A stretch of DNA of 64,000 nucleotides, taken from Zavarzinia marina. Lineage in GTDB: Bacteria; Pseudomonadota; Alphaproteobacteria; Zavarziniales; Zavarziniaceae. Shown here one piece after another: positions 1-64,000 of this stretch; position 1 is the first letter of the stretch, and each line of letters starts with the position of its first letter. The notes beneath the pieces are model-generated. The model was given only the letters and a program-made list of their open reading frames with translations. It was not told where the DNA came from and searched no databases. Both the position numbers and the translations under genes were made by a program. The stretch spans positions 930,001 to 994,000 of the forward strand of contig NZ_JAKGSB010000001.1 in assembly GCF_021568905.1 (NCBI RefSeq), given 5' to 3'.

Positions 1-76
1 GTCGGCCTTGCGTAGGATCGACGCCGCCACAGCCTCCTTGCGAAGCCCGCGCCCCCGAGGCTACAAGAACGCCCAC

Positions 77-166
77 GGTTGGGTGGCCGAGCGGTTTAAG
101 GCTCTAGTCTTGAAAACTAGCGACGGGGCAACCCGTCCGTGGGTTCGAATCCCACCCCAACCGCCA
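77..166 (+). tRNA. tRNA-Ser (anticodon UGA)
   Basis: A class II tRNA of 90 nt including an encoded CCA. The acceptor strands GGTTGGG (77-83) and CCCAACC (156-162) pair. The anticodon arm reads CTAGT-CTTGAAA-ACTAG with anticodon TGA. A long variable arm (CGACGGGG/CCCGTC) identifies serine, and the T arm is GTGGG-TTCGAAT-CCCAC. The gene borders an AT-rich accessory segment, which fits the common use of tRNA genes as integration sites. No duplicated tRNA 3' end was found nearby. Confidence 0.97.
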
Positions 167-219
167 GCCTTTTGATAGTGATGGGCATATGTAAGCGGCG
201 GCCAAGTTGCAAATAGGCG

Positions 220-1059
220 CTAGCCCGGTGTGCGGCTTTTGTCAGCAGGAGGGTAGGCCCGAGTAGGCGCATCGGGATCAATTACGCCCCACCTACTCTT
301 TTCATAGTCAAGCAATGGCCTCCCCAATAAAGAAATTACGCCACTTTCTTTATTTGGCCAATAGACGCCAACCGGAACAGCATTTGCGTGTTCATAGATC
401 TTAACAATTTGAACAGGTCCGCCAACGCTCTGGTATTTTTTACATCTTATTATATCCCTTAGAATTTCAAATGGTTCCATATCAAATGAACCGGAAGTCA
501 ATTTTCCATTTTTCCTTAATAAGGAAATAATCATATCATTGGCAACATTTCGAACATCCTTATCGCCTATTATTGATATAAATTTATGAGAATTTCCCCC
601 CTGACCTCTTTTCCATTCATGTATTGGTCGAAATGTGAATTTATCAATAGTTTGGTTGTAGTGAAGCTTCCAAGCTCTAAAATTTTTATCCCTCCAAGAA
701 TACCCACTTAGCATAAATTCGACTTCCGGCTTATCCGGTAATTTTTGCCCCCGAGGAAGACCTGTTATAAATTTTCTAGAATGATTAAAAATTCTAAGCA
801 AATGACCCTTCAATTCAGCAAGATCAAGGACTCTATTTTCTGCCGGCTCGTACATTTTAATAGAATTATAAGCCTGCAATATTAACGGATATGCATCGGA
901 TGTGCTTCCCGCAAATGATATTACGGCGTCTGTCCTCGGCAATAGTATAATTTTTGGGTTCGAATCCCAATATTGCCCGCCAGATAGACGACTATCAGAT
1001 GCAATAATTAACTCCCGTATCCCGCCGACGGCCCGTACCCACACCATTCCAAGTGTCAT
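220..1059 (-). CDS. Proteasome/HslV-like Ntn-hydrolase family protein, horizontally acquired
   Basis: A 279-residue protein whose N-terminus resembles proteasome beta subunits and HslV. It begins Met-Thr, so methionine removal would expose a catalytic Thr1. An ASDSR segment follows (Asp22, matching proteasome Asp17), then SNPKIILLP (Lys36, matching Lys33), and SFAGSTSDA resembles the central glycine-rich strand. It is longer than HslV (about 175 residues) and has no HslU-type ATPase beside it. The gene is strikingly AT-rich against GC-rich neighbours, with many ATA, AAT and TTA codons, so recent acquisition is likely. It stands alone next to tRNA-Ser. The fold is inferred from motif spacing only; the substrate is unknown, and a defence or regulatory protease are both possible. 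Confidence 0.6.
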   Translation of the reverse strand: MTLGMVWVRAVGGIRELIIASDSRLSGGQYWDSNPKIILLPRTDAVISFAGSTSDAYPLILQAYNSIKMYEPAENRVLDLAELKGHLLRIFNHSRKFITGLPRGQKLPDKPEVEFMLSGYSWRDKNFRAWKLHYNQTIDKFTFRPIHEWKRGQGGNSHKFISIIGDKDVRNVANDMIISLLRKNGKLTSGSFDMEPFEILRDIIRCKKYQSVGGPVQIVKIYEHANAVPVGVYWPNKESGVISLLGRPLLDYEKSRWGVIDPDAPTRAYPPADKSRTPG

Positions 1060-1168
1060 GCGTCACCACATTTGCATCATGGCAAAGAGTATCGATGTCT
1101 AAAAGTTGCAACGCAATAGCCCCTTACACCATGCGCGATGGCCGTGCGCTGCGATGACATTTAGAAGC

Positions 1169-1381
1169 TCAGCCGTGCCACACCCCATTAATCTCCCATC
1201 CCCTCAGAGCGTTGACCACAGCGGCCATGTCGCGCTGGTCCAGCTTGCAGGCATCGATGTCGATCTGCACATGGGCGGCAAAGGCATCGAAGCTGCCATA
1301 GGCCAGCACGATGAGCGATGCTGGCGAGCTTGTCTGTTCAAGCCGGCGCACCTTCAAGGCCATGGCCCTGACGCCTGCCAT
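1169..1381 (-). CDS. Small conserved-looking protein of unknown function, last gene of a four-gene operon
   Basis: A 70-residue product with an AYGSFDAFAAHVQIDIDAC core and a C-terminal NALRGW segment; no family was recognised. It starts 4 bases after the stop of the 56-residue gene upstream, so the two are probably translationally coupled. Base composition is GC-rich like the chromosome, unlike the AT-rich neighbour downstream. It is called as a real gene because it continues a chain of tightly packed same-strand frames. Confidence 0.45.
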   Translation of the reverse strand: MAGVRAMALKVRRLEQTSSPASLIVLAYGSFDAFAAHVQIDIDACKLDQRDMAAVVNALRGWEINGVWHG

Positions 1382-1385
1382 GTAA

Positions 1386-1556
1386 TCAGCCCTTGCTCGA
1401 TCGTTTCAAGGCAGGGCCAACAACCTCTACTGCGAGGGTCAGGTTCAGGGCGGTCATCCGGCGCCGCTCTTCCCTCACCTCGAAGTGGCGTTCGACCAGC
1501 CGTGCCCGCTCTTGAGGGGTCAGCGGGTTTGGAGGCGTCGGGTTGTTTTCGTTCAT
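1386..1556 (-). CDS. Small basic protein of unknown function (56 aa)
   Basis: A 56-residue frame starting MNENNPTPPNPLTPQERARL and ending ALKRSSKG. The middle (ERHFEVREERRRMTALNL) is highly charged and probably helical. Its ATG shares one base with the TAA stop of the upstream gene (a TAATG junction), a classic sign of coupled translation. The gene is easily overlooked because it is short and a longer antisense-like frame overlaps it. No family was recognised. It might be an accessory or DNA-binding peptide of a mobile cassette, but that is a guess. Confidence 0.5.
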   Translation of the reverse strand: MNENNPTPPNPLTPQERARLVERHFEVREERRRMTALNLTLAVEVVGPALKRSSKG

Positions 1557-1954
1557 TATGCACTCCTGATGCCGGCGACCGGCTTTAGGTTGGCCAGGAG
1601 TCGCGCCGCCTTGAGCCTGACCGAAGAGTCCGGGCAGTCGCGAATGACGTCCAAGCAGGTAGCCACAATCAAGGCGTGGTCATCGGCGCCAGCCTCATAG
1701 GCCGTAATCGGCAGCAAGGTGGCCGTGCTTTGAAGGCGTATGTCGCCGCCCCAATCGCCGTTCGCCCGGTCCTGCTGCTCCATGAGTTCGAGCGCCAGTT
1801 CGCGGGCTCGGGCCATGCTCTCTTTCAGCGTGCCCAAGTGGACGTCGTAAGCCTTGCCGCCGCTGAGCAGGATCCTGACAGCCACGGCGCCGGGCCTAGC
1901 CGGCAGCACATACAGGCGATTCATGCGATCCATCCCGGTCCACCACTGTGTCAT
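1556..1954 (-). CDS. Hypothetical protein, second gene of island operon
   Basis: A 132-residue protein starting MTQWWTGMDRMNRLYVLPAR, with a predicted mixed alpha/beta N-terminal half (VRILLSGGKAYDVHLGTL) and a helical second half (ATCLDVIRDCPDSSVRLKAARLL). It overlaps the upstream gene by 4 bases (ATGA) and the downstream gene by one base (TAATG). No signal peptide or membrane segment is visible. The family was not recognised. Codon use is GC-rich and ordinary for this genome. Confidence 0.5.
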   Translation of the reverse strand: MTQWWTGMDRMNRLYVLPARPGAVAVRILLSGGKAYDVHLGTLKESMARARELALELMEQQDRANGDWGGDIRLQSTATLLPITAYEAGADDHALIVATCLDVIRDCPDSSVRLKAARLLANLKPVAGIRSA

Positions 1955-2202
1955 GGCGCTTTCTCCTCCAGCGCGGTAATGCGCTGTTCCAGAATCTCGA
2001 CGGCCCGCACGGCGCTGAGCGAGCCAATGGCCTCGATGATCGACCTCCCCGCGTGGGGGGCGACCTTGCCCTCAGCCATCGCCGCGAGCACCTGTTCGAC
2101 CTGTTGGGCAGCCGGGGCCGTGGCGTCGAAATCGAACTCAACCCGTTCCATCTGCGAACGCAGCGCCGAGGCCACCGGGTCGAGTTGGGCAAGCGGCGTC
2201 AT
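1951..2202 (-). CDS. Small protein resembling the C-terminus of DUF5681-type mobile-element proteins
   Basis: An 83-residue, probably all-helical protein. Its second half (QQVEQVLAAMAEGKVAPHAG followed by AVEILEQRITALEE) resembles the coiled C-terminal tail of DUF5681-type proteins found on alphaproteobacterial mobile elements; this resemblance is from memory and weak. The start codon lies 2 bp from the end of a CRISPR repeat, and an in-frame stop sits inside that repeat. It could therefore be a truncated remnant that gained a new start, or the true first gene of the operon. No clear Shine-Dalgarno sequence precedes it. Confidence 0.4.
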   Translation of the reverse strand: MTPLAQLDPVASALRSQMERVEFDFDATAPAAQQVEQVLAAMAEGKVAPHAGRSIIEAIGSLSAVRAVEILEQRITALEEKAP

Positions 2203-2204
2203 CG

Positions 2205-2350
2205 CGGTTCATCCCCGCGCCTGCGGGGAACACTGGAGCCTCAGATGGTCGTGCGCCAATCACGACGGTTCATTCCCGCGCCTGCGGCCCCCCCCCCACC
2301 CGGCGTGCGGAAAATCGTGATCGGTTCATCCCCGCGCTTGCGGGGAACAC
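2205..2350 (-). CRISPR. Orphan type I-E-like mini CRISPR array, three repeats
   Basis: Three copies of a 29-nt type I-E-like repeat lie at 2205-2233, 2266-2294 and 2322-2350, sharing CGGTTCATCCCCGC and, in the intact copies, GCGGGGAACAC with the palindrome CCCCGC/GCGGGG. Spacer 1 (2234-2265) is exactly 32 nt, the type I-E length. The middle repeat has lost its GGGGAACAC end, replaced by a run of about ten C, and the second spacer is only 27 nt, so the array has decayed. By comparison with E. coli, crRNA would be read on the minus strand with the 5' handle ATGAACCG. No cas genes are in this window. Confidence 0.85.
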
Positions 2351-2390
2351 ACCATTTATAAACTATTGCCGGAAAAGGAAATTTACGATG
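2351..2390 (-). promoter_or_regulatory. Probable AT-rich CRISPR leader remnant
   Basis: About 40 bases immediately upstream of the leader-proximal repeat (minus-strand sense) are AT-rich (ATTTATAAACTATTG and AAGGAAATTTAC) in an otherwise GC-rich region. That position is where the type I-E leader should be. Only this short stretch is AT-rich, so the leader may be truncated. Confidence 0.45.
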
Positions 2391-2587
2391 GCAAAGAGCG
2401 TACCGGCATTCTTGCGGCATCCAGCCCCCTTGATCTCGTCCGATCGGGGCGGGCTGGAGGGCCGTCGGCGGGCGGATCCGAAATCGTCGCGACCGACGGC
2501 GCCGTGGTGACGATCCGCTGATCCGGCGACATGAGGCCGGGGACGCGTTGATCGTCACGGTTTCATGGCGCGTCCCGGAGAAGCCTA
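2391..2587. other. Spacer with a possible short plus-strand coding remnant
   Basis: No intact gene is visible. One plus-strand frame running from about 2366 to a TGA at 2519-2521 reads like the end of a protein (EIYDGKERTGILAASSPLDL then SEIVATDGAVVTIR) with GC-rich third positions at its end. It has no convincing start and may be a gene fragment left by rearrangement. Confidence 0.25.
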
Positions 2588-2810
2588 TCACGCGGGCAGC
2601 TCGGCCGGGACCATGACCTGGACATCGGCCTTGCCCGCATCCCGGCCGATGGCGTAATTGCGCTGCGGGCCGACGCCCCACCTCCCCGCGCCCGGCCGAC
2701 CCGAGGGCATATCCCACCTTGTACGGATCGAGACGCCCGAAGACGACATGGAGGTCGGGGTCGGTGGGGGCGCGGGCATTGCGAACGATTGCGCGACATA
2801 GGGCCGCCAA
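2588..2810 (-). pseudogene. Frameshifted gene remnant, family unknown
   Basis: Two adjacent minus-strand frames each look genuinely coding. One gives PTDPDLHVVFGRLDPYKVGY and then ALGS. A second, shifted by one reading frame near 2690, gives RWGVGPQRNYAIGRDAGKAD and continues to VMVPAELPA before a TGA at 2588-2590. Joined, they would make a plausible C-terminal domain, so a frameshift is likely. The family was not recognised. Confidence 0.35.
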
Positions 2811-2852
2811 AAAACATCATGGCGGGTATCGAAGACGGAAGATCACCCGCCC

Positions 2853-3278
2853 TCAATCAATCGCGCTGCCCCGGTAGAGCCGACGCAGGGCGGCGATCAT
2901 GTCTTCGAAGCCGCGGTCGAAGGCGGCGCAGGCCGCCTCGGTCGGGGCGAGATAGACGGATTTGCCCCGGCGCTCGCGGCGCAGGAAGCCGGCGGCGACC
3001 AGACCGCCGGTCTTCCGGTGCAGGGTGGCGATCGGCAGGTCCAGCGCGGCGGCCAGCGCGCTCAGGTCATAGGGCCGGTTCTGCAGCCGGCCCTGGACCA
3101 CGGTCCGCACGATCAGGGCATCGACCGGCTTGCCCCACATGGCGCTTTCGAGGGCGTGGAAGCGGTTGAGGCATTCGATGATCTGGTCCTGGACCTCGGC
3201 GCGGACACGCCGGCGGAGATCCGCCGTCATGCCATCCTCCATGGCCGCCACGGGCCCGCCGTCATCCAACTTGGTCAT
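2853..3278 (-). CDS. MarR-like winged-helix transcriptional regulator
   Basis: A protein of about 141 residues with a central winged helix: ALDLPIATLHRKTGGLVAAG looks like helix-turn-helix plus wing entry, followed by RRERRGKSVYLAPT as the wing. Flanking helices (EVQDQIIECLNRFHALE and the C-terminal AFDRGFEDMIAALRRLYRG) suit dimerisation. The ATG at 3278 is preferred over a GTG at 3287 because AAGGTGAGG lies just upstream. It is divergent from the MAPEG gene, with an inverted repeat at 3288-3304 touching its start, so it probably controls both genes. The ligand is unknown. Confidence 0.7.
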   Translation of the reverse strand: MTKLDDGGPVAAMEDGMTADLRRRVRAEVQDQIIECLNRFHALESAMWGKPVDALIVRTVVQGRLQNRPYDLSALAAALDLPIATLHRKTGGLVAAGFLRRERRGKSVYLAPTEAACAAFDRGFEDMIAALRRLYRGSAID

Positions 3279-3287
3279 CCCCCTCAC

Positions 3288-3304
3288 CTTTCCACTTCGG
3301 AAAG
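3288..3304. promoter_or_regulatory. Inverted repeat, candidate operator of the adjacent MarR-like regulator
   Basis: CTTTCC-ACTTC-GGAAAG, a perfect 6-bp inverted repeat with a 5-bp spacer, between the divergent regulator and MAPEG genes. It overlaps the ribosome-binding region of the regulator gene, as expected for autorepression. Confidence 0.4.
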
Positions 3305-3376
3305 TTCGCCGCTGGGCCGGATGGTGGCGGCTGGGTCATTACTGTCGGCACCATCGACCGCAATCAAGGGCTCGCG

Positions 3377-3811
3377 ATGACCGTCCCCGTCCTGACCATC
3401 CCCGTCCTGGCCGTTCTGGGCTTTGCCGTCTGGACCCTGTTGATCCTGTTCGGCACCGTCGGTGTCTATCGCTGGCGCCGCATCCTGACCGGGCGAACCC
3501 GCATCGGCCAATGGACCGCCGACCCGGACGGCGGCACGGGGGTCTATCCCAGGGCGATGCGGGCGCATATGAATTGCATCGAGAACCTGCCGGTCTTTCT
3601 CGCCATCGTCTTCGCGGTCGATCGCGCGGGGCTGGCGGCACCGGCCCTCGATACGCTTGCCCTCACCGTCCTCGGCGCCCGCATGGCTCAGAGCACCGTC
3701 CACATCGCCCTCGCGCCGAGCGACGGCGCGGCCTATGCCCGTTTCGGCTTCTATTTCGTGCAGATCCTGGCCATGTTCGCGATGGTCGCGATCCTGATCG
3801 CCGCCCTTTGA
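3377..3811 (+). CDS. MAPEG family integral membrane protein
   Basis: A 144-residue protein with four hydrophobic segments (about residues 5-28, 70-86, 89-105 and 122-143). The MAPEG-typical loop RAHMNCIENLPVFLA follows a cytosolic stretch (YRWRRILTGRTRIGQW). MAPEG proteins are glutathione- or lipid-related membrane enzymes; the bacterial members are poorly characterised, and the substrate cannot be told here. It is divergent from the MarR-like regulator, and a 59-residue cytoplasmic protein follows 21 bp downstream, probably in the same transcript. Confidence 0.8.
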   Translation: MTVPVLTIPVLAVLGFAVWTLLILFGTVGVYRWRRILTGRTRIGQWTADPDGGTGVYPRAMRAHMNCIENLPVFLAIVFAVDRAGLAAPALDTLALTVLGARMAQSTVHIALAPSDGAAYARFGFYFVQILAMFAMVAILIAAL

Positions 3812-3832
3812 CGCCAAGGACGAGGTGATCCC

Positions 3833-4012
3833 ATGCGTCCATGGTCGGAGCTTTCGGACAAGGAACAGATCGCGCTTCGCGAGGATTATGCGAAGGATCC
3901 CTTCTGCCTGACCGGTACCTGTTCCCTCGAGGCCAAGACGGAGGATTTCACCCGCTGGCTGGCGGCGCGCGGCGTGCTGTTCCGTGTCGAGGATCTGCAT
4001 CCCGGCAAATAG
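3833..4012 (+). CDS. Small acidic protein of unknown function (59 aa)
   Basis: A short frame starting MRPWSELSDKEQIALREDYA with a central CLTGTCS pair of cysteines and ending VEDLHPGK. Its ATG at 3833 follows an AAGGACGAGGTG ribosome-binding stretch. It lies 21 bp after the MAPEG stop, so it is probably co-transcribed. The CxxxxC pair might bind a metal or be redox-active, but no family was recognised. It ends 70 bp before the katG stop in a convergent arrangement. Confidence 0.6.
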   Translation: MRPWSELSDKEQIALREDYAKDPFCLTGTCSLEAKTEDFTRWLAARGVLFRVEDLHPGK

Positions 4013-4039
4013 GCCCGAACGGCGAGCCTTTCGCCGGAA

Positions 4040-4075
4040 CCGGCCTCCCCCCGCACCCATCGGGGGGGAGGCCGG
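4040..4075. terminator. Strong hairpin between convergent genes, probable bidirectional terminator
   Basis: A stem of about 14 bp (CCGGCCTCCCCCCG paired with its complement across a 7-nt loop) sits between the 59-aa gene and katG, whose 3' ends face each other. There is no long U tract, so termination efficiency is uncertain. Confidence 0.5.
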
Positions 4076-4082
4076 CGCCTTG

Positions 4083-6443
<2,361 letters not shown>

Positions 6444-7352
6444 ATGATAAATATCTCCATGAAACATCTGCGTTATTTCGAAGCGCTGGCACAGCACGGC
6501 CATTTCGGGCGCGCGGCGGAAGCCTGCGCGATCTCCCAGCCGGCGCTGTCCCTGCAGGTGAAGGAACTGGAGGAGATCCTGGGCGCGCCCCTGGTCGAAC
6601 GCGGCGGCAAGCAGATCCGCCTGACCAGTCTCGGCGAAGCCTTCGCCGATCATGTCCGCGGCATCCTTCAGGCCGTCGACGAATTGGGCGACCTGGCGCG
6701 GGCCTCGAACAGTCCGCTGGCCGGACGGCTGCGCATCGGCGTCATCCCCACCGTGGCGCCCTATCTGCTGCCCCGGGTGATCAAGGACCTGATGGCGCAA
6801 TATCCCGGTGTCGACCTGCACCCGCGCGAGGCGGTGACCCAGAAGCTGATCGAGGATCTGACGGCTGGGCGGCTCGACACCGCCATCGTCGCCCTGCCGA
6901 TCTCCGAACCGTCTCTTCATGAAATGCCCCTGTTCGACGAGGAATTCCTGCTGGTCCGGCCGGCGGAGGACGCCGGGCGGCCGGTGCCGGGCCCCGACAA
7001 GCTACGCGAAATGCGCCTTCTCCTCCTTGAGGAGGGTCATTGCTTCCGCGACCAGGCGATTTCATTCTGCAAGATCTCGCCGTCGCGCTCCCGCGACCTG
7101 ATGGAGGGGAGCTGCCTGACCACCCTCGTGCAGATGGTCGGCGCCGGCATCGGCATCACCCTGATCCCCGAAATGGCGGTGACGATCGAGACCCGCTCCG
7201 CCGCCGTCTCGGTCGTCCCCCTGTCGCAGCCGCGCCCGGCGCGGACCATCGGCATGGTCTGGCGGAAGACCAATCCCCTGGCGGAACAATTCGAGGAAAT
7301 CGCCGGGATCGTCCGCCATGCCGGGCGCCCCAACGGCTTCGGCGCGCACTGA
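6444..7352 (+). CDS. oxyR: OxyR, peroxide-sensing LysR-type regulator
   Basis: A 302-residue LysR regulator with an N-terminal HTH (HFGRAAEACAISQPALSLQV) and a substrate-binding-like sensor domain. The diagnostic redox motif GHCFRDQAISFC gives Cys200 and Cys209, nine residues apart like Cys199/Cys208 of E. coli OxyR. Oxidation to a disulfide would switch on peroxide-defence genes. It is divergent from katG, the classic target. An alternative start is the ATG at 6459 (MKHLRYF). The predicted -10 box is only 6 bp from the 6444 ATG, which slightly favours the later start. Confidence 0.93.
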   Translation: MINISMKHLRYFEALAQHGHFGRAAEACAISQPALSLQVKELEEILGAPLVERGGKQIRLTSLGEAFADHVRGILQAVDELGDLARASNSPLAGRLRIGVIPTVAPYLLPRVIKDLMAQYPGVDLHPREAVTQKLIEDLTAGRLDTAIVALPISEPSLHEMPLFDEEFLLVRPAEDAGRPVPGPDKLREMRLLLLEEGHCFRDQAISFCKISPSRSRDLMEGSCLTTLVQMVGAGIGITLIPEMAVTIETRSAAVSVVPLSQPRPARTIGMVWRKTNPLAEQFEEIAGIVRHAGRPNGFGAH

Positions 7353-7554
7353 GGATTCCGCTGGCGGCCGGCGGCGACCGGGCCATGGCGCGCTTCAAAC
7401 TGCCGCAGCCGGCGATTGGGACCAATTTTCCTAAAATCTCATGTTATTAATGTTCCAACCGCGACAGGCCGAACGCAATGGGCCGAACGTGAGCGCGGAG
7501 CAACCGTAGGAGCCCGATTCCAGGCGGAATCGCCGCCTCCGGCGGGAGGAAGAC

Positions 7555-9198
7555 ATGAGACGAGCGATGACGAAGCGCCTCGGCTTCTTCATGGGCGTTC
7601 TGCTGCTGGGGTCGTTCCCCGCCCTCGCCCAACCAGCCGACGGCACCACCGCCGCGCCGGGTACGAGCACGGCCGACCATTCCCTGTTCGAGATCCTGCA
7701 ACAGGATTTCAAGTCGGGGCCAGAGGTGACGGCGGCCTGCCTGACCTGCCATACCGAAGCCGCCGACCATGTGATGGATTCGATCCACTACACCTGGGAA
7801 TTCCCGCATCCCACGACCGGGCAATTGCTCGGCAAGCGGCACGTCATCAACGCCTTCTGCGGCAATGTCGTCGGTAACGAACCGCGTTGCACGTCGTGCC
7901 ACGCCGGCTATGGCTGGACCGACATGCATCGGCCGCCGCCGCGCCAGTCGACGGCCGTCGACTGCCTGGTCTGCCACGACCGTTCCGGCGCCTATGCCAA
8001 GCTCTCCACCGGCGCGGGCCATCCCCCGATGTCGACCAGGGGCGAGACCATCACCGGCGCCCCGGCGAAGCCCGTCGACCTGAGAACGGCGGCGCTCGGG
8101 GTCGGCCTGCCGGGGCGCGACAATTGCGGCCAGTGCCATTTCTACGGCGGCGGCGGCGACAATGTGAAACATGGCGACCTGTCGTCGGTGCTGGTGGAAC
8201 CGACACGCGCCGTCGACGTCCACATGGACGCGGACGGGTTGAACTTCGCCTGCAGCGTCTGCCACGTGACGCGTTCCCACAAGTGGGCCGGCTCGCGCTA
8301 TGCCATGCGGGCCAGCGACCCGGAAGGCACGGGCCTGCCCGGCCAGCGCCGCGACGTCGCGACCTGCGAAAGCTGCCACGGCGCAGCCCCCCACCCCGCC
8401 GACCTGACCCCTTCCGGCCTGATCGGCGTCAAGATGAACGACCACGCCGGGACCGTGGCCTGCCAGACCTGCCACATCCCGACATTCGCGCGCGGCGGCG
8501 TCGCCACCAAGATGAAGTGGGACTGGTCCACCGCCGGCCGCCTCGAGGACGGCAAGCCGATCTCGACCGAGGACTATACCCAGGGCGACGGCCAGCACCG
8601 TCACACCTATCTCTCGACCAAGGGCGATTTCGAATGGGGCGAGGACGTGGTGCCCCATTACGCCTGGTTCGACGGCCAGATGATCTTCACCACCGGCGAC
8701 CAGACCATCGACCCGGCCCAGGTGGTCGAGGTCAACAGCTTCGAGGGCGCGCGCGACGACGGCGTCAGCCGCATCTGGCCCTTCAAGCGCATGGACGGGC
8801 GCCAATCCTATGACGCCGGCTATTCGAAGCTCGCCTACAGCCACGTCTGGGGCCCGACCACCGACACCGCCTATTGGACCAATTTCGACTGGGGCAAGGC
8901 GATCGAGGCCGGGATGAAGGCGGCCGGCATGCCCTATTCCGGCGAATACGGCTTCGTCGACACCCATTACTACTGGCCCATCACCCATATGGTGGCACCG
9001 GCCGAAGCGGCGCTGGCCTGCGACGCCTGCCATGCCGAGGGCGGGCGTCTCGACGGGCTTCCCGGCGTCTATGTGCCGGGCACCAGGCCCCTCGGCCTGC
9101 CCGTCGTGCTCGGCCTGCTGCTGTTCGCCGGCACGCTCGCCGGCGTGATGCTTCATGTCGCCCTGCGCCTGCTGACCGGGAGGGCCCACCATGACTGA
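7555..9198 (+). CDS. Octaheme cytochrome c, tetrathionate reductase (OTR) family, membrane-anchored
   Basis: A 547-residue exported protein with a signal peptide (MTKRLGFFMGVLLLGSFPAL, cleavage near AQP) and exactly eight CxxCH haem sites: CLTCH, CTSCH, CLVCH, CGQCH, CSVCH, CESCH, CQTCH and CDACH. A C-terminal membrane helix (LPVVLGLLLFAGTLAGVML) would anchor it on the periplasmic face. Octaheme reductases of the Shewanella OTR type reduce tetrathionate, nitrite or hydroxylamine in vitro. GGGGDNVKHGD after haem 4 may hold the lysine ligand of the active-site haem, which is an inference. It overlaps the cytochrome b gene by 8 bp, and together they probably form a quinol-linked reductase. GGGAGG precedes the start. 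Confidence 0.8.
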   Translation: MRRAMTKRLGFFMGVLLLGSFPALAQPADGTTAAPGTSTADHSLFEILQQDFKSGPEVTAACLTCHTEAADHVMDSIHYTWEFPHPTTGQLLGKRHVINAFCGNVVGNEPRCTSCHAGYGWTDMHRPPPRQSTAVDCLVCHDRSGAYAKLSTGAGHPPMSTRGETITGAPAKPVDLRTAALGVGLPGRDNCGQCHFYGGGGDNVKHGDLSSVLVEPTRAVDVHMDADGLNFACSVCHVTRSHKWAGSRYAMRASDPEGTGLPGQRRDVATCESCHGAAPHPADLTPSGLIGVKMNDHAGTVACQTCHIPTFARGGVATKMKWDWSTAGRLEDGKPISTEDYTQGDGQHRHTYLSTKGDFEWGEDVVPHYAWFDGQMIFTTGDQTIDPAQVVEVNSFEGARDDGVSRIWPFKRMDGRQSYDAGYSKLAYSHVWGPTTDTAYWTNFDWGKAIEAGMKAAGMPYSGEYGFVDTHYYWPITHMVAPAEAALACDACHAEGGRLDGLPGVYVPGTRPLGLPVVLGLLLFAGTLAGVMLHVALRLLTGRAHHD

Positions 9199-9844
9199 AC
9201 GTGTCGTCCGGATCTATTCGCGCTTCGAACGCTTCTGGCACTGGAGCCAGATGGCGCTGATCTTCGTCCTGCTGTTTTCCGGACTTCGGGTCAGCGGGGT
9301 GCATCGATTGTCGTCGTTCGAGACGGCGGTGACGGTCCATACCGGCGCCGCGCTCGTCCTGATCGTGCTGTGGCTGTTCGCCATCTTCTGGCATCTGACC
9401 ACCGGCACCTGGCGCCATTACGTGCCCACCTCGCGCGGGCTCTTCGCCGTCGCCCGCTTTTATGCCTTCGGCATCTTCAAGGGCGAGCATCATCCCTATC
9501 GCAAGGCCTATTGGCGCAAGCACAATCCCCTTCAGGCGCTGACCTATCTCGCCCTGAAGCTCGTGCTGTTCCCGGCGATCTGGCTCAGCGGCCTCGCCTA
9601 TCTCCTCTACGGGCTCTGGGACGGCGTGCCCGAGGCATCGGACTATCTGGCGATCGTCGCCGGCATCCACGTCTTCACCGCCTTCGTGATCGCGGCTTTC
9701 ATCGTCGCCCATGTCTATCTGCTGACCGTCGGCCATTCCTTCCGCGAGCACGTGGCACCGATGATCACCGGCTTCGACACGATCGACCTGACGCCCGAGG
9801 AAGAGGCCTATCTCGAAGCCGACAAGCCCTGCAGCCTGAAATAG
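9191..9844 (+). CDS. Membrane cytochrome b subunit partnered with the octaheme cytochrome
   Basis: A 217-residue protein with four to five membrane helices and paired histidines (RFWHWSQM, VTVHTGAALV, IFWHLTTG, AGIHVFTAF, IVAHVYLLTVGH) typical of di-haem cytochrome b561/formate-dehydrogenase-gamma-like quinol dehydrogenases. Its start lies inside the end of the octaheme gene, so the two are translationally coupled. The likely job is to pass electrons from the quinone pool to the periplasmic octaheme protein. No maturation or molybdoenzyme genes accompany the pair. Confidence 0.8.
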   Translation: MTERVVRIYSRFERFWHWSQMALIFVLLFSGLRVSGVHRLSSFETAVTVHTGAALVLIVLWLFAIFWHLTTGTWRHYVPTSRGLFAVARFYAFGIFKGEHHPYRKAYWRKHNPLQALTYLALKLVLFPAIWLSGLAYLLYGLWDGVPEASDYLAIVAGIHVFTAFVIAAFIVAHVYLLTVGHSFREHVAPMITGFDTIDLTPEEEAYLEADKPCSLK

Positions 9845-9861
9845 GCGCCCCTTCCTTCCGG

Positions 9862-9883
9862 GGGTTGGCCGCGCGGCCAACCC
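9862..9883. terminator. Perfect 22-bp palindrome after the cytochrome operon
   Basis: An 11-bp perfect inverted repeat (GGGTTGGCCGC and its complement) without spacer, 18 bp after the cytochrome b stop. It can form a strong hairpin and may end the cytochrome transcript, although no U tract follows. Confidence 0.35.
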
Positions 9884-9922
9884 GGCGTAGTCCTTGACCC
9901 TCGTCAGCAAAGAGGTGGGAAC

Positions 9923-11047
9923 ATGGCGGACGGGACGGCCGCAGGGCAGCCAGGCGAAGGCGGCGACACCGCCCCGGTCTTCGCCACGACGCCGGGGAAC
10001 AGTCCCCTCGCCCCCATGCCCGCGGATTATTGTCCGCCGGGAACGGGCCGCTGGTACGTCCTGCCGTCGGGCAAGGACCGCGGCAAGAAGCTGTTCTTCT
10101 GGGACGCCACCTTCGGCGAGGGGACGCCAAGGGCGACCTTCCTCTTCGTCCACGGCAATCCCGAATCCTCGCTGACCTATGGCCCGACCATCGCGACCAT
10201 GCGCGCGGCCGCGACCGGCGCCTTCCGTGTCGTCGCGGTCGACCACATCGGCTTCGGCCTGTCGGACCAGGCGGATTTCGAGATGGTCGACATGCATCAC
10301 GCCGACAATCTGGCGCGACTGGTGACGGCGCTCGATCTCCGCGACGTCACCCTGGTCATCCACGATTGGGGCGGGCCCATCGGCACCGGCGCCTTCCTCG
10401 ACCAGCCGGAGCGCGTGACCGGCCTCGCGCTGATGAACACGACGATCTTCCCGATGCCGGCGACCGGCCCGGTCTATACAAGCTTTCCGGTGCCCGTATT
10501 GCTGCCCTGGACCTATCTCGGCCATGTCGTGCCGGACCGCCTGTGGCGCTTCGTGCCGCCCATGGTCATGTTCTCGCCCGGCAATCCCTTCGATTTCGTC
10601 TGCCGCCACGTGCCGAATTTCGCCTGGCGGGCGATGACCGGCCGCCTGACCCCGGAAGAGACGCTCTACAAGCGCGCCTTCTCGCCCAAGGCCAACGCGC
10701 GGGCATCACGCCGCCACGTCAAGCAGACGCGGGTCTGGGGCCACGGCTATCGCTATCGCGACCCGCGCCACGGCATGCAGGACAACCATGATTTCTACCG
10801 GCGGCTCCAGAACGATCTGGTCCCCGAATGGCGCGACCGCGCCATCGACGCCGTCGCCTTCTTCGGCCTGTGGGACCCCTGCGGCAAGGCCGAGGTTCAG
10901 CTTCAATGGCTGGAAGCCCTGCCCCGGCTGAACGGCCACATCCATCGTTTTCCCGGCGTCGGCCATTTCGTCGAGGAACATCGCTTCGATGTCATCGGCC
11001 GCGAGATCCTGCGGCTGAAGGGCCTGCTCGCCGACGATCGCGGCTGA
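9923..11047 (+). CDS. Alpha/beta hydrolase of the haloalkane dehalogenase type
   Basis: A 374-residue protein with the haloalkane-dehalogenase signature. FVHGNPESS gives the oxyanion/halide-binding Asn79, VIHDWGG gives nucleophile Asp148 with the halide-stabilising Trp149, and PGVGHFVEE gives the catalytic His348. The Asp nucleophile in DWGG distinguishes it from Ser esterases and fits dehalogenases or related epoxide hydrolases. The N-terminal 60 residues are an unusual extension. A GAGGTGGG ribosome-binding stretch precedes the ATG at 9923. It follows the cytochrome pair by 78 bp, with a palindrome between, so independent expression is likely. The substrate is unknown. Confidence 0.75.
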   Translation: MADGTAAGQPGEGGDTAPVFATTPGNSPLAPMPADYCPPGTGRWYVLPSGKDRGKKLFFWDATFGEGTPRATFLFVHGNPESSLTYGPTIATMRAAATGAFRVVAVDHIGFGLSDQADFEMVDMHHADNLARLVTALDLRDVTLVIHDWGGPIGTGAFLDQPERVTGLALMNTTIFPMPATGPVYTSFPVPVLLPWTYLGHVVPDRLWRFVPPMVMFSPGNPFDFVCRHVPNFAWRAMTGRLTPEETLYKRAFSPKANARASRRHVKQTRVWGHGYRYRDPRHGMQDNHDFYRRLQNDLVPEWRDRAIDAVAFFGLWDPCGKAEVQLQWLEALPRLNGHIHRFPGVGHFVEEHRFDVIGREILRLKGLLADDRG

Positions 11048-11137
11048 CCGGGCTCGAAGCGGCGGCCGACGTGGCGGGTCTCCCGCCGATTGGTCCCGGC
11101 GGGCGTGCCCTCCCCCAGCCCCGCGCCCGACGCCCCC

Positions 11138-12535
11138 CTAGCCACCGTGCCCGCGCCGGATGCGGAGAGCCGGCACCAGCGCCAGGGCGATCAGCCCGGC
11201 CGCGATCAGAAAGGTGACGCGCATCCCGAAAGCGACGGCATCGGGCTCGGCCGTCGCCATCTCGCCGGTGCCGGCCGCCAGGGCGAAGACCGCGCCCATG
11301 GCCGATGCCCCGCTGACCAGTCCGAGGTTGCGCGACAGGCTGAGCACGCCCGAGATCACGCCGCGCAGGCCGCCCTCGGCCCCGGCCATGACCGCCGTAT
11401 TGTTGGCGGCCTGGAACAATTGGTACCCCGGCGTCAGGATGGCGACCGCCCCGACATAGCCGGCGACACCGAACATGCCGGGCAGGAGCGCCAGACCGGC
11501 GGCACCGCACGCCATCAGCCCGAGGCCGAGAACGATCACGCGCGTCGCGCCAAGGCGATCGACCAATCGCCCGGACGGCACGCCGCTGAAGGCCGAGAGC
11601 ACGGGACCGACCGACATGACGAGACCGACCGTGGCCGCCCCCAGCCCCAGGCCGCGGGCGAGATAGAAGGGGCCGACCACCAGGGTCGCCATCATCACCG
11701 TGGCGACCAGTGCATTCGCGGCGAGGCTGGCGCCGAGGCGCCGATCGCGCCACACGGCGGGAGGGATCAGCGCCGCCGCCGCCCGCATCTCGACCCGATG
11801 GAACAGGAGGGCGAAGATCGCGGCCGCCAGAAGCAGAGCCGCTATCGTGACGAACCGGCCGGTCCCGGCGGTCATGGCGAGCGCATAGGCGGCCAGCGCC
11901 GCGCCGAGCAGCACGGTGCCCAGGCCGTCGAAACCCGGCCGCTCGACCCGGCCGCCGCCGGCCGGCAGGTAACGCCGCGCGAGGAAGACGTTGGCCGCCC
12001 CCATCGGCACCATGACGAGAAAGATTGCCCGCCAGCCGGGCCCCGCCAGCAGCAGACCGCCGAGGGAGGGCCCGAGCGCCGTGCCGATGGCCGACATGGT
12101 GCCGAGCAAGCCCATGGCGCTGCCGGTCCTGGACGCCGGCACGGCTTCGCGCACCAGGGCGACGGTCAGCGCCATCAGGACCGCCGCGCCGAGCCCCTGC
12201 GCCACACGCGCCGCGACCAGCAGCCAGAGGCTGGGCGCCACGGCGCAGAATGCCGACGCCGCCGTGAACAGCAGCAGGCCCGCCGAAAGCACCCGCCCGT
12301 GCCCCAGGGCATCCCCAAGGCGCCCTGCCGCGACGATCATCACGGTGACCGTCAGCAGATAGCCGAGAACGACCCATTGCACGGCCTGCAACGGCACCGA
12401 AAACGCCGTGCTCAAGGCCGGCAGCGCGACATTCGCGATGCTGACGCCCAGGGACGCCAGCAACATCGAAAGAGCCAGGCTGGCAAGCGCCCAGCGCGCC
12501 GACCCCTGCACGTCCTTTCCAACGACCGCCTTCAC
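11138..12535 (-). CDS. MFS drug/solute exporter, DHA2 (EmrB-like) family
   Basis: A 465-residue, strongly hydrophobic protein with about 14 predicted membrane helices, as in the DHA2 subfamily. The motif A region reads AAGRLGDALGHGRVLSAGLL and motif C is near GTALGPSLGGLL. It probably exports a toxic compound using the proton gradient; the substrate is not predictable. It is divergent from a LysR regulator 133 bp away, which probably controls it. Confidence 0.85.
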   Translation of the reverse strand: MKAVVGKDVQGSARWALASLALSMLLASLGVSIANVALPALSTAFSVPLQAVQWVVLGYLLTVTVMIVAAGRLGDALGHGRVLSAGLLLFTAASAFCAVAPSLWLLVAARVAQGLGAAVLMALTVALVREAVPASRTGSAMGLLGTMSAIGTALGPSLGGLLLAGPGWRAIFLVMVPMGAANVFLARRYLPAGGGRVERPGFDGLGTVLLGAALAAYALAMTAGTGRFVTIAALLLAAAIFALLFHRVEMRAAAALIPPAVWRDRRLGASLAANALVATVMMATLVVGPFYLARGLGLGAATVGLVMSVGPVLSAFSGVPSGRLVDRLGATRVIVLGLGLMACGAAGLALLPGMFGVAGYVGAVAILTPGYQLFQAANNTAVMAGAEGGLRGVISGVLSLSRNLGLVSGASAMGAVFALAAGTGEMATAEPDAVAFGMRVTFLIAAGLIALALVPALRIRRGHGG

Positions 12536-12668
12536 GTCGACCTCCGTCCATCGATGGCATCACCGAAAACCTAGGTCGCCGTTTGGAGGGGCGGAATACG
12601 CATGATTTTCACTCTAATAGTGCATCAAACGCCATGTCTGATGTCGCCGGCTGCGCTATGATCGCGCC

Positions 12669-13571
12669 ATGCCGACACCGGATCTGAATCTTCTCGTCAC
12701 CCTCGACGTGCTCCTGACCGAAGGCAATGTCGCGCGGGCGGCGCGGCGCCTCGGGCTCAGCCCTTCGGCGATGAGCCGGGCTTTGGCGCGCCTGCGCGCG
12801 GCGACGGGCGATCCCCTGCTGGTGCGCGCCGGGCGCGGCCTGGTGCCGACGCCGCGCGCGCTGGAACTCCAGCACAGCGTCGCTCCCCTGGTCGAAGATG
12901 CGAAGGCCGTGCTCAGCCCGGCGGAAGCGCCGGATCTGAAGCATCTGTCCCGCACCTTCACCTTCCGCACGCGCGACGGTTTCGTCGAGAATTTCGGCTT
13001 GGACCTCCTTGCCCGTGTCGCCGTGGAGGCGCCGGGCGTGCGCCTGCACTTTCGCGAGAAGCCGGACAAGGAGAGCGCGCCGCTGCGCGATGGCGGCGTC
13101 GACCTGGAGACGGGCGTGCTGGGCCCTTCGGCCGGTCCCGAAATCCGCCTGCAGGCGCTGTTCCGCGATCGCTTCGTCGGCGTCGTGCGCGCGGACCACC
13201 CCTTGAGCCGGGGCGGGATCAGCCCCGCGCGCTTCGCCGCCGGACGCCATATTGCCGTCTCTCGCCGGGGCCGCGACCGCGGGCCCGTCGACGCCGCGCT
13301 GGAGACGCTGGGGCTGACGCGCGACGTCGCGACCGTGGTCGGCGGCTTCTCGACCGCGATCGCGCTCGCCCGGGACTCCGATCTGATCGCCGTCGTGCCC
13401 GAACGCTACACCGGAAGGCTTCGCGCCGGCCTGTACAGCTTCGACCTGCCCGTCGCCGTGCCGGGTTTCACCGTTTCCCTGTTCTGGCACCCGAGACTCG
13501 ACGCCGATCCCGTCCATCGCTGGCTGCGCGGCCGGGTGCGCGACGTCTGCGCCGGACCGGCGGTACCATAG
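12669..13571 (+). CDS. LysR-type transcriptional regulator
   Basis: A 300-residue LysR protein with an N-terminal HTH ([20 protein letters not shown]) and an effector-binding domain from about residue 90. The [16 protein letters not shown] start resembles the NodD/LinR-like subgroup. It is divergent from the DHA2 exporter, suggesting local control of efflux. The intergenic region (12536-12668) contains AT-rich TTTTCACTCTAATAGTGCAT sequence, where the TATTAGAGTGA stretch may be part of an operator or promoter. Confidence 0.85.
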
Positions 13572-13648
13572 GCCGGTGCGCCCCGACGCGGCCCTGCCAT
13601 GCACCCTCTTGCCAAGGCACCGGGAAACCCCTAGATATCGGCCCACAT

Positions 13649-13785
13649 CGAGAGTTGGGGTGACGCCCAACGCCAACCTGCCGTCCGGGCAAGGTGGCGC
13701 TTCCTTCGGGAAGGATGTGGCCGCTCCGGCAACCAAACGGAAACAGGCCACGCGTCTCCCCGGCTGCATGAGGAAAGACGCGAAG
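13649..13785 (+). ncRNA. Structured metA leader, candidate riboswitch or attenuator
   Basis: The metA leader folds by eye into four consecutive hairpins. They are TTGGG/CCCAA (13655-13670), CGCCAACCTGCC/GGGCAAGGTGGCG (13671-13699), CTTCC-TTCG-GGAAG (13700-13713), and GTGGCC/GGCCAC (13717-13751) enclosing TCCG/CGGA. GAGA (13650-13653) and TCTC (13755-13758) could close the whole as a multi-branch junction. Loop 4 contains CCGGCAACC, reminiscent of S-adenosylmethionine riboswitches, but the order of elements does not match the SAM-I, SAM-II or SAM-IV consensus I know. Placement before a methionine gene supports a regulatory RNA; the class is unproven. Confidence 0.5.
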
Positions 13786-14709
13786 ATGCCGATCAAGATC
13801 CCCGACGACCTGCCCGCCAGCCGTGTGCTGGAGCAAGAGGGCGTCATGGTCATGCGGGAGACCGACGCGGTCCGCCAGGACATCCGCCCGCTGAAGATCG
13901 GCCTTCTCAACCTGATGCCGAACAAGATCAACACCGAGACCCAGCTCGCCCGCCTGACCGGCGCGACGCCGCTGCAGGTCGAACTGACCCTGGTGCGGAT
14001 CAGCAACCATATTCCGCGCAACACGTCGGCCGATCACATGGCGACCTTCTACCGCCCGTGGGAGGAGGTGCGCACGGAACGCTTCGACGGCTTCATCATC
14101 ACCGGCGCCCCGGTCGAGAAACTGGCGTTCGAGGACGTGACCTATTGGGACGAGTTGCGCCGCGTGTTCGACTGGACCCATACCCACGTCCATCGCAGCT
14201 TCAACATCTGCTGGGCGGCGCAGGCGGCGGTTCATCATTTCCACGGCATGGGCAAATACGAACTGCCGGAAAAATTGTTCGGCATCTTCCGCCACCGCAA
14301 TCTCGCCCCGGCCTCGCCCTTCATGCGCGGCTTCTCGGACGATATCGCCATCCCGGTGTCGCGCTGGACCGAGGTGCGGCGCGAAGACATCCCGGCCGAC
14401 AGCGGGCTGGAGATCCTGGCGGACAGCCGGGAGGCCGGGCTGTGCCTGCTGCACGACCATCGCCACCGGGCGCTGCAGATGTTCAATCACCTGGAATACG
14501 ACACCGGCACCCTGGCCGACGAATATCTGCGCGACGCGGCGACGCCCGAGGGCAGCCGCCTGCCGCGCAATTACTTCCCGGGCGACGATCCGAAACAGCG
14601 GCCGGTGAACATCTGGCGCAGCCACGCCCACCTGCTGTTCGGCAATTGGATCAACGAGATGTATCAGACCACGCCGTTCGAGATGGGCCGAATCGGCCGT
14701 CATTCATGA
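13786..14709 (+). CDS. metA: Homoserine O-acyltransferase MetA
   Basis: A 307-residue enzyme that acylates homoserine (acetyl- or succinyl-CoA), the first committed step of methionine synthesis. The catalytic cysteine is in [14 protein letters not shown], the histidine in NHLEYD, and the family N-terminus [20 protein letters not shown] is clear. The start at 13786 (MPIKIPDD) matches the family; the frame is open further upstream but that part is leader RNA. In many alphaproteobacteria MetA uses acetyl-CoA, so the acyl donor is uncertain. The downstream Nudix gene overlaps by 4 bases. Confidence 0.95.
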
Positions 14710-15137
14710 CCGTCGCCGCCCGGCCCGTGGTCGCCGCGCTGGCGGTGGTGATCAGGAAGGGTGCCGTGCTTCTGGTCCGGCGGCGCAATCCGCCGGATGC
14801 CGGGCTCTGGGGCTTTCCGGGCGGCAAGGTCGAATTCGGCGAGACGGTGGAACAGGCGGCGATCCGCGAACTCGCCGAGGAAACCACGGTGGCGGCGGTC
14901 CCCGGCCGCGCCTTCGCCGCCGTCGACGCCTTCGACCATGACGAGGCCGGCATCCTGAAGCGCCAATTCGTCCTGATCGCCGTCCGCTGCCGCTGGCTGT
15001 CGGGCGAGCCGGTCGCCGGCGACGACGCGATGGAAGCCGCCTGGTTTCCCCTTTCGGCACTTTCCGACGGCACCCTCGAAACCAGCCTCGGCGTGGCCGA
15101 GGTCGCCGCCCGCGCGACGGCCGAAGACGCCGGCTGA
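14706..15137 (+). CDS. Nudix hydrolase
   Basis: A 143-residue Nudix-fold pyrophosphohydrolase. The Nudix box reads GKVEFGE-x7-RELAEETTV, close to the consensus, with Thr replacing the last Gly. The preceding [16 protein letters not shown] is typical of ADP-ribose pyrophosphatase or MutT-like members. It overlaps the metA stop (ATGA), so the two are co-translated, but no methionine-related role is known. The substrate is unknown. Confidence 0.88.
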
Positions 15138-15432
15138 GGCCGCGCCGCCCCCGCCCCGGGGGGAACAATCGCCGCGCCGCGGCATTCCTTGCCCATGACC
15201 CGCGCCACCCGATGGGGGGCGCGGGTCCCGCCCCGGCCCTCGATGCCGGCTCGCGGATATCGGGCGCCCTCCGCCGTGCTCCGGCACCGGCGGCCCGCGC
15301 CAAGAAGAACGAACGGCCCTTTCGCAGACGACGGATGCCCCGCATCCGGGCGACGGGTCCGCTCACCCCCGGCACGGGCTTCGGCTCGCCGTTGCCCTGC
15401 CGGATGGCAACCAGTGGAGAAGGAGTTCGACC

Positions 15433-15759
15433 ATGGCAACCCATGCCTCGACCAATGGCCATGCCGAGACCAAGACGAAACACCCCGAGGGCTCGGAAAG
15501 CGTGGAGACCCTGCGCGCCGACATCGACGCCCTGCGGTCCGGCCTGTCCGAATTGACCCGCAGCCTGCGCCAGACCGGCCGCGACGGCGCCGGCATCGCC
15601 GCGGCCGAAGCGAAAGCCGCGGCCGGCAAGGCGCGCGAGGCAATCCAGGCCGGCAGCGCCCGCGTCGGCGAGGCGGTGAAGGCACGGCCGGCGCTGGCCT
15701 GCGGCGTCGCCATCGGCGTCGGCGCCCTGCTGGGCGCGGCCATCGCCAGGCGCCGGTGA
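15433..15759 (+). CDS. DUF883 (ElaB/YqjD-like) membrane-anchored protein
   Basis: A 108-residue protein with an amphipathic coiled-coil middle (SVETLRADIDALRSGLSELT and an Ala/Lys-rich helix to about residue 80) and a C-terminal hydrophobic tail (LACGVAIGVGALLGAAIARRR). This matches the DUF883 family, whose E. coli members ElaB and YqjD are inner-membrane proteins that can bind ribosomes in stationary phase. GGAGAAGGAG precedes the start. It is first in a run of three small membrane-protein genes, likely a stress operon. Confidence 0.8.
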   Translation: MATHASTNGHAETKTKHPEGSESVETLRADIDALRSGLSELTRSLRQTGRDGAGIAAAEAKAAAGKAREAIQAGSARVGEAVKARPALACGVAIGVGALLGAAIARRR

Positions 15760-15764
15760 GCGCC

Positions 15765-16067
15765 ATGTTGCGGCTCGTCGTGACGGCGCTCGCCGTCGCC
15801 TGTCTCGTGGTCGCGGGAGTCGGCTTCGCCGGCTTCGGGATCTACGAGGCTCTGGCGCCTCAATTGGGCGTGCCCCTGGCGGGCATGGTGACGGGGGCGC
15901 TTGCGTTCGTCGCCGCCGTCCTGCTGACCCTGCCCGCCCCGCGCCCGGCGCGGAAGCCGGCGGATGAGTCGGAGCTCGAGGAGCTGACCTCGCTCGCCGG
16001 ACAGCACCCGCTGACCGCCGTCGTCCTGGCCACCCTGGTGGGGGCCGGCACCGGCGCCCGGCGCTGA
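15765..16067 (+). CDS. Small two-helix membrane protein, holin/YqjE-like
   Basis: A 100-residue protein with two membrane helices (about residues 4-30 and 40-58) separated by a short turn, then a charged Arg/Lys/Glu-rich tail and a final hydrophobic segment. In many proteobacteria such a holin-superfamily (YqjE-like) protein follows a DUF883 gene. An overlapping GTG at 15756 (GTGA with the previous stop) is an alternative start. The family call is inferred from size, topology and neighbours. Confidence 0.6.
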
Positions 16068-16092
16068 CCCCGTTCACAAAGGAGACAGAGAC

Positions 16093-16269
16093 ATGCTTGG
16101 ATGGGTCATCACCTTTCTCGTCATCGCCCTGATCGCGGCCGTGCTCGGCTTCGGCGGCATTGCCGGCACCGCGGTCGGCATCGCGAAGCTGATCTTCTTC
16201 ATCGCGATCGTGCTGTTCCTGATCAGTGCCCTGGTCGGCGCCCTGCGCGGCCGCCGGCCGCCGCTCTGA
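16093..16269 (+). CDS. DUF1328 small membrane protein
   Basis: A 58-residue protein starting [20 protein letters not shown], with [16 protein letters not shown] and a second helix, matching the two-helix DUF1328 (YtjA) family, often induced by general stress. The function is unknown. AAAGGAGACAGAGAC provides a strong ribosome-binding site. It follows the previous gene by 25 bp and probably closes the operon; a GC-rich hairpin lies 20 bp downstream. Confidence 0.88.
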
Positions 16270-16288
16270 CCGGAACGCAAGAGGACTT

Positions 16289-16315
16289 CGGACCGGGCCC
16301 CGGCGGCCCGGTCCG
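16289..16315. terminator. GC-rich hairpin between convergent genes
   Basis: CGGACCGGGC pairs with GCCCGGTCCG across a 7-nt loop, between the DUF1328 gene and the convergent NTF2-like gene. No U tract follows, so the call rests on position and stem strength. Confidence 0.4.
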
Positions 16316-16338
16316 GCGCCTCGCTTCCCGATCCGGGG

Positions 16339-16728
16339 TCAGGCCGCCGCCATCAGCGCGTCGCGCATCAGGCCATGGACCAGGTTGATCGCCTTCAGCG
16401 GCCGGATCATCACCTTGAAGCTGTCGATCCTGCCCTCGGCATTCCAGGTGATCATGTCGATGCCGTTGATCGCGATGCCATCGACCGTGACCTCGAATTC
16501 CAGCACCGCCGAGGTCTCGTTCCACCACAGGTTCGTATAGGTGAAACTGTCGTTGCCCAGCACCTTATGGGCGGTCGACAGATATTTCGCCGTGATCCGC
16601 TTACCCTCCTGGGGCGTGTGCACCACCGGCGACATGAAGATCGCGTCCTCTGCCAGGATCGTGTCGAGACCCGACATGTCCCCGCTTTCGAACAGGGCGA
16701 GCCATTGTTTCAGGGTTTCCGGCTGCAT
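16339..16728 (-). CDS. NTF2-like / SnoaL-type protein
   Basis: A 129-residue protein with the alpha+beta cone layout of NTF2-like proteins: N-terminal helices (ETLKQWLALFESGDMSGLDTI), the hallmark AEDAIFMSPVVHTPQEGK, then beta strands (SAVLEFEVTVDGIAINGIDM). Members include ketosteroid-isomerase-like and SnoaL enzymes and many of unknown function. Standing alone between two plus-strand units, it gives no contextual hint of substrate. Confidence 0.75.
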   Translation of the reverse strand: MQPETLKQWLALFESGDMSGLDTILAEDAIFMSPVVHTPQEGKRITAKYLSTAHKVLGNDSFTYTNLWWNETSAVLEFEVTVDGIAINGIDMITWNAEGRIDSFKVMIRPLKAINLVHGLMRDALMAAA

Positions 16729-16826
16729 GCTCTCCTCCTCTTTTCGCGAAGCCTAGCACGGCGGCGCCATGTCGGAACGCCCATCCTTCGGTGGGGCGGA
16801 TCGCTGCTTTCTTCCGCCACGGAAAC

Positions 16827-16844
16827 GTGATGTTATAACATTAC
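16827..16844. promoter_or_regulatory. Zur-box-like palindrome upstream of DUF1826 gene
   Basis: A perfect 12-bp palindrome ATGTTATAACAT (16830-16841), extended by outer GT/AC pairs, 27 bp before the DUF1826 start. It closely matches the core of the alphaproteobacterial Zur consensus (ATGTTATA-containing palindromes). Zinc-dependent repression of the downstream gene is inferred. Confidence 0.65.
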
Positions 16845-16870
16845 GAACCGATGCCCGCGGAACCGAAGCC

Positions 16871-17563
16871 ATGAACCACCTCGCCCCTTCCCTGCCGCCA
16901 CCGGAAACGTCGCGGGTCATCATCGGCCGTGATGCGGACGTGCTGGGGCGGCTGCAGACCCGGGAGGTCGCGCTGGCGATCTGGCCCCGACGTCTGCCTG
17001 CCCCTCTCGCCGACTGGCTCGACGCGCTGGCCGCGGGGCTCTTTCCCGATTTCAGGATTCAGGTCGACGTGGCGGATCTGCCGGCCGCCCTGGAGGCCAT
17101 GATCGCCGCCTCGCCCCTGCCGGCGGGGCCGGAACGCCAGATGCTGGTCGACGATGTCTTCACCCTGGCCTGGCGCTTCGCCGCGACCCTCGACCTTGCG
17201 GCGGTCGACGTCCGGCTGGAGCCGATCGGCGGCGACGCCTGCTGGAAATTCCATCGCGACCATGTGCCGGCGCGCCTGGTGACGACCTATGCCGGCCCGG
17301 GAACGGAATGGGTGCCCCCAAGCTTCGCCAGCCGGGCGATCGAGGACCAGAAGGATTACGCCGGCCCGCTGGAACGGCTTTCGGCGGGCGACGTCGCCCT
17401 GTTCCGGGGCTGCGCCGGCCATCACGGCCATGGCCATGGCGACGACCACGCGCACGGCATCGTGCACCGCTCCCCGCCCGTCGCGGGCACGGGTGTCACG
17501 CGGCTTCTGCTGTGCCTGAACCCGCCCTCCCTCGCCTCGCCGCCGGCTTGGCGGAAGGGTTGA
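16871..17563 (+). CDS. DUF1826 domain protein, probable zinc-starvation gene
   Basis: A 230-residue soluble protein with conserved-looking CWKFHRDHVPARLVTTYAGP, an ALFRGCAGHHGHGHGDDHAH histidine-rich stretch (about residue 195) and a C-terminal HRSPPVAGTGVTRLLLCLNP. I assign it to DUF1826 from the FHxDHVxxRLxxTYxGPGTEW pattern. Members often sit beside Zur-regulated or COG0523 genes, and the upstream Zur-like palindrome agrees. The His cluster suggests metal binding. The pattern also recalls metal/2-oxoglutarate dioxygenase folds, which is speculative. The start at 16871 follows ACCGAAGCC. Confidence 0.75.
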   Translation: MNHLAPSLPPPETSRVIIGRDADVLGRLQTREVALAIWPRRLPAPLADWLDALAAGLFPDFRIQVDVADLPAALEAMIAASPLPAGPERQMLVDDVFTLAWRFAATLDLAAVDVRLEPIGGDACWKFHRDHVPARLVTTYAGPGTEWVPPSFASRAIEDQKDYAGPLERLSAGDVALFRGCAGHHGHGHGDDHAHGIVHRSPPVAGTGVTRLLLCLNPPSLASPPAWRKG

Positions 17564-17703
17564 GACGGCGGCCGTTCACCGCCAGATCCCTGCCCTTCGA
17601 TCGACGACGGCCCCGTCGCGCCGACCGGCGTGCCGTCGGCGCCGTCCGCGCGGCGAGGGGCCTCGTCTCCTCGGACCGGAAATCCCCACTGGGAATAGCC
17701 GCC

Positions 17704-17755
17704 TTGACACGCGGTCATCAGGATTGATATTGATCACATGTGTTCATTTATGAAC
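17704..17755 (+). promoter_or_regulatory. Promoter and palindromic operator candidate before the GST-like gene
   Basis: TTGACA (17704-17709) and TATTGA (17728-17733), 18 bp apart, form a plausible sigma70 promoter in a local AT-rich patch. The palindrome GTTCAT-TT-ATGAAC (17742-17755) lies across the expected transcription start, a typical repressor site. The rest of 17564-17845 shows no gene. Confidence 0.5.
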
Positions 17756-17845
17756 TACATTGTATATGCCAATGGCGCCAACGGTGAGCCACGCGCAAGA
17801 CACGCACGGCGTCGCGGCCCGCGCCGGAAACCTCGGGAGAAGCGC

Positions 17846-18844
17846 GTGAGCATGTGGCTGGCAGCGGTCCTGATCCTGATGGCCGGGGCTGCCTTCGCTT
17901 TCGTGCGGGAGAAGCGGCGGCGGCGCACCCATCCGGTCGCCGGCGGCCTGAGGGCCGACGTCACCCTGCCCCACGACCAGGAATTCGAGCTCTACGGCAA
18001 CGCCTTCTCCCATTGCTCGCGGAAGGCCCGGCTGGTGCTGGCGGAATTGGGCATCCCCTATCGCCATCGCCACGTCGACCTGATCGAGACCGGCAGCTAT
18101 GGCACCATCGCCCCCGAGTATCTGCGGATCAATCCGGCGGGTCTGATCCCGGTCCTGCTGCACGGGGGCCATCCGGTCTATGAATCCGACGAGATCCTGG
18201 CCTATGCCGCGCGCGTGGCCGGCCCCGACGCCCCGCCGCTCACGCCGCGCGAGGACGCGGGACGGGCCGAAATGGCGTGGTGGATCGACTATTGCAGCCT
18301 GTCGAGCAGCGACCCCATGGGTGGCGCGGCCGAGCGCCTGGGGGCCTGCATCCCCGGCCTGACGCTGCCCCTCTTCGCCGCCATGATCCGCCATGTCCCG
18401 GCGCATCGGATCGCGGTCGGCCTCCTGTTCCATTTCGACCGCAAGCGCCCCGCCTTCTTCCTTCTGGCGCGGCTGCTGGGCATGCGCCTGGTCATGCGCC
18501 TGCCTCCGATCGCCGCCTTGATCGAGGCCGGCCGGGCCCCCATGCGCGGCCATCTGGAAAGGGTGGAGGCGACGCTCCGTGACAATGCCGGTCCCTGGCT
18601 GCTGGGCGCGCAATTCACCCTGGCCGATATTTCGCTGGCCTGTGCCCTGCTGCGCCTGGAAGAGACCGGCTGGCTCGCCCGCTTCGCCGCTGGCGGCGGG
18701 CTCGATGCGACACTCGCCTATTACGGCCGCGTCCGGGCACGCCCGTCCTGGCGGGCGGCGATCGAGGACATGCGCCACCCCCTGGTCGAGCGCGGCGTCG
18801 CGGACCTGCGCGCGAGCGCGCTTATCGTGGCGGAAAAGGGATAG
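17846..18844 (+). CDS. Membrane-anchored glutathione S-transferase-like protein
   Basis: A protein of about 332 residues with an N-terminal hydrophobic segment (MWLAAVLILMAGAAFAFV) followed by RRRRR, predicting a membrane anchor with a cytoplasmic body. The body is GST-like: thioredoxin-fold ELYGNAFSHCSRKARLVLAE (Ser/Cys active-site region), NPAGLIPVLL with its cis-proline, YESDEILAYAA, and a helical C-terminal domain with PWLLGAQFTLADISLACALL. Anchored GSTs are uncommon. GTG at 17846 is chosen because GGGAGA lies 5 nt upstream; ATG at 17852 is the alternative. Confidence 0.75.
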   Translation: MSMWLAAVLILMAGAAFAFVREKRRRRTHPVAGGLRADVTLPHDQEFELYGNAFSHCSRKARLVLAELGIPYRHRHVDLIETGSYGTIAPEYLRINPAGLIPVLLHGGHPVYESDEILAYAARVAGPDAPPLTPREDAGRAEMAWWIDYCSLSSSDPMGGAAERLGACIPGLTLPLFAAMIRHVPAHRIAVGLLFHFDRKRPAFFLLARLLGMRLVMRLPPIAALIEAGRAPMRGHLERVEATLRDNAGPWLLGAQFTLADISLACALLRLEETGWLARFAAGGGLDATLAYYGRVRARPSWRAAIEDMRHPLVERGVADLRASALIVAEKG

Positions 18845-18920
18845 TGGTGAGCCGGGTGGGAATCGAACCCACGACCACATGATTAAAAGTCACGTGCTCT
18901 ACCGACTGAGCTACCGGCTC
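18845..18920 (-). tRNA. tRNA-Lys (anticodon UUU)
   Basis: A 76-nt cloverleaf with encoded CCA. The acceptor strands GAGCCGG and CCGGCTC pair with discriminator A; the anticodon arm CGTGA-CTTTTAA-TCATG carries anticodon TTT; the T arm reads GTGGG-TTCGATT-CCCAC. It lies immediately after the GST-like gene on the opposite strand. Confidence 0.97.
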
Positions 18921-18987
18921 ACGCAATCGGGGCCCGGATTCGCCCGGGCCCGAGGGGGCGCACCATAGAGGCGGGGCGCGGGGAAGG

Positions 18988-20115
18988 TCAATAGTCGGCC
19001 TCGCCCCTGCCGTGGGCCTCTACGAAGGCGTCGAGACGGCCCCGGCGGATGGCGCTGCGCAGGCCCGCCATCAGGTCCTGATAGTGCTGGAGATTGTGGG
19101 CGGTCATCAGCATGGCGCCCAGGATCTCCTGTGATTTCACCAGGTGGTGGATATAGGCGCGGGAATAGTCGCGGCAGGCCGGGCAATGGCAGCGGGTGTC
19201 GAGCGGCGCCGGATCCTCGGCGAAGCGCGCGTTCCTGATGTTGATCGCGCCCTGGCGGGTGAAGGCCTGGCCGTTCCGGCCCGAGCGGGTGGGCATCACG
19301 CAGTCGAACATGTCGATGCCGCGCGCCACCGCGCCGACGAGGTCCGAGGGCTTGCCGACACCCATCAGGTAACGCGGGCGATCGGCCGGCAGATGGGGCG
19401 TCGTCGCGGCGATGGTCTCGAACATGACGTCCTGCGGTTCCCCGACCGCGAGACCGCCCAGCGCATAGCCCGGAAAATCGATCGCCACCAGACCTTCGGC
19501 CGAGGCCCGGCGGAGGTCGAATTCGGTGCCGCCCTGGACGATGCCGAAGATCGCGCGCCCCGGCGGCGGTTCGGACTTCAGGAAGGCGTCCTTGGAGCGT
19601 TTGGCCCAGCGCAGCGACAATTCCATGGCGCGCGCCGTCTCGTCCCGGCTGGCGGGCAGCGCCACGCATTCGTCGAGCTGCATGGCGATGTCGCTGTCCA
19701 GCAGGCGCTGGATCTCGATCGAGCGTTCGGGCGACATGGCGTGCTTCGAGCCGTCGATATGGGACTGGAAGCTGACCCCCTCCTCCGTGATCTTGCGAAG
19801 GGCCGCGAGCGACATGACCTGGAAGCCGCCGCTGTCGGTCAGGATCGGGTGGGGCCAGTTCATGAAGTGGTGCAACCCGCCGAGGCGCGCCACCCGCTCC
19901 GCCCCCGGGCGCAGCATCAGGTGATAGGTATTGCCGAGGATGATGTCGGCGCCGGCCTTGCGCACGACCTCGGGCATGCAGGCCTTCACCGTCGCCGCCG
20001 TGCCCACGGGCATGAAGGCGGGCGTGCGGATGACGCCGCGCGCGGTCCGGACATGGCCGGCGCGGGCCATGCCGTCGCGCGCCTCGACGAAGAAGCCGAA
20101 GTCGAGAGCGGTCAT
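18988..20115 (-). CDS. tgt: tRNA-guanine transglycosylase Tgt
   Basis: A 375-residue queuosine-pathway enzyme that exchanges guanine-34 for preQ1 in tRNAs with GUN anticodons. The nucleophile and base-recognition motifs are [11 protein letters not shown] and [17 protein letters not shown], and zinc ligands are in [18 protein letters not shown] (three Cys and one His). The substrate-binding IVQGG motif is present. The start ATG overlaps the queA stop by 4 bases, giving a queA-tgt operon. Confidence 0.97.
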
Positions 20116-21155
20116 GGCGCATCCTCCAGGCGGTCGATCAGGCAGGCGTCGCCATAGGAGAAGAAGCGGTATTCCGCCTCGATCGCATGGGCATAGGCGG
20201 CCTTCATGCGCCTGGTGCCGGCCAGCGCCGATACCAGCATGAAGAGGGTCGATTTCGGCAGGTGGAAATTGGTCATGAGCGTGTCGACGGTGCGGAAGCG
20301 ATAGCCGGGGGTGATGAAGATGTCGGTCCAGTCGGCGAATTCGGCGACGCTGCCGTCCGCGCGGGCCGCACTCTCGATCAGGCGGAGCGCGGTGGTGCCG
20401 ACGGCGATCACGCGCCGCCCCTCGGCCCGGGCCCGGTTGATGGCGCCGACGGCCTTTGTGCGCACTTCGCCCCATTCGGCGTGCATGCGGTGATCGCGGG
20501 TATCTTCCGCCTTCACGGGGAGGAAGGTGCCGGCGCCGACATGCAGCGTGACCATGGCACGTTCCACGCCCATGGCATCGAAGGCGGCGAGCATGCCGGG
20601 CGTCAGATGCAGACTGGCGGTGGGCGCGGCGACGGCGCCGGTCTTGGCCGCGAAGACGGGCTGATAATCGGTCCGGTCCTGGGCGTCGGGTGCCCGCAGC
20701 TTGGCGATATAGGGCGGCAGCGGCATGGTGCCGACACGGTCCAGCGCCGCCATCAGATCGGTCCCGGCGCGGTCGAAGGCCAGGGTGATCGGGCCTTCCG
20801 GATCCTTGGCGGTCACGGTCGCCGTCAGGCCGTCGGCGAATTGAACCAGGGCCCCCGGCTTGAACTTCCGGCCCGGTTTGGCCAGGCAATCCCAGGTGGA
20901 ATCGTCGAGGGCGCGGATCAGGTTCAATTCCACCCGCGCCTCGCCGATCGCGCCTTCGAGACGGGCCGGGATCACCTTGGTGTCGTTCAGGACCAGGAGA
21001 TCGCCCGGGCGGAACAGGGCCGGCAGGTCGGCGACGGTGAAATCGGCCAGGCCATCGTCGGTGATGCGCAGCAGGCGTGCCGCCTCGCGCGGGACGGCCG
21101 GACGAACCGCGATCCGCTCCGGCGGCAGGTCGAAATCGAAATCGGCGACTTTCAT
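20112..21155 (-). CDS. queA: S-adenosylmethionine:tRNA ribosyltransferase-isomerase QueA
   Basis: A 347-residue enzyme that transfers the ribosyl part of SAM to preQ1 in tRNA, giving epoxyqueuosine, the step after Tgt. Family motifs are [20 protein letters not shown] at the N-terminus, [26 protein letters not shown] and the C-terminal [18 protein letters not shown] at 21155 (MKVADFDF) is chosen over an in-frame upstream start because it matches the family. It overlaps tgt by 4 bases. Confidence 0.96.
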
Positions 21156-21179
21156 CTTCGCGCGCGCCCCTTCAAACGA

Positions 21180-21206
21180 CGATGGCCGGGAATCTCCCGG
21201 CCATCG
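21180..21206 (-). terminator. Hairpin between the cyclophilin and queA genes
   Basis: An 11-bp perfect stem (CGATGGCCGGG with its complement, 5-nt loop) directly after the cyclophilin stop in minus-strand sense. A short T-containing stretch (TCGTTTGAAG) follows. It could terminate or attenuate transcription before queA. Confidence 0.5.
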
Positions 21207-21228
21207 CAATCAATCGTGACGGCAATTA

Positions 21229-21765
21229 TTATTGCACGTCGGCCTGGACCTTCATCGAGATGATCTTGTCCTTGGGATCGGGCACCGAGCCGGACTGGCC
21301 GACGCCGCGCTTGATCTTGTCGACGAATTCCATGCCCGAGGTCACGCGGCCGACCACGGTGTACTGGCCGTCGAGGAAGCGGGCGGGCTGGAAGCAGATG
21401 AAGAACTGGCTGTCGGCGCTGTTCGGGTTCTGCGCGCGGGCCATGCCCATGGTGCCGCGCAGGAACGGCTCGTTGGTGAATTCGGCCTTCAGGTTCTTGC
21501 CCGAACCGCCCATGCCGGTGCCGGTCGGGTCGCCGGTCTGGGCCATGAAGCCCTCGATCACGCGGTGAAAGACGATGCCGTCATAGAAGCCTTCGCGCGT
21601 CAGTTCCTTGATGCGGGCGACATGGACGGGCGCCAGGTCCGGGCGCAGCTCGACGACGACGGTGCCGTCCTTCAATTCGAGCAGAAGGGTGTTTTCGGGA
21701 TCGGCGGCGGCCGCGGCAGTGGTCATGGCAAACATCGCTATCAGAATGGCAAACAGGCGCTTCAT
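21229..21765 (-). CDS. Periplasmic cyclophilin-type peptidyl-prolyl cis-trans isomerase
   Basis: A 178-residue protein with a signal peptide (MKRLFAILIAMFAMTTAAAA, cleavage near AAADP) and a cyclophilin domain: GFYDGIVFHRVIEGFMAQTG contains the catalytic Arg, followed by GTMGMARAQNPNSADSQFFI and FLDGQYTVVGRVTSGM. It would speed proline isomerisation during folding of exported proteins. It lies between coaD and queA on the same strand. Confidence 0.94.
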   Translation of the reverse strand: MKRLFAILIAMFAMTTAAAAADPENTLLLELKDGTVVVELRPDLAPVHVARIKELTREGFYDGIVFHRVIEGFMAQTGDPTGTGMGGSGKNLKAEFTNEPFLRGTMGMARAQNPNSADSQFFICFQPARFLDGQYTVVGRVTSGMEFVDKIKRGVGQSGSVPDPKDKIISMKVQADVQ

Positions 21766-21808
21766 ACCCCAACTCCTTCCAAAGGTCTTGGGTTAAAGGT
21801 CAAAAAAA

Positions 21809-22321
21809 TCAGGCGGATTTGAGGCTTTCGAGCTTCGTCTTCAGGCGCGCGGCGACGACCGGCGGCACGAAGGCGGCATAATCGCCGCCCAGCTTGGCGA
21901 CATCCTTCACGAGGCTGGAAGCGATCGCCTGATGCGCCAGATCGGCCATCAGGAACACGGTCTCGACCTCCGGCGCCATGGTCGCGTTCATGCCGGTCAT
22001 CTGGAATTCATAGTCGAAATCCGTGCCCGAGCGCAGCCCGCGCAGGAGGACGATGGCGTCGTGGGCGCGGGCGAAATCGACCACCAGTCCCTTGAAGGGC
22101 ACCACCAGGATCTCGGCATTGCCCGGCTTGCCCGCCAGATCGGCGACAAGTTCCTTCATCATGTCGAGCCGTTCCTCGAAGTCGAACATCGGCGACTTGC
22201 CGGAATTGACCCCGATGCCGAGCACGAGCCGGTCGACCAGCCGCGCGCCGCGCCGGATGATGTCGAAATGACCCAGCGTCGGCGGATCGAAGGTGCCGGG
22301 ATAGACGCCGACCCGCATCAT
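21809..22321 (-). CDS. coaD: Phosphopantetheine adenylyltransferase CoaD
   Basis: A 170-residue enzyme that adenylylates 4'-phosphopantetheine in coenzyme A synthesis. The nucleotidyltransferase motif is [19 protein letters not shown] (TxxH family signature), and [16 protein letters not shown] plus the C-terminal [13 protein letters not shown] are family blocks. The start overlaps the gyrA stop (ATGA), so it is translated from the gyrA transcript. Confidence 0.97.
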
Positions 22322-25185
22322 TCGGCGCCCTCCCCATCCGGCGACTCGGGACCTTCGGCCTCGGCGCCGTTTTCGGCCTCGGCTTCGAGATCGTCCTCGT
22401 CCTCTTCCTCGAGCCAGGTGACGGAGACCACGCTCTCGTCCTCGGCCGTGCGGAACAGGGTGACGCCCTGGGTGTTGCGGCCGGCCTTGCGGATGTCGTC
22501 GACCGGGCAGCGGATGACCTGACCGCCGTCCGTCACCAGCATGACCTGATCACGGTCGGACACCGGGAAGGCCGCCACCAGGGCACCGTTTCGGGCATTG
22601 GTCGAGATCGCCGTGATGCCCTTGCCGCCGCGCCGCGTCAGCCGGTACTCATAGGCCGAGGAGCGCTTGCCATAGCCGTTCTCGGTGACGGTCAGGAGAT
22701 ATTGCTCCCGCGCTTCCAGGTCGGCGAAACGCTCGTCGCTCAGGGCCACCTCGGCCCCCTCCTCGCCCTCGTCCTCGTCGTCGGGGGCGACGGCGTCCAC
22801 CGCCTCCTCCTCGCCGTTGGCGGCCTTGCGCTGGGCCTTCAGATAGGCGCGCAATTCCGCCGGCGTCGCCTCGACATGGTCGATCAGGGCCATGTCCACG
22901 ACCCTGTCGCCGTCGTCGAGGCGGATGCCGCGCACGCCGGTCGAATGGCGGCTGGCGAATTCGCGCACCTCATTGACCGGGAAGCGGATGGCACGGCCGC
23001 TGTTCACCGCCAGCAGGATGTCGTGGCGCTCGACGTCGCAAGGCGCCACGGCGATCAATTCGTCGTCCGCGTCCTCGCCCTCGAACTTCATGGCGATCTT
23101 GCCGTTGGCGCGCACGTCGACGAAATCCGACAGGGCGTTCCGCCTGATGTTGCCCTTCTTGGTGGCGAAGACGACGTGCAGCTTCTCCCAGGTCTCCTCG
23201 TCCTCCGGCATGGGCATGACGGCGGCGATGCGCTCGCCCGCGGTCAGCGGCAGGAGATTGACCAGCGCCTTGCCCCGCGATTGCGGCAGGCCTTCGGGCA
23301 GGCGCCAGACCTTCATCTGATAGGCGATGCCGCGCGAGGAGAAGAACAGCACCGGCGTATGGGTGTTGGCGACGAAGACGCGGGAGACGAAATCCTCGTC
23401 CCGTGTCGCCATGCCGGTCCGGCCCTTGCCGCCCCGGCGCTGGGCGCGATAGGCGGTCAGCGGCACGCGCTTGATGTAGCCGCCGTGGGACACGGTCACC
23501 ACCATGTCCTCGCGGGCGATCAGATCCTCGTCCTCCAGCTCGCCCGAATAGGCGACCACTTCGGTTCGGCGCGGGTTGGCGAATTCCTCCTTCACCGCCA
23601 TCAGTTCGTCGCGCATGACGCCGAACAGGATTTCGCGGCTGCGCAGGATCGACAGCAGATAGGTGATGCGCTCGCCCAATTGCTTCAGCTCGTCGCCGAT
23701 CTCGTCCCGGCCGAGCGCGGTCAGGCGCTGCAGGCGAAGATCGAGGATGGCGCGGGCCTGGACCTCGGTCAGGCGGTAGGTGCCGTCGACGGCACCCGGC
23801 TGCCCCGTCTCCTCGACGAGACGCAGCAGGGCGTCGACGTCGGCCACCGGCCAGTCGCGGCTCATCAGCGCTTCGCGCGCGCTCGCCGGATCGGGCGATG
23901 TGCGGATGACCCTGATCACCTCGTCGATATTGGCGACGGCGACCGCGAGGCCGGCCAGGATATGGGCCCGGTCGCGTGCCTTGTTCAATTCGAAGCGGGT
24001 ACGCCTGGTGATCACGTCCTCGCGGAATTCCACGAAGGCCTGGATCAGCTGCTTCAGGGTCATGGTCTGCGGGCGGCCGTGGTCGATCGCCAGCATCTGG
24101 ATGCCGAAGCTCTGCTGTAAGGGCGTGTGCTTAAACAGTTGATTCAGAACGACATCGGCGATGGCGTCGCGCTTCAGCTCGACCACCACGCGGACACCGT
24201 CGCGGTCCGACTCGTCGCGGATCTCGGCGATGCCGTCGATCCGCTTGGAGCGCATCTCGTCGCCGATCTTCTCGAGAAGATTGGCCTTGTTGACCTGATA
24301 GGGGATCTCGGTCGCGATGATGGCGAAGCGGTCCTTGCGGATCTCCTCGACATGGGTCTTGGCCCGCATCAGGACCGAGCCGCGCCCGGTGAGATAGGCC
24401 TGGCGCGCGCCGCCGGCGCCGATGATCAGGCCGCCGGTCGGGAAGTCCGGCGCCTGCACGATCTCGATCAGGCGCTCGATCGGGACATGGGGATTGTCCA
24501 TATAGGCGAGACAGGCATCGACCACGTCGCCCAGGTTATGGGGCGGGATGTTGGTCGCCATGCCGACGGCGATGCCGCCCGCGCCATTGACCAGGAGATT
24601 GGGGAAGCGCGCCGGCAGGACCACCGGTTCGCTGGCGCTGTCGTCGTAATTGGGCTGGAAATCGACCGTATCCTTGTCGATGTCCTCCAGCAGGGCATGG
24701 GCCGGCTTGCCCATGCGGATTTCGGTGTAACGCATGGCGGCGGGCATGTCGCCGTCCATGGAACCGTAGTTGCCCTGGCCGTCCAGCAGCGGCAGGCGCA
24801 TCGAGAACGGCTGCACCAGCCGCACCATGGCCATGTAGATCGCGCTGTCGCCATGGGGGTGATATTTACCCATGACGTCGCCGACGATGCGCGCCGACTT
24901 GCGGTAGGGCTTGTTCCAGTCGTAGCCGCTCTCGTTCATCGCATGGAGGATGCGGCGGTGAACCGGTTTCAGACCGTCACGGGCGTCCGGCAGCGCGCGC
25001 GAGACGATCACGCTCATGGCATAGGACAGATAGGACTGCCGCATCTCCTCTTCGATGGAGATCGGGGCGATGTCGGAACCCGGGGGAACGGCGCCGCCGG
25101 CTGTGCCGTCGGGCGGCAAACCGCCGCCGTTCGGCGGGCCCGCGTCCTGCGGTTCCGGCTGGTCTGCGGTATTGGGGTCGGTCAA
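22318..25185 (-). CDS. gyrA: DNA gyrase subunit A, with Met at the quinolone-resistance position 87 equivalent
   Basis: A protein of about 955 residues forming the breakage-reunion subunit of gyrase. Catalytic Tyr153 lies in AMRYTEIRM. The quinolone region reads [20 protein letters not shown]: Ser114 matches E. coli Ser83, but Met118 replaces Asp87. The C-terminal beta-propeller contains the GyrA box [11 protein letters not shown] and repeats such as RRGGKGI, with an acidic insert ([20 protein letters not shown]) and an acidic tail. No ATG fits the N-terminus; the TTG at 25185 gives [10 protein letters not shown] before the conserved [10 protein letters not shown]. An ATG at 25281 is possible but adds atypical sequence. 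Confidence 0.93.
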
Positions 25186-25476
25186 ATGATGCGCTTGCGG
25201 TTTGCGCCGGTGATCGGCGTCTCGGAAGCAGGGCCAGGCGCCTCGTCCGTAACCGGAATGTAGCAACTCGGACGGCGCCATTGCCAGAGCGAAAAAACGC
25301 CCTACAACCCATTGATATCAAAAGTAAAATAAGCCCCCGAACCGCCTCCCCCCGCGACGCCCCCGGCACCGCGCCGAAGAATCGCCCGATCGGCGCCCTC
25401 GAGGGCCGGAGTCGCGTGCCCGACCGTGACAAGACGGGCCGCCGAAGGCCATAATCGGCGTCTGACCGGGGGCCGC

Positions 25477-26109
25477 ATGATCGAGACGTTTCTGATTTCC
25501 TTCACCACCTTCTTCGCCACCATCGGCCCGGCCGACGTCGCCGTCCTGTTCGCCGCCCTGACCGGCAACAACACGCCGGCGGAACGGCGCGGCATCGCCC
25601 TCAAGGGAACATTGTTCGCGGGCGGCATCATGGTGATCTTCGGCCTGATCGGCGATCCGCTGCTCCGCATGTTCGGGATCTCCCTGCCGGCGCTTCGGGT
25701 CGCGGGCGGCATCCTTCTCCTGCTGATCTCCCTCGACATGGTGTTCGTGCGCCATTCGGGCGGCAATTCGACCACCGACGAGGAAGAGGCGGAGGCGATG
25801 GACCGGCCGGACATTTCCGTGGTGCCGCTGGCCACCCCCCTGCTGGCCGGGCCGGGCGCCATCGGCTCCATCATCCTGCTGACCTCGGCGACCGACGATC
25901 CCCTGCGCGAAACGATGGTCTTCCTCGGCCTCGCCGCGGTGCTGGCGGTCGGTTACCTGATGATGCTGGCGGCGACGGGGGTACAGCGGGTGCTGGGCGT
26001 CACCGGCGTCCACGTCATCAGCCGCATTTTCGGCGTTCTGCTGGCCGCCCTTGCCGTGCAGTTCGTCTTCGACGGCCTGAAGACCAGCGGCCTGTTCAAT
26101 ATCGGCTGA
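25477..26109 (+). CDS. MarC family integral membrane protein
   Basis: A 210-residue protein with six predicted membrane helices: FLISFTTFFATIGPADVAVL, TLFAGGIMVIFGLIG, LRVAGGILLLLISLDMVF, PLATPLLAGPGAIGSIILLT, VFLGLAAVLAVGYLMML and VISRIFGVLLAALAVQFVFD. The paired glycine/proline motifs match the MarC family, once linked to multiple antibiotic resistance but of unproven function. The ATG at 25477 is chosen as the family start. It is divergent from gyrA; 25186-25476 has no other gene. Confidence 0.88.
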   Translation: MIETFLISFTTFFATIGPADVAVLFAALTGNNTPAERRGIALKGTLFAGGIMVIFGLIGDPLLRMFGISLPALRVAGGILLLLISLDMVFVRHSGGNSTTDEEEAEAMDRPDISVVPLATPLLAGPGAIGSIILLTSATDDPLRETMVFLGLAAVLAVGYLMMLAATGVQRVLGVTGVHVISRIFGVLLAALAVQFVFDGLKTSGLFNIG

Positions 26110-26221
26110 GACGCGAGAAAGCGGGTTGACACCGCGCCCCCTTCGCCCAATCTACAACTATGTAAATATAAGGCGCCGGTGCCGCGGGCACATGGGCGCC
26201 AGGGACCGAAGGACGCGACCC

Positions 26222-27040
26222 ATGGCCAGCCTGACCCCGATCACGCCCCGGAACATCACCTTCAAGGTCGATGGCACCAGGACGCTCTGGTGCGACGATG
26301 ACGCCGCCCGCACCGCTTTCTTCGACGGCCTGTCGATCATGTTCCCGGAGGGCGAGCGCTTCTTCATGGAAGCGGTGCGCGACAATGCGGCCGGCATCAC
26401 CGATCCCGCCCTGAAGCGTGACATCCAGGGCTTCACCACCCAGGAGGCGATCCACAGCCGCGAGCACATGCGCTACAACCGCATGCTGACCGAGCGCGTG
26501 GGCGAGGTCGTCACCCGCCTGGAAGACGCGGAAAAGAAGCGGATCGAGTTCGCGAAGCGGGTGATGGGCCCGCAACAGCGCCTGGCGATGACCATCGCGC
26601 TCGAGCATTTCACGGCGATCATGGCGGACCACCTGCTCCGCTTCCCCCACATGCTCGATGGCGCGGATCCGGAAATGGCGCGCCTGTGGCGCTGGCACGC
26701 GATCGAGGAGAGCGAGCACAAGGCCGTCGCCTTCGACGTCTACAGGGCGGTCTATCCCGGCCTCGGCGGCTATCTGCGGCGCATCTGGCTGATGCTCGTC
26801 ACCACCACCACCTTCACCTTCTTCATGTCGGTCCATATCAACGCCATCATGAAGGCGGACGGGCGCGCCACCTGGGGCAACCGCTGGCGGCTGGTGAAAC
26901 TGTTCTGGGGCCGCAACGGGGTGATCACCCGGACCCTGCCGTCCTGGCTCGCCTATTTCCGGCCGGGCTTCCATCCCTGGATGCACGACAACCGCGGCCT
27001 GGTGGACAGCCACCGCGCGCGCCTGGACGCGACCGCCTGA
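26222..27040 (+). CDS. PF10118-type predicted metal-dependent hydrolase
   Basis: A 272-residue protein with a ferritin-like layout: EGERFFMEAVRDNA, FTTQEAIHSREHMRYN, ALEHFTAIMADHLL and RWHAIEESEHKAVAFDVY supply repeated Glu and His-containing helices that would bind two metals. This matches the PF10118 family, annotated as metal-dependent hydrolases without firm biochemistry. A hydrophobic hairpin (WLMLVTTTTFTFFMSVHI) suggests membrane association. It appears to be a single-gene unit. Confidence 0.8.
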   Translation: MASLTPITPRNITFKVDGTRTLWCDDDAARTAFFDGLSIMFPEGERFFMEAVRDNAAGITDPALKRDIQGFTTQEAIHSREHMRYNRMLTERVGEVVTRLEDAEKKRIEFAKRVMGPQQRLAMTIALEHFTAIMADHLLRFPHMLDGADPEMARLWRWHAIEESEHKAVAFDVYRAVYPGLGGYLRRIWLMLVTTTTFTFFMSVHINAIMKADGRATWGNRWRLVKLFWGRNGVITRTLPSWLAYFRPGFHPWMHDNRGLVDSHRARLDATA

Positions 27041-27136
27041 CTCACCGGTCGGCGCCCGCCGCCACCGATGATTCACTTGGAAAATCCGAGTTAAACCCTA
27101 GGATGCATGGATCGCTATTCCAGGCGGAGTTGATCC

Positions 27137-28051
27137 ATGCGCCGATCGTTCACGCTGATACTGCCCCTGCTCGCCCTGCTGACGTTCCTCGGCGCGGCCC
27201 GCGCGCAGCAGCCGGAAATGAGCGACGCCGAATTCGAGCGCCTGTTCACCAGCCTGCGTTTCATCGAAGGCGACATCACACTGCGGGACGATCTGGCGAA
27301 TGTTTCGCTGACGCCGGATTTCCAATTCCTCGGAAGCGGTGACGCCCAGACTTTCCTGACCAAATTCTGGGGCAATCCCCCTGAAGCCAGTCGGGGCGTG
27401 CTGGGCTTGATCATGCCGGCGGAACCCCACCCCCTGTCACCCGATGCCTGGGCCGTCGTGATTTCATACGAGGCTGCCGGCTACATCAGCGACGGCGATG
27501 CCGCCGACATCGATTACGACGACCTCCTGCGCGACCTGCAGGAGGCGACGGAAGACGGCAATCCGGCACGCGAGAAACAGGGCTACGAGGCGATCCATCT
27601 GCTCGGCTGGGCCCGCGCGCCGCATTACGACCCCGCCACCAAGAAACTGCATTGGGCCAAGCGCCTGCGTTTCGGCGACGCCCCGGAAGAAACCCTGAAC
27701 TACGAGATCCGGATTCTCGGGCGTCGAGGCTATCTGGACCTCAACATCGTCGGCGCCATGGCGCAGTTCGAGGCGATCGACAGCCAGACCGATACGATCC
27801 TGTCCATGGTGCAATTCAACCAGGGCCATACGTATGCCGAGTTCGACCCGGAGGTGGACGAGACCGCGGCCTATGGCATCGCCGGCCTGATCGCCGGCGG
27901 CGTCCTGGCCAAGGCCGGCTTCTTCAAGGGCCTGATCGCCCTGGTCATCGCCTTCAAGAAGGTCTTCATCATCGGCGCCGTGGCGCTTTTCGCCGGGGGT
28001 TGGCAGATCTTCAAGCGTGTGTTCCGCCGCGGCGGGGAGACCGGCGTTTGA
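27137..28051 (+). CDS. DUF2167 family exported membrane protein
   Basis: A 304-residue protein with a signal peptide (MRRSFTLILPLLALLTFLGAARA), a periplasmic domain containing the DUF2167-like blocks GVLGLIMPAEPHPLSPDAWA, SYEAAGYISDGDAADIDYDD and ARAPHYDPATKKLHWAKRLRF, and two C-terminal membrane helices (AAYGIAGLIAGGVLAKAGFF, LIALVIAFKKVFIIGAVALF). The function is unknown. It is translationally coupled to a PrsW-like protease gene (TTGA overlap), suggesting a two-protein membrane unit. Confidence 0.82.
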   Translation: MRRSFTLILPLLALLTFLGAARAQQPEMSDAEFERLFTSLRFIEGDITLRDDLANVSLTPDFQFLGSGDAQTFLTKFWGNPPEASRGVLGLIMPAEPHPLSPDAWAVVISYEAAGYISDGDAADIDYDDLLRDLQEATEDGNPAREKQGYEAIHLLGWARAPHYDPATKKLHWAKRLRFGDAPEETLNYEIRILGRRGYLDLNIVGAMAQFEAIDSQTDTILSMVQFNQGHTYAEFDPEVDETAAYGIAGLIAGGVLAKAGFFKGLIALVIAFKKVFIIGAVALFAGGWQIFKRVFRRGGETGV

Positions 28052-28719
28052 GCCAGCCCCTGCCCGACTGGACGGGCGCGGCCCTGGCGGGCTTTCTGCT
28101 GCCGGGCGGCATGATCTGGTTCCTGTGCCATCATTACGGCATCGACGCCAAGGCCAAGGCTCTGGCCGGCGCCTTCGCCACGGGCGCCGCCGGCACCGTG
28201 CTCAGCCTCATCGCCGAAGAGATGCTGTGGCCCGTGCTGGCGGATCGCTTCGACCCGCCCTGGGGCGGGCTGTTCCGGGCGTTCGTCCTGATCGCCCTGA
28301 CCGAGGAGACGATCAAGCTCTCCCTCATCACCGCACGCGGCGGCGATGGCAAGGACGCCAGCTACGGCGCCTTCGTCATGGCCGCGGCGGCGATCGGCGC
28401 GGGTTTCGCGGGTGTCGAGAATGGGCTCTATGTCGGGCGTTACGGGACGGAAGTGCTGGGCATCCGGCTGCTGACCGCAACCCCCTTCCACATCTTCAAC
28501 GCCGTGCTCGCGGCCTGGGCCATCGCCCGCTACCTGGTCGGCGGCCGCATCGAATGGCTGGCCGCCGCCCTGACCCTGTCGGTCGCGCTCCACGGTCTCT
28601 ACGACTATCTGCTGGACGACTCGCCGTTCGGCAACATGCTGTTCCTGATCGCCCTCGCCATGACCAGCCTGCCGGCCGTCGCCGTGCTGCGCCGTCTTCG
28701 TCCGGCGCCCGTGCCCTGA
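28048..28719 (+). CDS. PrsW-like intramembrane metalloprotease
   Basis: A 223-residue protein with about seven membrane helices and the PrsW/CAAX-protease residues: EExxK in LTEETIKL (Glu86, Glu87, Lys90), GFAGVENGLY (Glu124), FHIFNAVLAAW (His148) and LHGLYDYLLD (His182). PrsW proteases cleave membrane proteins within the bilayer, in Bacillus the anti-sigma factor RsiW. A TTG start overlapping the DUF2167 stop (TTGA) gives the best N-terminus. The partner DUF2167 protein is a candidate substrate or cofactor, which is inferred. Confidence 0.75.
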   Translation: MSQPLPDWTGAALAGFLLPGGMIWFLCHHYGIDAKAKALAGAFATGAAGTVLSLIAEEMLWPVLADRFDPPWGGLFRAFVLIALTEETIKLSLITARGGDGKDASYGAFVMAAAAIGAGFAGVENGLYVGRYGTEVLGIRLLTATPFHIFNAVLAAWAIARYLVGGRIEWLAAALTLSVALHGLYDYLLDDSPFGNMLFLIALAMTSLPAVAVLRRLRPAPVP

Positions 28720-28734
28720 GATCCGAAACCGCCC

Positions 28735-30252
28735 CTATTCGGAGGCGGCAAGCGGGCGGGGCATCGGGCGGCGGAGGCGGGCGAATTCGCGCAGGATCTG
28801 TTCGCGCCAGTGGTTCACGTCGGCGTCGTGGATCACCTTGTTCATCTTGACCATGCGCTCCCGCGCCTCATCGACCGACATGTCGAGGGCGCGGTCGAGC
28901 GCCTTGTCCATGGAACGGTGCGAGTTCGGGTTGATCAGCAGGGCATCCGGCAGTTCGACCGCGCAGCCGGCGAATTCCGACAGCACCAGGACACCGGTGC
29001 GGCCGAAATTGGCGGCGATATATTCCTTGGCGACGAGGTTCAGCCCGTCGCGCAGCGGCGTCGTCAGGCAGATGTCGGCGACGCGGTAGTGGGCCAGCAG
29101 TTGCTCGAAGGGAATCGCCTGGGAGAACAGCACCACGGGCGTCCACTCGAAGCGCGAGAAGCGGCCGTTGATGCGCCCGACCAGCGCCTCGATCTCGCGC
29201 TGGGTGGTCTCGTAGACCGTCATGGTCGAGGCCGCCCGGACCGAGGTGACCAGCAGCTTGATCTCGCCGATCAATTCGGGCCGACGCTCCAGGAGACGCT
29301 CGAAGGCCAGCAGGCTTTCGATCATGCCCTTGGTGTAGTCGGTACGCCCGACCGCGACCATCAGCCGGCGCCCGCCCATCTCCTCGACCAGGCGGCGTTG
29401 CAGATCCTCGCTCTCCGGCGTCTCGAGGACGCGCTGGATGCCGTTCGGGTCGGTCCCGACCGGCGCCGTCGACAGATGCACCTGATGCCCGCCGTGATCG
29501 AGCCGCGTCGGCACTTCAGGCTCGGACAGGGCCTGGCCGATCGGCGACAGCGCCTCCGAGACCCGCGCCGTCTGGTCGATCATCGCGCCGCACAGCGCCT
29601 GCGCCGCCTCGGCGAAATTCTTGGTGTAGCGCGGGATGTGGAAACCGACCTGGTCGCAGGCCAGCAGGCTTTCCATGATCTCCTTGCGCCACGGCAGGAT
29701 GTTGAAGACATCGGCCGCCGGGAACGGGGTGTGATGGAAGAAGGCGATGCGCGCGTCGGGCTTCAGTTCGCGCAGGAAGCCGGGCACCAGCCACAGGTTA
29801 TAATCGTGGATCCAGGCGACGCCGTCGTCCGCCAGTTGTTCCGCCGTCGCCTCGGCGAAGAGGCGGTTGACCTCGCGGAAGGTCTCCCAGTCGACATTGT
29901 CGTATTGGAACGCCTGGGGGAACGAATGGAGGATCGGCCACAGCGCCTCCTTCGAGGTGACGTGGTAGAAGCTCTCCACCTGATCGGCGGTCAGCGGCAG
30001 GCGCGAGACGGTGAAGCCGCCGTTGACGTCGTTGATGTGGACGACACGGTCGAAATCCACCCCCACCGACGGCTCGAAGATCTTCCAGGCGATCCAGGCG
30101 CCGCGCCCGGCCTCGATGCCGTTGAACAGGCTCTTCAGGGTCGGCACGATGCCGTTCGGGCTGCGGTTCGGGCGGAATTCCACACCCCCGTCGACCGCCA
30201 CCTCCTCATAGGGTTGACGGTGATAGACGATCGCCAGCGACGATTTCTTCAT
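28735..30252 (-). CDS. ggpS: Glucosylglycerol-phosphate synthase GgpS
   Basis: A 505-residue GT20 glycosyltransferase related to trehalose-6-phosphate synthase. It is closer to cyanobacterial GgpS by blocks I recall from that family: YHRQPYEEV, SPNGIVPTLKSLF, SFYHVTSKEALWPILHSFP, AWIHDYNLWLVP, AFFHHTPFPAADVFNILPWR, VGRTDYTKGM, and TPLRDGLNLVAKEY followed by LVLSEFAGCAVELPDA. It would couple ADP-glucose to glycerol-3-phosphate to make the compatible-solute precursor glucosylglycerol-phosphate. It starts 1 bp after a HAD phosphatase gene that is itself coupled to gpsA, the source of glycerol-3-phosphate. A trehalose role (OtsA) is the alternative. Confidence 0.85.
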   Translation of the reverse strand: MKKSSLAIVYHRQPYEEVAVDGGVEFRPNRSPNGIVPTLKSLFNGIEAGRGAWIAWKIFEPSVGVDFDRVVHINDVNGGFTVSRLPLTADQVESFYHVTSKEALWPILHSFPQAFQYDNVDWETFREVNRLFAEATAEQLADDGVAWIHDYNLWLVPGFLRELKPDARIAFFHHTPFPAADVFNILPWRKEIMESLLACDQVGFHIPRYTKNFAEAAQALCGAMIDQTARVSEALSPIGQALSEPEVPTRLDHGGHQVHLSTAPVGTDPNGIQRVLETPESEDLQRRLVEEMGGRRLMVAVGRTDYTKGMIESLLAFERLLERRPELIGEIKLLVTSVRAASTMTVYETTQREIEALVGRINGRFSRFEWTPVVLFSQAIPFEQLLAHYRVADICLTTPLRDGLNLVAKEYIAANFGRTGVLVLSEFAGCAVELPDALLINPNSHRSMDKALDRALDMSVDEARERMVKMNKVIHDADVNHWREQILREFARLRRPMPRPLAASE

Positions 30253-30253
30253 G

Positions 30254-30994
30254 TTACGCCCCTACCCTGAAATCGAAATGCCTCAGGGCATCGGCGATGC
30301 CCCCCGCCCCTTCGAAGGGGCTGTGAAAGACCGTCGGCCGCGTCGCGATCGCGGTGATCAGGTCCGGTTCGGAATTGCCGACGGCGACGCCCTTCAGACC
30401 GGTCTCGAACAGCGAGAGGTCGTTCAGCGTATCGCCCGCCACCAGGACCTTGGCCGGATCGAGGCCGAAATGCTCGACCAGGCGCAGCAGGGTCGGCCCC
30501 TTGGCGACACCCTTGGGCAGCACGTCGAAGAAGCGCCCGGCCGAGATCAGGCCGTCGAACCCCTCCGCCTCGACCCGCTGGACGAGGTCGGGCGCCAGTT
30601 CCGCCGGTTTGCAGTCGTAGGAGACGCGATGGCGGAACGGCGTCGGCTGCAGGGTCAGGCCCGGCTCGTCCTTCAGCATGTCGACCACGCGGTCGCCGGC
30701 ATCGCCCCAGCGGGTCGCGATCTCGGCCTCGAGCGCCGGGATCGGCTCGAAGGTCTCGCCGTCGTAGATGGAGGTGCCGACGTCGCCGATGATCAGGCGC
30801 GGCCGCGGCATGCCCGGCTGGGCCACCAGTTCGGCGATGAAATCGATGTCGCGGCCGGTGACGAAGATCAGCAGCAGGTCGTCGCGGTCCTCGATATGGC
30901 CGTAGAGATGGGCGCGCTGCTCCTCGCTGCCGCCGAGGAACGTACCGTCCAGATCGGTGGCCAGGACGCAATTCCACTCACGCGTTTCACTCAT
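30254..30994 (-). CDS. HAD-IIB phosphatase, probable glucosylglycerol-phosphate phosphatase
   Basis: A 246-residue HAD phosphatase: nucleophile motif LATDLDGTFLGG (DxDGT), motif II LIFVTGRDIDF, motif III lysine in LPKGVAKGPTLL, and motif IV VLVAGDTLNDLSLFE. The cap arrangement is like sucrose-phosphate phosphatase. In Stenotrophomonas and Pseudomonas a HAD phosphatase domain is fused to the N-terminus of GgpS (GgpPS); here the same parts are adjacent separate genes. It overlaps gpsA by 4 bases (ATGA). The dephosphorylation role in glucosylglycerol synthesis is inferred from order and family. Confidence 0.78.
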   Translation of the reverse strand: MSETREWNCVLATDLDGTFLGGSEEQRAHLYGHIEDRDDLLLIFVTGRDIDFIAELVAQPGMPRPRLIIGDVGTSIYDGETFEPIPALEAEIATRWGDAGDRVVDMLKDEPGLTLQPTPFRHRVSYDCKPAELAPDLVQRVEAEGFDGLISAGRFFDVLPKGVAKGPTLLRLVEHFGLDPAKVLVAGDTLNDLSLFETGLKGVAVGNSEPDLITAIATRPTVFHSPFEGAGGIADALRHFDFRVGA

Positions 30995-32151
30995 GCGGAT
31001 AATCTTCCCTCTTCGGGTTGTCTTCCCTCTTCGGTCGGTTTGACGTCGTCCCCCGGCGCGGGTGCCGCCGGATGGGGGATCAGCAGGTCGTTCTCCGCCT
31101 CCAGCGGTTCGGGGCGCAGGTGGCCGGTCATCAGGCCGGCCATGACCTCGTCGATCGGGGTGCCGTTCAAGACGGCCTCGACGCCTGCGCAGATCGGCAT
31201 CTCGACCCCCAGGCGGCGCGCCAGGGCGCCCACGGTCGCGGCATTGACGGCACCCTCGACCACCGGGCCGTCCGCCGACATATGGGGGTTCTTGCCTTCG
31301 CCCATGGCCTTGCCGAAGGAGAAGTTGCGCGACTGTTCGCTGGAACAGGTGAGCACCAGATCGCCCACCCCGGCGAGGCCGCCGAGACTGTCCGCCCGGG
31401 CGCCGAGGGCGACCGCGAGGCGCGTCAGTTCGGCAAGGCCGCGGGTGATGATGGCGGCCCGGGCATTGGAGCCGAGGCCCCGCCCCTCGGCGATGCCGCA
31501 GGCGATGGCGATGACGTTCTTTACCGCGCCGCCGATCTCGGCGCCGATCACGTCGTCCGACAGATAGGGGCGGAAGGTCAGGGTGGCGAGGCTGACGGCG
31601 ACGCGGGCGGCCAGATGGCCGGGGCCGAAGCCGTCGTCCGATTCGGCGGCAATGGTGACCGCCGTCGGCAGTTCGCGCGCCACTTCGGCGGCGAAGGTCG
31701 GGCCGGACAGCACGGCCAGCGCATGGCCCGGCAGTTCCTCCGCGACGACGTCGCTCATCAGCGCGCCGGTCTCGCCGTCGACGCCCTTGGCGCAGACGAC
31801 GACCGGCGTTCCCGCACGCATCAGGCCGCGGCAGCGCCGCGCCATGGCACGCAGGTGCTGGGACGGGGTGACCAGAAGGACGAGGTCGGCATCCTCGAGC
31901 ACCAGGCCGAGATCGCCGGAAACCATGATGTCGGTCGGAATGTCGATGGGGGCCGGCAGGAAGGGGTTGCGGCGTTCCCGCGCGACCTGTTCCACGACCG
32001 CGTCCTCACGCGCCCAGAGGGCGACCCGGCGCCCGGCGCGATGCGCGGTCAGGGCCAGCGCGGTGCCCCAGGCCCCGGCGCCGACCACGGCGATTCTGTC
32101 GAAAGCCTCGGGCTCGGCCGAGGCGGCTTCAAGCGAAGCGAAATCCTGCAT
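30991..32151 (-). CDS. gpsA: NAD(P)-dependent glycerol-3-phosphate dehydrogenase GpsA
   Basis: A 386-residue enzyme that reduces dihydroxyacetone phosphate to glycerol-3-phosphate. The Rossmann motif is VVGAGAWGTALALTAHRAG; GPTFAAEVAR, the catalytic lysine region EIGGAVKNVIAIACGIAEG and NARAAIITRGLAE are family blocks. Start ATG 32151 is preceded by GGAGGT at an ideal distance, whereas the ATG at 32163 lacks one. A C-terminal acidic extension (ENDLLIPHPAAPAPGDDVKP) exceeds the usual length. It heads an operon with the phosphatase and GgpS, so it likely feeds glucosylglycerol as well as phospholipid synthesis. Confidence 0.94.
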   Translation of the reverse strand: MQDFASLEAASAEPEAFDRIAVVGAGAWGTALALTAHRAGRRVALWAREDAVVEQVARERRNPFLPAPIDIPTDIMVSGDLGLVLEDADLVLLVTPSQHLRAMARRCRGLMRAGTPVVVCAKGVDGETGALMSDVVAEELPGHALAVLSGPTFAAEVARELPTAVTIAAESDDGFGPGHLAARVAVSLATLTFRPYLSDDVIGAEIGGAVKNVIAIACGIAEGRGLGSNARAAIITRGLAELTRLAVALGARADSLGGLAGVGDLVLTCSSEQSRNFSFGKAMGEGKNPHMSADGPVVEGAVNAATVGALARRLGVEMPICAGVEAVLNGTPIDEVMAGLMTGHLRPEPLEAENDLLIPHPAAPAPGDDVKPTEEGRQPEEGRLSA

Positions 32152-32239
32152 GGGTACCTCCACATGCGACTATGGCGCTGGCGGGCGCCCGATGTCTCCC
32201 CCAATCCACTCGATCATGAGCAAATGACGATTTACAGAC

Positions 32240-32268
32240 CTTCTATCGGATAAATCACAACTTGTCAA
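32240..32268 (-). promoter_or_regulatory. Sigma70-type promoter for gpsA-phosphatase-ggpS operon
   Basis: In minus-strand sense, TTGACA (32268-32263) is followed 17 bp later by TAGAAG (32245-32240), with surrounding AT-rich DNA. It lies about 90-115 bp upstream of gpsA. The -35 is perfect and the -10 is weak, as often seen for activated or osmotically controlled promoters. Confidence 0.5.
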
Positions 32269-32499
32269 TATATCACAGTAAATCCACGCACCTTAGAACC
32301 ACACGATAAATTAATTTCCAGCATCGAATTCGCAAAACATTATTTCGTAAAGAAGCATCAACGGAATTTCGTTGCGTTGCATTGCATTTCTATATTGGCA
32401 AGAATTTCGATTATTTTGGACGAATGAATACTTTAACTCAAGAAATTGTGCTGCCGCACGGTCATGTCGCCGCTGCGTACAACCGGGCCGCAGCGCAAA
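32269..32499. other. AT-rich intergenic region without a gene; contains copies of a palindrome-like motif
   Basis: No gene is visible. The region is notably AT-rich. ACGGAATTTCGT (32361-32372) differs by one base from the 12-bp palindrome found twice before the cyanate operon, and a weaker copy, ACATTATTTCGT, lies 24 bp away (32337-32348). It may hold upstream regulatory sites for gpsA. Confidence 0.4.
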
Positions 32500-32524
32500 A
32501 AAAGCGGCCCGCCGGGCCGCTTTT
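32500..32524. terminator. Rho-independent terminator downstream of ssb
   Basis: GCGGCCC-GCC-GGGCCGC stem flanked by A7 on the left and T4 on the right in plus-strand terms. On the minus strand the hairpin is followed by seven T residues, a good terminator for ssb 22 bp after its stop. Confidence 0.85.
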
Positions 32525-32546
32525 CCGATGGGATCGGTCCGGCCGA

Positions 32547-33092
32547 TCAGAAGGGGATTTCGTCGTCGAGGCCGGGCCCGCCGCCGAAGCCGCCACCGCC
32601 GCCCGAACGGCCGCCGCCGCCGGAAGAGCCGCCCCGGCCGCCACCACCGCCGCCGCCGAAACCGCCGCCCGAGGAGCCGCCGCCATAGCCGCCGAAGTCG
32701 CCGCCGCCCATGTCGTCGCCGCCACCGCCACCGCCGCCATCACGGCCGTCCAGCAGGGTGAGCTCGCCCCGGAACTTCTGCAGGACGACTTCGGTCGAAT
32801 AGCGCTCCTGGCCGCTCTGATCCTGCCATTTGCGGGTCTGGAGCGCGCCTTCGAGATAGACCTTGCTGCCCTTGCGCAGATACTGCTGGGCGATGCGGGC
32901 CAGATTCTCGTTGAAGATGACGACGCGGTGCCATTCCGTGCGCTCGCGCCGCTCGCCCGTCATGCGGTCCTTCCAGCTTTCCGAGGTGGCGACCGACAGG
33001 TTCACCACCGGGCTGCCGTCCTGCAGGTTGCGGGACTCGGGGTCGCGCCCCAGGTTGCCCACCAGAATGACCTTGTTCACGCTGCCCGCCAT
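32547..33092 (-). CDS. ssb: Single-stranded DNA-binding protein Ssb
   Basis: A 181-residue SSB: N-terminal OB fold ([59 protein letters not shown]), a very glycine-rich low-complexity linker (about residues 115-172), and the conserved acidic tip LDDEIPF for partner proteins. The start ATG at 33092 gives the family N-terminus MAGSVNK. A strong terminator follows. It is not linked to uvrA here. Confidence 0.97.
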
Positions 33093-33161
33093 GGCTCTCC
33101 CCTCGGTCGCGCGCCCCGGGGCGCGCTGATTCATCGCTGACTGAAGATAGACGCCGCCCGG

Positions 33162-35120
33162 TCAGATGCCGAGGGCCTTGAGGCGGGAATAGAGGGTCGT
33201 CGGCTTCATGTCCAGCATCTCGGCGGCACCGCCCCGGCCCGAGACGCGGCCGCCGCAGGCATCCAGGGCGCGGCGAATGTTGTCCCGTTCGAGACGCGCC
33301 ATTTCGCCGGCCGTCAGCACACGCTCCGGCACCGGTTCCGCCGCCGGCGGCGACTCGGCCTGGCCGCCGAGGCCCGGCAGATCGAAGCGCAGCACGCCGT
33401 TCCGCGACAGGATCGCCGCGCGCTCGACGACATTCTGCAATTCCCGCGCATTGCCCGGCCAGCCATAGGATTTCAGGGCCTCGACATGGGCCTTGGTCAA
33501 TTGCGGCTTGGGCACGTTCAGGCGCGCGCAGGAGAGATCGAGGAAATGGGCGGCGAGGCCCGGGATGTCCGAAGGCCTCTCGCGCAAGGGCGTGCATTCG
33601 ATCGGAAAGACGTTGAGGCGGAAATAGAGATCCTCGCGAAAGCGCCCTTCCGCCGCCTCGCGCTTCAGGTCGCGGTTGGTGGCGGCGATCACGCGCACGT
33701 CCACCGGCCGGCTGCGCCCCTCCCCCACCCGCTCGACGCAGCGTTCCTGGAGAACGCGCAGCAGCTTCGATTGCTGATCCAGCGGGATCTCCCCGACCTC
33801 GTCGAGGAAGATGGTGCCGCCGTCCGCCAGCTCGAAACGCCCGACCCGGTCGCGCAATGCCCCCGTGAAGGCGCCCTTGGCATGGCCGAAGAATTCGCTC
33901 TCGAACAGGTCGCGGGGGATCGCCGCGCAATTGACGCGGATCAGCGGGCGGTCGCGCCGCGCCGAAGCGTGATGGATGGCGTGGGCGACCAGTTCCTTGC
34001 CCGTGCCGCTCTCGCCGGTGATCAGCACATTGGCGTCGGTCGGCGCCACCAGGTCGATCTGCTGCAGGAGCTTGTCGACGGCGCCCGACTGGCCCTTGAT
34101 GGTGGCATGGTTGGAATGGCTGCGGATCTCTTCCTGGAGATAGGCGTTCTCCTGTTCCAGCCGCTCGCGCAGGCGGGCATTCTCCTCCAGCGTCGCGGTC
34201 AGACGCTCCTCGTTGCGCTTTCGCTCCGTGATGTCGCGGAAGATGATCACGGCACCGACATAGGCGCCGGAATCGACGATGGGGGTGGAGGTATATTCGA
34301 CCCTTATCGTCCGCCCGCTCTTGGTCCAGAACACTTCGTCGTCCACGCGCTTCACCGTGCCCTGGCGGAAGGCGTTGTAGATCGGGCATTCCTCTTCCGG
34401 GTAATGGCTGCCGTCGGGCTTGTGGTGATGAATGGCGCCATGCATCGCCTTGCCCACCAGTTCCGACGGGTCATATTCCAGCATGCGCGCCGCCGCCGGG
34501 TTGACGAAGGTGGTGATGCCATGGGCGTTGACGCCATAGATGCCCTCGCCCGCCGCCGCCAGGATCAGGCGGTTCTCGCGCTCCAGCTCGCGGAAATAGC
34601 GTTCGGCCCGGCGCCATTCGTCGAGGCCCCGGCGGTGATAGGTATTCGCCTCGTCGTCGACCGTGCGCCGCGCCAGCGCCTTCAGGTCTGTGATCCCGAC
34701 ATAGAGACAGGGCTCGCCCTGGAAGGCGACCGCGATCGCGCGATGCTCCAGCCGCAACGGCTTGCCGTCCGCGCCCGAGACCGAAAGTTCGCGGGTATAG
34801 GCATGGCCCCGGTCCATCGCCTCCTCGGTGAAGACGTGGAGCGTGCCGCGGGCGTCGCGGTAGAGCTGGTCGATCATGCAGCCCGCCGCCCCGACCTCGG
34901 CCAGGCGGAACAGGCGCAGCGCGGCGCGGTTCAGCCGCAGCACGCGGCCCGACAGCGGATCGAGAATGAAGGCCGGTTCCGGATCGCGCTCGAAGGCGGC
35001 GCGCAGCACCGCCCCGGTCAGTTCGAGCGGGGCGACATCCGCGAGCGGCCCCGGCACCTCCATGCGCGGCACCAGCGCGCTGTGGCCATCCACCCGTTTC
35101 GCCTCGCTGCCATCCGCCAT
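33162..35120 (-). CDS. PAS-domain sigma54-dependent activator, probable regulator of cyanate operon
   Basis: A 652-residue enhancer-binding protein. It has two PAS domains (about 35-150 and 185-300, the second ending FRDITERK), a coiled coil (300-335) and an AAA+ domain (about 340-575) with Walker A GESGTGKE (369-376), the sigma54-contacting GAFTGA loop (416-421) and Walker [11 protein letters not shown] Fis-type HTH at the end ([20 protein letters not shown]) binds DNA. It lacks a receiver domain, so the PAS domains likely sense a signal directly. It is divergent from cynABDS. Its start is 11 bp from two 12-bp palindromes, implying control of both directions. Confidence 0.88.
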
Positions 35121-35131
35121 GACGCCCCACC

Positions 35132-35166
35132 ACGAAATTTCGTAAAAGAACTCTACGAAATTTCGT
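35132..35166. promoter_or_regulatory. Tandem palindromic enhancer sites (UAS) for the sigma54 activator
   Basis: Two identical perfect palindromes ACGAAATTTCGT at 35132-35143 and 35155-35166, 23 bp apart (about two helical turns), with a degenerate third (ACGAAAAGCCGTAATTTCG) at 35172. They lie about 90-120 bp upstream of a -24/-12 promoter, the usual geometry for enhancer-binding proteins. Confidence 0.8.
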
Positions 35167-35251
35167 GATTTACGAAAAGCCGTAATTTCGCCATCTCCTC
35201 CGATTTTTTACAACCTGTTGAAATTGCTTTCGTTTTTACACCGCCGGCAAT

Positions 35252-35267
35252 TGGCACGCCCCTTGCC
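35252..35267 (+). promoter_or_regulatory. Sigma54 (-24/-12) promoter of cyanate operon
   Basis: TGGCACG-CCCC-TTGCC matches the RpoN consensus (TGGCACG-N4-TTGC) at every key base, with the invariant GG and GC 10 bp apart. It lies 66 bp before the cynA start and downstream of the paired palindromes. Confidence 0.88.
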
Positions 35268-35332
35268 CATGGAAGGACAAACGCCGCCCGCCGACGAGGG
35301 TGGGCGGCAGGGCTCCAACGAAGGGGACAGAC

Positions 35333-36715
35333 ATGGCTTCGAAATCTCTGGGCAACCCGTATGACGGCGACACCGACCTGCGGCACGGCAAGGGCTGCAC
35401 CTGCACCACCTGCGAGACCGGCTTCAAGGCCGAACAGGTGACGGCGGCGCCCGAGACCAGTGAAGAGATCCTGGAACGGGCGGTCGAAAGCGCCATCGTG
35501 CGCTCGGTCTTCGGCCATAACGAACTGTCGCGCCGCTCCTTCGCCAAGATGCTGGGCGGCTCCACCCTCGCCGCCGCGCTCGCCTCCGTGCTGCCGATCG
35601 AGAAGGCCAAGGCCGCGATCCTGGACAATCTGGGCACGCCCGAGAAGGCCAAGCTGAACGTCGGCTTCGTGCCCATCACCTGCGCCACGCCGATCATCAT
35701 GGCGAAGCCCATGGGCTTCTATGAAAAGCACGGGCTGGACGTCGACGTGATCAAGACCGCCGGCTGGGCGGTCGCGCGCGACAAGTCCCTGAACAAGGAA
35801 TACGACGCGTCCCACATGCTGACGCCCATGCCGCTGGCGATCACCATGGGCGCCGGCTCCACCGCGACGCCGTTCCTGATGCCGGCGGTCGAGAACATCA
35901 ACGGCCAGGCCATCGTCCTGCACGTCGACCACAAGGACAAGAACGACCCGAAGATGTGGAAGGGTTTCCGCTTCGGCGTGCCCTTCGAATATTCGATGCA
36001 TAATTTCCTGCTGCGCTACTACGTCGCCGAACACGGCCTCGACCCGGACAAGGACATCCAGATCCGCGTCGTGCCGCCGCCGGAGATGGTCGCCAATCTG
36101 CGCGCCGGCAATCTGGACGGCTACCTCTCGCCCGACCCGTTCAACCAGCGCGCCGTCTGGGAGAAGGTCGGCTATATCCATCTTCTCACCAAGGACATCT
36201 GGGAGGGGCATCCGTGCTGCGCCTTCGCCTGCAGCCTCGAATTCGCCGAGACCCTGCCGAACACCTATGGCGCCCTGCTGAAGTCGATCGTGGACGCGAC
36301 GCAATACGCCCACGACCCGGCCAACCGTAAGGAAATCTCTGCCGCCATCGCGCCCGCCAACTATCTGAACCAGCCCGTTCCGGTGATCGAGCAGGTGCTG
36401 ACCGGGCGCTATGCCGACGGTCTCGGCGAGATCAAGGACGTGCCGGACCGGATCGACTTCGATCCCTTCCCCTGGCACTCCATGGGGGTCTGGATCCTGA
36501 CCCAGATGAAGCGCTGGGGCTATATCGAGGGCGACGTCGACTACAAGGGGGTCGCCGAGAAAGTCTATCTGGCCGCCGACTGCGCCAAGGTCATGAAGGA
36601 CCTCGGCATCGAGGCGCCGAGCAAGACCTATGAGGGCTATACGATCATGGGCAAGCCCTTCGATCCCGAGAAGCCGGAGGAATACGTCCAGAGCTTCGCG
36701 ATCAAGCGGAGCTGA
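35333..36715 (+). CDS. cynA: ABC transporter substrate-binding protein, CmpA/NrtA/CynA family (cyanate uptake)
   Basis: A 460-residue periplasmic binding protein. The twin-arginine signal SRRSFAKMLGGSTLAAALAS begins at residue 66, after an N-terminal extension with Cys22, Cys24 and Cys27 (GKGCTCTTC), a layout seen in proteobacterial NrtA-type proteins. The mature domain has KLNVGFVPITCATPIIMAKP, FYEKHGLDVDVIKTAGW and NLDGYLSPDPFNQRAV blocks of the nitrate/bicarbonate/cyanate family. Linkage to cynS argues for cyanate. The start follows AAGGGGACAG. The neighbouring permease starts 2 bp after its stop. Confidence 0.85.
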   Translation: MASKSLGNPYDGDTDLRHGKGCTCTTCETGFKAEQVTAAPETSEEILERAVESAIVRSVFGHNELSRRSFAKMLGGSTLAAALASVLPIEKAKAAILDNLGTPEKAKLNVGFVPITCATPIIMAKPMGFYEKHGLDVDVIKTAGWAVARDKSLNKEYDASHMLTPMPLAITMGAGSTATPFLMPAVENINGQAIVLHVDHKDKNDPKMWKGFRFGVPFEYSMHNFLLRYYVAEHGLDPDKDIQIRVVPPPEMVANLRAGNLDGYLSPDPFNQRAVWEKVGYIHLLTKDIWEGHPCCAFACSLEFAETLPNTYGALLKSIVDATQYAHDPANRKEISAAIAPANYLNQPVPVIEQVLTGRYADGLGEIKDVPDRIDFDPFPWHSMGVWILTQMKRWGYIEGDVDYKGVAEKVYLAADCAKVMKDLGIEAPSKTYEGYTIMGKPFDPEKPEEYVQSFAIKRS

Positions 36716-36717
36716 CC

Positions 36718-37548
36718 ATGGCGGCGTCGCTCCGCCTGAAGGCGGCGGTCGTCTCGATCCTGCTGCTCGTCTTCGGCCTCGGCCTCTGGGAGGGGCTGAC
36801 GCCGACGGTGAAATCGGCCGAGGAGATGACCGAATACGAACTCCTCATGGGGGGCGCGGACCAGGAGGCCCGCGTTCCCCCGCCCTCCGACGTGATCGGC
36901 AGGGCGTGGGAGGAATTGTCCGATCCCTTCTACGACAACGGCCCGAACGACAAGGGCATCGGCATCCAGCTCGCCTATTCGCTCTACCGGGTGCTGGCGG
37001 GTTATTTCCTGGCCGCGCTGATCGCCATTCCGATCGGCTTCCTGATCGGCATGTCGCCCCTGATGTATCGCGCCCTCGATCCCTTCATCCAGATTCTCAG
37101 GCCGATCTCGCCGCTGGCCTGGATGCCGCTGGCGCTCTTCATCATCAAGGACAGCCAGGCCTCCGCCATCTTCGTGATCTTCATCTGCTCGATCTGGCCG
37201 ATGCTGATCAACACCGCCTTCGGCGTCGCCGGCGTGCGCCGCGACTGGGTGAATGTCGCCCGCACCCACGAATTGGGCCCGCTGCGCACCGCCTTCACGG
37301 TGATCCTGCCGGCGGCGGCCCCCACCATCGTCACCGGCATGCGCATTTCGATCGGCATCGCCTGGCTCGTCATCGTCGCGGCGGAGATGCTCGTCGGCGG
37401 CACGGGCATCGGCTACTACGTCTGGAACGAGTGGAACAACCTGGATCTCACCAGCGTGATCTTCTCGATCCTGACCATCGGCGTCGTCGGCATGCTGCTG
37501 GACGCCGCCTTCGGCCGGATCCAGCGAGCCGTGCAGTATCAGGAGTAA
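36718..37548 (+). CDS. cynB: ABC transporter permease, NrtB/CynB-like
   Basis: A 276-residue inner-membrane permease with about six helices and the BPD-type EAA loop RTHELGPLRTAFTVILPAAA followed by PTIVTGMRISIGIAWLVIVA and AEMLVGGTGIGYYVW. The N-terminal helix (AAVVSILLLVFGLGLWEGL) precedes a periplasmic segment. It lies 2 bp after cynA and 4 bp before the ATPase gene, so all are co-translated. It would form the channel for cyanate with the CynD ATPase. Confidence 0.9.
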   Translation: MAASLRLKAAVVSILLLVFGLGLWEGLTPTVKSAEEMTEYELLMGGADQEARVPPPSDVIGRAWEELSDPFYDNGPNDKGIGIQLAYSLYRVLAGYFLAALIAIPIGFLIGMSPLMYRALDPFIQILRPISPLAWMPLALFIIKDSQASAIFVIFICSIWPMLINTAFGVAGVRRDWVNVARTHELGPLRTAFTVILPAAAPTIVTGMRISIGIAWLVIVAAEMLVGGTGIGYYVWNEWNNLDLTSVIFSILTIGVVGMLLDAAFGRIQRAVQYQE

Positions 37549-37552
37549 GCCC

Positions 37553-38476
37553 ATGGAGCCACGCCCCTTCCTGGAGATCGACGGTCTCGCCAAGCGGTTT
37601 CCGGCACCCGCCGGCGGCGCCCCCCTGACCGTTTTCGAGAAAGTCTCCTTCGACATCGCCAAGGGCGAATTCGTCTGCATCATCGGCCATTCCGGCTGCG
37701 GCAAGTCGACGATCCTGAACATTCTCGCCGGCCTCGACGAGGCGAGCGAGGGCGCCGTGATCATGGACGGCACCGAGGTTTCGGGCCCCAGCCTCGACCG
37801 CGGCGTGGTGTTCCAGAATTATTCGCTGCTGCCCTGGCTCTCGGCCCTGAAGAATGTGACCTTCGGCGTCCGCGCCCGGCACCCCGACTGGTCGAAGGAA
37901 CAGGTTCTCGAACATTCCTACAAATATCTGGAGATGGTCGGCCTGACCCAGGGGGCGGAGATGCGAAAGCCCTCCCAGCTCTCTGGCGGCATGCGCCAGC
38001 GCGTCTCGATCGCCCGGGCTTTCGCGATCCAGCCGAAGCTTCTCCTCCTCGACGAGCCCTTCGGCGCCCTCGACGCCCTGACCCGGGGCACGATCCAGGA
38101 CGAATTGATCCGCGTCTGGTCCGGTTCCGACCAGACCGTATTCATGATCACCCACGACGTCGACGAGGCGATCCTGCTCGCCGACCGCATCCTCTTGATG
38201 ACCAACGGGCCCTATGCCCGCGTCGCCGAAAGCGTGGTCGTCGACATTCCCCGTCCGCGCAACCGGGCGGAGATCGTCCATCAGCCCGGCTACTACGAGA
38301 TCCGCAACCATCTGGTCGATTTCCTCGCCGTCCGCTCCCGCGAGATGGCAGGAAGCGACAAGGGCAATCCCTCGGGCATGAACCGCCCGGTCACGGTCCG
38401 CCCCGCCCTCGACGGCGGGGAGGAAGACCCGGTGGAAGGCCCGGGCACCGACAACGTCTTTTCGATCGCGCGCTGA
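37553..38476 (+). CDS. cynD: ABC transporter ATP-binding protein, NrtD/CynD-like
   Basis: A 307-residue ATPase with Walker A IIGHSGCGKSTILNI, Q-loop VVFQNYSLLPWLS, signature LSGGMRQRVSIARA, Walker B LLLLDEPFGALDA and H-loop MITHDVDEAILLADR. This matches the SsuB/NrtD/TauB group. A C-terminal extension (from about residue 255) has no transporter domain. It powers the CynB channel and lies between the permease and cynS genes. Confidence 0.92.
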   Translation: MEPRPFLEIDGLAKRFPAPAGGAPLTVFEKVSFDIAKGEFVCIIGHSGCGKSTILNILAGLDEASEGAVIMDGTEVSGPSLDRGVVFQNYSLLPWLSALKNVTFGVRARHPDWSKEQVLEHSYKYLEMVGLTQGAEMRKPSQLSGGMRQRVSIARAFAIQPKLLLLDEPFGALDALTRGTIQDELIRVWSGSDQTVFMITHDVDEAILLADRILLMTNGPYARVAESVVVDIPRPRNRAEIVHQPGYYEIRNHLVDFLAVRSREMAGSDKGNPSGMNRPVTVRPALDGGEEDPVEGPGTDNVFSIAR

Positions 38477-38492
38477 AGAAAGGGTAGCGAGC

Positions 38493-38936
38493 ATGATGAC
38501 CAAGCTGGACGTCACCGAAATGATCATGGAGCGAAAAAGGGCGACCGGCATGACCTGGGCCGCCATCGCCGAGGCGGTCGGCCTCTCCGAGGTCTTCACC
38601 ACCTCCGCCTGCCTCGGCATGAATTCCCTGCCGCGCGACAAGGCCGACAAGCTCGTCACCACCCTGGGCCTGCCCCAGGAAGCCGCCGTGGTCCTGGCCG
38701 AATTTCCGACCAAGATGTTCGACCAGTCGATCCCGACCGACCCCTGCGTCTATCGTTTCTACGAAATCGTCGGCGTCTACGGCCAGACCCTGAAGGAACT
38801 GATCCAGGAGAAGGGCGGCGACGGCATCATGAGCGCCATCGACTTCGACATGTCGGTCGAGAAGATCCCCAACCCCAAGGGCGACCGCATCGAAGTGAAG
38901 ATGAGCGGCAAGTTCCTGCCCTACAATCGCTGGTAA
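38493..38936 (+). CDS. cynS: Cyanate hydratase (cyanase) CynS
   Basis: A 147-residue enzyme that converts cyanate and bicarbonate to ammonia and CO2, letting cyanate serve as nitrogen source. The catalytic residues are visible: Arg and Glu in [12 protein letters not shown] (E. coli Arg96 and Glu99) and Ser in [20 protein letters not shown] (Ser122). The N-terminal half ([20 protein letters not shown]) is the HTH-like dimerisation domain. AAGAAAGGG precedes the start, 16 bp after cynD, completing the uptake-plus-degradation operon. Confidence 0.97.
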
Positions 38937-38946
38937 CGAAAAACTC

Positions 38947-39025
38947 GTCGCCCCGGCGCAGGCCGGGGCCTTTCGACGGAAGATCGCCCTTCTCGATGGA
39001 AGATCCCGGCTTGCGCCGGGATGAC
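38947..39025. repeat. REP-like doublet: two related GC-rich hairpins in inverted orientation
   Basis: Two 24-bp arms, 38947-38970 and 39002-39025, are imperfect inverted copies of each other (GTCGCCCCGGCGCAGGCC against GTCATCCCGGCGCAAGCC on the other strand). Each also folds internally (CCCCGGC/GCCGGGG and ATCCCGGC/GCCGGGAT). This resembles the dispersed intergenic repeats common in alphaproteobacteria, with translations such as VIPAQAGI. It may also terminate the cyn transcript. Confidence 0.65.
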
Positions 39026-39075
39026 GATTTCGGTCCGGCCTCCTCTCTCCCTTGACATGAAGCCTCGCACGAACA

Positions 39076-39090
39076 GAACATATAGGGAAC
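39076..39090. promoter_or_regulatory. LexA (SOS) box upstream of uvrA
   Basis: GAAC-ATATAGG-GAAC, an exact match to the alphaproteobacterial LexA motif GAAC-N7-GAAC, about 100 bp before the uvrA start. Damage-inducible uvrA expression is expected. Confidence 0.8.
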
Positions 39091-39188
39091 ATTTGGCATG
39101 AGTCGAAGGTCCGCCATGGCGGCGCCTGCGTATCTGCCCTATATGATGGCGTTTCCCCATCGGCGCCGTTCCGCGTAGCAGAGGCCCC

Positions 39189-42089
39189 ATGTCGTCCAAG
39201 TGCATCAGTGTGCGCGGCGCCCGCGAACACAATCTGAAGAACGTCGACGTCGACATCCCCCGGGACAGCCTGGTGGTGATCACCGGCCTGTCGGGATCCG
39301 GCAAATCGTCCCTCGCCTTCGACACGATCTATGCCGAGGGTCAGCGCCGCTATGTCGAGAGCCTGTCGGCCTATGCCCGACAGTTCCTGGAACTGATGCA
39401 GAAGCCGGACGTCGATCATATCGAGGGTCTGTCGCCCGCGATCTCGATCGAGCAGAAGACGACGTCGCGCAACCCGCGCTCCACCGTCGGCACTGTGACC
39501 GAGATCTACGACTATCTGCGCCTGCTCTATGCCCGGATCGGCGTGCCCTATTCGCCCGCCACCGGCCTGCCGATCGAGAGCCAGACCGTCTCCCAGATGG
39601 TCGACCGCATCCTCGCCATGGCGGAGGGCACCCGCCTCTATCTGGTCGCGCCTTTCGTGCGCGGCCGGAAGGGCGAGTACCGCAAGGAACTGGCGGACCT
39701 GCAGAAACGCGGCTTCCAGCGCGTGAAGGTGGACGGCACGCTCTACGAGATCGCCGAGGTGCCGGCCCTCAATAAGAAGCTGAAACACGACATCGACGTG
39801 GTGGTGGACCGCGTCGTGGTGCGCGGCGACATCGCCGGGCGCCTGGCCGACAGTCTCGAAACCGCGCTCGAACTCGCCGACGGCATCGCCATCGCCGAGG
39901 ATGCGACGAGCGGCGAGCGCACGACCTTCAGCCAGAAATTCGCCTGCCCCGTCTCCGGCTTCACCATCGAGGAGATCGAGCCGCGCCTGTTCTCCTTCAA
40001 CAATCCCTTTGGCGCCTGCCCGACCTGCGACGGCCTCGGCGTGAAGCTCTATTTCGATCAGGCCCTGATCGTGCCCGACGACGGGCTGAGCCTGTCCCAG
40101 GGTGCCATCGCGCCCTGGGCCAAGACCATCTCCGCCTTCTTCACCCAGACCCTGGAGAGCCTGGCGCGGGCTTATAAGTTCAGCCTGAACCGGCCGTGGC
40201 GCGAACTGCCGGAGAAGGTGCGCGACCTCCTGCTCCACGGCTCGGGGCGCGAAGCCATCACCATGACCTATCAGGACGGTTCGCGCCGTTTCGAGACGAC
40301 GAAGCCGTTCGAGGGCGTGATCCCCAATCTGGAGCGGCGCTGGCGCGAGACCGAGAGCGACTGGATGCGCGAGGAACTCTCGGCCTATCAGTCCGCCGCG
40401 CAATGCGAAGCCTGCGGCGGCCACCGCCTGAAACCGGAAGCCCTGGCGGTGAAGATCGCCGGCCTCCATATCGGCGAGGTGACGGAGAAGTCGATCGCCG
40501 AGGCGGCGGCCTGGTTTCTCGCCCTCGACCACAAGCTGACGGCCAAGCAGGGCGAGATCGCCGCCCGCATCCTGAAGGAGATCAACGAGCGCCTGGGCTT
40601 CCTGGTCAACGTCGGTCTCGACTATCTGACCATGGCACGCGCCTCCGGCACGCTGTCGGGCGGGGAGAGCCAGCGCATCCGCCTCGCCTCCCAGATCGGC
40701 TCGGGCCTGACCGGCGTGCTCTACGTCCTGGACGAACCCTCCATCGGCCTTCACCAGCGCGACAACGACCGCCTGATCGAGACCCTGAAACGCCTGCGCA
40801 ATCTGGGCAACACGGTGATCGTGGTCGAGCATGACGAGGATGCGATCCGCACCGCCGATCATGTCATCGACATGGGCCCCGCCGCCGGCGTCCACGGCGG
40901 CACCGTGGTCGCGGAGGGCACGCCGGCCGAGATCATGGCCAATCCGAAGAGCCTGACCGGGCAATATCTCTCGGGCGCGCGCACCGTGCCCGTGCCCGCC
41001 ACGCGCCGCCCCTTCAACAAGAAGCGGGTGCTGTCCGTGATCGGCGCCCGGGCCAACAACCTGCGGAACGTGACGGCGCATATCCCGCTCGGCACCTTCA
41101 CCTGCGTCACCGGCGTCTCGGGCGGCGGCAAGTCCAGCCTCGTCGTCGAAACCCTGTTCAAGGGCCTGTCGCGGCGCCTGAACGGCAGCCGGGAACTGGC
41201 CGGCGCCCATGACGCGATCGAGGGCGTCGAACTGATCGACAAGGTGATCGACATCGACCAGTCGCCGATCGGGCGCACGCCGCGTTCGAACCCGGCCACC
41301 TATACCGGCGCCTTCACCCCCATCCGCGACTGGTTCGCCGGCCTGCCGGAAGCCCAGGCCCGGGGCTACAAGCCGGGCCGCTTCTCCTTCAACGTGAAGG
41401 GCGGACGCTGCGAGGCGTGCCAGGGCGACGGCGTCATCAAGATCGAGATGCACTTCCTGCCCGACGTCTACGTGCAATGCGACGTCTGCAAGGGCAAGCG
41501 CTACAACCGCGAGACCCTGGAGATCACCTTCAAGGACCGTTCCATCGCCGACGTCCTCGACATGACGATCGAGGAGGCGGCGGAATTCTTCAAGGCCGTG
41601 CCCTCGATCCGCGACAAGATGGAGACCCTGAAGCGCGTCGGCCTCGGTTACATCAAGGTCGGCCAGCAGGCGACCACCCTGTCCGGCGGCGAGGCCCAGC
41701 GCGTGAAGCTGGCCAAGGAACTGTCGCGCCGGGCGACCGGCCGCACCCTCTACATCCTCGACGAGCCCACCACGGGCCTGCATTTCGAGGATGTGCGCAA
41801 GCTCATGGAGGTGCTCCAGGCCCTGGTCGAGACCGGCAATACGGTCCTCGTCATCGAGCATAATCTGGAAGTCATCAAGACCGCCGACTGGATCATCGAC
41901 ATGGGCCCCGAAGGCGGCAACGGCGGCGGCGAGGTGGTGGCCGAGGGCACGCCCGAGGACGTCGCCGCCGAGGAACGCAGCTATACCGGGCTCTACCTCG
42001 CCAAGATCCTGGGCGCGGCCGGACGGACACCCAAGGGTGAGCCCACGGGCGGCCGCAGGAAGCGCGCCAGAACCGCGTCCCGCGCCTGA
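39189..42089 (+). CDS. uvrA: Excinuclease ABC subunit A UvrA
   Basis: A 966-residue DNA-damage sensor of nucleotide excision repair, with two ABC ATPase modules: Walker [10 protein letters not shown] and GVSGGGKSS, and signatures [17 protein letters not shown] and [16 protein letters not shown]. Two CxxC...CxxC zinc modules are present, the second in [20 protein letters not shown] and then CDVCKG. Length is normal. A LexA box and an REP-like doublet lie upstream. It acts with UvrB and UvrC, encoded elsewhere. Confidence 0.98.
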
Positions 42090-42123
42090 ACGGATACCCC
42101 GCCCGAGGGGACTGGCGCCGCCG

Positions 42124-43137
42124 TCAGGCCCAGCCCTCGACCACGATCTTGCCGCGCGTGGCGCCGGTTTCGACCCGCCGATGGGCTTCGCGCAGGGTCG
42201 CGGCGTCGATCGGCGACAGCACCTCGGCCAGCGTGGTGCGGATGCGTCCCGCGTCGATCTCGTCGGCGACGAAGGACAGCAGACGGTGCTGCTCGATCAT
42301 GTCGGGGGTGCGATGCATGGCGCGGGCAAACATGAATTCCCAATGCAGGCTGGCCGCCTTGGTCTTCATGCCGGCCATGGGCATCGGCAGATCCGTGTCG
42401 TCGATGGAGACGATCCCGCCTTGGGGGCGGATCAGTTCGACCGCTTCGTTCCAATGCCGCATGTCGTTGAAGATCGCGACGTGATCGACCGTGGCGAAGC
42501 CCGCGCCCCGCACCTGCGGCACCAGCGGCGCGCGGTGGTCGACGACGTGATCGGCGCCCAATTCGCGCGCCCAGGCGATCGTTTCGGGGCGCGATGCCGT
42601 GGCGATGACGGTGAGGCCGGCGCGCCTTGCGAGCTGGATGCCGATCGAGCCGACGCCGCCGGCGGCACCGACGATCAGGATCGACTGGCCGGCGTCGGCG
42701 CCGTCGCGATCGATGCCGAGACGGTCGAAGAAGGCTTCATAGGCGGTGATCGTGGTCAGCGGCAGGGCGGCCGCCTCGGCGAAGGACAGGCTGGCGGGCT
42801 TGCGGCCGACGATCCGTTCGTCGACCAGATGGAATTCCTGATTGGTGCCGGGCCGCGTGATGTCGCCGGCGTAATAGACCGGATCGCCGACGGCGAAGAG
42901 CGTGGCCTCGGGCCCCACGGCCGCGACCACGCCGGCGGCGTCATAGCCGATGACCCGGGGCGTATCCTCCACCGTCGCCTTCGGCGCGCGGACCTTCACG
43001 TCCACGGGATTGACCGAGACGGCCTTCACCGCCACCAGGATGTCGCGGCCTGTGGGCACGGGCCGGGGCAGTTCGACGTCGAGCAGGGCTTCCGGATCGG
43101 AAACCGGCAGATAGCGGATCAGGCCGACGGCTTTCAT
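42124..43137 (-). CDS. Zinc-type alcohol dehydrogenase-like (MDR superfamily) oxidoreductase
   Basis: A 337-residue medium-chain dehydrogenase of the quinone-oxidoreductase/ZADH group. The N-terminal GroES-like domain has VSVNPVDVKVRAP and RVIGYDAAGVVAAVGPEATL. The Rossmann domain has SILIVGAAGGVGSIGIQLAR, and WARELGADHVVDHR is a typical cofactor-region block. Cysteine zinc ligands of true alcohol dehydrogenases are not evident, so it is probably NADPH-dependent and zinc-independent. It is divergent from a LysR regulator 124 bp away that likely controls it. Confidence 0.85.
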   Translation of the reverse strand: MKAVGLIRYLPVSDPEALLDVELPRPVPTGRDILVAVKAVSVNPVDVKVRAPKATVEDTPRVIGYDAAGVVAAVGPEATLFAVGDPVYYAGDITRPGTNQEFHLVDERIVGRKPASLSFAEAAALPLTTITAYEAFFDRLGIDRDGADAGQSILIVGAAGGVGSIGIQLARRAGLTVIATASRPETIAWARELGADHVVDHRAPLVPQVRGAGFATVDHVAIFNDMRHWNEAVELIRPQGGIVSIDDTDLPMPMAGMKTKAASLHWEFMFARAMHRTPDMIEQHRLLSFVADEIDAGRIRTTLAEVLSPIDAATLREAHRRVETGATRGKIVVEGWA

Positions 43138-43261
43138 GGTTCGCTCCTCATATTCGGGCATCCGACCGGTATCGCCGGGTGCGTCGGGAGCGAAAATAAT
43201 TATTGCCTGAGCCCCGTATAATGATGAAGGATTCGAAATCGTATTTCGGCATTGGCGAACA

Positions 43262-44149
43262 ATGAATCTCGACGCCCTGGCTCTCTTCCTGCTCATTCTC
43301 GAAAAGGGCGGCATGGCGGCGGCCGGGCGGGAAATGGGCCTTGCGCCCGCGTCGGTGTCGGAACGGCTGGCCGCGCTCGAACGGCACTATGGCGCGACCC
43401 TGCTGCGGCGGACGACACGGGCCCTCCATCTGACCGACGAGGGGCGCGTGCTGGCGGACGGGGCGCGCCGCCTTCTGGCCGAAGCGGCCGAACTCGATGC
43501 CCGGGTCAGGGCCGGCACCGAGACCCTGTCGGGCCAGATCCGGCTGAGCGCGCCGGAGGATCTGGGGCGGCGGCGCATCGTGCCGCTCGTCGATTCCTTC
43601 CTCGAACGGCACCCGGCGGTCGCCGTCGACCTCAATCTGACGGATGGCTATGTCGACATCGTCGGTCAGGGACTCGATTTCGCCGTCCGTCACGGCCTTC
43701 TGGCGGACAGCAGCCTGAAGGTCCGCGCCCTGGGCGGCAACCGAAGGGTCGCCTGCGCCTCCCCGGCCTATCTCGCCGCGCGGGGCACGCCGCGCCATCC
43801 AGACGACCTCGCCGATCACGACTGCATCGTCATGCGTTTCGGCCAGAACATCGACCGTGCCTGGCCTTTCCTGATCGGCGGCAAGCCGCATCGGGTGATG
43901 GTGCGCGGACAGCGGGTCGCCAATGATGGTGGCCTCGTGCGCCAATGGGCGCTGGAAGGGCGGGGCATCGCCCTGAAGTCCGTGCGCGATGTCGACGACG
44001 ACCTCGCGGAGGGCCGTCTGGTGGAGGTCCTGGCGGCCTTTTCGACCGGCGAGACGGCGCTGCAGATCGTCTATCCGCCCCTCGCCGTACAGCCACGGCG
44101 GGTCCGCCTGCTGATCGACCACATCGCCGACGCCCTGCGCAGGCCCTGA
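43262..44149 (+). CDS. LysR-type transcriptional regulator
   Basis: A 295-residue LysR protein. The HTH lies at residues 15-45 (GGMAAAGREMGLAPASVSER) and the effector domain reads GQIRLSAPEDLGRRRIVPLV then FAVRHGLLADSSLKVRAL, as in the DsdC/AaeR-like CrgA group. It is divergent from the MDR oxidoreductase, a common regulator-target layout for electrophile or quinone stress. The effector is unknown. Confidence 0.85.
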   Translation: MNLDALALFLLILEKGGMAAAGREMGLAPASVSERLAALERHYGATLLRRTTRALHLTDEGRVLADGARRLLAEAAELDARVRAGTETLSGQIRLSAPEDLGRRRIVPLVDSFLERHPAVAVDLNLTDGYVDIVGQGLDFAVRHGLLADSSLKVRALGGNRRVACASPAYLAARGTPRHPDDLADHDCIVMRFGQNIDRAWPFLIGGKPHRVMVRGQRVANDGGLVRQWALEGRGIALKSVRDVDDDLAEGRLVEVLAAFSTGETALQIVYPPLAVQPRRVRLLIDHIADALRRP

Positions 44150-44160
44150 CAACGCCGACC

Positions 44161-44220
44161 CTGACCGCTCTGGCCCTGACCGCTCTGGCCCTGAGCGCGC
44201 CGGCCCTGAGTGCCCTGCGG
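44161..44220 (+). repeat. Four tandem 15-bp repeats
   Basis: Exact 15-bp periodicity across 60 bp: CTGACCGCTCTGGCC occurs twice identically (44161-44190), then two diverged copies CTGAGCGCGCCGGCC and CTGAGTGCCCTGCGG. It sits between the convergent LysR and TetR genes and ends 2 bp before the TetR stop. It may be replication slippage. Confidence 0.8.
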
Positions 44221-44222
44221 CT

Positions 44223-44837
44223 TCAGTCGCCGGGCGCCGGTGCCCGGGCCTTGTTCTCTCGATCCAGGTCCTCGGCCGTCAGGGCGATCATCCGGCAGAA
44301 GGCGTCGAGCATGGCGCGGCCCTTGACGGGATCGCGGGCGGCGGCCCAGCGCGCGGCCACGTCGGTCATGTGGATCATCAATTCGATCGTCGCCTCGAGG
44401 GTCATGGGATCGATGTTGGGCAGCAGGCCGCGGACCACGCCGAGCAGTGCCCCCGCATTCTTCGAGACATGACCGACGTTGGTCTCGCGCATGTGGCGGT
44501 GGGTCAGGATCTCGGTCCAGACGTCGCGCATGGCCGGGTCCTGGTGGAAGACGTCGTAGTAATGGCCGACCGCCTGCTGGGCCTGGCGGATGAAATCCTC
44601 GACCGTCTCGACATCGCGCATGGCGAAGGCGAGAACGTCACGATTGGCGCCGTGATAGAAGGCGGCCAGCGCATCGCGCAGCGCCTGGTCGTCAGGAAAG
44701 ACCGCGCGCGCGGCACCGACGTCGGCCTTGCACAGGTCGGCCGCCGCCGCCACCGTGACATCGGCGAAGGACCGGGTCCGTGCCAATTCCTCGGCAGCCT
44801 GCAACAGGCGATCGGAAAGATCGGGCCTGTATGTCAT
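44223..44837 (-). CDS. TetR family transcriptional regulator
   Basis: A 204-residue protein with an N-terminal HTH of TetR layout (RLLQAAEELARTRSFADVTV then ADVGAARAVFPDDQALRDAL), though the recognition helix lacks the usual YxHF. A helical ligand/dimer domain follows. An inverted repeat (CCTTATG/CATAAGG) lies just upstream of its start, before the divergent DUF1272 gene. The target is unknown. Confidence 0.78.
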   Translation of the reverse strand: MTYRPDLSDRLLQAAEELARTRSFADVTVAAAADLCKADVGAARAVFPDDQALRDALAAFYHGANRDVLAFAMRDVETVEDFIRQAQQAVGHYYDVFHQDPAMRDVWTEILTHRHMRETNVGHVSKNAGALLGVVRGLLPNIDPMTLEATIELMIHMTDVAARWAAARDPVKGRAMLDAFCRMIALTAEDLDRENKARAPAPGD

Positions 44838-44859
44838 GTTTCGCCGCTCATCCTTGTGC

Positions 44860-44888
44860 CCTTATGTGTCCTGAGTGCCATCATAAGG
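44860..44888. promoter_or_regulatory. Inverted repeat, candidate TetR operator
   Basis: CCTTATG (44860-44866) and CATAAGG (44882-44888) form perfect 7-bp arms separated by 15 bp in the divergent TetR-DUF1272 gap. Spacing and position suit a TetR dimer, but the arms are short. Confidence 0.35.
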
Positions 44889-44926
44889 TGAAGATGCCCT
44901 TAACCAACGCATGATGGGAATCGACC

Positions 44927-45169
44927 ATGCTCGAATTGAGACCGGGCTGTGAGTATTGCGATCGGGATCTGCCGCCCGACAGCATGGATGCGCGCATCTG
45001 CTCCTTCGAATGCACCTTCTGCCGCGATTGCGCCGAAGACGTGCTGGGGGGCGCGTGCCCCAATTGCGGCGGCGAACTCGTGCGCCGGCCGATCCGTCCG
45101 ACGGCGGCGCTGGCCCGTTTCCCCGCCACGGCCACGCGCGTTCACAAGCCGCCGGTGACGCGCGCCTGA
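44927..45169 (+). CDS. DUF1272 small zinc-ribbon-like protein
   Basis: An 80-residue protein with a compact cysteine array: CEYCDRDLP, CSFECTFCRDCAEDVLGGAC and PNCGGELVRRP, eight cysteines in about 55 residues, matching DUF1272. It probably binds two metal ions; no function is established. It is divergent from the TetR gene at 44223. Confidence 0.88.
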   Translation: MLELRPGCEYCDRDLPPDSMDARICSFECTFCRDCAEDVLGGACPNCGGELVRRPIRPTAALARFPATATRVHKPPVTRA

Positions 45170-45309
45170 CCGGTGACGCGCACCCGACCACACGCGCCCG
45201 ATCACATGCACCCGACCGGCAGCACGGCCGTCGGATTGCACCGCAATCGCCCGAAAGCCGCCTCGCCCCGGCCCGCCTAAGGTGCCGCCTCGACAGAGGG
45301 AGAGGCACG

Positions 45310-46062
45310 ATGACACGTCTGGACGGCAAGATCGCGGCAATCACGGGAGCGGGTTCCGGAATCGGCAGGGCGGCGGCGCGCCTGTTCGCGGCGGCGGGCG
45401 CGCCCGTCGTCGTCAATGCGCGCCGGGCGGCGCCGCTGGCGGCCCTGGTCGCCGAAATCGAGGGCGCGGGCGGCCGCGCCGTCGCGGTGGCCGGCGATGT
45501 AACCGATCCGGACACTCACGCCGCGATCGTGACGACCGCGCGGCGGGCCTTCGGCGGCCTCGACATCGCCTTCAACAACGCGGGCACCGTCGGCGCGGCC
45601 CGGCCCGTCGCCGATCTCGACCCCGGCGAATGGGCGGATGTGCTGGCGGTCAATCTGTCGGCGGCCTTCCTCGGCGCCCGGGCGCAGATCCCGGCCCTGC
45701 TGGAACGCGGCGGCGGCGCGCTGATCTTCACCGGCAGTTTCGTCGGCAACAGCGTGGGCCTGCCGGGCATGGGCGCCTATGGCGCGGCCAAGGCGGGGCT
45801 GATGGGCCTGGTGCGGGGCATCACGGCGGACTACGGCGCCCTCGGCATCCGGGCCAACGCCCTTCTGCCCGGCGGCACCGAGACCGCCATGGCGGGCGAT
45901 GCGGCCCAGCGCGAATGGGCCGCCGGGCTCCATGCCCTGAAGCGTATCGCGCAGCCGGAGGAGATCGCCCGCGCCGCCCTCTTCCTCGCGAGCGACATGG
46001 CGAGTTTCGTCGCCGGTTCCGCGCTCTGGGCCGACGGCGGCAATGCCGCCGTCAAGCTCTGA
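45310..46062 (+). CDS. Short-chain dehydrogenase/reductase (SDR)
   Basis: A 250-residue classical SDR: cofactor motif AITGAGSGIGRAAARLFAAA, NNAG motif in DIAFNNAGTVGAARPV, catalytic Ser in FTGSFVGNSVGL, and YxxxK in GAYGAAKAGLMGLVRG. The C-terminal part (FLASDMASFVAGSALWADGG) fits FabG-like oxidoreductases. The substrate is unknown. GAGAGGCACG precedes the start. It ends 2 bp before the convergent VOC-like gene. Confidence 0.88.
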   Translation: MTRLDGKIAAITGAGSGIGRAAARLFAAAGAPVVVNARRAAPLAALVAEIEGAGGRAVAVAGDVTDPDTHAAIVTTARRAFGGLDIAFNNAGTVGAARPVADLDPGEWADVLAVNLSAAFLGARAQIPALLERGGGALIFTGSFVGNSVGLPGMGAYGAAKAGLMGLVRGITADYGALGIRANALLPGGTETAMAGDAAQREWAAGLHALKRIAQPEEIARAALFLASDMASFVAGSALWADGGNAAVKL

Positions 46063-46064
46063 CC

Positions 46065-46553
46065 TCAGGCGCGCAGGCCGCCCGGCGCGGCCAGCCCGCC
46101 GCCCAGCATGGCGCGCCAATTGGCCGGGGTGACGCGGGTCATGTAGTCGCGCTGCATCTCGGGCGTCAGCACTTCGATCATGTAGCGGTTCTCGAGCCAG
46201 AGTTCGACCACGCCGAAGACGCCGCCCCGGTCGGCGACCTGCACGCGCCAGCCGTGGCGGGCGCCGATATCGGCGATCTCTTCCGCCGAAAGCGCGCTGG
46301 CGATCGCCAGATGATCGCCGACGAAGCCGCGGCTGGGCCGGCCGGTGCCCACGGCGACACCGGCGGGCGACGGTTCCAGGGTGCGGTCGTCCGGATAGAC
46401 TTCGATCGTCGTCGCCCGCTCGTCGCCGGCGAAGACCACCTGGGCACCCGGCACCGGGGGAAAGGGCATGGCCTCGCCCTGCCAGATTTCCGCCAGGGCG
46501 GATGCCACTTTGCCGACCTCGCGGGCCGGGATGGAGGCATGGAACAGCATCAT
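46065..46553 (-). CDS. Small protein of unknown function, possibly VOC-fold
   Basis: A 162-residue soluble protein starting MLFHASIPAREVGKVASALA. The pattern of a short strand-helix start, GDHLAIASALSAEEIADIGA and FGVVELWLENRYMIEVLTP resembles vicinal-oxygen-chelate (glyoxalase-like) proteins, but metal ligands are not convincing. It overlaps the upstream TetR gene by 4 bases, so it is controlled with it and shares the autoregulated promoter. Confidence 0.55.
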   Translation of the reverse strand: MMLFHASIPAREVGKVASALAEIWQGEAMPFPPVPGAQVVFAGDERATTIEVYPDDRTLEPSPAGVAVGTGRPSRGFVGDHLAIASALSAEEIADIGARHGWRVQVADRGGVFGVVELWLENRYMIEVLTPEMQRDYMTRVTPANWRAMLGGGLAAPGGLRA

Positions 46554-47191
46554 TCGTCTCGCTTCTGCGGTTGAGCGGGCAGGGAATCGGGCATCGGCAC
46601 GTCGCCCCGCTCGATCGCGGCGAGCAGGCGGTCGATGGCCCAGGTCACGGTTTCGCCGGCGGCCCGGCCGTCGATCTGCCAGAAGTCGCGCATGGTCGCC
46701 CAGGCGGTGGCGGAATAGAGAAGCTGCATCAGGGCGCAGACGCGGTCCGCCGCCCCGGGCGGCAGGTCGCGCAGGCGCTCTTCGAGGATGGTGCGATAGG
46801 CGGCCTGGCGTTCCGCGTTCACCCGGAGGCGGAAGGCGCGCCCGGCCTCGGAATAGACCAGGGCCGACATCATGCCGGCGCGGCGGTCGAAACCCTCGTA
46901 GACCTCGGGCGGGAGGCGGCGAAGCTCCGCCTCGCTCGCCGGGAAGCCGGCGATGCCGGCCTCGCGGTTCACCCAGTCCCAGAAGGCGTCGAGCAGTTCG
47001 GGACGCGACGGGAAATGGCGATAGACGGTGCGCTCCTGCACCCCGGCGGCGGCGGCCACGGCGCCGTAGGAGAGGGCGTCCAGCCCGCCCGCCTCCACCA
47101 CCTGGCCGACCGCTTCGAGGATGGCGTCCCGGGTCGCCGCCTGCTGGCGGCGGCGGAGCGGACTGTCGTATGTCTTGCTCGGTGTATTCAT
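46550..47191 (-). CDS. TetR family regulator with a self-overlapping operator
   Basis: A 213-residue TetR protein. The HTH GLDALSYGAVAAAAGVQERT leads into VYRHFPSRPELLDAF, the textbook TetR recognition helix, followed by a helical ligand domain. A 37-bp near-perfect palindrome (47181-47217) covers its start codon, so it should repress itself and the co-translated downstream gene. The ligand is unknown. Confidence 0.9.
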   Translation of the reverse strand: MNTPSKTYDSPLRRRQQAATRDAILEAVGQVVEAGGLDALSYGAVAAAAGVQERTVYRHFPSRPELLDAFWDWVNREAGIAGFPASEAELRRLPPEVYEGFDRRAGMMSALVYSEAGRAFRLRVNAERQAAYRTILEERLRDLPPGAADRVCALMQLLYSATAWATMRDFWQIDGRAAGETVTWAIDRLLAAIERGDVPMPDSLPAQPQKRDE

Positions 47192-47217
47192 GTCAGTTTT
47201 AATGACATGAATACACC
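47181..47217. promoter_or_regulatory. Large perfect inverted repeat over the TetR start codon
   Basis: Arms GGTGTATTCATGTCA (47181-47195) and TGACATGAATACACC (47203-47217) are perfect 15-bp complements with a 7-bp AT spacer. The left arm contains the regulator's start codon. This is a strong autoregulatory operator candidate. Confidence 0.85.
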
Positions 47218-47259
47218 GAACCTGTCAACTCACCTGGTGCCGGCCCCCTGTGACCGCGA

Positions 47260-47976
47260 TCACTCCTCGATCGAAAGGTCGCGGAGGTAGAGCGCCACGA
47301 GATGTTTGTATTCGCGCACCATGGCATAGCCGACCGCCTCTTCCTCGAGGCTGACGGAGCGCACCAGGCCTTCCGACATATGCACCATGGTCGAGGCGGC
47401 GAGCATCAGGCGGTCGTGCCCCAGATGCGGGAACAGGGGTTTCAGCGCCTCGACGATGATCACCGCGACCTGACGGGCGGCGGCATGGTTCAGGGCCTGG
47501 AGTTCGCGGTCGGCCAGCAGGCCGAACCAGACGTCGCGAAAGGCGGTGTCGGCCCAGGTGGTGGCGAAGGACTGGTCGATGACCTGCCAGAGCTTGCGCT
47601 TCGCATCCTCTATGGTGCGGACGTCGCGCAGCTTGTCCTCGGTCAGGCGGCGGTTGGCGGCCATGTAGCGCTCGGCCAGCGCGCGCAGAATGGCGCCCCG
47701 GTCGGCGAAGAACTGATAGATCGAGCCGATGGGCACGTCGGCCGCCGTGGCGATCTCGCTCATCTTCAGGGCGTCGACACCCTTCTGTCGGATCAGCGTC
47801 TCGGCCGCCGCCAGGATCTGTTCCACGCGCTTTCGCCCGCGCGCCTGCACCGGGCGGCGGCGCGGCGCCCCGGCCTTCGGCAGGTCCAGCGCACCCGACG
47901 GATCCTCGCCCGCCGAGGCGATCTCGTTTTCGTCCTTCGCCACCCTGTCTCTTGCTCTCGTCATTGTCAGTTCCAT
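47260..47976 (-). CDS. TetR family transcriptional regulator
   Basis: A 238-residue TetR regulator with an unusually long N-terminal segment (about 45 residues, ending RRPVQARGRKRVEQILAAAE). The HTH is GVDALKMSEIATAADVPIGS then IYQFFADRGAILRALAERY. The ligand domain includes FRDVWFGLLADRELQALNHA. Starts at 47976 (MELTMTR) or 47964 are possible. It is divergent from the DUF2946-TonB receptor pair, which it might influence. Confidence 0.85.
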   Translation of the reverse strand: MELTMTRARDRVAKDENEIASAGEDPSGALDLPKAGAPRRRPVQARGRKRVEQILAAAETLIRQKGVDALKMSEIATAADVPIGSIYQFFADRGAILRALAERYMAANRRLTEDKLRDVRTIEDAKRKLWQVIDQSFATTWADTAFRDVWFGLLADRELQALNHAAARQVAVIIVEALKPLFPHLGHDRLMLAASTMVHMSEGLVRSVSLEEEAVGYAMVREYKHLVALYLRDLSIEE

Positions 47977-48057
47977 GATGCCCCTGCGCGATTCTGTCTC
48001 ATTGCGCGGCACTTGTCCGCGTCTTAGTGCCAGACGCAGCAAGGGGGGACCACGATT

Positions 48058-48471
48058 TTGCACGGCAGCGACCGAATTCGCCGCGGGAGGATGCGCGGAA
48101 AGGCGGCCTGGCTCGCCTGTCTGGCGCTGTTGCTGCAGCTCGTCGCGCCCCTGTCCCCCATGCCCGCGCCCCGGATCCAGGCGGGGGAGATGCCGACCAG
48201 CCTGGAAGGCCTGGCCTGGGCGCTTGCCGCCAATCTCTGTTCCACGGCCCTTCCGGCCGACGATGACGGCAAGGCCCCCGGCAAGTCCGGTCAGGGCTGC
48301 CAGATCTGCATCACCACCAATCTGGCCGGCCATTTCGTCGCGCCGCTCGCGCCGCCGCTGACCTTCCCCGCCGCCTTCGGCCGCGTCGACTGGCGGCATC
48401 AGCCGCTGGCGCCGCCGCGCCTCGCCCATGCCGTGGGTGTCCAGCCGCGCGGCCCGCCGCCTTCCGTCTGA
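48058..48471 (+). CDS. DUF2946-like exported protein, copper-uptake associated
   Basis: A protein of up to 137 residues with a signal-like helix (KAAWLACLALLLQLVAPLSP) and a mature part holding CQICITTNL. DUF2946-type proteins often precede TonB receptors for copper, as here. A TTG start at 48058 follows AAGGGGGGA at a good distance; ATG 48091 has a GGGAGG abutting it. The CxxC may bind a metal. It lies 89 bp upstream of the receptor gene. Confidence 0.65.
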   Translation: MHGSDRIRRGRMRGKAAWLACLALLLQLVAPLSPMPAPRIQAGEMPTSLEGLAWALAANLCSTALPADDDGKAPGKSGQGCQICITTNLAGHFVAPLAPPLTFPAAFGRVDWRHQPLAPPRLAHAVGVQPRGPPPSV

Positions 48472-48560
48472 CCAACGAGAGAACCGCCTTCTAGGGGCTT
48501 CGAGCGCCGGCCGCACGGTCGCGCGCTCCGGGGCCCGCATCTGGTCATACGGAAACCGCC

Positions 48561-50711
48561 ATGAAGATCCATTTCGAACGCGCCGCCTCCCTGGCCGCGC
48601 TGCTCACCACCCTCGCCCCCCTGCCGGCCCTGGCGGCCGACCCCCTCGCCTGCGCCGATCCCGCCGCTGAAATCACGCCGACGAAACTGCCCGTGGTGGT
48701 GGTGACGGGGCGAAGCGAGCCGGCCGCCGCCACCCTTTCGGCCGACGATATCGCCGAGGCCGGCATCGCCTCCCCCGACAGCGCGCGCCTGCTGGCCGGC
48801 CAGCCCGGCGTCAGCCTGAAGACCGGGGGCGCCATTTCCAGCCTGCCCGTGCTGAACGGCCTGGCGGACGACCGGGTGCGCATCCTGGTCGACGGCATGT
48901 CGCTCACCGCCGCCTGCCCCAACCACATGAACCCGCCGCTGTCCTATGTCGCGCCCGGCCGGATCCAGAGCATCGAGGCGATCGCCGGCGTCACCCCGGT
49001 CAGCCTCGGCGGCGACAGTATCGGCGGCACCATCGTCGTCGAGCCGGCCGCGCCGGTCTTCGCCGCCGGCCCGGGCGAGGAGATCGTCACCGGCCGGGTC
49101 TCGACGTCCTATCGCTCCAACGGCGACGGCATCACGGTTTCGGGCGACACCACGGTCGCGACCGACAGGCTCAGCGTCGGTTATGCCGGCTCCTGGTCCC
49201 GCACCCTCGACTATGAGGGCGGCGGGCCGAACCGCACCGTGCGCGCCACGGAGTCGGAGAATTACGACCACAATCTGACCTTCGGCATCCGCGCCGCCGA
49301 CACGCTGATCACCCTTCGCGGCGGCCTGCAGTACACGCCCTACGAGGCGTTCCCGAACCAGCGCATGGATCTGACCGACAACGAGAGCCAATACGCCAAC
49401 GCCCGCCTGCAGCGCGATTTCGACTGGGGCGGCGTCGACCTGCGGCTCTACTGGCAGCATGTCGAGCACGAGATGGACATGCTGGAGGACAAGGGCGGCG
49501 CCATGCCCATGAACACCAGGACCACCGATCTCGGCTATTCGCTGGCGGTGGACATTCCCGTGACCGACGGCAGCCTGAAATTCGGCAGCGAGTTGCACAG
49601 CCTGACCCTCGACGACTGGTGGCCGCCGCTCGCCGGCAGCATGATGATGGGCCCGAACACCTTCTGGAACATCAACAACGGCACCCGCACGCGGATCGGC
49701 CATTTCGTCGAATGGGACACCCGCTGGTCCGAGGCCTGGAGCGCGCAATTCGGTCTTCGCAACGACATCGTGCTGATGGATACCGGCAATGTTCAGCCCT
49801 ATTCCACCATGGGCATGATGCATGCGGCGGATATCGCGGCGGCGGCGGCCTTCAACGCCCGCGACCATGAACGCACCGACGTGAATTTCGATGCCACCGC
49901 CATGATCCGCTTCGAGCCCGGCCCCGTCACGGCCTACAGTCTCGGCTTCGCCCGCAAGACCCGCTCCCCCTCGCTCTACGAACGCTACACCTGGGGCCGG
50001 GGCGACATGGCGCTGGCCATGGTCAATTGGTTCGGCGATGCCAATGGTTACGTGGGCGACATCGACCTCGACCCCGAGGTCGCCTATACCGCCGGCGTCA
50101 CCGCCGACTGGCATGCGCCGAATGGTGCCTGGCGCGTGAAGGTGACCCCCTATGTCACCTATGTCGAAGATTTCATCGACGCCGATCCCTTCGGCACCTT
50201 CGGGCCGGCCAATGAATTCGTCCAGCTCAAGTTCGCCAATCACGACGCCCTGCTCTATGGCTTCGACGTGGCCGGCAGCGCGTCCCTGGCAAGGGGCGGC
50301 GTCATCGGCGATCTCGATCTCTCGGGCAGCCTCGGCCTCGTTCAGGGCGAGCGCATCAATACCGGCGACGATCTCTATCACCTGCCGCCGCTGCGCCTTC
50401 GGCTCGTGCTCGACCATCGCCTGGGCGACTGGTCGAACGGTATCGAGATGGTCGCCTCCGCCTCGAAGACTGCCGTGAACGCAGCCCGCAACGAGCCGAA
50501 GACGCCGGGCTACGCCCTGCTCAACCTCCGCACCGCCTATCAATGGCCGGGCCTGCGGCTCGATGCCGGCATCGACAATGTTCTCGACCAGCGCTGGTAC
50601 GATCCGCTGGGCGGTGTCGACTATGCCGATTTCGACATCAACGGCGGCCCACTGCGCCCGCTGGAGGGTGAAGGCCGTTCGTTCAACGTGGGCATGACCG
50701 TCAGCTTCTGA
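48561..50711 (+). CDS. TonB-dependent outer membrane receptor, copper (OprC/NosA-like)
   Basis: A 716-residue outer membrane receptor: signal peptide (AASLAALLTTLAPLPALAA), TonB-box-like VVVVTGR, plug domain with RVRILVDGMSLTAACPNHMN and PLSYVAPGRIQSIEAIAGV, then a 22-strand-type barrel ending SFNVGMTVSF with a terminal aromatic. The ACPNHMNPPLSY and MDMLEDKGGAMPMNT motifs, rich in Cys/His/Met, resemble OprC/NosA copper receptors. It probably imports copper ions; DUF2946 upstream agrees. Confidence 0.85.
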   Translation: MKIHFERAASLAALLTTLAPLPALAADPLACADPAAEITPTKLPVVVVTGRSEPAAATLSADDIAEAGIASPDSARLLAGQPGVSLKTGGAISSLPVLNGLADDRVRILVDGMSLTAACPNHMNPPLSYVAPGRIQSIEAIAGVTPVSLGGDSIGGTIVVEPAAPVFAAGPGEEIVTGRVSTSYRSNGDGITVSGDTTVATDRLSVGYAGSWSRTLDYEGGGPNRTVRATESENYDHNLTFGIRAADTLITLRGGLQYTPYEAFPNQRMDLTDNESQYANARLQRDFDWGGVDLRLYWQHVEHEMDMLEDKGGAMPMNTRTTDLGYSLAVDIPVTDGSLKFGSELHSLTLDDWWPPLAGSMMMGPNTFWNINNGTRTRIGHFVEWDTRWSEAWSAQFGLRNDIVLMDTGNVQPYSTMGMMHAADIAAAAAFNARDHERTDVNFDATAMIRFEPGPVTAYSLGFARKTRSPSLYERYTWGRGDMALAMVNWFGDANGYVGDIDLDPEVAYTAGVTADWHAPNGAWRVKVTPYVTYVEDFIDADPFGTFGPANEFVQLKFANHDALLYGFDVAGSASLARGGVIGDLDLSGSLGLVQGERINTGDDLYHLPPLRLRLVLDHRLGDWSNGIEMVASASKTAVNAARNEPKTPGYALLNLRTAYQWPGLRLDAGIDNVLDQRWYDPLGGVDYADFDINGGPLRPLEGEGRSFNVGMTVSF

Positions 50712-50722
50712 GCCGTGCCGAC

Positions 50723-50752
50723 AAGGGGCGCGGGCACCGTCCCGCGCCCCTT
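50723..50752 (+). terminator. Hairpin downstream of the TonB receptor gene
   Basis: AAGGGGCGCGGG pairs perfectly with CCCGCGCCCCTT across a 6-nt loop, 11 bp after the receptor stop, followed by GCCTTT. It is likely a terminator, though the U tract is short. Confidence 0.6.
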
Positions 50753-50807
50753 GCCTTTGGGCCGCAACAACATGAAACTCCGTCACAATAAACGCGGGAG
50801 GGAGAGC

Positions 50808-52232
50808 ATGGAGATCGCGGATTATCTGGCCGAGGACGGGATCGGCCTGGGCGGCCTCGTCGCCAAGGGCGAGGTCAGCGCGGGCGAACTGGCGGAATGC
50901 GCCATCGCCCTCGTCGAAAAGCACAATCCCGCCCTGAACGGCGTCGTCATGAAGGCCTACGACATGGCCCGCAAGACGGCGGAAAGCCCGGTGGCCGGGC
51001 CCTTCTCGGGCGTGCCGCTGCTCTTGAAGGACATCAACGCGCTCTGCGTCGGGCTCGGCACGCGCCAGGGCTCGCGCCTGTTCGACGGCGTGATGGACGA
51101 CCACGACAGCGAAATCACCATCCGTTACAAGAAGGCCGGCTTCAACATCCTGGCCAAGACCAATGCGCCGGAATTCGGCATCCTGCCGACGACGGAATCG
51201 CTTTATCACGGGCCGGCGCGCAATCCCTGGAACACCAATCATTCGACCGGCGGCTCGTCGGGCGGATCGGCCGCGATGGTCGCCGCCGGCTGCGTGCCGC
51301 TGGGTCATGCCAATGACGGCGGCGGTTCGATCCGCATTCCGGCCGCGGCCTGCGGTCTGGTCGGCCTGAAGCCGACGCGGGCGCGGGTGCCCCTGGGCCC
51401 CGACCTGGGCGACGCCCTCGGCGGCCTGGTCTGCGACCATGTCGTCACCCGCACCATGCGCGACTGCGCCCATGCCCTCGATGCCGTGGCGGGGCCGGAC
51501 GTCGGCGATCCCTATTTCGCGCCGGCCCAGGCGCGGCCCTTCGCCGAGGCCCTGGAAGGGGTGAAGCGCCCCTTGCGCGTCGCCTTCGCGACCACCGATT
51601 TCCTCGGCAATCCGCTGCATGCCGAATGCCTGGAAGCCGTGAACAAGACCGCGAAGACCCTCGAATCCCTCGGCCATCACGTCGAGGAAGGGGTGCCGGC
51701 GGCGCCGGCCGACATGGTCTCCCACGCCTTCATGACGCTCTGGACCGCCGGCATGGCCGCGCTCGCCCAGGGGGCGCCCATGCAGGGCGGCGGCATCGCC
51801 GGGCCCGACACGCTGGAACCCATGACCCTGGCCCTGGTCGAACACGCCAGCAAGACCACGGCGGCGGAATACGTCATCGCCCAGGTCATGCTGCAGCGGA
51901 TCTCGCGCTTCATCGCCCAATTCTTCGAGACCGTCGATGTGCTGGTCACCACCACCCTGACCCGGCCGCCGGTCGAGATCGGCTATTTCGACGTCACCTC
52001 GTCGGACTGGCAGGCGGAGTTGAACAAGGCCGCGGAATATGTGAACACGCCGGTCTTCAACTTCACCGGCCAGCCGGCGATCAGCCTGCCCCTGCATCAG
52101 TCGGCCGACGGCCTGCCGGTCGGCGTGCAGATCGTCGGCCGCTTCGGCGACGAGGATACGCTGATCGCGCTTGGCGCCGATCTCGAGAAGGCGATGCCCT
52201 GGGCGGCGCGCAAGCCCGCCATCTGGGGCTGA
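50808..52232 (+). CDS. Amidase signature family enzyme, NylA-like
   Basis: A 474-residue amidase with a Ser-cisSer-Lys triad: the lysine in [12 protein letters not shown], the signature [20 protein letters not shown] with its serines, and [20 protein letters not shown]. The [14 protein letters not shown] segment and length fit the NylA (6-aminohexanoate-cyclic-dimer hydrolase)-like branch, but the natural substrate is unknown. The start at 50808 follows a strong GGGAGGGAGA. Confidence 0.88.
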
Positions 52233-52268
52233 CGAGACAGGCCGACGTCCTGTATAGGGTGGGGCATC

Positions 52269-53636
52269 ATGACCGATAGCCCCATCCCCTCTCTCGTCCA
52301 GAGTCAGCCCGTCCATGTCGTCGGCGGCGGCCTTGCCGGTTCGGAAGCCGCCTGGCAGATCAGCCGCCGGGGCGTACCCGTGATCCTTCACGAGATGCGC
52401 CCGGTGCGCCAGACCGACGCCCATGCGACCGATGGCTTGGCCGAACTCGTCTGCTCCAATTCCTTCCGCTCGGACGATCCGGTCTCCAATGCCGTCGGCC
52501 TGCTGCACGAGGAGATGCGCCGCGCCGGCAGCCTGATCATGCGCGCCGCCGATGCCCATCGGGTGCCGGCCGGCGGGGCGCTGGCGGTCGATCGCGACGG
52601 TTTCTCGGCCTCGGTCCAGGCCGACCTGCTGGCCAATCCCCTGGTCACCCTGGTGCGGGAGGAAGTGCCGGATCTGCCGCCGGCCGATTGGACAAACGTG
52701 GTGATCGCCACCGGCCCCCTCACCTCGCCCGGTCTGGCGGAGGCGATCCGCGCCTTCACGGGCGAGGAATCGCTGTCGTTCTTCGATGCGATCGCCCCGA
52801 TCGTCCACAAGGATTCGATCGACATGTCGCGCGCCTGGTTCCAGTCGCGCTACGACAAGGGCGACGGCGCCGACTACATCAATTGCGCCCTTTCGCGTGA
52901 GCAATATTACGCCTTCATCGACGCCCTGCTGGCGGGCGACAAGACCGACTTCAAGGATTGGGAGAAGGACACTCCCTATTTCGAGGGCTGCCTGCCGATC
53001 GAGGTGATGGCGGAACGCGGGCCCGACACCCTGGCCTTCGGCCCGATGAAGCCCGTCGGCCTGACCGATCCCCACACCAACAGCCGTCCCTTCGCCGTCG
53101 TCCAGCTGCGCCAGGACAATGCGCTGGGCACGCTCTACAACATGGTCGGCTTCCAGACCAAGCTGAAGTACGGCGAGCAGACGCGGATCTTCCGCACCAT
53201 CCCGGGGCTGGAAAATGCCTCCTTCGCCCGTCTGGGCGGGCTGCACAGGAACACCTTCATCAACAGCCCGCGCCTGCTGGACGGCTCGCTCCGTCTCAAG
53301 CAGCGCCCGTCGCTTCGTTTCGCCGGTCAGGTGACGGGGGTCGAGGGCTATGTCGAAAGCGCCGCCATGGGCCTGATCGCCGGGCGTTTCGCCGCCAGCG
53401 ACGCGCTGGGCGAGGCGCTGTCGCCGCCGCCGGCGACGACCGCCCTGGGCGCCCTCCTGAACCATGTGACCGGCGGCGCCGACGAGAAGACGTTCCAGCC
53501 CATGAACGTCAACTTCGGCCTGTTCCCGCCCCTCGAGACCCGGAAGCGCAAGGGCGACCGCAGGGCCGCGCAATCGGCCCGCGCCCTTGGCGATCTCGAT
53601 CTCTGGCTGGGCCGGCGGGACGCGCTCGCGGTCTGA
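52269..53636 (+). CDS. trmFO: Folate-dependent tRNA (uracil-5-)-methyltransferase TrmFO
   Basis: A 455-residue flavoprotein that makes 5-methyluridine-54 in tRNA using methylenetetrahydrofolate. The FAD site is [20 protein letters not shown], followed by [20 protein letters not shown] with its catalytic cysteine and [20 protein letters not shown]. The C-terminal [14 protein letters not shown] is characteristic. Length and blocks match the family closely. Confidence 0.95.
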
Positions 53637-53702
53637 TCCGGGCCGTTGCCGGCCGGGCGCTTTCGGGCCAAGGTGGGCCGCTCACAAGATCAGGGGGAAA
53701 CC

Positions 53703-54254
53703 ATGAGCGAGGGTCTCTACACCATTCCCGTGAAGCGGATCGACGGCAGCGAGGGTGATCTTTCGCCCTTTGCCGGCAAGGTCCTGCTGATCGTCAATAC
53801 CGCGTCGAAATGCGGCCTGACCCCGCAGTACGAGGGGCTGGAGGCGCTCTACAAGGCGAAACAGGCGCAGGGCCTCGAAATCCTGGGCTTTCCCGCCAAC
53901 AACTTCATGGGCCAGGAGCCGGGCACGGACGCGGAAATTCAGTCCTTCTGCACCCTGACCTATGACGTCCATTTCCCGCTGTTCTCCAAGATCTCGGTGC
54001 TGGGCGACGACCGTCACCCGCTCTACGACCTGCTGACCGGTGAAAAGCCGAGCGCGGAAGGCGACGGCCCGTTCCGCGAGAAGCTGAAGGGCTATGGCAT
54101 CACCCGCGACGATCCGAGCGACGTGCTCTGGAACTTCGAGAAATTCCTGGTCGGGCGCGACGGCAAGGTGGCGGCCCGTTTCGCCCCCGACATCGCGGCG
54201 GACGATCCCCGCCTGATCGCGGCGATCGAGGCGGAACTGGCGAAGGCCGCCTGA
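53703..54254 (+). CDS. Glutathione peroxidase family protein
   Basis: A 183-residue thiol peroxidase of the GPx family: peroxidatic Cys in NTASKCGLTPQY, the Gln in FPANNFMGQEPG and Trp in LWNFEKFLVGRDGKV. Cysteine replaces selenocysteine, as in most bacteria. It reduces hydroperoxides, likely with thioredoxin or glutathione. CAGGGGG precedes the start. It probably adds to the peroxide defence of katG elsewhere in the window. Confidence 0.94.
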   Translation: MSEGLYTIPVKRIDGSEGDLSPFAGKVLLIVNTASKCGLTPQYEGLEALYKAKQAQGLEILGFPANNFMGQEPGTDAEIQSFCTLTYDVHFPLFSKISVLGDDRHPLYDLLTGEKPSAEGDGPFREKLKGYGITRDDPSDVLWNFEKFLVGRDGKVAARFAPDIAADDPRLIAAIEAELAKAA

Positions 54255-54256
54255 GA

Positions 54257-54589
54257 CTATTTGCTCGGCAGTTCGGCGACGAAGGCAAGCGCGGCGTCGA
54301 GAAGGCGCGCCCTCAGATCGTCGCCGCCGAAGGCATCGGGCCCGGCGACGATCCAGCCCGCCATGGGCCGGTCGCCGCCGGCCCGCATGACCTCGATGCC
54401 CGGCAGGGCGAGCGCCCACGCGTCCCGCCCCTTGCCGAGACGCACCATCATCCCCGTATCCCGCGCCCCGCACAGCAGATTGCCGCGCAGCAGCCACGCC
54501 ATCCCACCGAACATGGGCTTGACGACGAGGCCGGGACGGTCGCCCAGGTGATCGGCGATCAGGGCTTCGAGGCCGGCGTCGCGTGCCAT
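54257..54589 (-). CDS. TfoX N-terminal domain protein
   Basis: A 110-residue protein with the TfoX-N fold pattern: LVVKPMFGGMAWLLRGNLLC, the hallmark KPMFGG, and RDTGMMVRLGKG. TfoX in gammaproteobacteria regulates competence; stand-alone TfoX-N proteins in alphaproteobacteria have no assigned role. It lies 10 bp upstream of mltG on the minus strand in reverse order, so it may be transcribed from the mltG transcript. Confidence 0.85.
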   Translation of the reverse strand: MARDAGLEALIADHLGDRPGLVVKPMFGGMAWLLRGNLLCGARDTGMMVRLGKGRDAWALALPGIEVMRAGGDRPMAGWIVAGPDAFGGDDLRARLLDAALAFVAELPSK

Positions 54590-54599
54590 CGCCCGGCGC

Positions 54600-55565
54600 C
54601 TATTTGCCGATCAGCGCCCGCCATTTGCGGACGTTGGCATTGTGGTCGTCCAGGGTCACGGCGAAGGCGTGCCCGCCCGTGCCGTCGGCGACGAAGAACA
54701 ATTCCTTGGTCTTCAGCGGATTGACCGCGGCACGCAGCGAGCTCCGCCCGGGGCTGGAGATCGGCCCCGGCGGCAGACCCGCGTTGGTATAGGTGTTGTA
54801 GTCCGTCGGGGTGCGGAGTTCGGTCCGCGTCAGGCCGCGACCCAGCGCGCCCTTGCCCTTGGTGATGCCATAGATCACGGTCGGATCGGACTGCAGCTTC
54901 ATGCCCTTGCGCAGCCGGTTGACGAAGACGCCCGCGATGCGCCGGCGCTCGCTGTCCTTGGCGGTTTCCTTCTCGATGATGGAGGCGAGCACCAGCGCCT
55001 CTTCCGGGGTCGAGAACGGCAGGTCGTCCACCCGCGCCTCCCAGGCGGCGGCCAGTTCCGCGACCATGGCGCGGCGCATGCGGTCGATCATGGCCGAGCG
55101 ATTCTCGCCGCGCGTGAAATTATAGGTTTCAGGCAGCAACGTGCCTTCGGGCGGCATGGGCGGCAGGCTGCCGGAAAGCGCCGGCGTTTCCGCCACCAGG
55201 TCCATGATCTGGGCGACGGTCAGCCCCTCGGGCACGGTCAGGCGATGGACGACCACCTTGCCGTCGCGCAGCAGGCGCACCGTGGCGAGCGCGCTGGCGC
55301 CCGGCGGAATCTCGTATTCCCCGGCCAGGAGCGGGCGTTCATCGCCCGGCGCGAGGCTGGCGGCGACGATCCAATAGCGCGAGCGGACGGCGCCCGCCTC
55401 TTCGAGGACGGCGCCGATCCCTTCGACACCCGTTCCGGGCTCGATGATCACGGTGACCGGCTCGATGCCCGGCCCGGCCCGCTGAATCTCGAAATAGGCG
55501 TAGAGGATCCCGGCGCCGGCCAGGAAAATTAAGGTAAACAGACTGAGGAGGAGCGCGCGCAGCAT
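54600..55565 (-). CDS. mltG: Endolytic murein transglycosylase MltG
   Basis: A 321-residue membrane-anchored enzyme that cuts nascent peptidoglycan strands and helps set their length. It has an N-terminal helix (LLLSLFTLIFLAGAGILYAY), a LysM-like region (VVVHRLTVPEGLTVAQIMDL) and the YceG/MltG domain with catalytic glutamate in LASIIEKETAKDSER, plus LQSDPTVIYGIT and TPTDYNTYTNAGLPPGPISS. It follows fabF in the usual alphaproteobacterial order. Confidence 0.95.
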   Translation of the reverse strand: MLRALLLSLFTLIFLAGAGILYAYFEIQRAGPGIEPVTVIIEPGTGVEGIGAVLEEAGAVRSRYWIVAASLAPGDERPLLAGEYEIPPGASALATVRLLRDGKVVVHRLTVPEGLTVAQIMDLVAETPALSGSLPPMPPEGTLLPETYNFTRGENRSAMIDRMRRAMVAELAAAWEARVDDLPFSTPEEALVLASIIEKETAKDSERRRIAGVFVNRLRKGMKLQSDPTVIYGITKGKGALGRGLTRTELRTPTDYNTYTNAGLPPGPISSPGRSSLRAAVNPLKTKELFFVADGTGGHAFAVTLDDHNANVRKWRALIGK

Positions 55566-55587
55566 GTTACTGCCCGCGCTCCGGGTC

Positions 55588-56853
55588 TCAGTCGGCCTGG
55601 GCCAGGATCAGCGACGCGTTGGTACCGCCGAACCCGAAGGAATTCGACAGCACGGCGCGGATTTCCCGACGCTTCGGCGTATGCGGCACCAGGTCGATGC
55701 CGGAGACGTTGTCGGACGGGTTGTCCAGGTTCAGGGTCGCGGGGGCGACCTGGTCGCGCATCGCGAGCGCGCAGAAGATCGCCTCGACCGAGCCGGCGGC
55801 GCCGAGCAGATGGCCGATGGACGATTTCGTCGACGACATGGAGACCGAAGCCGCCGCATTGCCGAACATGCGCTTCACCGCGCCGAATTCGATCTCGTCA
55901 CCCGCCGGCGTCGAGGTGCCGTGAGCGTTGACGTAATCGATGTCGGACGGCTGCATGCCGGCGCGCTTGAAGGCGGCCTGCATGGCGCGATACCCGCCGT
56001 CGCCGTCTTCCGACGGCGAGGTGATGTGATAGGCGTCGCCCGACAGGCCGTAACCCTTCACTTCGCCATAGATCGTGGCGCCGCGGGCCTTGGCGTGCTC
56101 GTATTCCTCGAGGACGACGATGCCGGCCCCCTCGCCCATGACGAAACCGTCACGGTCGCGGTCCCAAGGACGGGACGCCTTGTGCGGCTCGTCCGTGAAG
56201 CCCGACGACAGCGCGCGCGCCGCCGCGAAACCGGCGATGCCGAGCCGGCCGAGCGCCGCCTCGGTGCCGCCCGCGACCATCACGTCGGCATCGTCGAGCG
56301 CGATCAGGCGCGCGGCGTCGCCGATGGCGTGGGCACCGGTCGAACAGGCGGTGACGACCGAATGGTTCGGGCCCTTGAAGCCGTAGCGGATCGAGACCTG
56401 GCCGGAGGCCAGATTGATCAGACGGCCCGGGATGAAGAACGGGCTGATGCGCCGCGGCCCCTTCTCGGCGAGAAGGATCGAGGCGTCGTAGATACCGTTC
56501 AGGCCGCCGATACCGGACCCGATGAGCACGCCGGTACGCAGCGCCTCCTCGGCCGACGGGCTTTCCCAACCGGCGTCCTTGATCGCCTGGACCGAGGCGG
56601 CCATGGCATAGACGATGAAATCGTCGACCTTGCGCTGTTCCTTCGGCTCCATCCACTGGTCGGGATTGAAGGTGCCGTCGGAACCGTCGCCGCGCGGGAC
56701 ATTGGCGGCATATTTGGTCGACAGGTCGGACACGTCGAAGGACGTGATGGGCCGGATTCCCGACTGGCCGTCGAGAAGACGCGACCACGTCTCCTCGACC
56801 CCGCAGGCAAGCGGGGTGACCAGGCCGAGACCGGTGATGACGACGCGCCTCAT
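55588..56853 (-). CDS. fabF: 3-oxoacyl-ACP synthase II FabF
   Basis: A 421-residue elongating condensing enzyme of fatty acid synthesis. The catalytic Cys is in VVTACSTGAHAIGDAA, and the two His are in VNAHGTSTPAGDEI and SSIGHLLGAAGSVE. The N-terminal MRRVVITGLGLVTPLACG and C-terminal VLSNSFGFGGTNASLIL are typical. It lies 40 bp downstream of acpP in the cluster fabD-fabG-acpP-fabF-mltG. Confidence 0.98.
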   Translation of the reverse strand: MRRVVITGLGLVTPLACGVEETWSRLLDGQSGIRPITSFDVSDLSTKYAANVPRGDGSDGTFNPDQWMEPKEQRKVDDFIVYAMAASVQAIKDAGWESPSAEEALRTGVLIGSGIGGLNGIYDASILLAEKGPRRISPFFIPGRLINLASGQVSIRYGFKGPNHSVVTACSTGAHAIGDAARLIALDDADVMVAGGTEAALGRLGIAGFAAARALSSGFTDEPHKASRPWDRDRDGFVMGEGAGIVVLEEYEHAKARGATIYGEVKGYGLSGDAYHITSPSEDGDGGYRAMQAAFKRAGMQPSDIDYVNAHGTSTPAGDEIEFGAVKRMFGNAAASVSMSSTKSSIGHLLGAAGSVEAIFCALAMRDQVAPATLNLDNPSDNVSGIDLVPHTPKRREIRAVLSNSFGFGGTNASLILAQAD

Positions 56854-56893
56854 CGGAATATTGCGCGCTGGCTTAGGGGATACGTCGCCCGGA

Positions 56894-57130
56894 TCAGGCG
56901 ACGTTCTCCTTGATGAAATCGATCGCGTCCTTGACGGTCAGGATCTTTTCAGCGGCCGAGTCGGGGATTTCCACGCCGAACTCTTCCTCGAAAGCCATGA
57001 CCAGCTCGACCTGATCGAGCGAGTCGGCGCCCAGATCGTCGATGAAGGAAGCGGTCTCGACCACCTTCTCCTCTTCGACACCGAGGTGCTCGACGACGAT
57101 CTTCTTAACGCGCTCGGCAATGTCGCTCAT
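56894..57130 (-). CDS. acpP: Acyl carrier protein AcpP
   Basis: A 78-residue acidic carrier protein. The phosphopantetheine serine is in the DSL motif [20 protein letters not shown]. It shuttles acyl chains between FabD, FabF, FabG and other enzymes encoded beside it. The 211-bp gap to fabG (57131-57341) shows no other gene and probably carries its own promoter. Confidence 0.98.
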
Positions 57131-57341
57131 TCCATTTCCCCTGCTCTATACGCGGCGCCTTGACGCCAGTCTGATGATGCCCCGAAGCAGCTGGCTTCAC
57201 GATGCCGCCAACCGTAGGTGAATGCGGTCATAATACCGCTAACGGCACGCGTCCGATCGGCAACCGACGGCTGGCTTCGTATCATAATCACACGACCTTT
57301 GCCAGCGCCGCCGCCGTGGCGGAAATCCGCGCCTTTCGCCG

Positions 57342-58082
57342 TCAGATCATGGCCATGCCGCCATTGACGTGGAGGGTCTGGCCGGTGATGTAGCCGGCCT
57401 CGCCCGACGCGAGGAAGGCGACCGCCGCCGCGACGTCCTCGGCCTTGCCGAATCGATTGGCCGGGATCTTCGCCAGCGTCGCTTCCTTGATCTTGTCGTT
57501 GAGCACGTCGGTCATGGCGGTCTGGATGAATCCGGGCGCCACGCAGTTCACGGTCACGTTGCGCGTCGCGATTTCCTGCGCCAGCGACTTGCTCATGCCG
57601 ACGAGCGCCGCCTTCGAAGCGGCGTAATTGGCCTGGCCGGCATTGCCCATGGTGCCGACCACCGAGGTGATGGTCACGACGCGGCCGTAGCGCCGGCGCA
57701 TCATGCCCTTGGTGATCGCCCGGGTCAGGCGGAAGGTGCCGTTCAGATTGACCGAGATCACCTCTTCCCACATTTCGTCGGAAAGGCGCATGAACAGCAT
57801 GTCGCGGGTCAGGCCGGCGTTGTTCACCAGGATGTCGACCGCGCCGAGCGCCGCCTCGGCCGTCTCGGCCAGCGCCTCGACCTGCGCGGAATCGGACAGT
57901 TCGCCCGGCACCACATGGACCCGCTCGCCGCCCAGTTCGGCCGCCAGCGCCTCGAGCGCCGCGACCTTGCGGCCCGAGAGCGCGACCGTCGCGCCATTGC
58001 CGTGCAGCGCCTTGGCGATGGCCGCCCCGATACCGCCGGATGCGCCGGTGACCAGCGCCCCCTTGCCCGTCAGGTCGAACAT
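57342..58082 (-). CDS. fabG: 3-oxoacyl-ACP reductase FabG
   Basis: A 246-residue SDR: nucleotide motif LVTGASGGIGAAIAKALHG, NNAGLTRDMLFMRLSDEMW, catalytic Ser in VVTITSVVGTMGNAGQANYA leading to YxxxK (YAASK), and C-terminal EAGYITGQTLHVNGGMAMI. The NNAGLTRD block is specific to FabG. It reduces beta-ketoacyl-ACP with NADPH. The start at 58082 follows AAGGGGACG. Confidence 0.97.
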   Translation of the reverse strand: MFDLTGKGALVTGASGGIGAAIAKALHGNGATVALSGRKVAALEALAAELGGERVHVVPGELSDSAQVEALAETAEAALGAVDILVNNAGLTRDMLFMRLSDEMWEEVISVNLNGTFRLTRAITKGMMRRRYGRVVTITSVVGTMGNAGQANYAASKAALVGMSKSLAQEIATRNVTVNCVAPGFIQTAMTDVLNDKIKEATLAKIPANRFGKAEDVAAAVAFLASGEAGYITGQTLHVNGGMAMI

Positions 58083-58127
58083 GTTCGTCCCCTTCAATAT
58101 GTCGTCTGGCACTATGTCGTCCGGCCG

Positions 58128-59072
58128 TCAGAGAGTCTTGAGGAAGGCTTCGATGTCGGCGGGCGCGTTGATCGTCGCCGACGTCAGTTCCTTGTCGATC
58201 CGCTTCACGGTGCCCGTCAGCACCCGCCCGGCGCCGATCTCGACCAGCAGTTCGACACCTTCCGTCTTCAGGCGGAGCACGGATTCGCGCCAGCGCACCA
58301 CACCGGTCACCTGGGTCACCAGAAGGGCCCGAATCGTCTCCGGATCGGTGACCGGCGCGGCGGTCACATTGGCGATCACCGGCACGGCGGGCGGCAGGAT
58401 CGCGATCCCGGCCAGCACATCCTTCATGACGTCGGCCGCCGGCTGCATCAGGGGGCAGTGGAAGGGCGCGCTGACGGCCAGCGGCAGGGCGCGCTTGGCA
58501 CCGCGCTCCAGGGCCAGCGCCGACGCCCGTTCGACCGCGCCCTTGTGGCCCGAGATCACCACCTGGCCGCCGCCGTTGTCGTTGGCCGCCGTCACCTGCT
58601 CGTCGGGGCGCGAAGCGTCGGCCGCCACCGCCTCGGCGAAATCGAGCTCGACACCGATCAGCGCCGCCATGGCGCCGACACCGACCGGCACGGCCGCCTG
58701 CATGGCGAGGCCGCGGGCCCGCAGCACGCGCGCCGCGTCCCCGGCGGTAATGGCGCCGACGGCGGCGAGCGCCGAATATTCGCCGAGGCTGTGGCCGGCG
58801 ACGAAATCGGCCATATCGGCGATCTTGCGGCCGGATTCGGCTTCGAGCGCGCGGGCCGCTGCCAGGCTGACCGCCATCAGGGCCGGCTGGGTGTTCTGGG
58901 TCAGGGTCAGGTCTTCCGCCGATCCCTCGAAGATCATGGCGGACAGTTTCTCGCCCAGCGCGTCGTCGACTTCCTCGAAGGCCTGGCGTGCGACCGGAAA
59001 GGCGTCGCGAAGCTCGCGGCCCATGCCGACGCTCTGCGAACCCTGCCCCGGAAAGATGAAGGCGCGACGCAT
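58128..59072 (-). CDS. fabD: Malonyl-CoA:ACP transacylase FabD
   Basis: A 314-residue transferase that loads malonate on ACP. N-terminal FIFPGQGSQSVGMGRELRDA, the active-site serine in VAGHSLGEYSALAAVGAI, and the catalytic His region VSAPFHCPLMQPAADVM are all present. It heads the minus-strand fatty acid cluster and is divergent from rpsF. Confidence 0.97.
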   Translation of the reverse strand: MRRAFIFPGQGSQSVGMGRELRDAFPVARQAFEEVDDALGEKLSAMIFEGSAEDLTLTQNTQPALMAVSLAAARALEAESGRKIADMADFVAGHSLGEYSALAAVGAITAGDAARVLRARGLAMQAAVPVGVGAMAALIGVELDFAEAVAADASRPDEQVTAANDNGGGQVVISGHKGAVERASALALERGAKRALPLAVSAPFHCPLMQPAADVMKDVLAGIAILPPAVPVIANVTAAPVTDPETIRALLVTQVTGVVRWRESVLRLKTEGVELLVEIGAGRVLTGTVKRIDKELTSATINAPADIEAFLKTL

Positions 59073-59295
59073 GAGGGAATACCTGTATCCGTTGTCTATT
59101 GGGCGGGGTGTTTGCCCGTCATGACCGGCGCTGTCAAGAAACCATGCGGCGGCCGGGCGTCAGTATCGCCTCCATCGGCGCCTCGACACACCTGTATTCC
59201 GGCCGGAAAGCCGGATCAATCGGCGAAAAATCTCGAACCGCCGCGACGGGCGCGAAGCGCGCCGGCGCGACGGCGCGGGCGTTCCCACGGGACCA

Positions 59296-59323
59296 TTGCC
59301 CCGAGGCGGCAAATGTGTATAGT
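59296..59323 (+). promoter_or_regulatory. Sigma70-type promoter for the rpsF-rpsR-rplI operon
   Basis: TTGCCC (59296-59301) and TATAGT (59318-59323) are 16 bp apart, about 110 bp before rpsF. Good -10 match, moderate -35. The rest of 59073-59295 shows no gene. Confidence 0.5.
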
Positions 59324-59431
59324 GCCGCGCTTCCAACGCTCCTTGCCGGCATGGTGCCGGCTAGGCCCGTTCCGTCGCACGGGATGTTCCCGGGACGCCG
59401 GGCCGCTAAAAGCCATAAGGAGAAGCGTGGC
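59324..59431 (+). ncRNA. Structured rpsF leader, possible S6:S18 autoregulatory RNA
   Basis: The leader contains a GCCGGC/GCCGGC hairpin near 59345-59362 and a longer GC-rich stem made of GGCCCG...CGGGCC enclosing an ACGGG/CCCGG element (59366-59413). Bacterial rpsF leaders often bind the S6:S18 complex for feedback control; the match here is by position and structure only. Confidence 0.35.
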
Positions 59432-59851
59432 ATGGCACTCTACGAGCATATTCTGATTGCTCGCCAGGACGTTTCGAACGCTCAGGTCGAAACCCTGGTC
59501 GAGGAATATACGACGATCCTCACCGACAACGGTGGTTCGGTCCTGAAGACCGAATATTGGGGTCTGCGCAATCTCGCCTACCGCATCCAGAAGAACCGCA
59601 AGGGCCATTATGTGCTGATGCACATCGATGCCCCCCACGCGGCGGTGGCCGAGATGGAGCGCAACCAGCGTCTCAGCGAGGACGTGATCCGCACCCTGAC
59701 CCTGCGCATGGACGAGCTGCCGGAAGGCCCGTCGATCATGATGCAGGTGAAGGCCGCCCGCGAGGAGCGGGCCCGCCGCGAGGGCGGCGACAATCGCCGC
59801 CGCGATCGTGACGGCTATGGCGAACGCGAGGAATTCGGAGGTGCAGCATGA
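59432..59851 (+). CDS. rpsF: 30S ribosomal protein S6
   Basis: A 139-residue S6 with [40 protein letters not shown] and [16 protein letters not shown] blocks. The C-terminal tail ([20 protein letters not shown]) is charged and extended as in alphaproteobacteria. AAGGAG precedes the start. It overlaps rpsR by 4 bases and heads the S6-S18-L9 operon. Confidence 0.98.
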
Positions 59852-60099
59852 GCGAGCGTAGCGCCGGCGGCGCGGCCCGCCGCCCCTTCTTCCGCCGTCG
59901 GAAGTCCTGCCCGTTCTCGGGCCCGAACGCGCCGAAGATCGATTACATGGACGTCAAGCTGCTGCAGCGCTTCATCTCGGAGCGCGGCAAGATCGTCCCG
60001 TCGCGCATCACGGCGGTTTCCGCCAAGAAGCAGCGTGAGCTGGCCCAGGCGATCAAGCGCGCCCGTCACCTCGCCCTGCTGCCCTACATCGTGAAGTAA
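59848..60099 (+). CDS. rpsR: 30S ribosomal protein S18
   Basis: An 83-residue basic protein with the S18 signature: [40 protein letters not shown] and the closing [11 protein letters not shown]. It pairs with S6 on the 30S platform. Its start overlaps the rpsF stop (ATGA), ensuring balanced synthesis. Confidence 0.98.
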
Positions 60100-60111
60100 G
60101 GAGGCGCCATC

Positions 60112-60669
60112 ATGGAAATCGTCCTCCTGCAGCGGATCGAGAAGCTGGGCCAGATGGGCGACGTCGTCCGCGTCCGCGACGGCTACGCCCGCAATTTCCT
60201 GCTGCCGCAGAAGAAGGCGCTGCGCGCCACCAAGGAGAACCTTGCGCGTTTCGAGCGTGACCGCGTTCACCTCGAGGCCCGCAACCTGGAGCTCCGCAAG
60301 GAAGCCGAAGCCGTGGCCGAGAAGATGGACGGCCTGTCCATCGTCATGGTCCGTCAGGCCGGCGACACCGGTCAGCTCTACGGCTCGGTCAGCAACCGCG
60401 ACGTCGCCCTCGCCATCGTCGAGGCCGGCTTCGAGGTCGACCGCCGCCAGGTCCAGCTGGGCCAGCCGATCAAGGTCCTGGGCGTGACCCCGGTCCGCGT
60501 CACCCTGCACCCCGAGGTCGCGGTGACGGTGAACATCAACGTCGCCCGTTCGGCCGCCGACGCCGAGCTCCAGGCCTCGACCGGCGAAGCCGTCTTCGAG
60601 AACGAGGACGAGGCCATCGTCAACGACGAGGACCTGCTGCCGGCCGCGGAAGAGGAAGACGCGCTCTGA
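60112..60669 (+). CDS. rplI: 50S ribosomal protein L9
   Basis: A 185-residue L9: N-terminal domain [20 protein letters not shown] and [17 protein letters not shown], a long connecting helix and the C-terminal RNA-binding domain ([20 protein letters not shown]). An acidic tail ([20 protein letters not shown]) extends the usual 150 residues, as in many alphaproteobacteria. AAGGAGG precedes the start, 12 bp after rpsR. Confidence 0.98.
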
Positions 60670-60696
60670 TCTGACCCGATCGGAGCCGAACGAACG

Positions 60697-60729
60697 GCCC
60701 GGCGCGGGAAACCGCGCCGGGCTTTTTTT
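60697..60729 (+). terminator. Rho-independent terminator of the rpsF-rpsR-rplI operon
   Basis: GCCCGGCGCGG-GAAA-CCGCGCCGGGC, a perfect 11-bp stem with a GAAA tetraloop, followed by seven T residues; 27 bp after rplI. Confidence 0.95.
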
Positions 60730-60950
60730 GCCCGCAGCCCATTTTGCCGGGCGCGCATTCGGCGCTACCATGACGGAAAGCCATGCGGGCGCCTGAATCG
60801 GAGCTACGCAAGACCACATATTGCATATGCTTAACGCATCACTTTAAATCGGTTCCAGACAGGCCCGGCGCGCGGCCGCCGTCAGGTACGGACGACGCCG
60901 AAGTCTGATGCCCTGGAAACCAGGCGCCCTAGTCAAGCAGGGGGTTTGTG

Positions 60951-62180
60951 ATGATGCTCGATGCCTTGCTCAAGAAGGTCATCCGCATTGGTCGGCTGAC
61001 CGTCATCGGCCCGGACGGCGTTTCCCGGACCTATGGCACGGACGACGGCAGCGGCCGCTGTCCCGCGATCAGGATCCACGACAAGCGCGTGTTGCTGCGG
61101 GCCGCGATCGACCCCAGCCTCGGCTTCGCCGAAGCCTATATGAACGGCACCGTCACCGTCGAGGACGGCGACATCTACGACGTCTGCATGATCGTCGTGC
61201 ATAATTTCGAGAAGGTCGGCCTTTCCGGCCTCGCCAAGGTGAAATCGATCCTGCGGCGCCTGCTTCGGCCGCTCGAGCAGTTGAACCTGGCGAGCGCCGC
61301 GCGCCGGAACGTCGCCCATCACTACGATCTCTCGGGCGCGCTCTATGACCTCTTCCTCGATGCCGACCGGCAATATTCCTGCGCCTATTTCGCCCGCCCC
61401 GACATGACCCTCGAAGAGGCGCAGGCGGCCAAGAAGGCGCATATCGCCCACAAGCTGCGCCTCGAGCCCGGCATGCGGGTGCTCGACATCGGCTCCGGCT
61501 GGGGCGGCCTCGCGCTGACGCTGGCCAAGGATTACGGCGTCGACGTCATGGGTATCACCCTGTCGACCGAACAATTGACCCTGGCCCGCCAGCGCGCCGA
61601 GAAGGCCGGCCTCGCCGACCGGGTGAAGTTCGAGATGCGCGACTACCGCCATGTCGCCGAGAGCTTCGACCGGGTCGTTTCCGTCGGCATGTTCGAGCAT
61701 GTGGGGGTCGGATTCTACGACACTTATTTCAACAAGCTGCGCGATCTGCTGCGGCCCGACGGCGTCGCCATGATCCATACCATCGGCCGCACCGGCACGC
61801 CGGGCCCGACCAACAGCTTCATCGCCAAATACATCTTCCCGGGCGGCTATACCCCTTCCCTCTCCGAGGTCATGGCGTCGGTCGAACGGTCGGGCCTGAT
61901 CGGCTGCGACGTCGAGATCCTGCGCCTGCACTATGCCGAGACCCTGAAGGAATGGCGCCGCCGCTTCCTGGCCAATCGGGACAAGGCCGAAGCACTCTAC
62001 GACGCCCGATTCTGCCGGATGTGGGATCTCTATCTCGCGTCCTGCGAGGCCTCGTTCCGGGTCGGCGGCCAGGTGGTGTTCCAGCTTCAGCTCGGCCATC
62101 ACGTCGGCTGCCTGCCGATCACCCGGGACTACCTGTACAAGGGCCCGGTCGAGACCGAACAACCGATGGCGGCGCAATAG
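60951..62180 (+). CDS. Cyclopropane-fatty-acyl-phospholipid synthase
   Basis: A 409-residue SAM-dependent methyltransferase that adds a methylene group across unsaturated acyl chains. The SAM site is VLDIGSGWGGLALTLAKDYG; HHYDLSGALYDLFLDADRQYSCAYF and GMFEHVGVGFYDTYF are CFA hallmarks, and TIGRTGTPGPTNSFIAKYIF follows. AGGGGG precedes ATG 60951; GTG 60948 and ATG 60954 are also possible. It stands alone between the L9 operon and dnaB. Confidence 0.93.
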   Translation: MMLDALLKKVIRIGRLTVIGPDGVSRTYGTDDGSGRCPAIRIHDKRVLLRAAIDPSLGFAEAYMNGTVTVEDGDIYDVCMIVVHNFEKVGLSGLAKVKSILRRLLRPLEQLNLASAARRNVAHHYDLSGALYDLFLDADRQYSCAYFARPDMTLEEAQAAKKAHIAHKLRLEPGMRVLDIGSGWGGLALTLAKDYGVDVMGITLSTEQLTLARQRAEKAGLADRVKFEMRDYRHVAESFDRVVSVGMFEHVGVGFYDTYFNKLRDLLRPDGVAMIHTIGRTGTPGPTNSFIAKYIFPGGYTPSLSEVMASVERSGLIGCDVEILRLHYAETLKEWRRRFLANRDKAEALYDARFCRMWDLYLASCEASFRVGGQVVFQLQLGHHVGCLPITRDYLYKGPVETEQPMAAQ

Positions 62181-62310
62181 CCCCGCTGCTGTCCCCGTCG
62201 CGAACAGGCATCCCCGACGTTCACAGGCTGTGGACGAAAAATCTGGGGATCGTCCTGAAGCGCCCCCAACTTCCCCTCGTCTCGCGGCGCCGAGGGGCTA
62301 GACTGCCGCG

Positions 62311-63825
62311 ATGGACAATGCTCAAGCCTTCTCTCCCCCGGGCCTGCCCGACGGCACCCCGGGCGAGGACATCCGTTACCGCACGCCGCCCCACAACATC
62401 GAGGCGGAACAGGCGCTGCTCGGTGCCATCCTCGTCAACAACGAGGCGATCTCGCGGGTGACGGAATTCCTGATGGCGGAACATTTCTTCGAGCCGCTGC
62501 ACCAGCGAATCTACGCCCATGCCCTGAAGCTGATCGAGCGCCAGCAGATCGCCAATCCGGTCACCCTGCGCCCCTTCTTCGAGCAGGACCCGGCCATGAT
62601 CGAGATCGGCGGCCCCGGCTATCTGGCGCGCCTCGCCGCCAATGCGGTCACCATCATCAACGCCAACGAATACGGCCGCGCCCTCTACGACCTCGCGCTC
62701 AAGCGCGAATTGATCCAGGTCGGCGAGGAGATCGTGAACACCGCCTATGAGGCGGATATCGACAACAGCGCCGACGAACAGATCCAGGCCGCCGAGGGCC
62801 GGCTCTTCAATCTGGCGGAAGCCGGCAGCCGCGAAGGCGGCCTGATGCCCTTCAAGCACGGCCTGACCGAGGCGATCCGCGCCGCCGAACGCGCCTTCAA
62901 GTCGGACGGCAAGCTGACCGGCGTCACCACCGGCCTCGTCGATCTCGACCAGAAGCTCGGCGGGCTGCACCGCTCCGACCTGCTGATTCTCGCCGGCCGG
63001 CCCTCCATGGGCAAGACCGCGCTCGCGACCAACATCGCCTTCAACGCCGCCCGCGCCGCCCGCTTCGAACAGGACGCCCAGGGCCGCACGGTCGCAAGCG
63101 AGGGCGCGGTGGTCGCCTTCTTCAGTCTCGAAATGTCGTCGGAACAGCTCGCCATGCGCATGCTGTCGGAACAGTCGCGCATCGTCTCCGAGAAGATCCG
63201 CCGCGGCCTGATGAACACCGACGAGTTCCACCAGCTCGTCGCCGCCGCGCAGGAGGTGGAGCGCCTGCCGCTCTATATCGACGATACGCCGGGCATCACC
63301 ATCTCGGCGCTGCGCACGCGCTGCCGCCGCCTCAAGCGCCAGTCCGGCCTCGGCCTCGTCATCGTCGACTATCTCCAGCTCGTCAATCCGTCGGGCAAGA
63401 CGCGGACGGACAACCGCGTGGGCGAACTGTCGGAGATCACGCGCGGCCTGAAGATGCTAGCCAAGGAACTGGACGTGCCCGTGGTCGCGCTGTCCCAGCT
63501 CTCGCGCCAGGTCGAGAACCGCGAGGACAAGCGGCCGCAGCTCGCCGATCTTCGCGAATCGGGCACCATCGAGCAGGACGCGGACGTCGTGATGTTCGTG
63601 TTCCGCGAGGAATATTACCTCCTGCGCCGCGAACCGCGTACGGGCACCCCCGAGCACGCCGCATGGCAGGACGAGATGGAAAAGGTGCATAATCTGGCCG
63701 AGGTGATCATCGGCAAGCAGCGCCACGGTTCCATCGGCACCGTCCGGCTGCGCTTCGATCCGTCCCTCACCCTGTTCCAGAATCTGGCGCGTGAGGATTA
63801 CCTGCCCGATGTCGACGCCTATTGA
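62311..63825 (+). CDS. dnaB: Replicative DNA helicase DnaB
   Basis: A 504-residue RecA-like hexameric helicase. The N-terminal domain begins PPHNIEAEQALLGAILVNNE; the ATPase has Walker A LAGRPSMGKTALATNIAFNA, Walker B LGLVIVDYLQLVNP and LSQLSRQVENREDKRPQLAD. A short Pro-rich N-terminus precedes it. It overlaps alr by 17 bp, a pairing common in alphaproteobacteria. Confidence 0.98.
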   Translation: MDNAQAFSPPGLPDGTPGEDIRYRTPPHNIEAEQALLGAILVNNEAISRVTEFLMAEHFFEPLHQRIYAHALKLIERQQIANPVTLRPFFEQDPAMIEIGGPGYLARLAANAVTIINANEYGRALYDLALKRELIQVGEEIVNTAYEADIDNSADEQIQAAEGRLFNLAEAGSREGGLMPFKHGLTEAIRAAERAFKSDGKLTGVTTGLVDLDQKLGGLHRSDLLILAGRPSMGKTALATNIAFNAARAARFEQDAQGRTVASEGAVVAFFSLEMSSEQLAMRMLSEQSRIVSEKIRRGLMNTDEFHQLVAAAQEVERLPLYIDDTPGITISALRTRCRRLKRQSGLGLVIVDYLQLVNPSGKTRTDNRVGELSEITRGLKMLAKELDVPVVALSQLSRQVENREDKRPQLADLRESGTIEQDADVVMFVFREEYYLLRREPRTGTPEHAAWQDEMEKVHNLAEVIIGKQRHGSIGTVRLRFDPSLTLFQNLAREDYLPDVDAY

Positions 63826-64000
63826 GTCCGTTGCTCCGACCGAATCGCCCAGCCTCGAATCCGCCCGCGTCGAGGGGCCCATCGGCGCCACCACCCGCCT
63901 GACCGTCGATCTCGGCGCCATCGCCGAGAACTGGCGCCGTCTCGCCGCCCTGGCAACGCCCGCCGTCACCGGCGCCGCCGTCAAGGGCGACGCCTATGGT
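63809..64000 (+). CDS. alr: Alanine racemase Alr (5' part, cut by the window end)
   Basis: The first 64 residues are visible. After a variable 28-residue N-terminus, RLTVDLGAIAENWRRLAALA and VTGAAVKGDAYG match alanine racemase; the lysine in AVKGDAYG would carry pyridoxal phosphate. The enzyme makes D-alanine for peptidoglycan. The ATG at 63809 lies inside the end of dnaB, so translation is coupled. Confidence 0.92.
   Translation, partial: MSTPIESVAPTESPSLESARVEGPIGATTRLTVDLGAIAENWRRLAALATPAVTGAAVKGDAYG

Follow-up and report, generated by a model that had tools for sequence, protein, structure and literature searches.

A gene for a proteasome-like protein stands by itself beside a tRNA gene in the alphaproteobacterium Zavarzinia marina, in DNA far richer in A+T than its surroundings; what is this protein, how did its gene come to be there and what might it do? 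We approached these questions within a window of 64,000 nucleotides, which is the whole stretch of DNA that was analysed. The gene, at 220-1059 on the reverse strand, specifies 279 amino acids with an ATG start and the N-terminus MTLGMVW. In 500 shuffles of the same composition the longest open stretch had a mean of 82 and a maximum of 198 codons. Because the frame exceeds these values and has homologues in many phyla, we regard it as a real gene and rejected a misannotated or chance ORF. The relevant features are:

77..166, forward strand: tRNA-Ser(UGA), marking the insertion site (ARAGORN; synteny)
220..1059, reverse strand: gene for a proteasome/HslV-like Thr-type Ntn peptidase homologue, 279 aa (homologues, alignment, AlphaFold model, Foldseek)
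1054..1056, reverse strand: codon of Thr2, the predicted N-terminal nucleophile after Met removal (proteasome Thr1); invariant in 38/38 homologues
994..996, reverse strand: codon of Asp22 (proteasome/HslV Asp17); invariant, in register with HslV in the profile alignment
952..954, reverse strand: codon of Lys36 (proteasome/HslV Lys33); invariant, in register with HslV Lys33
907..909, reverse strand: codon of Gly51 (equivalent of oxyanion-hole Gly47); invariant, FAGST aligning with HslV FAGGT

A preliminary description of this DNA had noted a strongly AT-rich gene adjoining a tRNA-Ser, and both observations hold: its GC content is 40.8% against 66.9% across the window, the lowest value for any other 840-bp stretch (among those starting beyond position 1200) being 59.6%, and ARAGORN identifies the neighbour as tRNA-Ser(UGA). 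The island on which the gene was said to lie is not visible; a single foreign gene sits between the tRNA and other genes. It is the sole copy in the host genome, and its predicted promoters were no better than chance level.

A protein of predicted proteasome fold, distinct from HslV

An AlphaFold2 model of the window protein, built on an alignment of 32 family members, reached a pLDDT of 91.5 and a pTM of 0.90, and a Foldseek search of the PDB with this model retrieved 20S beta subunits and HslV with a probability of 1.00 and E about 1e-8. The alpha-beta-beta-alpha Ntn fold proposed in the preliminary description is hence strongly predicted. The first helix pair is present in the model and the loop between helix 3 and helix 4 is short (11 residues). 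The surplus length relative to HslV would be accounted for by an elongated beta hairpin (about residues 126-145) together with an extension at the C-terminus (about 225-279), a placement read from predicted secondary structure and not from a superposition.

The catalytic residues fall where the preliminary description had placed them. Thr2, Asp22, Ser23, Lys36, Arg42, Asp44 and Gly51 are all invariant in the 38 of 38 aligned homologues, which come from 8 phyla, and when the family profile is compared with solved HslV structures, Asp22, Lys36 and the motif FAG[ST]T line up with Asp17, Lys33 and FAGGT. Judged by eye, the equivalents of the second-shell proteasome residues Ser129, Asp166 and Ser169 are not conserved in the family. 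Every homologue begins with M/V/L-T, and the open frame upstream is short or lacking in nearly all of them, consistent with removal of Met by methionine aminopeptidase to expose the Thr. HslV acquires its N-terminal Thr in this way. The self-processing ascribed to the protein can at most consist in such a removal of Met, the propeptide being absent.

Fold, catalytic residues and profile matches agree in making this a proteasome/HslV-like protein, and the question becomes whether it is simply HslV. It shares with HslV the Thr after Met, Asp17, Lys33, the oxyanion motif FAG[ST]T.DA and the fold, but HslV is a subunit of about 175 aa encoded together with HslU, whereas the window protein has 279 aa and no HslU beside it. 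The excess, put at about 100 residues in the preliminary description, comes to some 93 when measured against HslV as encoded by the host (a frame of 186 aa); that frame and HslU lie together on contig 13 (C13:164736-166561), an ordinary pair, elsewhere in a genome in which, as had been remarked, no unfoldase partner adjoins the gene under study. Profile scores also separate the two. Among 385 sampled genomes of the window's class, true family members were present in two, with 371 (the window protein) and 178 bits, and all other matches scored about 29 bits or less; four of the latter were inspected, of which two were directly readable, both HslV. These two score classes point to a rare, discrete family significantly related to HslV, and on all these grounds we rejected an identity as HslV. 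The family profile matches HslV-like proteins of other genomes with E down to 3e-7, nearly all through residues 11-77, and in the PDB sequences it matched HslV crystal structures (best E 2e-4), with no Anbu or BPH chain among the matches of that search. Profiles were needed for this, a PDB search with the single protein giving only weak matches (E 0.1-1). With 20S beta subunits the protein shares the fold (Foldseek E about 1e-8) and the catalytic set, but it has neither a propeptide nor an alpha subunit. It falls below the PF00227 gathering score (17.1 vs 22.4 bits), and 3 of 37 family members match that model at E<0.1, the best at 0.0009. No family among the PADLOC 2.0.0 models matches the window protein up to E=10.

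Fuchs, Alva and Lupas (2021; PMC8665760) described 22 new uncharacterised prokaryotic proteasome-like subfamilies, whose genomic contexts, by their account, gave no hint of function; these likewise have Thr1/Asp17/Lys33 and no AAA+ partner, and some have been spread by phages. The window family may be one of the 22, for instance of the DAH or PMI type. A match to PMI-4, compared by description only, is not supported, the helix 3-helix 4 loop being short here.

Distribution and mobility of the family

A first scan of genome contigs with the window protein alone yielded no match. Scans combining a pattern with tblastn recovered 28 family loci in GTDB genomes of Pseudomonadota, Actinomycetota, Acidobacteriota, Bacteroidota, Balneolota, Myxococcota, Planctomycetota and Chloroflexota, and five contigs in IMG/VR (four at first, the fifth later). 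By tblastn, eight records of a plasmid collection carry the gene, in hosts from Agrobacterium to Lactiplantibacillus, and the annotated phage genomes yielded no homologue. The gene is absent from 59 relatives of the host, five congeners among them. In E. coli a near-identical copy occurs in 126 of 5426 complete genomes (about 2%); the three copies that were read (L010, L171 and L172) stop at codon 192, ahead of the conserved EPFE motif, and this copy looks like a widespread remnant. That in L010, on an E. coli chromosome, adjoins a tyrosine recombinase gene. One Klebsiella copy is split. The family is rare and patchy across phyla.

Several observations bear on how such a pattern arose. At 33 of 36 loci the family gene is lower in GC content than the flanking DNA, and the family tree mixes phyla. 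The window protein groups in this tree with five other sequences (support 100/99), including the copy in a Paracoccus prophage (L011 = L019), and all named hosts of the group are Alphaproteobacteria. At tRNA-Ser(UGA) itself, gene order on the housekeeping side is common to three congeners, and the side that carries the peptidase gene differs in each of them. One congener (L055 in genome G001) has just downstream of this tRNA an unrelated AT-rich single gene of 164 aa (MSDENDIFGAGRDSNIDEF...), and another has a different AT-rich stretch on the variable side. The presence of a different AT-rich gene at the same position in L055, where no integrase was identified, suggests that the site is a small integration hotspot. 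Adjacency to a tRNA is not general in the family, a further case being L042 with a tRNA-Met about 220 bp upstream. The recent transfer suggested earlier is borne out by the low GC content, the absence from 59 relatives and the mixed-phylum tree, and the evidence supports the view that the window gene is a mobile single-gene cassette that recently entered beside tRNA-Ser.

Two repeats at this end of the window may be recorded here. An exact 15-bp repeat, TGGGTTCGAATCCCA, occurs at 140-154 (T-arm of tRNA-Ser) and at 955-969 (peptidase codons 31-35, WDSNP); considered as an att site, it is probably due to chance, because conserved coding (the W-D motif) forces part of the match. At 2205-2350 lies a relic CRISPR of three 29-bp type I-E-like repeats (CGGTTCATCCCCGCGCCTGCGGGGAACAC), spaced 61 and 56, of which the middle one is degraded; there are only two near-intact repeats in the whole genome.

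Restriction operons, a prophage slot and other neighbourhoods

Clustering of neighbouring genes revealed few recurrent partners; most loci lack a conserved partner gene, and no dedicated unfoldase is conserved beside family members. One positional pattern is seen in two type I restriction-modification (R-M) operons, one in an Anaerolineales MAG of the Chloroflexota (L034) and one in a deltaproteobacterial MAG (L037), both with the order hsdM-hsdS-peptidase-hsdR and a 4-bp overlap of the peptidase gene with hsdS. Homology between the two loci is limited to these four genes, with identities of 73% for HsdM, 71% for HsdR, 63% for the peptidase and 33% for HsdS. The difference between the last two values indicates that the cassette regularly retains the peptidase even as its specificity subunit varies. 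These were the only R-M-linked family members found, and there is no HsdR in the window's host genome, so the R-M link cannot explain the window copy, for which we rejected control by type I R-M. An accessory gene inside a type I R-M operon recalls the anticodon nuclease PrrC, whose gene forms part of the EcoprrI operon and which is set free once the restriction enzyme has been neutralised (PMC3874165, PMC2610378). PrrC, however, is an ABC-ATPase tRNase, unrelated to the Ntn peptidase, and whereas it is embedded in EcoprrI, most members of the peptidase family, including the window copy, stand alone.

The Paracoccus prophage (L011) carries its peptidase gene between a head-tail gene (phrog_6367) and a gene for a 139-aa protein, after which come a minor tail gene and the tape measure gene. 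Two metagenomic relatives, L013 and L080, have the peptidase gene in the same slot, L080 starting inside that gene and so showing only the downstream flank. The proteins flanking the slot in L013 and L011 are 71-80% identical, but the peptidases only 37%, and the latter belong to different well-supported clades of the tree. Similar flanks around divergent peptidases from separate clades indicate that the family has filled the slot at least twice independently. All 73 related prophages with both flanks have the slot occupied, and in all 73 its GC content is under that of the flanks (mean 0.554 vs 0.683). The contents amount to about 50 unrelated gene families, an approximate count resting on a longest-ORF rule. 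Pfam domains among 46 occupants include HEPN (3), NYN, HipA, Schlafen AlbA_2, RES, NERD, GIY-YIG, DUF3800 and ParE; cation (metal) efflux, sulfate transport, redox and GST genes also occur there, which shows that the cargo is not always defence. The slot resembles the hotspots of antiviral systems in P2/P4 prophages (Rousset et al. 2022; PMC9122126) in being a small hypervariable locus with diverse cargo between two conserved phage genes; it differs in belonging to alphaproteobacterial prophages and in lying between head-tail and tail genes. It is likely to be a source of undescribed defence genes. The slot, from the phrog_6367 gene to the 139-aa gene (L081-L160), characterises a large alphaproteobacterial prophage family, and its cargo is mostly single-gene, with many occupants resembling nucleases or toxins.

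Elsewhere, a homologue of the Gabija protein GajA and a helicase gene adjoin the copy on an Agrobacterium plasmid, and the copy of Rhizobium phaseoli has a GajA homologue nearby. A Klebsiella plasmid copy has LeoA/LeoBC dynamin-like genes beside it, and two copies adjoin Abi_C proteins; there is one case each of an overlapping PIN protein gene and of a weak HEPN match ahead of the family gene. Some loci have housekeeping neighbours (UvrB, S9 peptidases). The defence-type neighbours constitute an association, given without a P value or a random background. Of the earlier suggestion of a defence or regulatory protease, it is this association that stands, made up of type I R-M, the prophage slot, Gabija, LeoA/BC and Abi_C. 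Literature searches that joined proteasome-like proteins with defence or R-M yielded no description of such a system.

Possible functions

The fold, catalytic residues and mobility being supported as described, we infer a defence function and the kind of substrate; what is new in the evidence is the position in R-M operons, the cargo slot of the prophages and the occurrence as cargo beside a tRNA. On balance we lean towards the stand-alone Thr-dependent Ntn peptidase being an effector in conflict between mobile elements. In the proposed mechanism, methionine aminopeptidase would remove Met1 and leave Thr2 free to attack a peptide bond, with Asp22, Lys36 and the oxyanion position of Gly51 completing the catalytic set of the 20S proteasome and HslV. 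The enzyme would act without a dedicated AAA+ unfoldase, possibly forming a small homo-oligomer directed at a single specific substrate or a few of them, or alternatively with a housekeeping unfoldase as helper. It would serve as a weapon between mobile elements, in phage defence or superinfection control, and would be kept in check until infection, its target being a phage or host protein. In type I R-M operons it may be an R-M-guarded effector like PrrC, and the window copy, whose host genome lacks a type I R-M partner, would respond to another trigger. That we are dealing with a new class of immune effector, a single unfoldase-independent protein silenced by type I R-M or another sensor, released upon infection and cleaving a phage or host protein, is a tentative proposal, which we put forward as possible rather than probable. 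If true, proteasome-fold peptidases would join the bacterial immune effectors; the many orphan proteasome homologues reported in 2021 came with no functional clue, and the contexts seen here offer a concrete and testable function.

Other readings place the protein outside such conflicts or give it a different part in them. It could be an accessory fitness peptidase, carried as cargo for protein quality control or stress and with no role in conflict between elements. The efflux, sulfate transporter, redox and GST genes that share the prophage slot would suit this, as would the UvrB and S9 peptidase neighbours, and ATP-independent clearance has been discussed as a possible role of the homologues (Fuchs et al. 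2021; PMC8665760); yet type I R-M operons of two phyla have kept the family, and it is rare, patchy and fixed in no lineage. We consider this reading unlikely. The R-M operons admit a regulatory interpretation too, in which the peptidase degrades or restrains the restriction complex (restriction alleviation) and is not itself an effector. Its gene lies between hsdS and hsdR in overlapping frames, and there is a precedent in ClpXP, which acts on EcoKI HsdR in restriction alleviation (PMC4231737). With just two R-M-linked members, most others, the window copy included, having no adjoining type I R-M, and with no HsdR in the window's genome, such a role is decidedly improbable for the family.

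Slightly less probable again is a sequence-specific protein ligase or processing enzyme comparable to connectase, an archaeal proteasome homologue that is monomeric and specific (PMC8665760), in place of a degradative protease. The existence of such enzymes and the lack of an unfoldase linked to the family speak for it, and the predicted extra strands and C-terminal extension (about 126-145 and 225-279) could prevent rings from assembling or provide a binding site for a partner; against it, the first helix pair, missing in connectase, is present in the model of the window protein. We regard it as very improbable that the window copy is a functionless passenger undergoing decay: E. coli copies that stop at codon 192 and the split Klebsiella copy show that such decay occurs in the family, but the window frame is unbroken and retains all of the invariant residues, and in two close pairs of members elsewhere in the family dN/dS is 0.05 and 0.08, values which, for these two pairs, indicate that the protein is under purifying selection.
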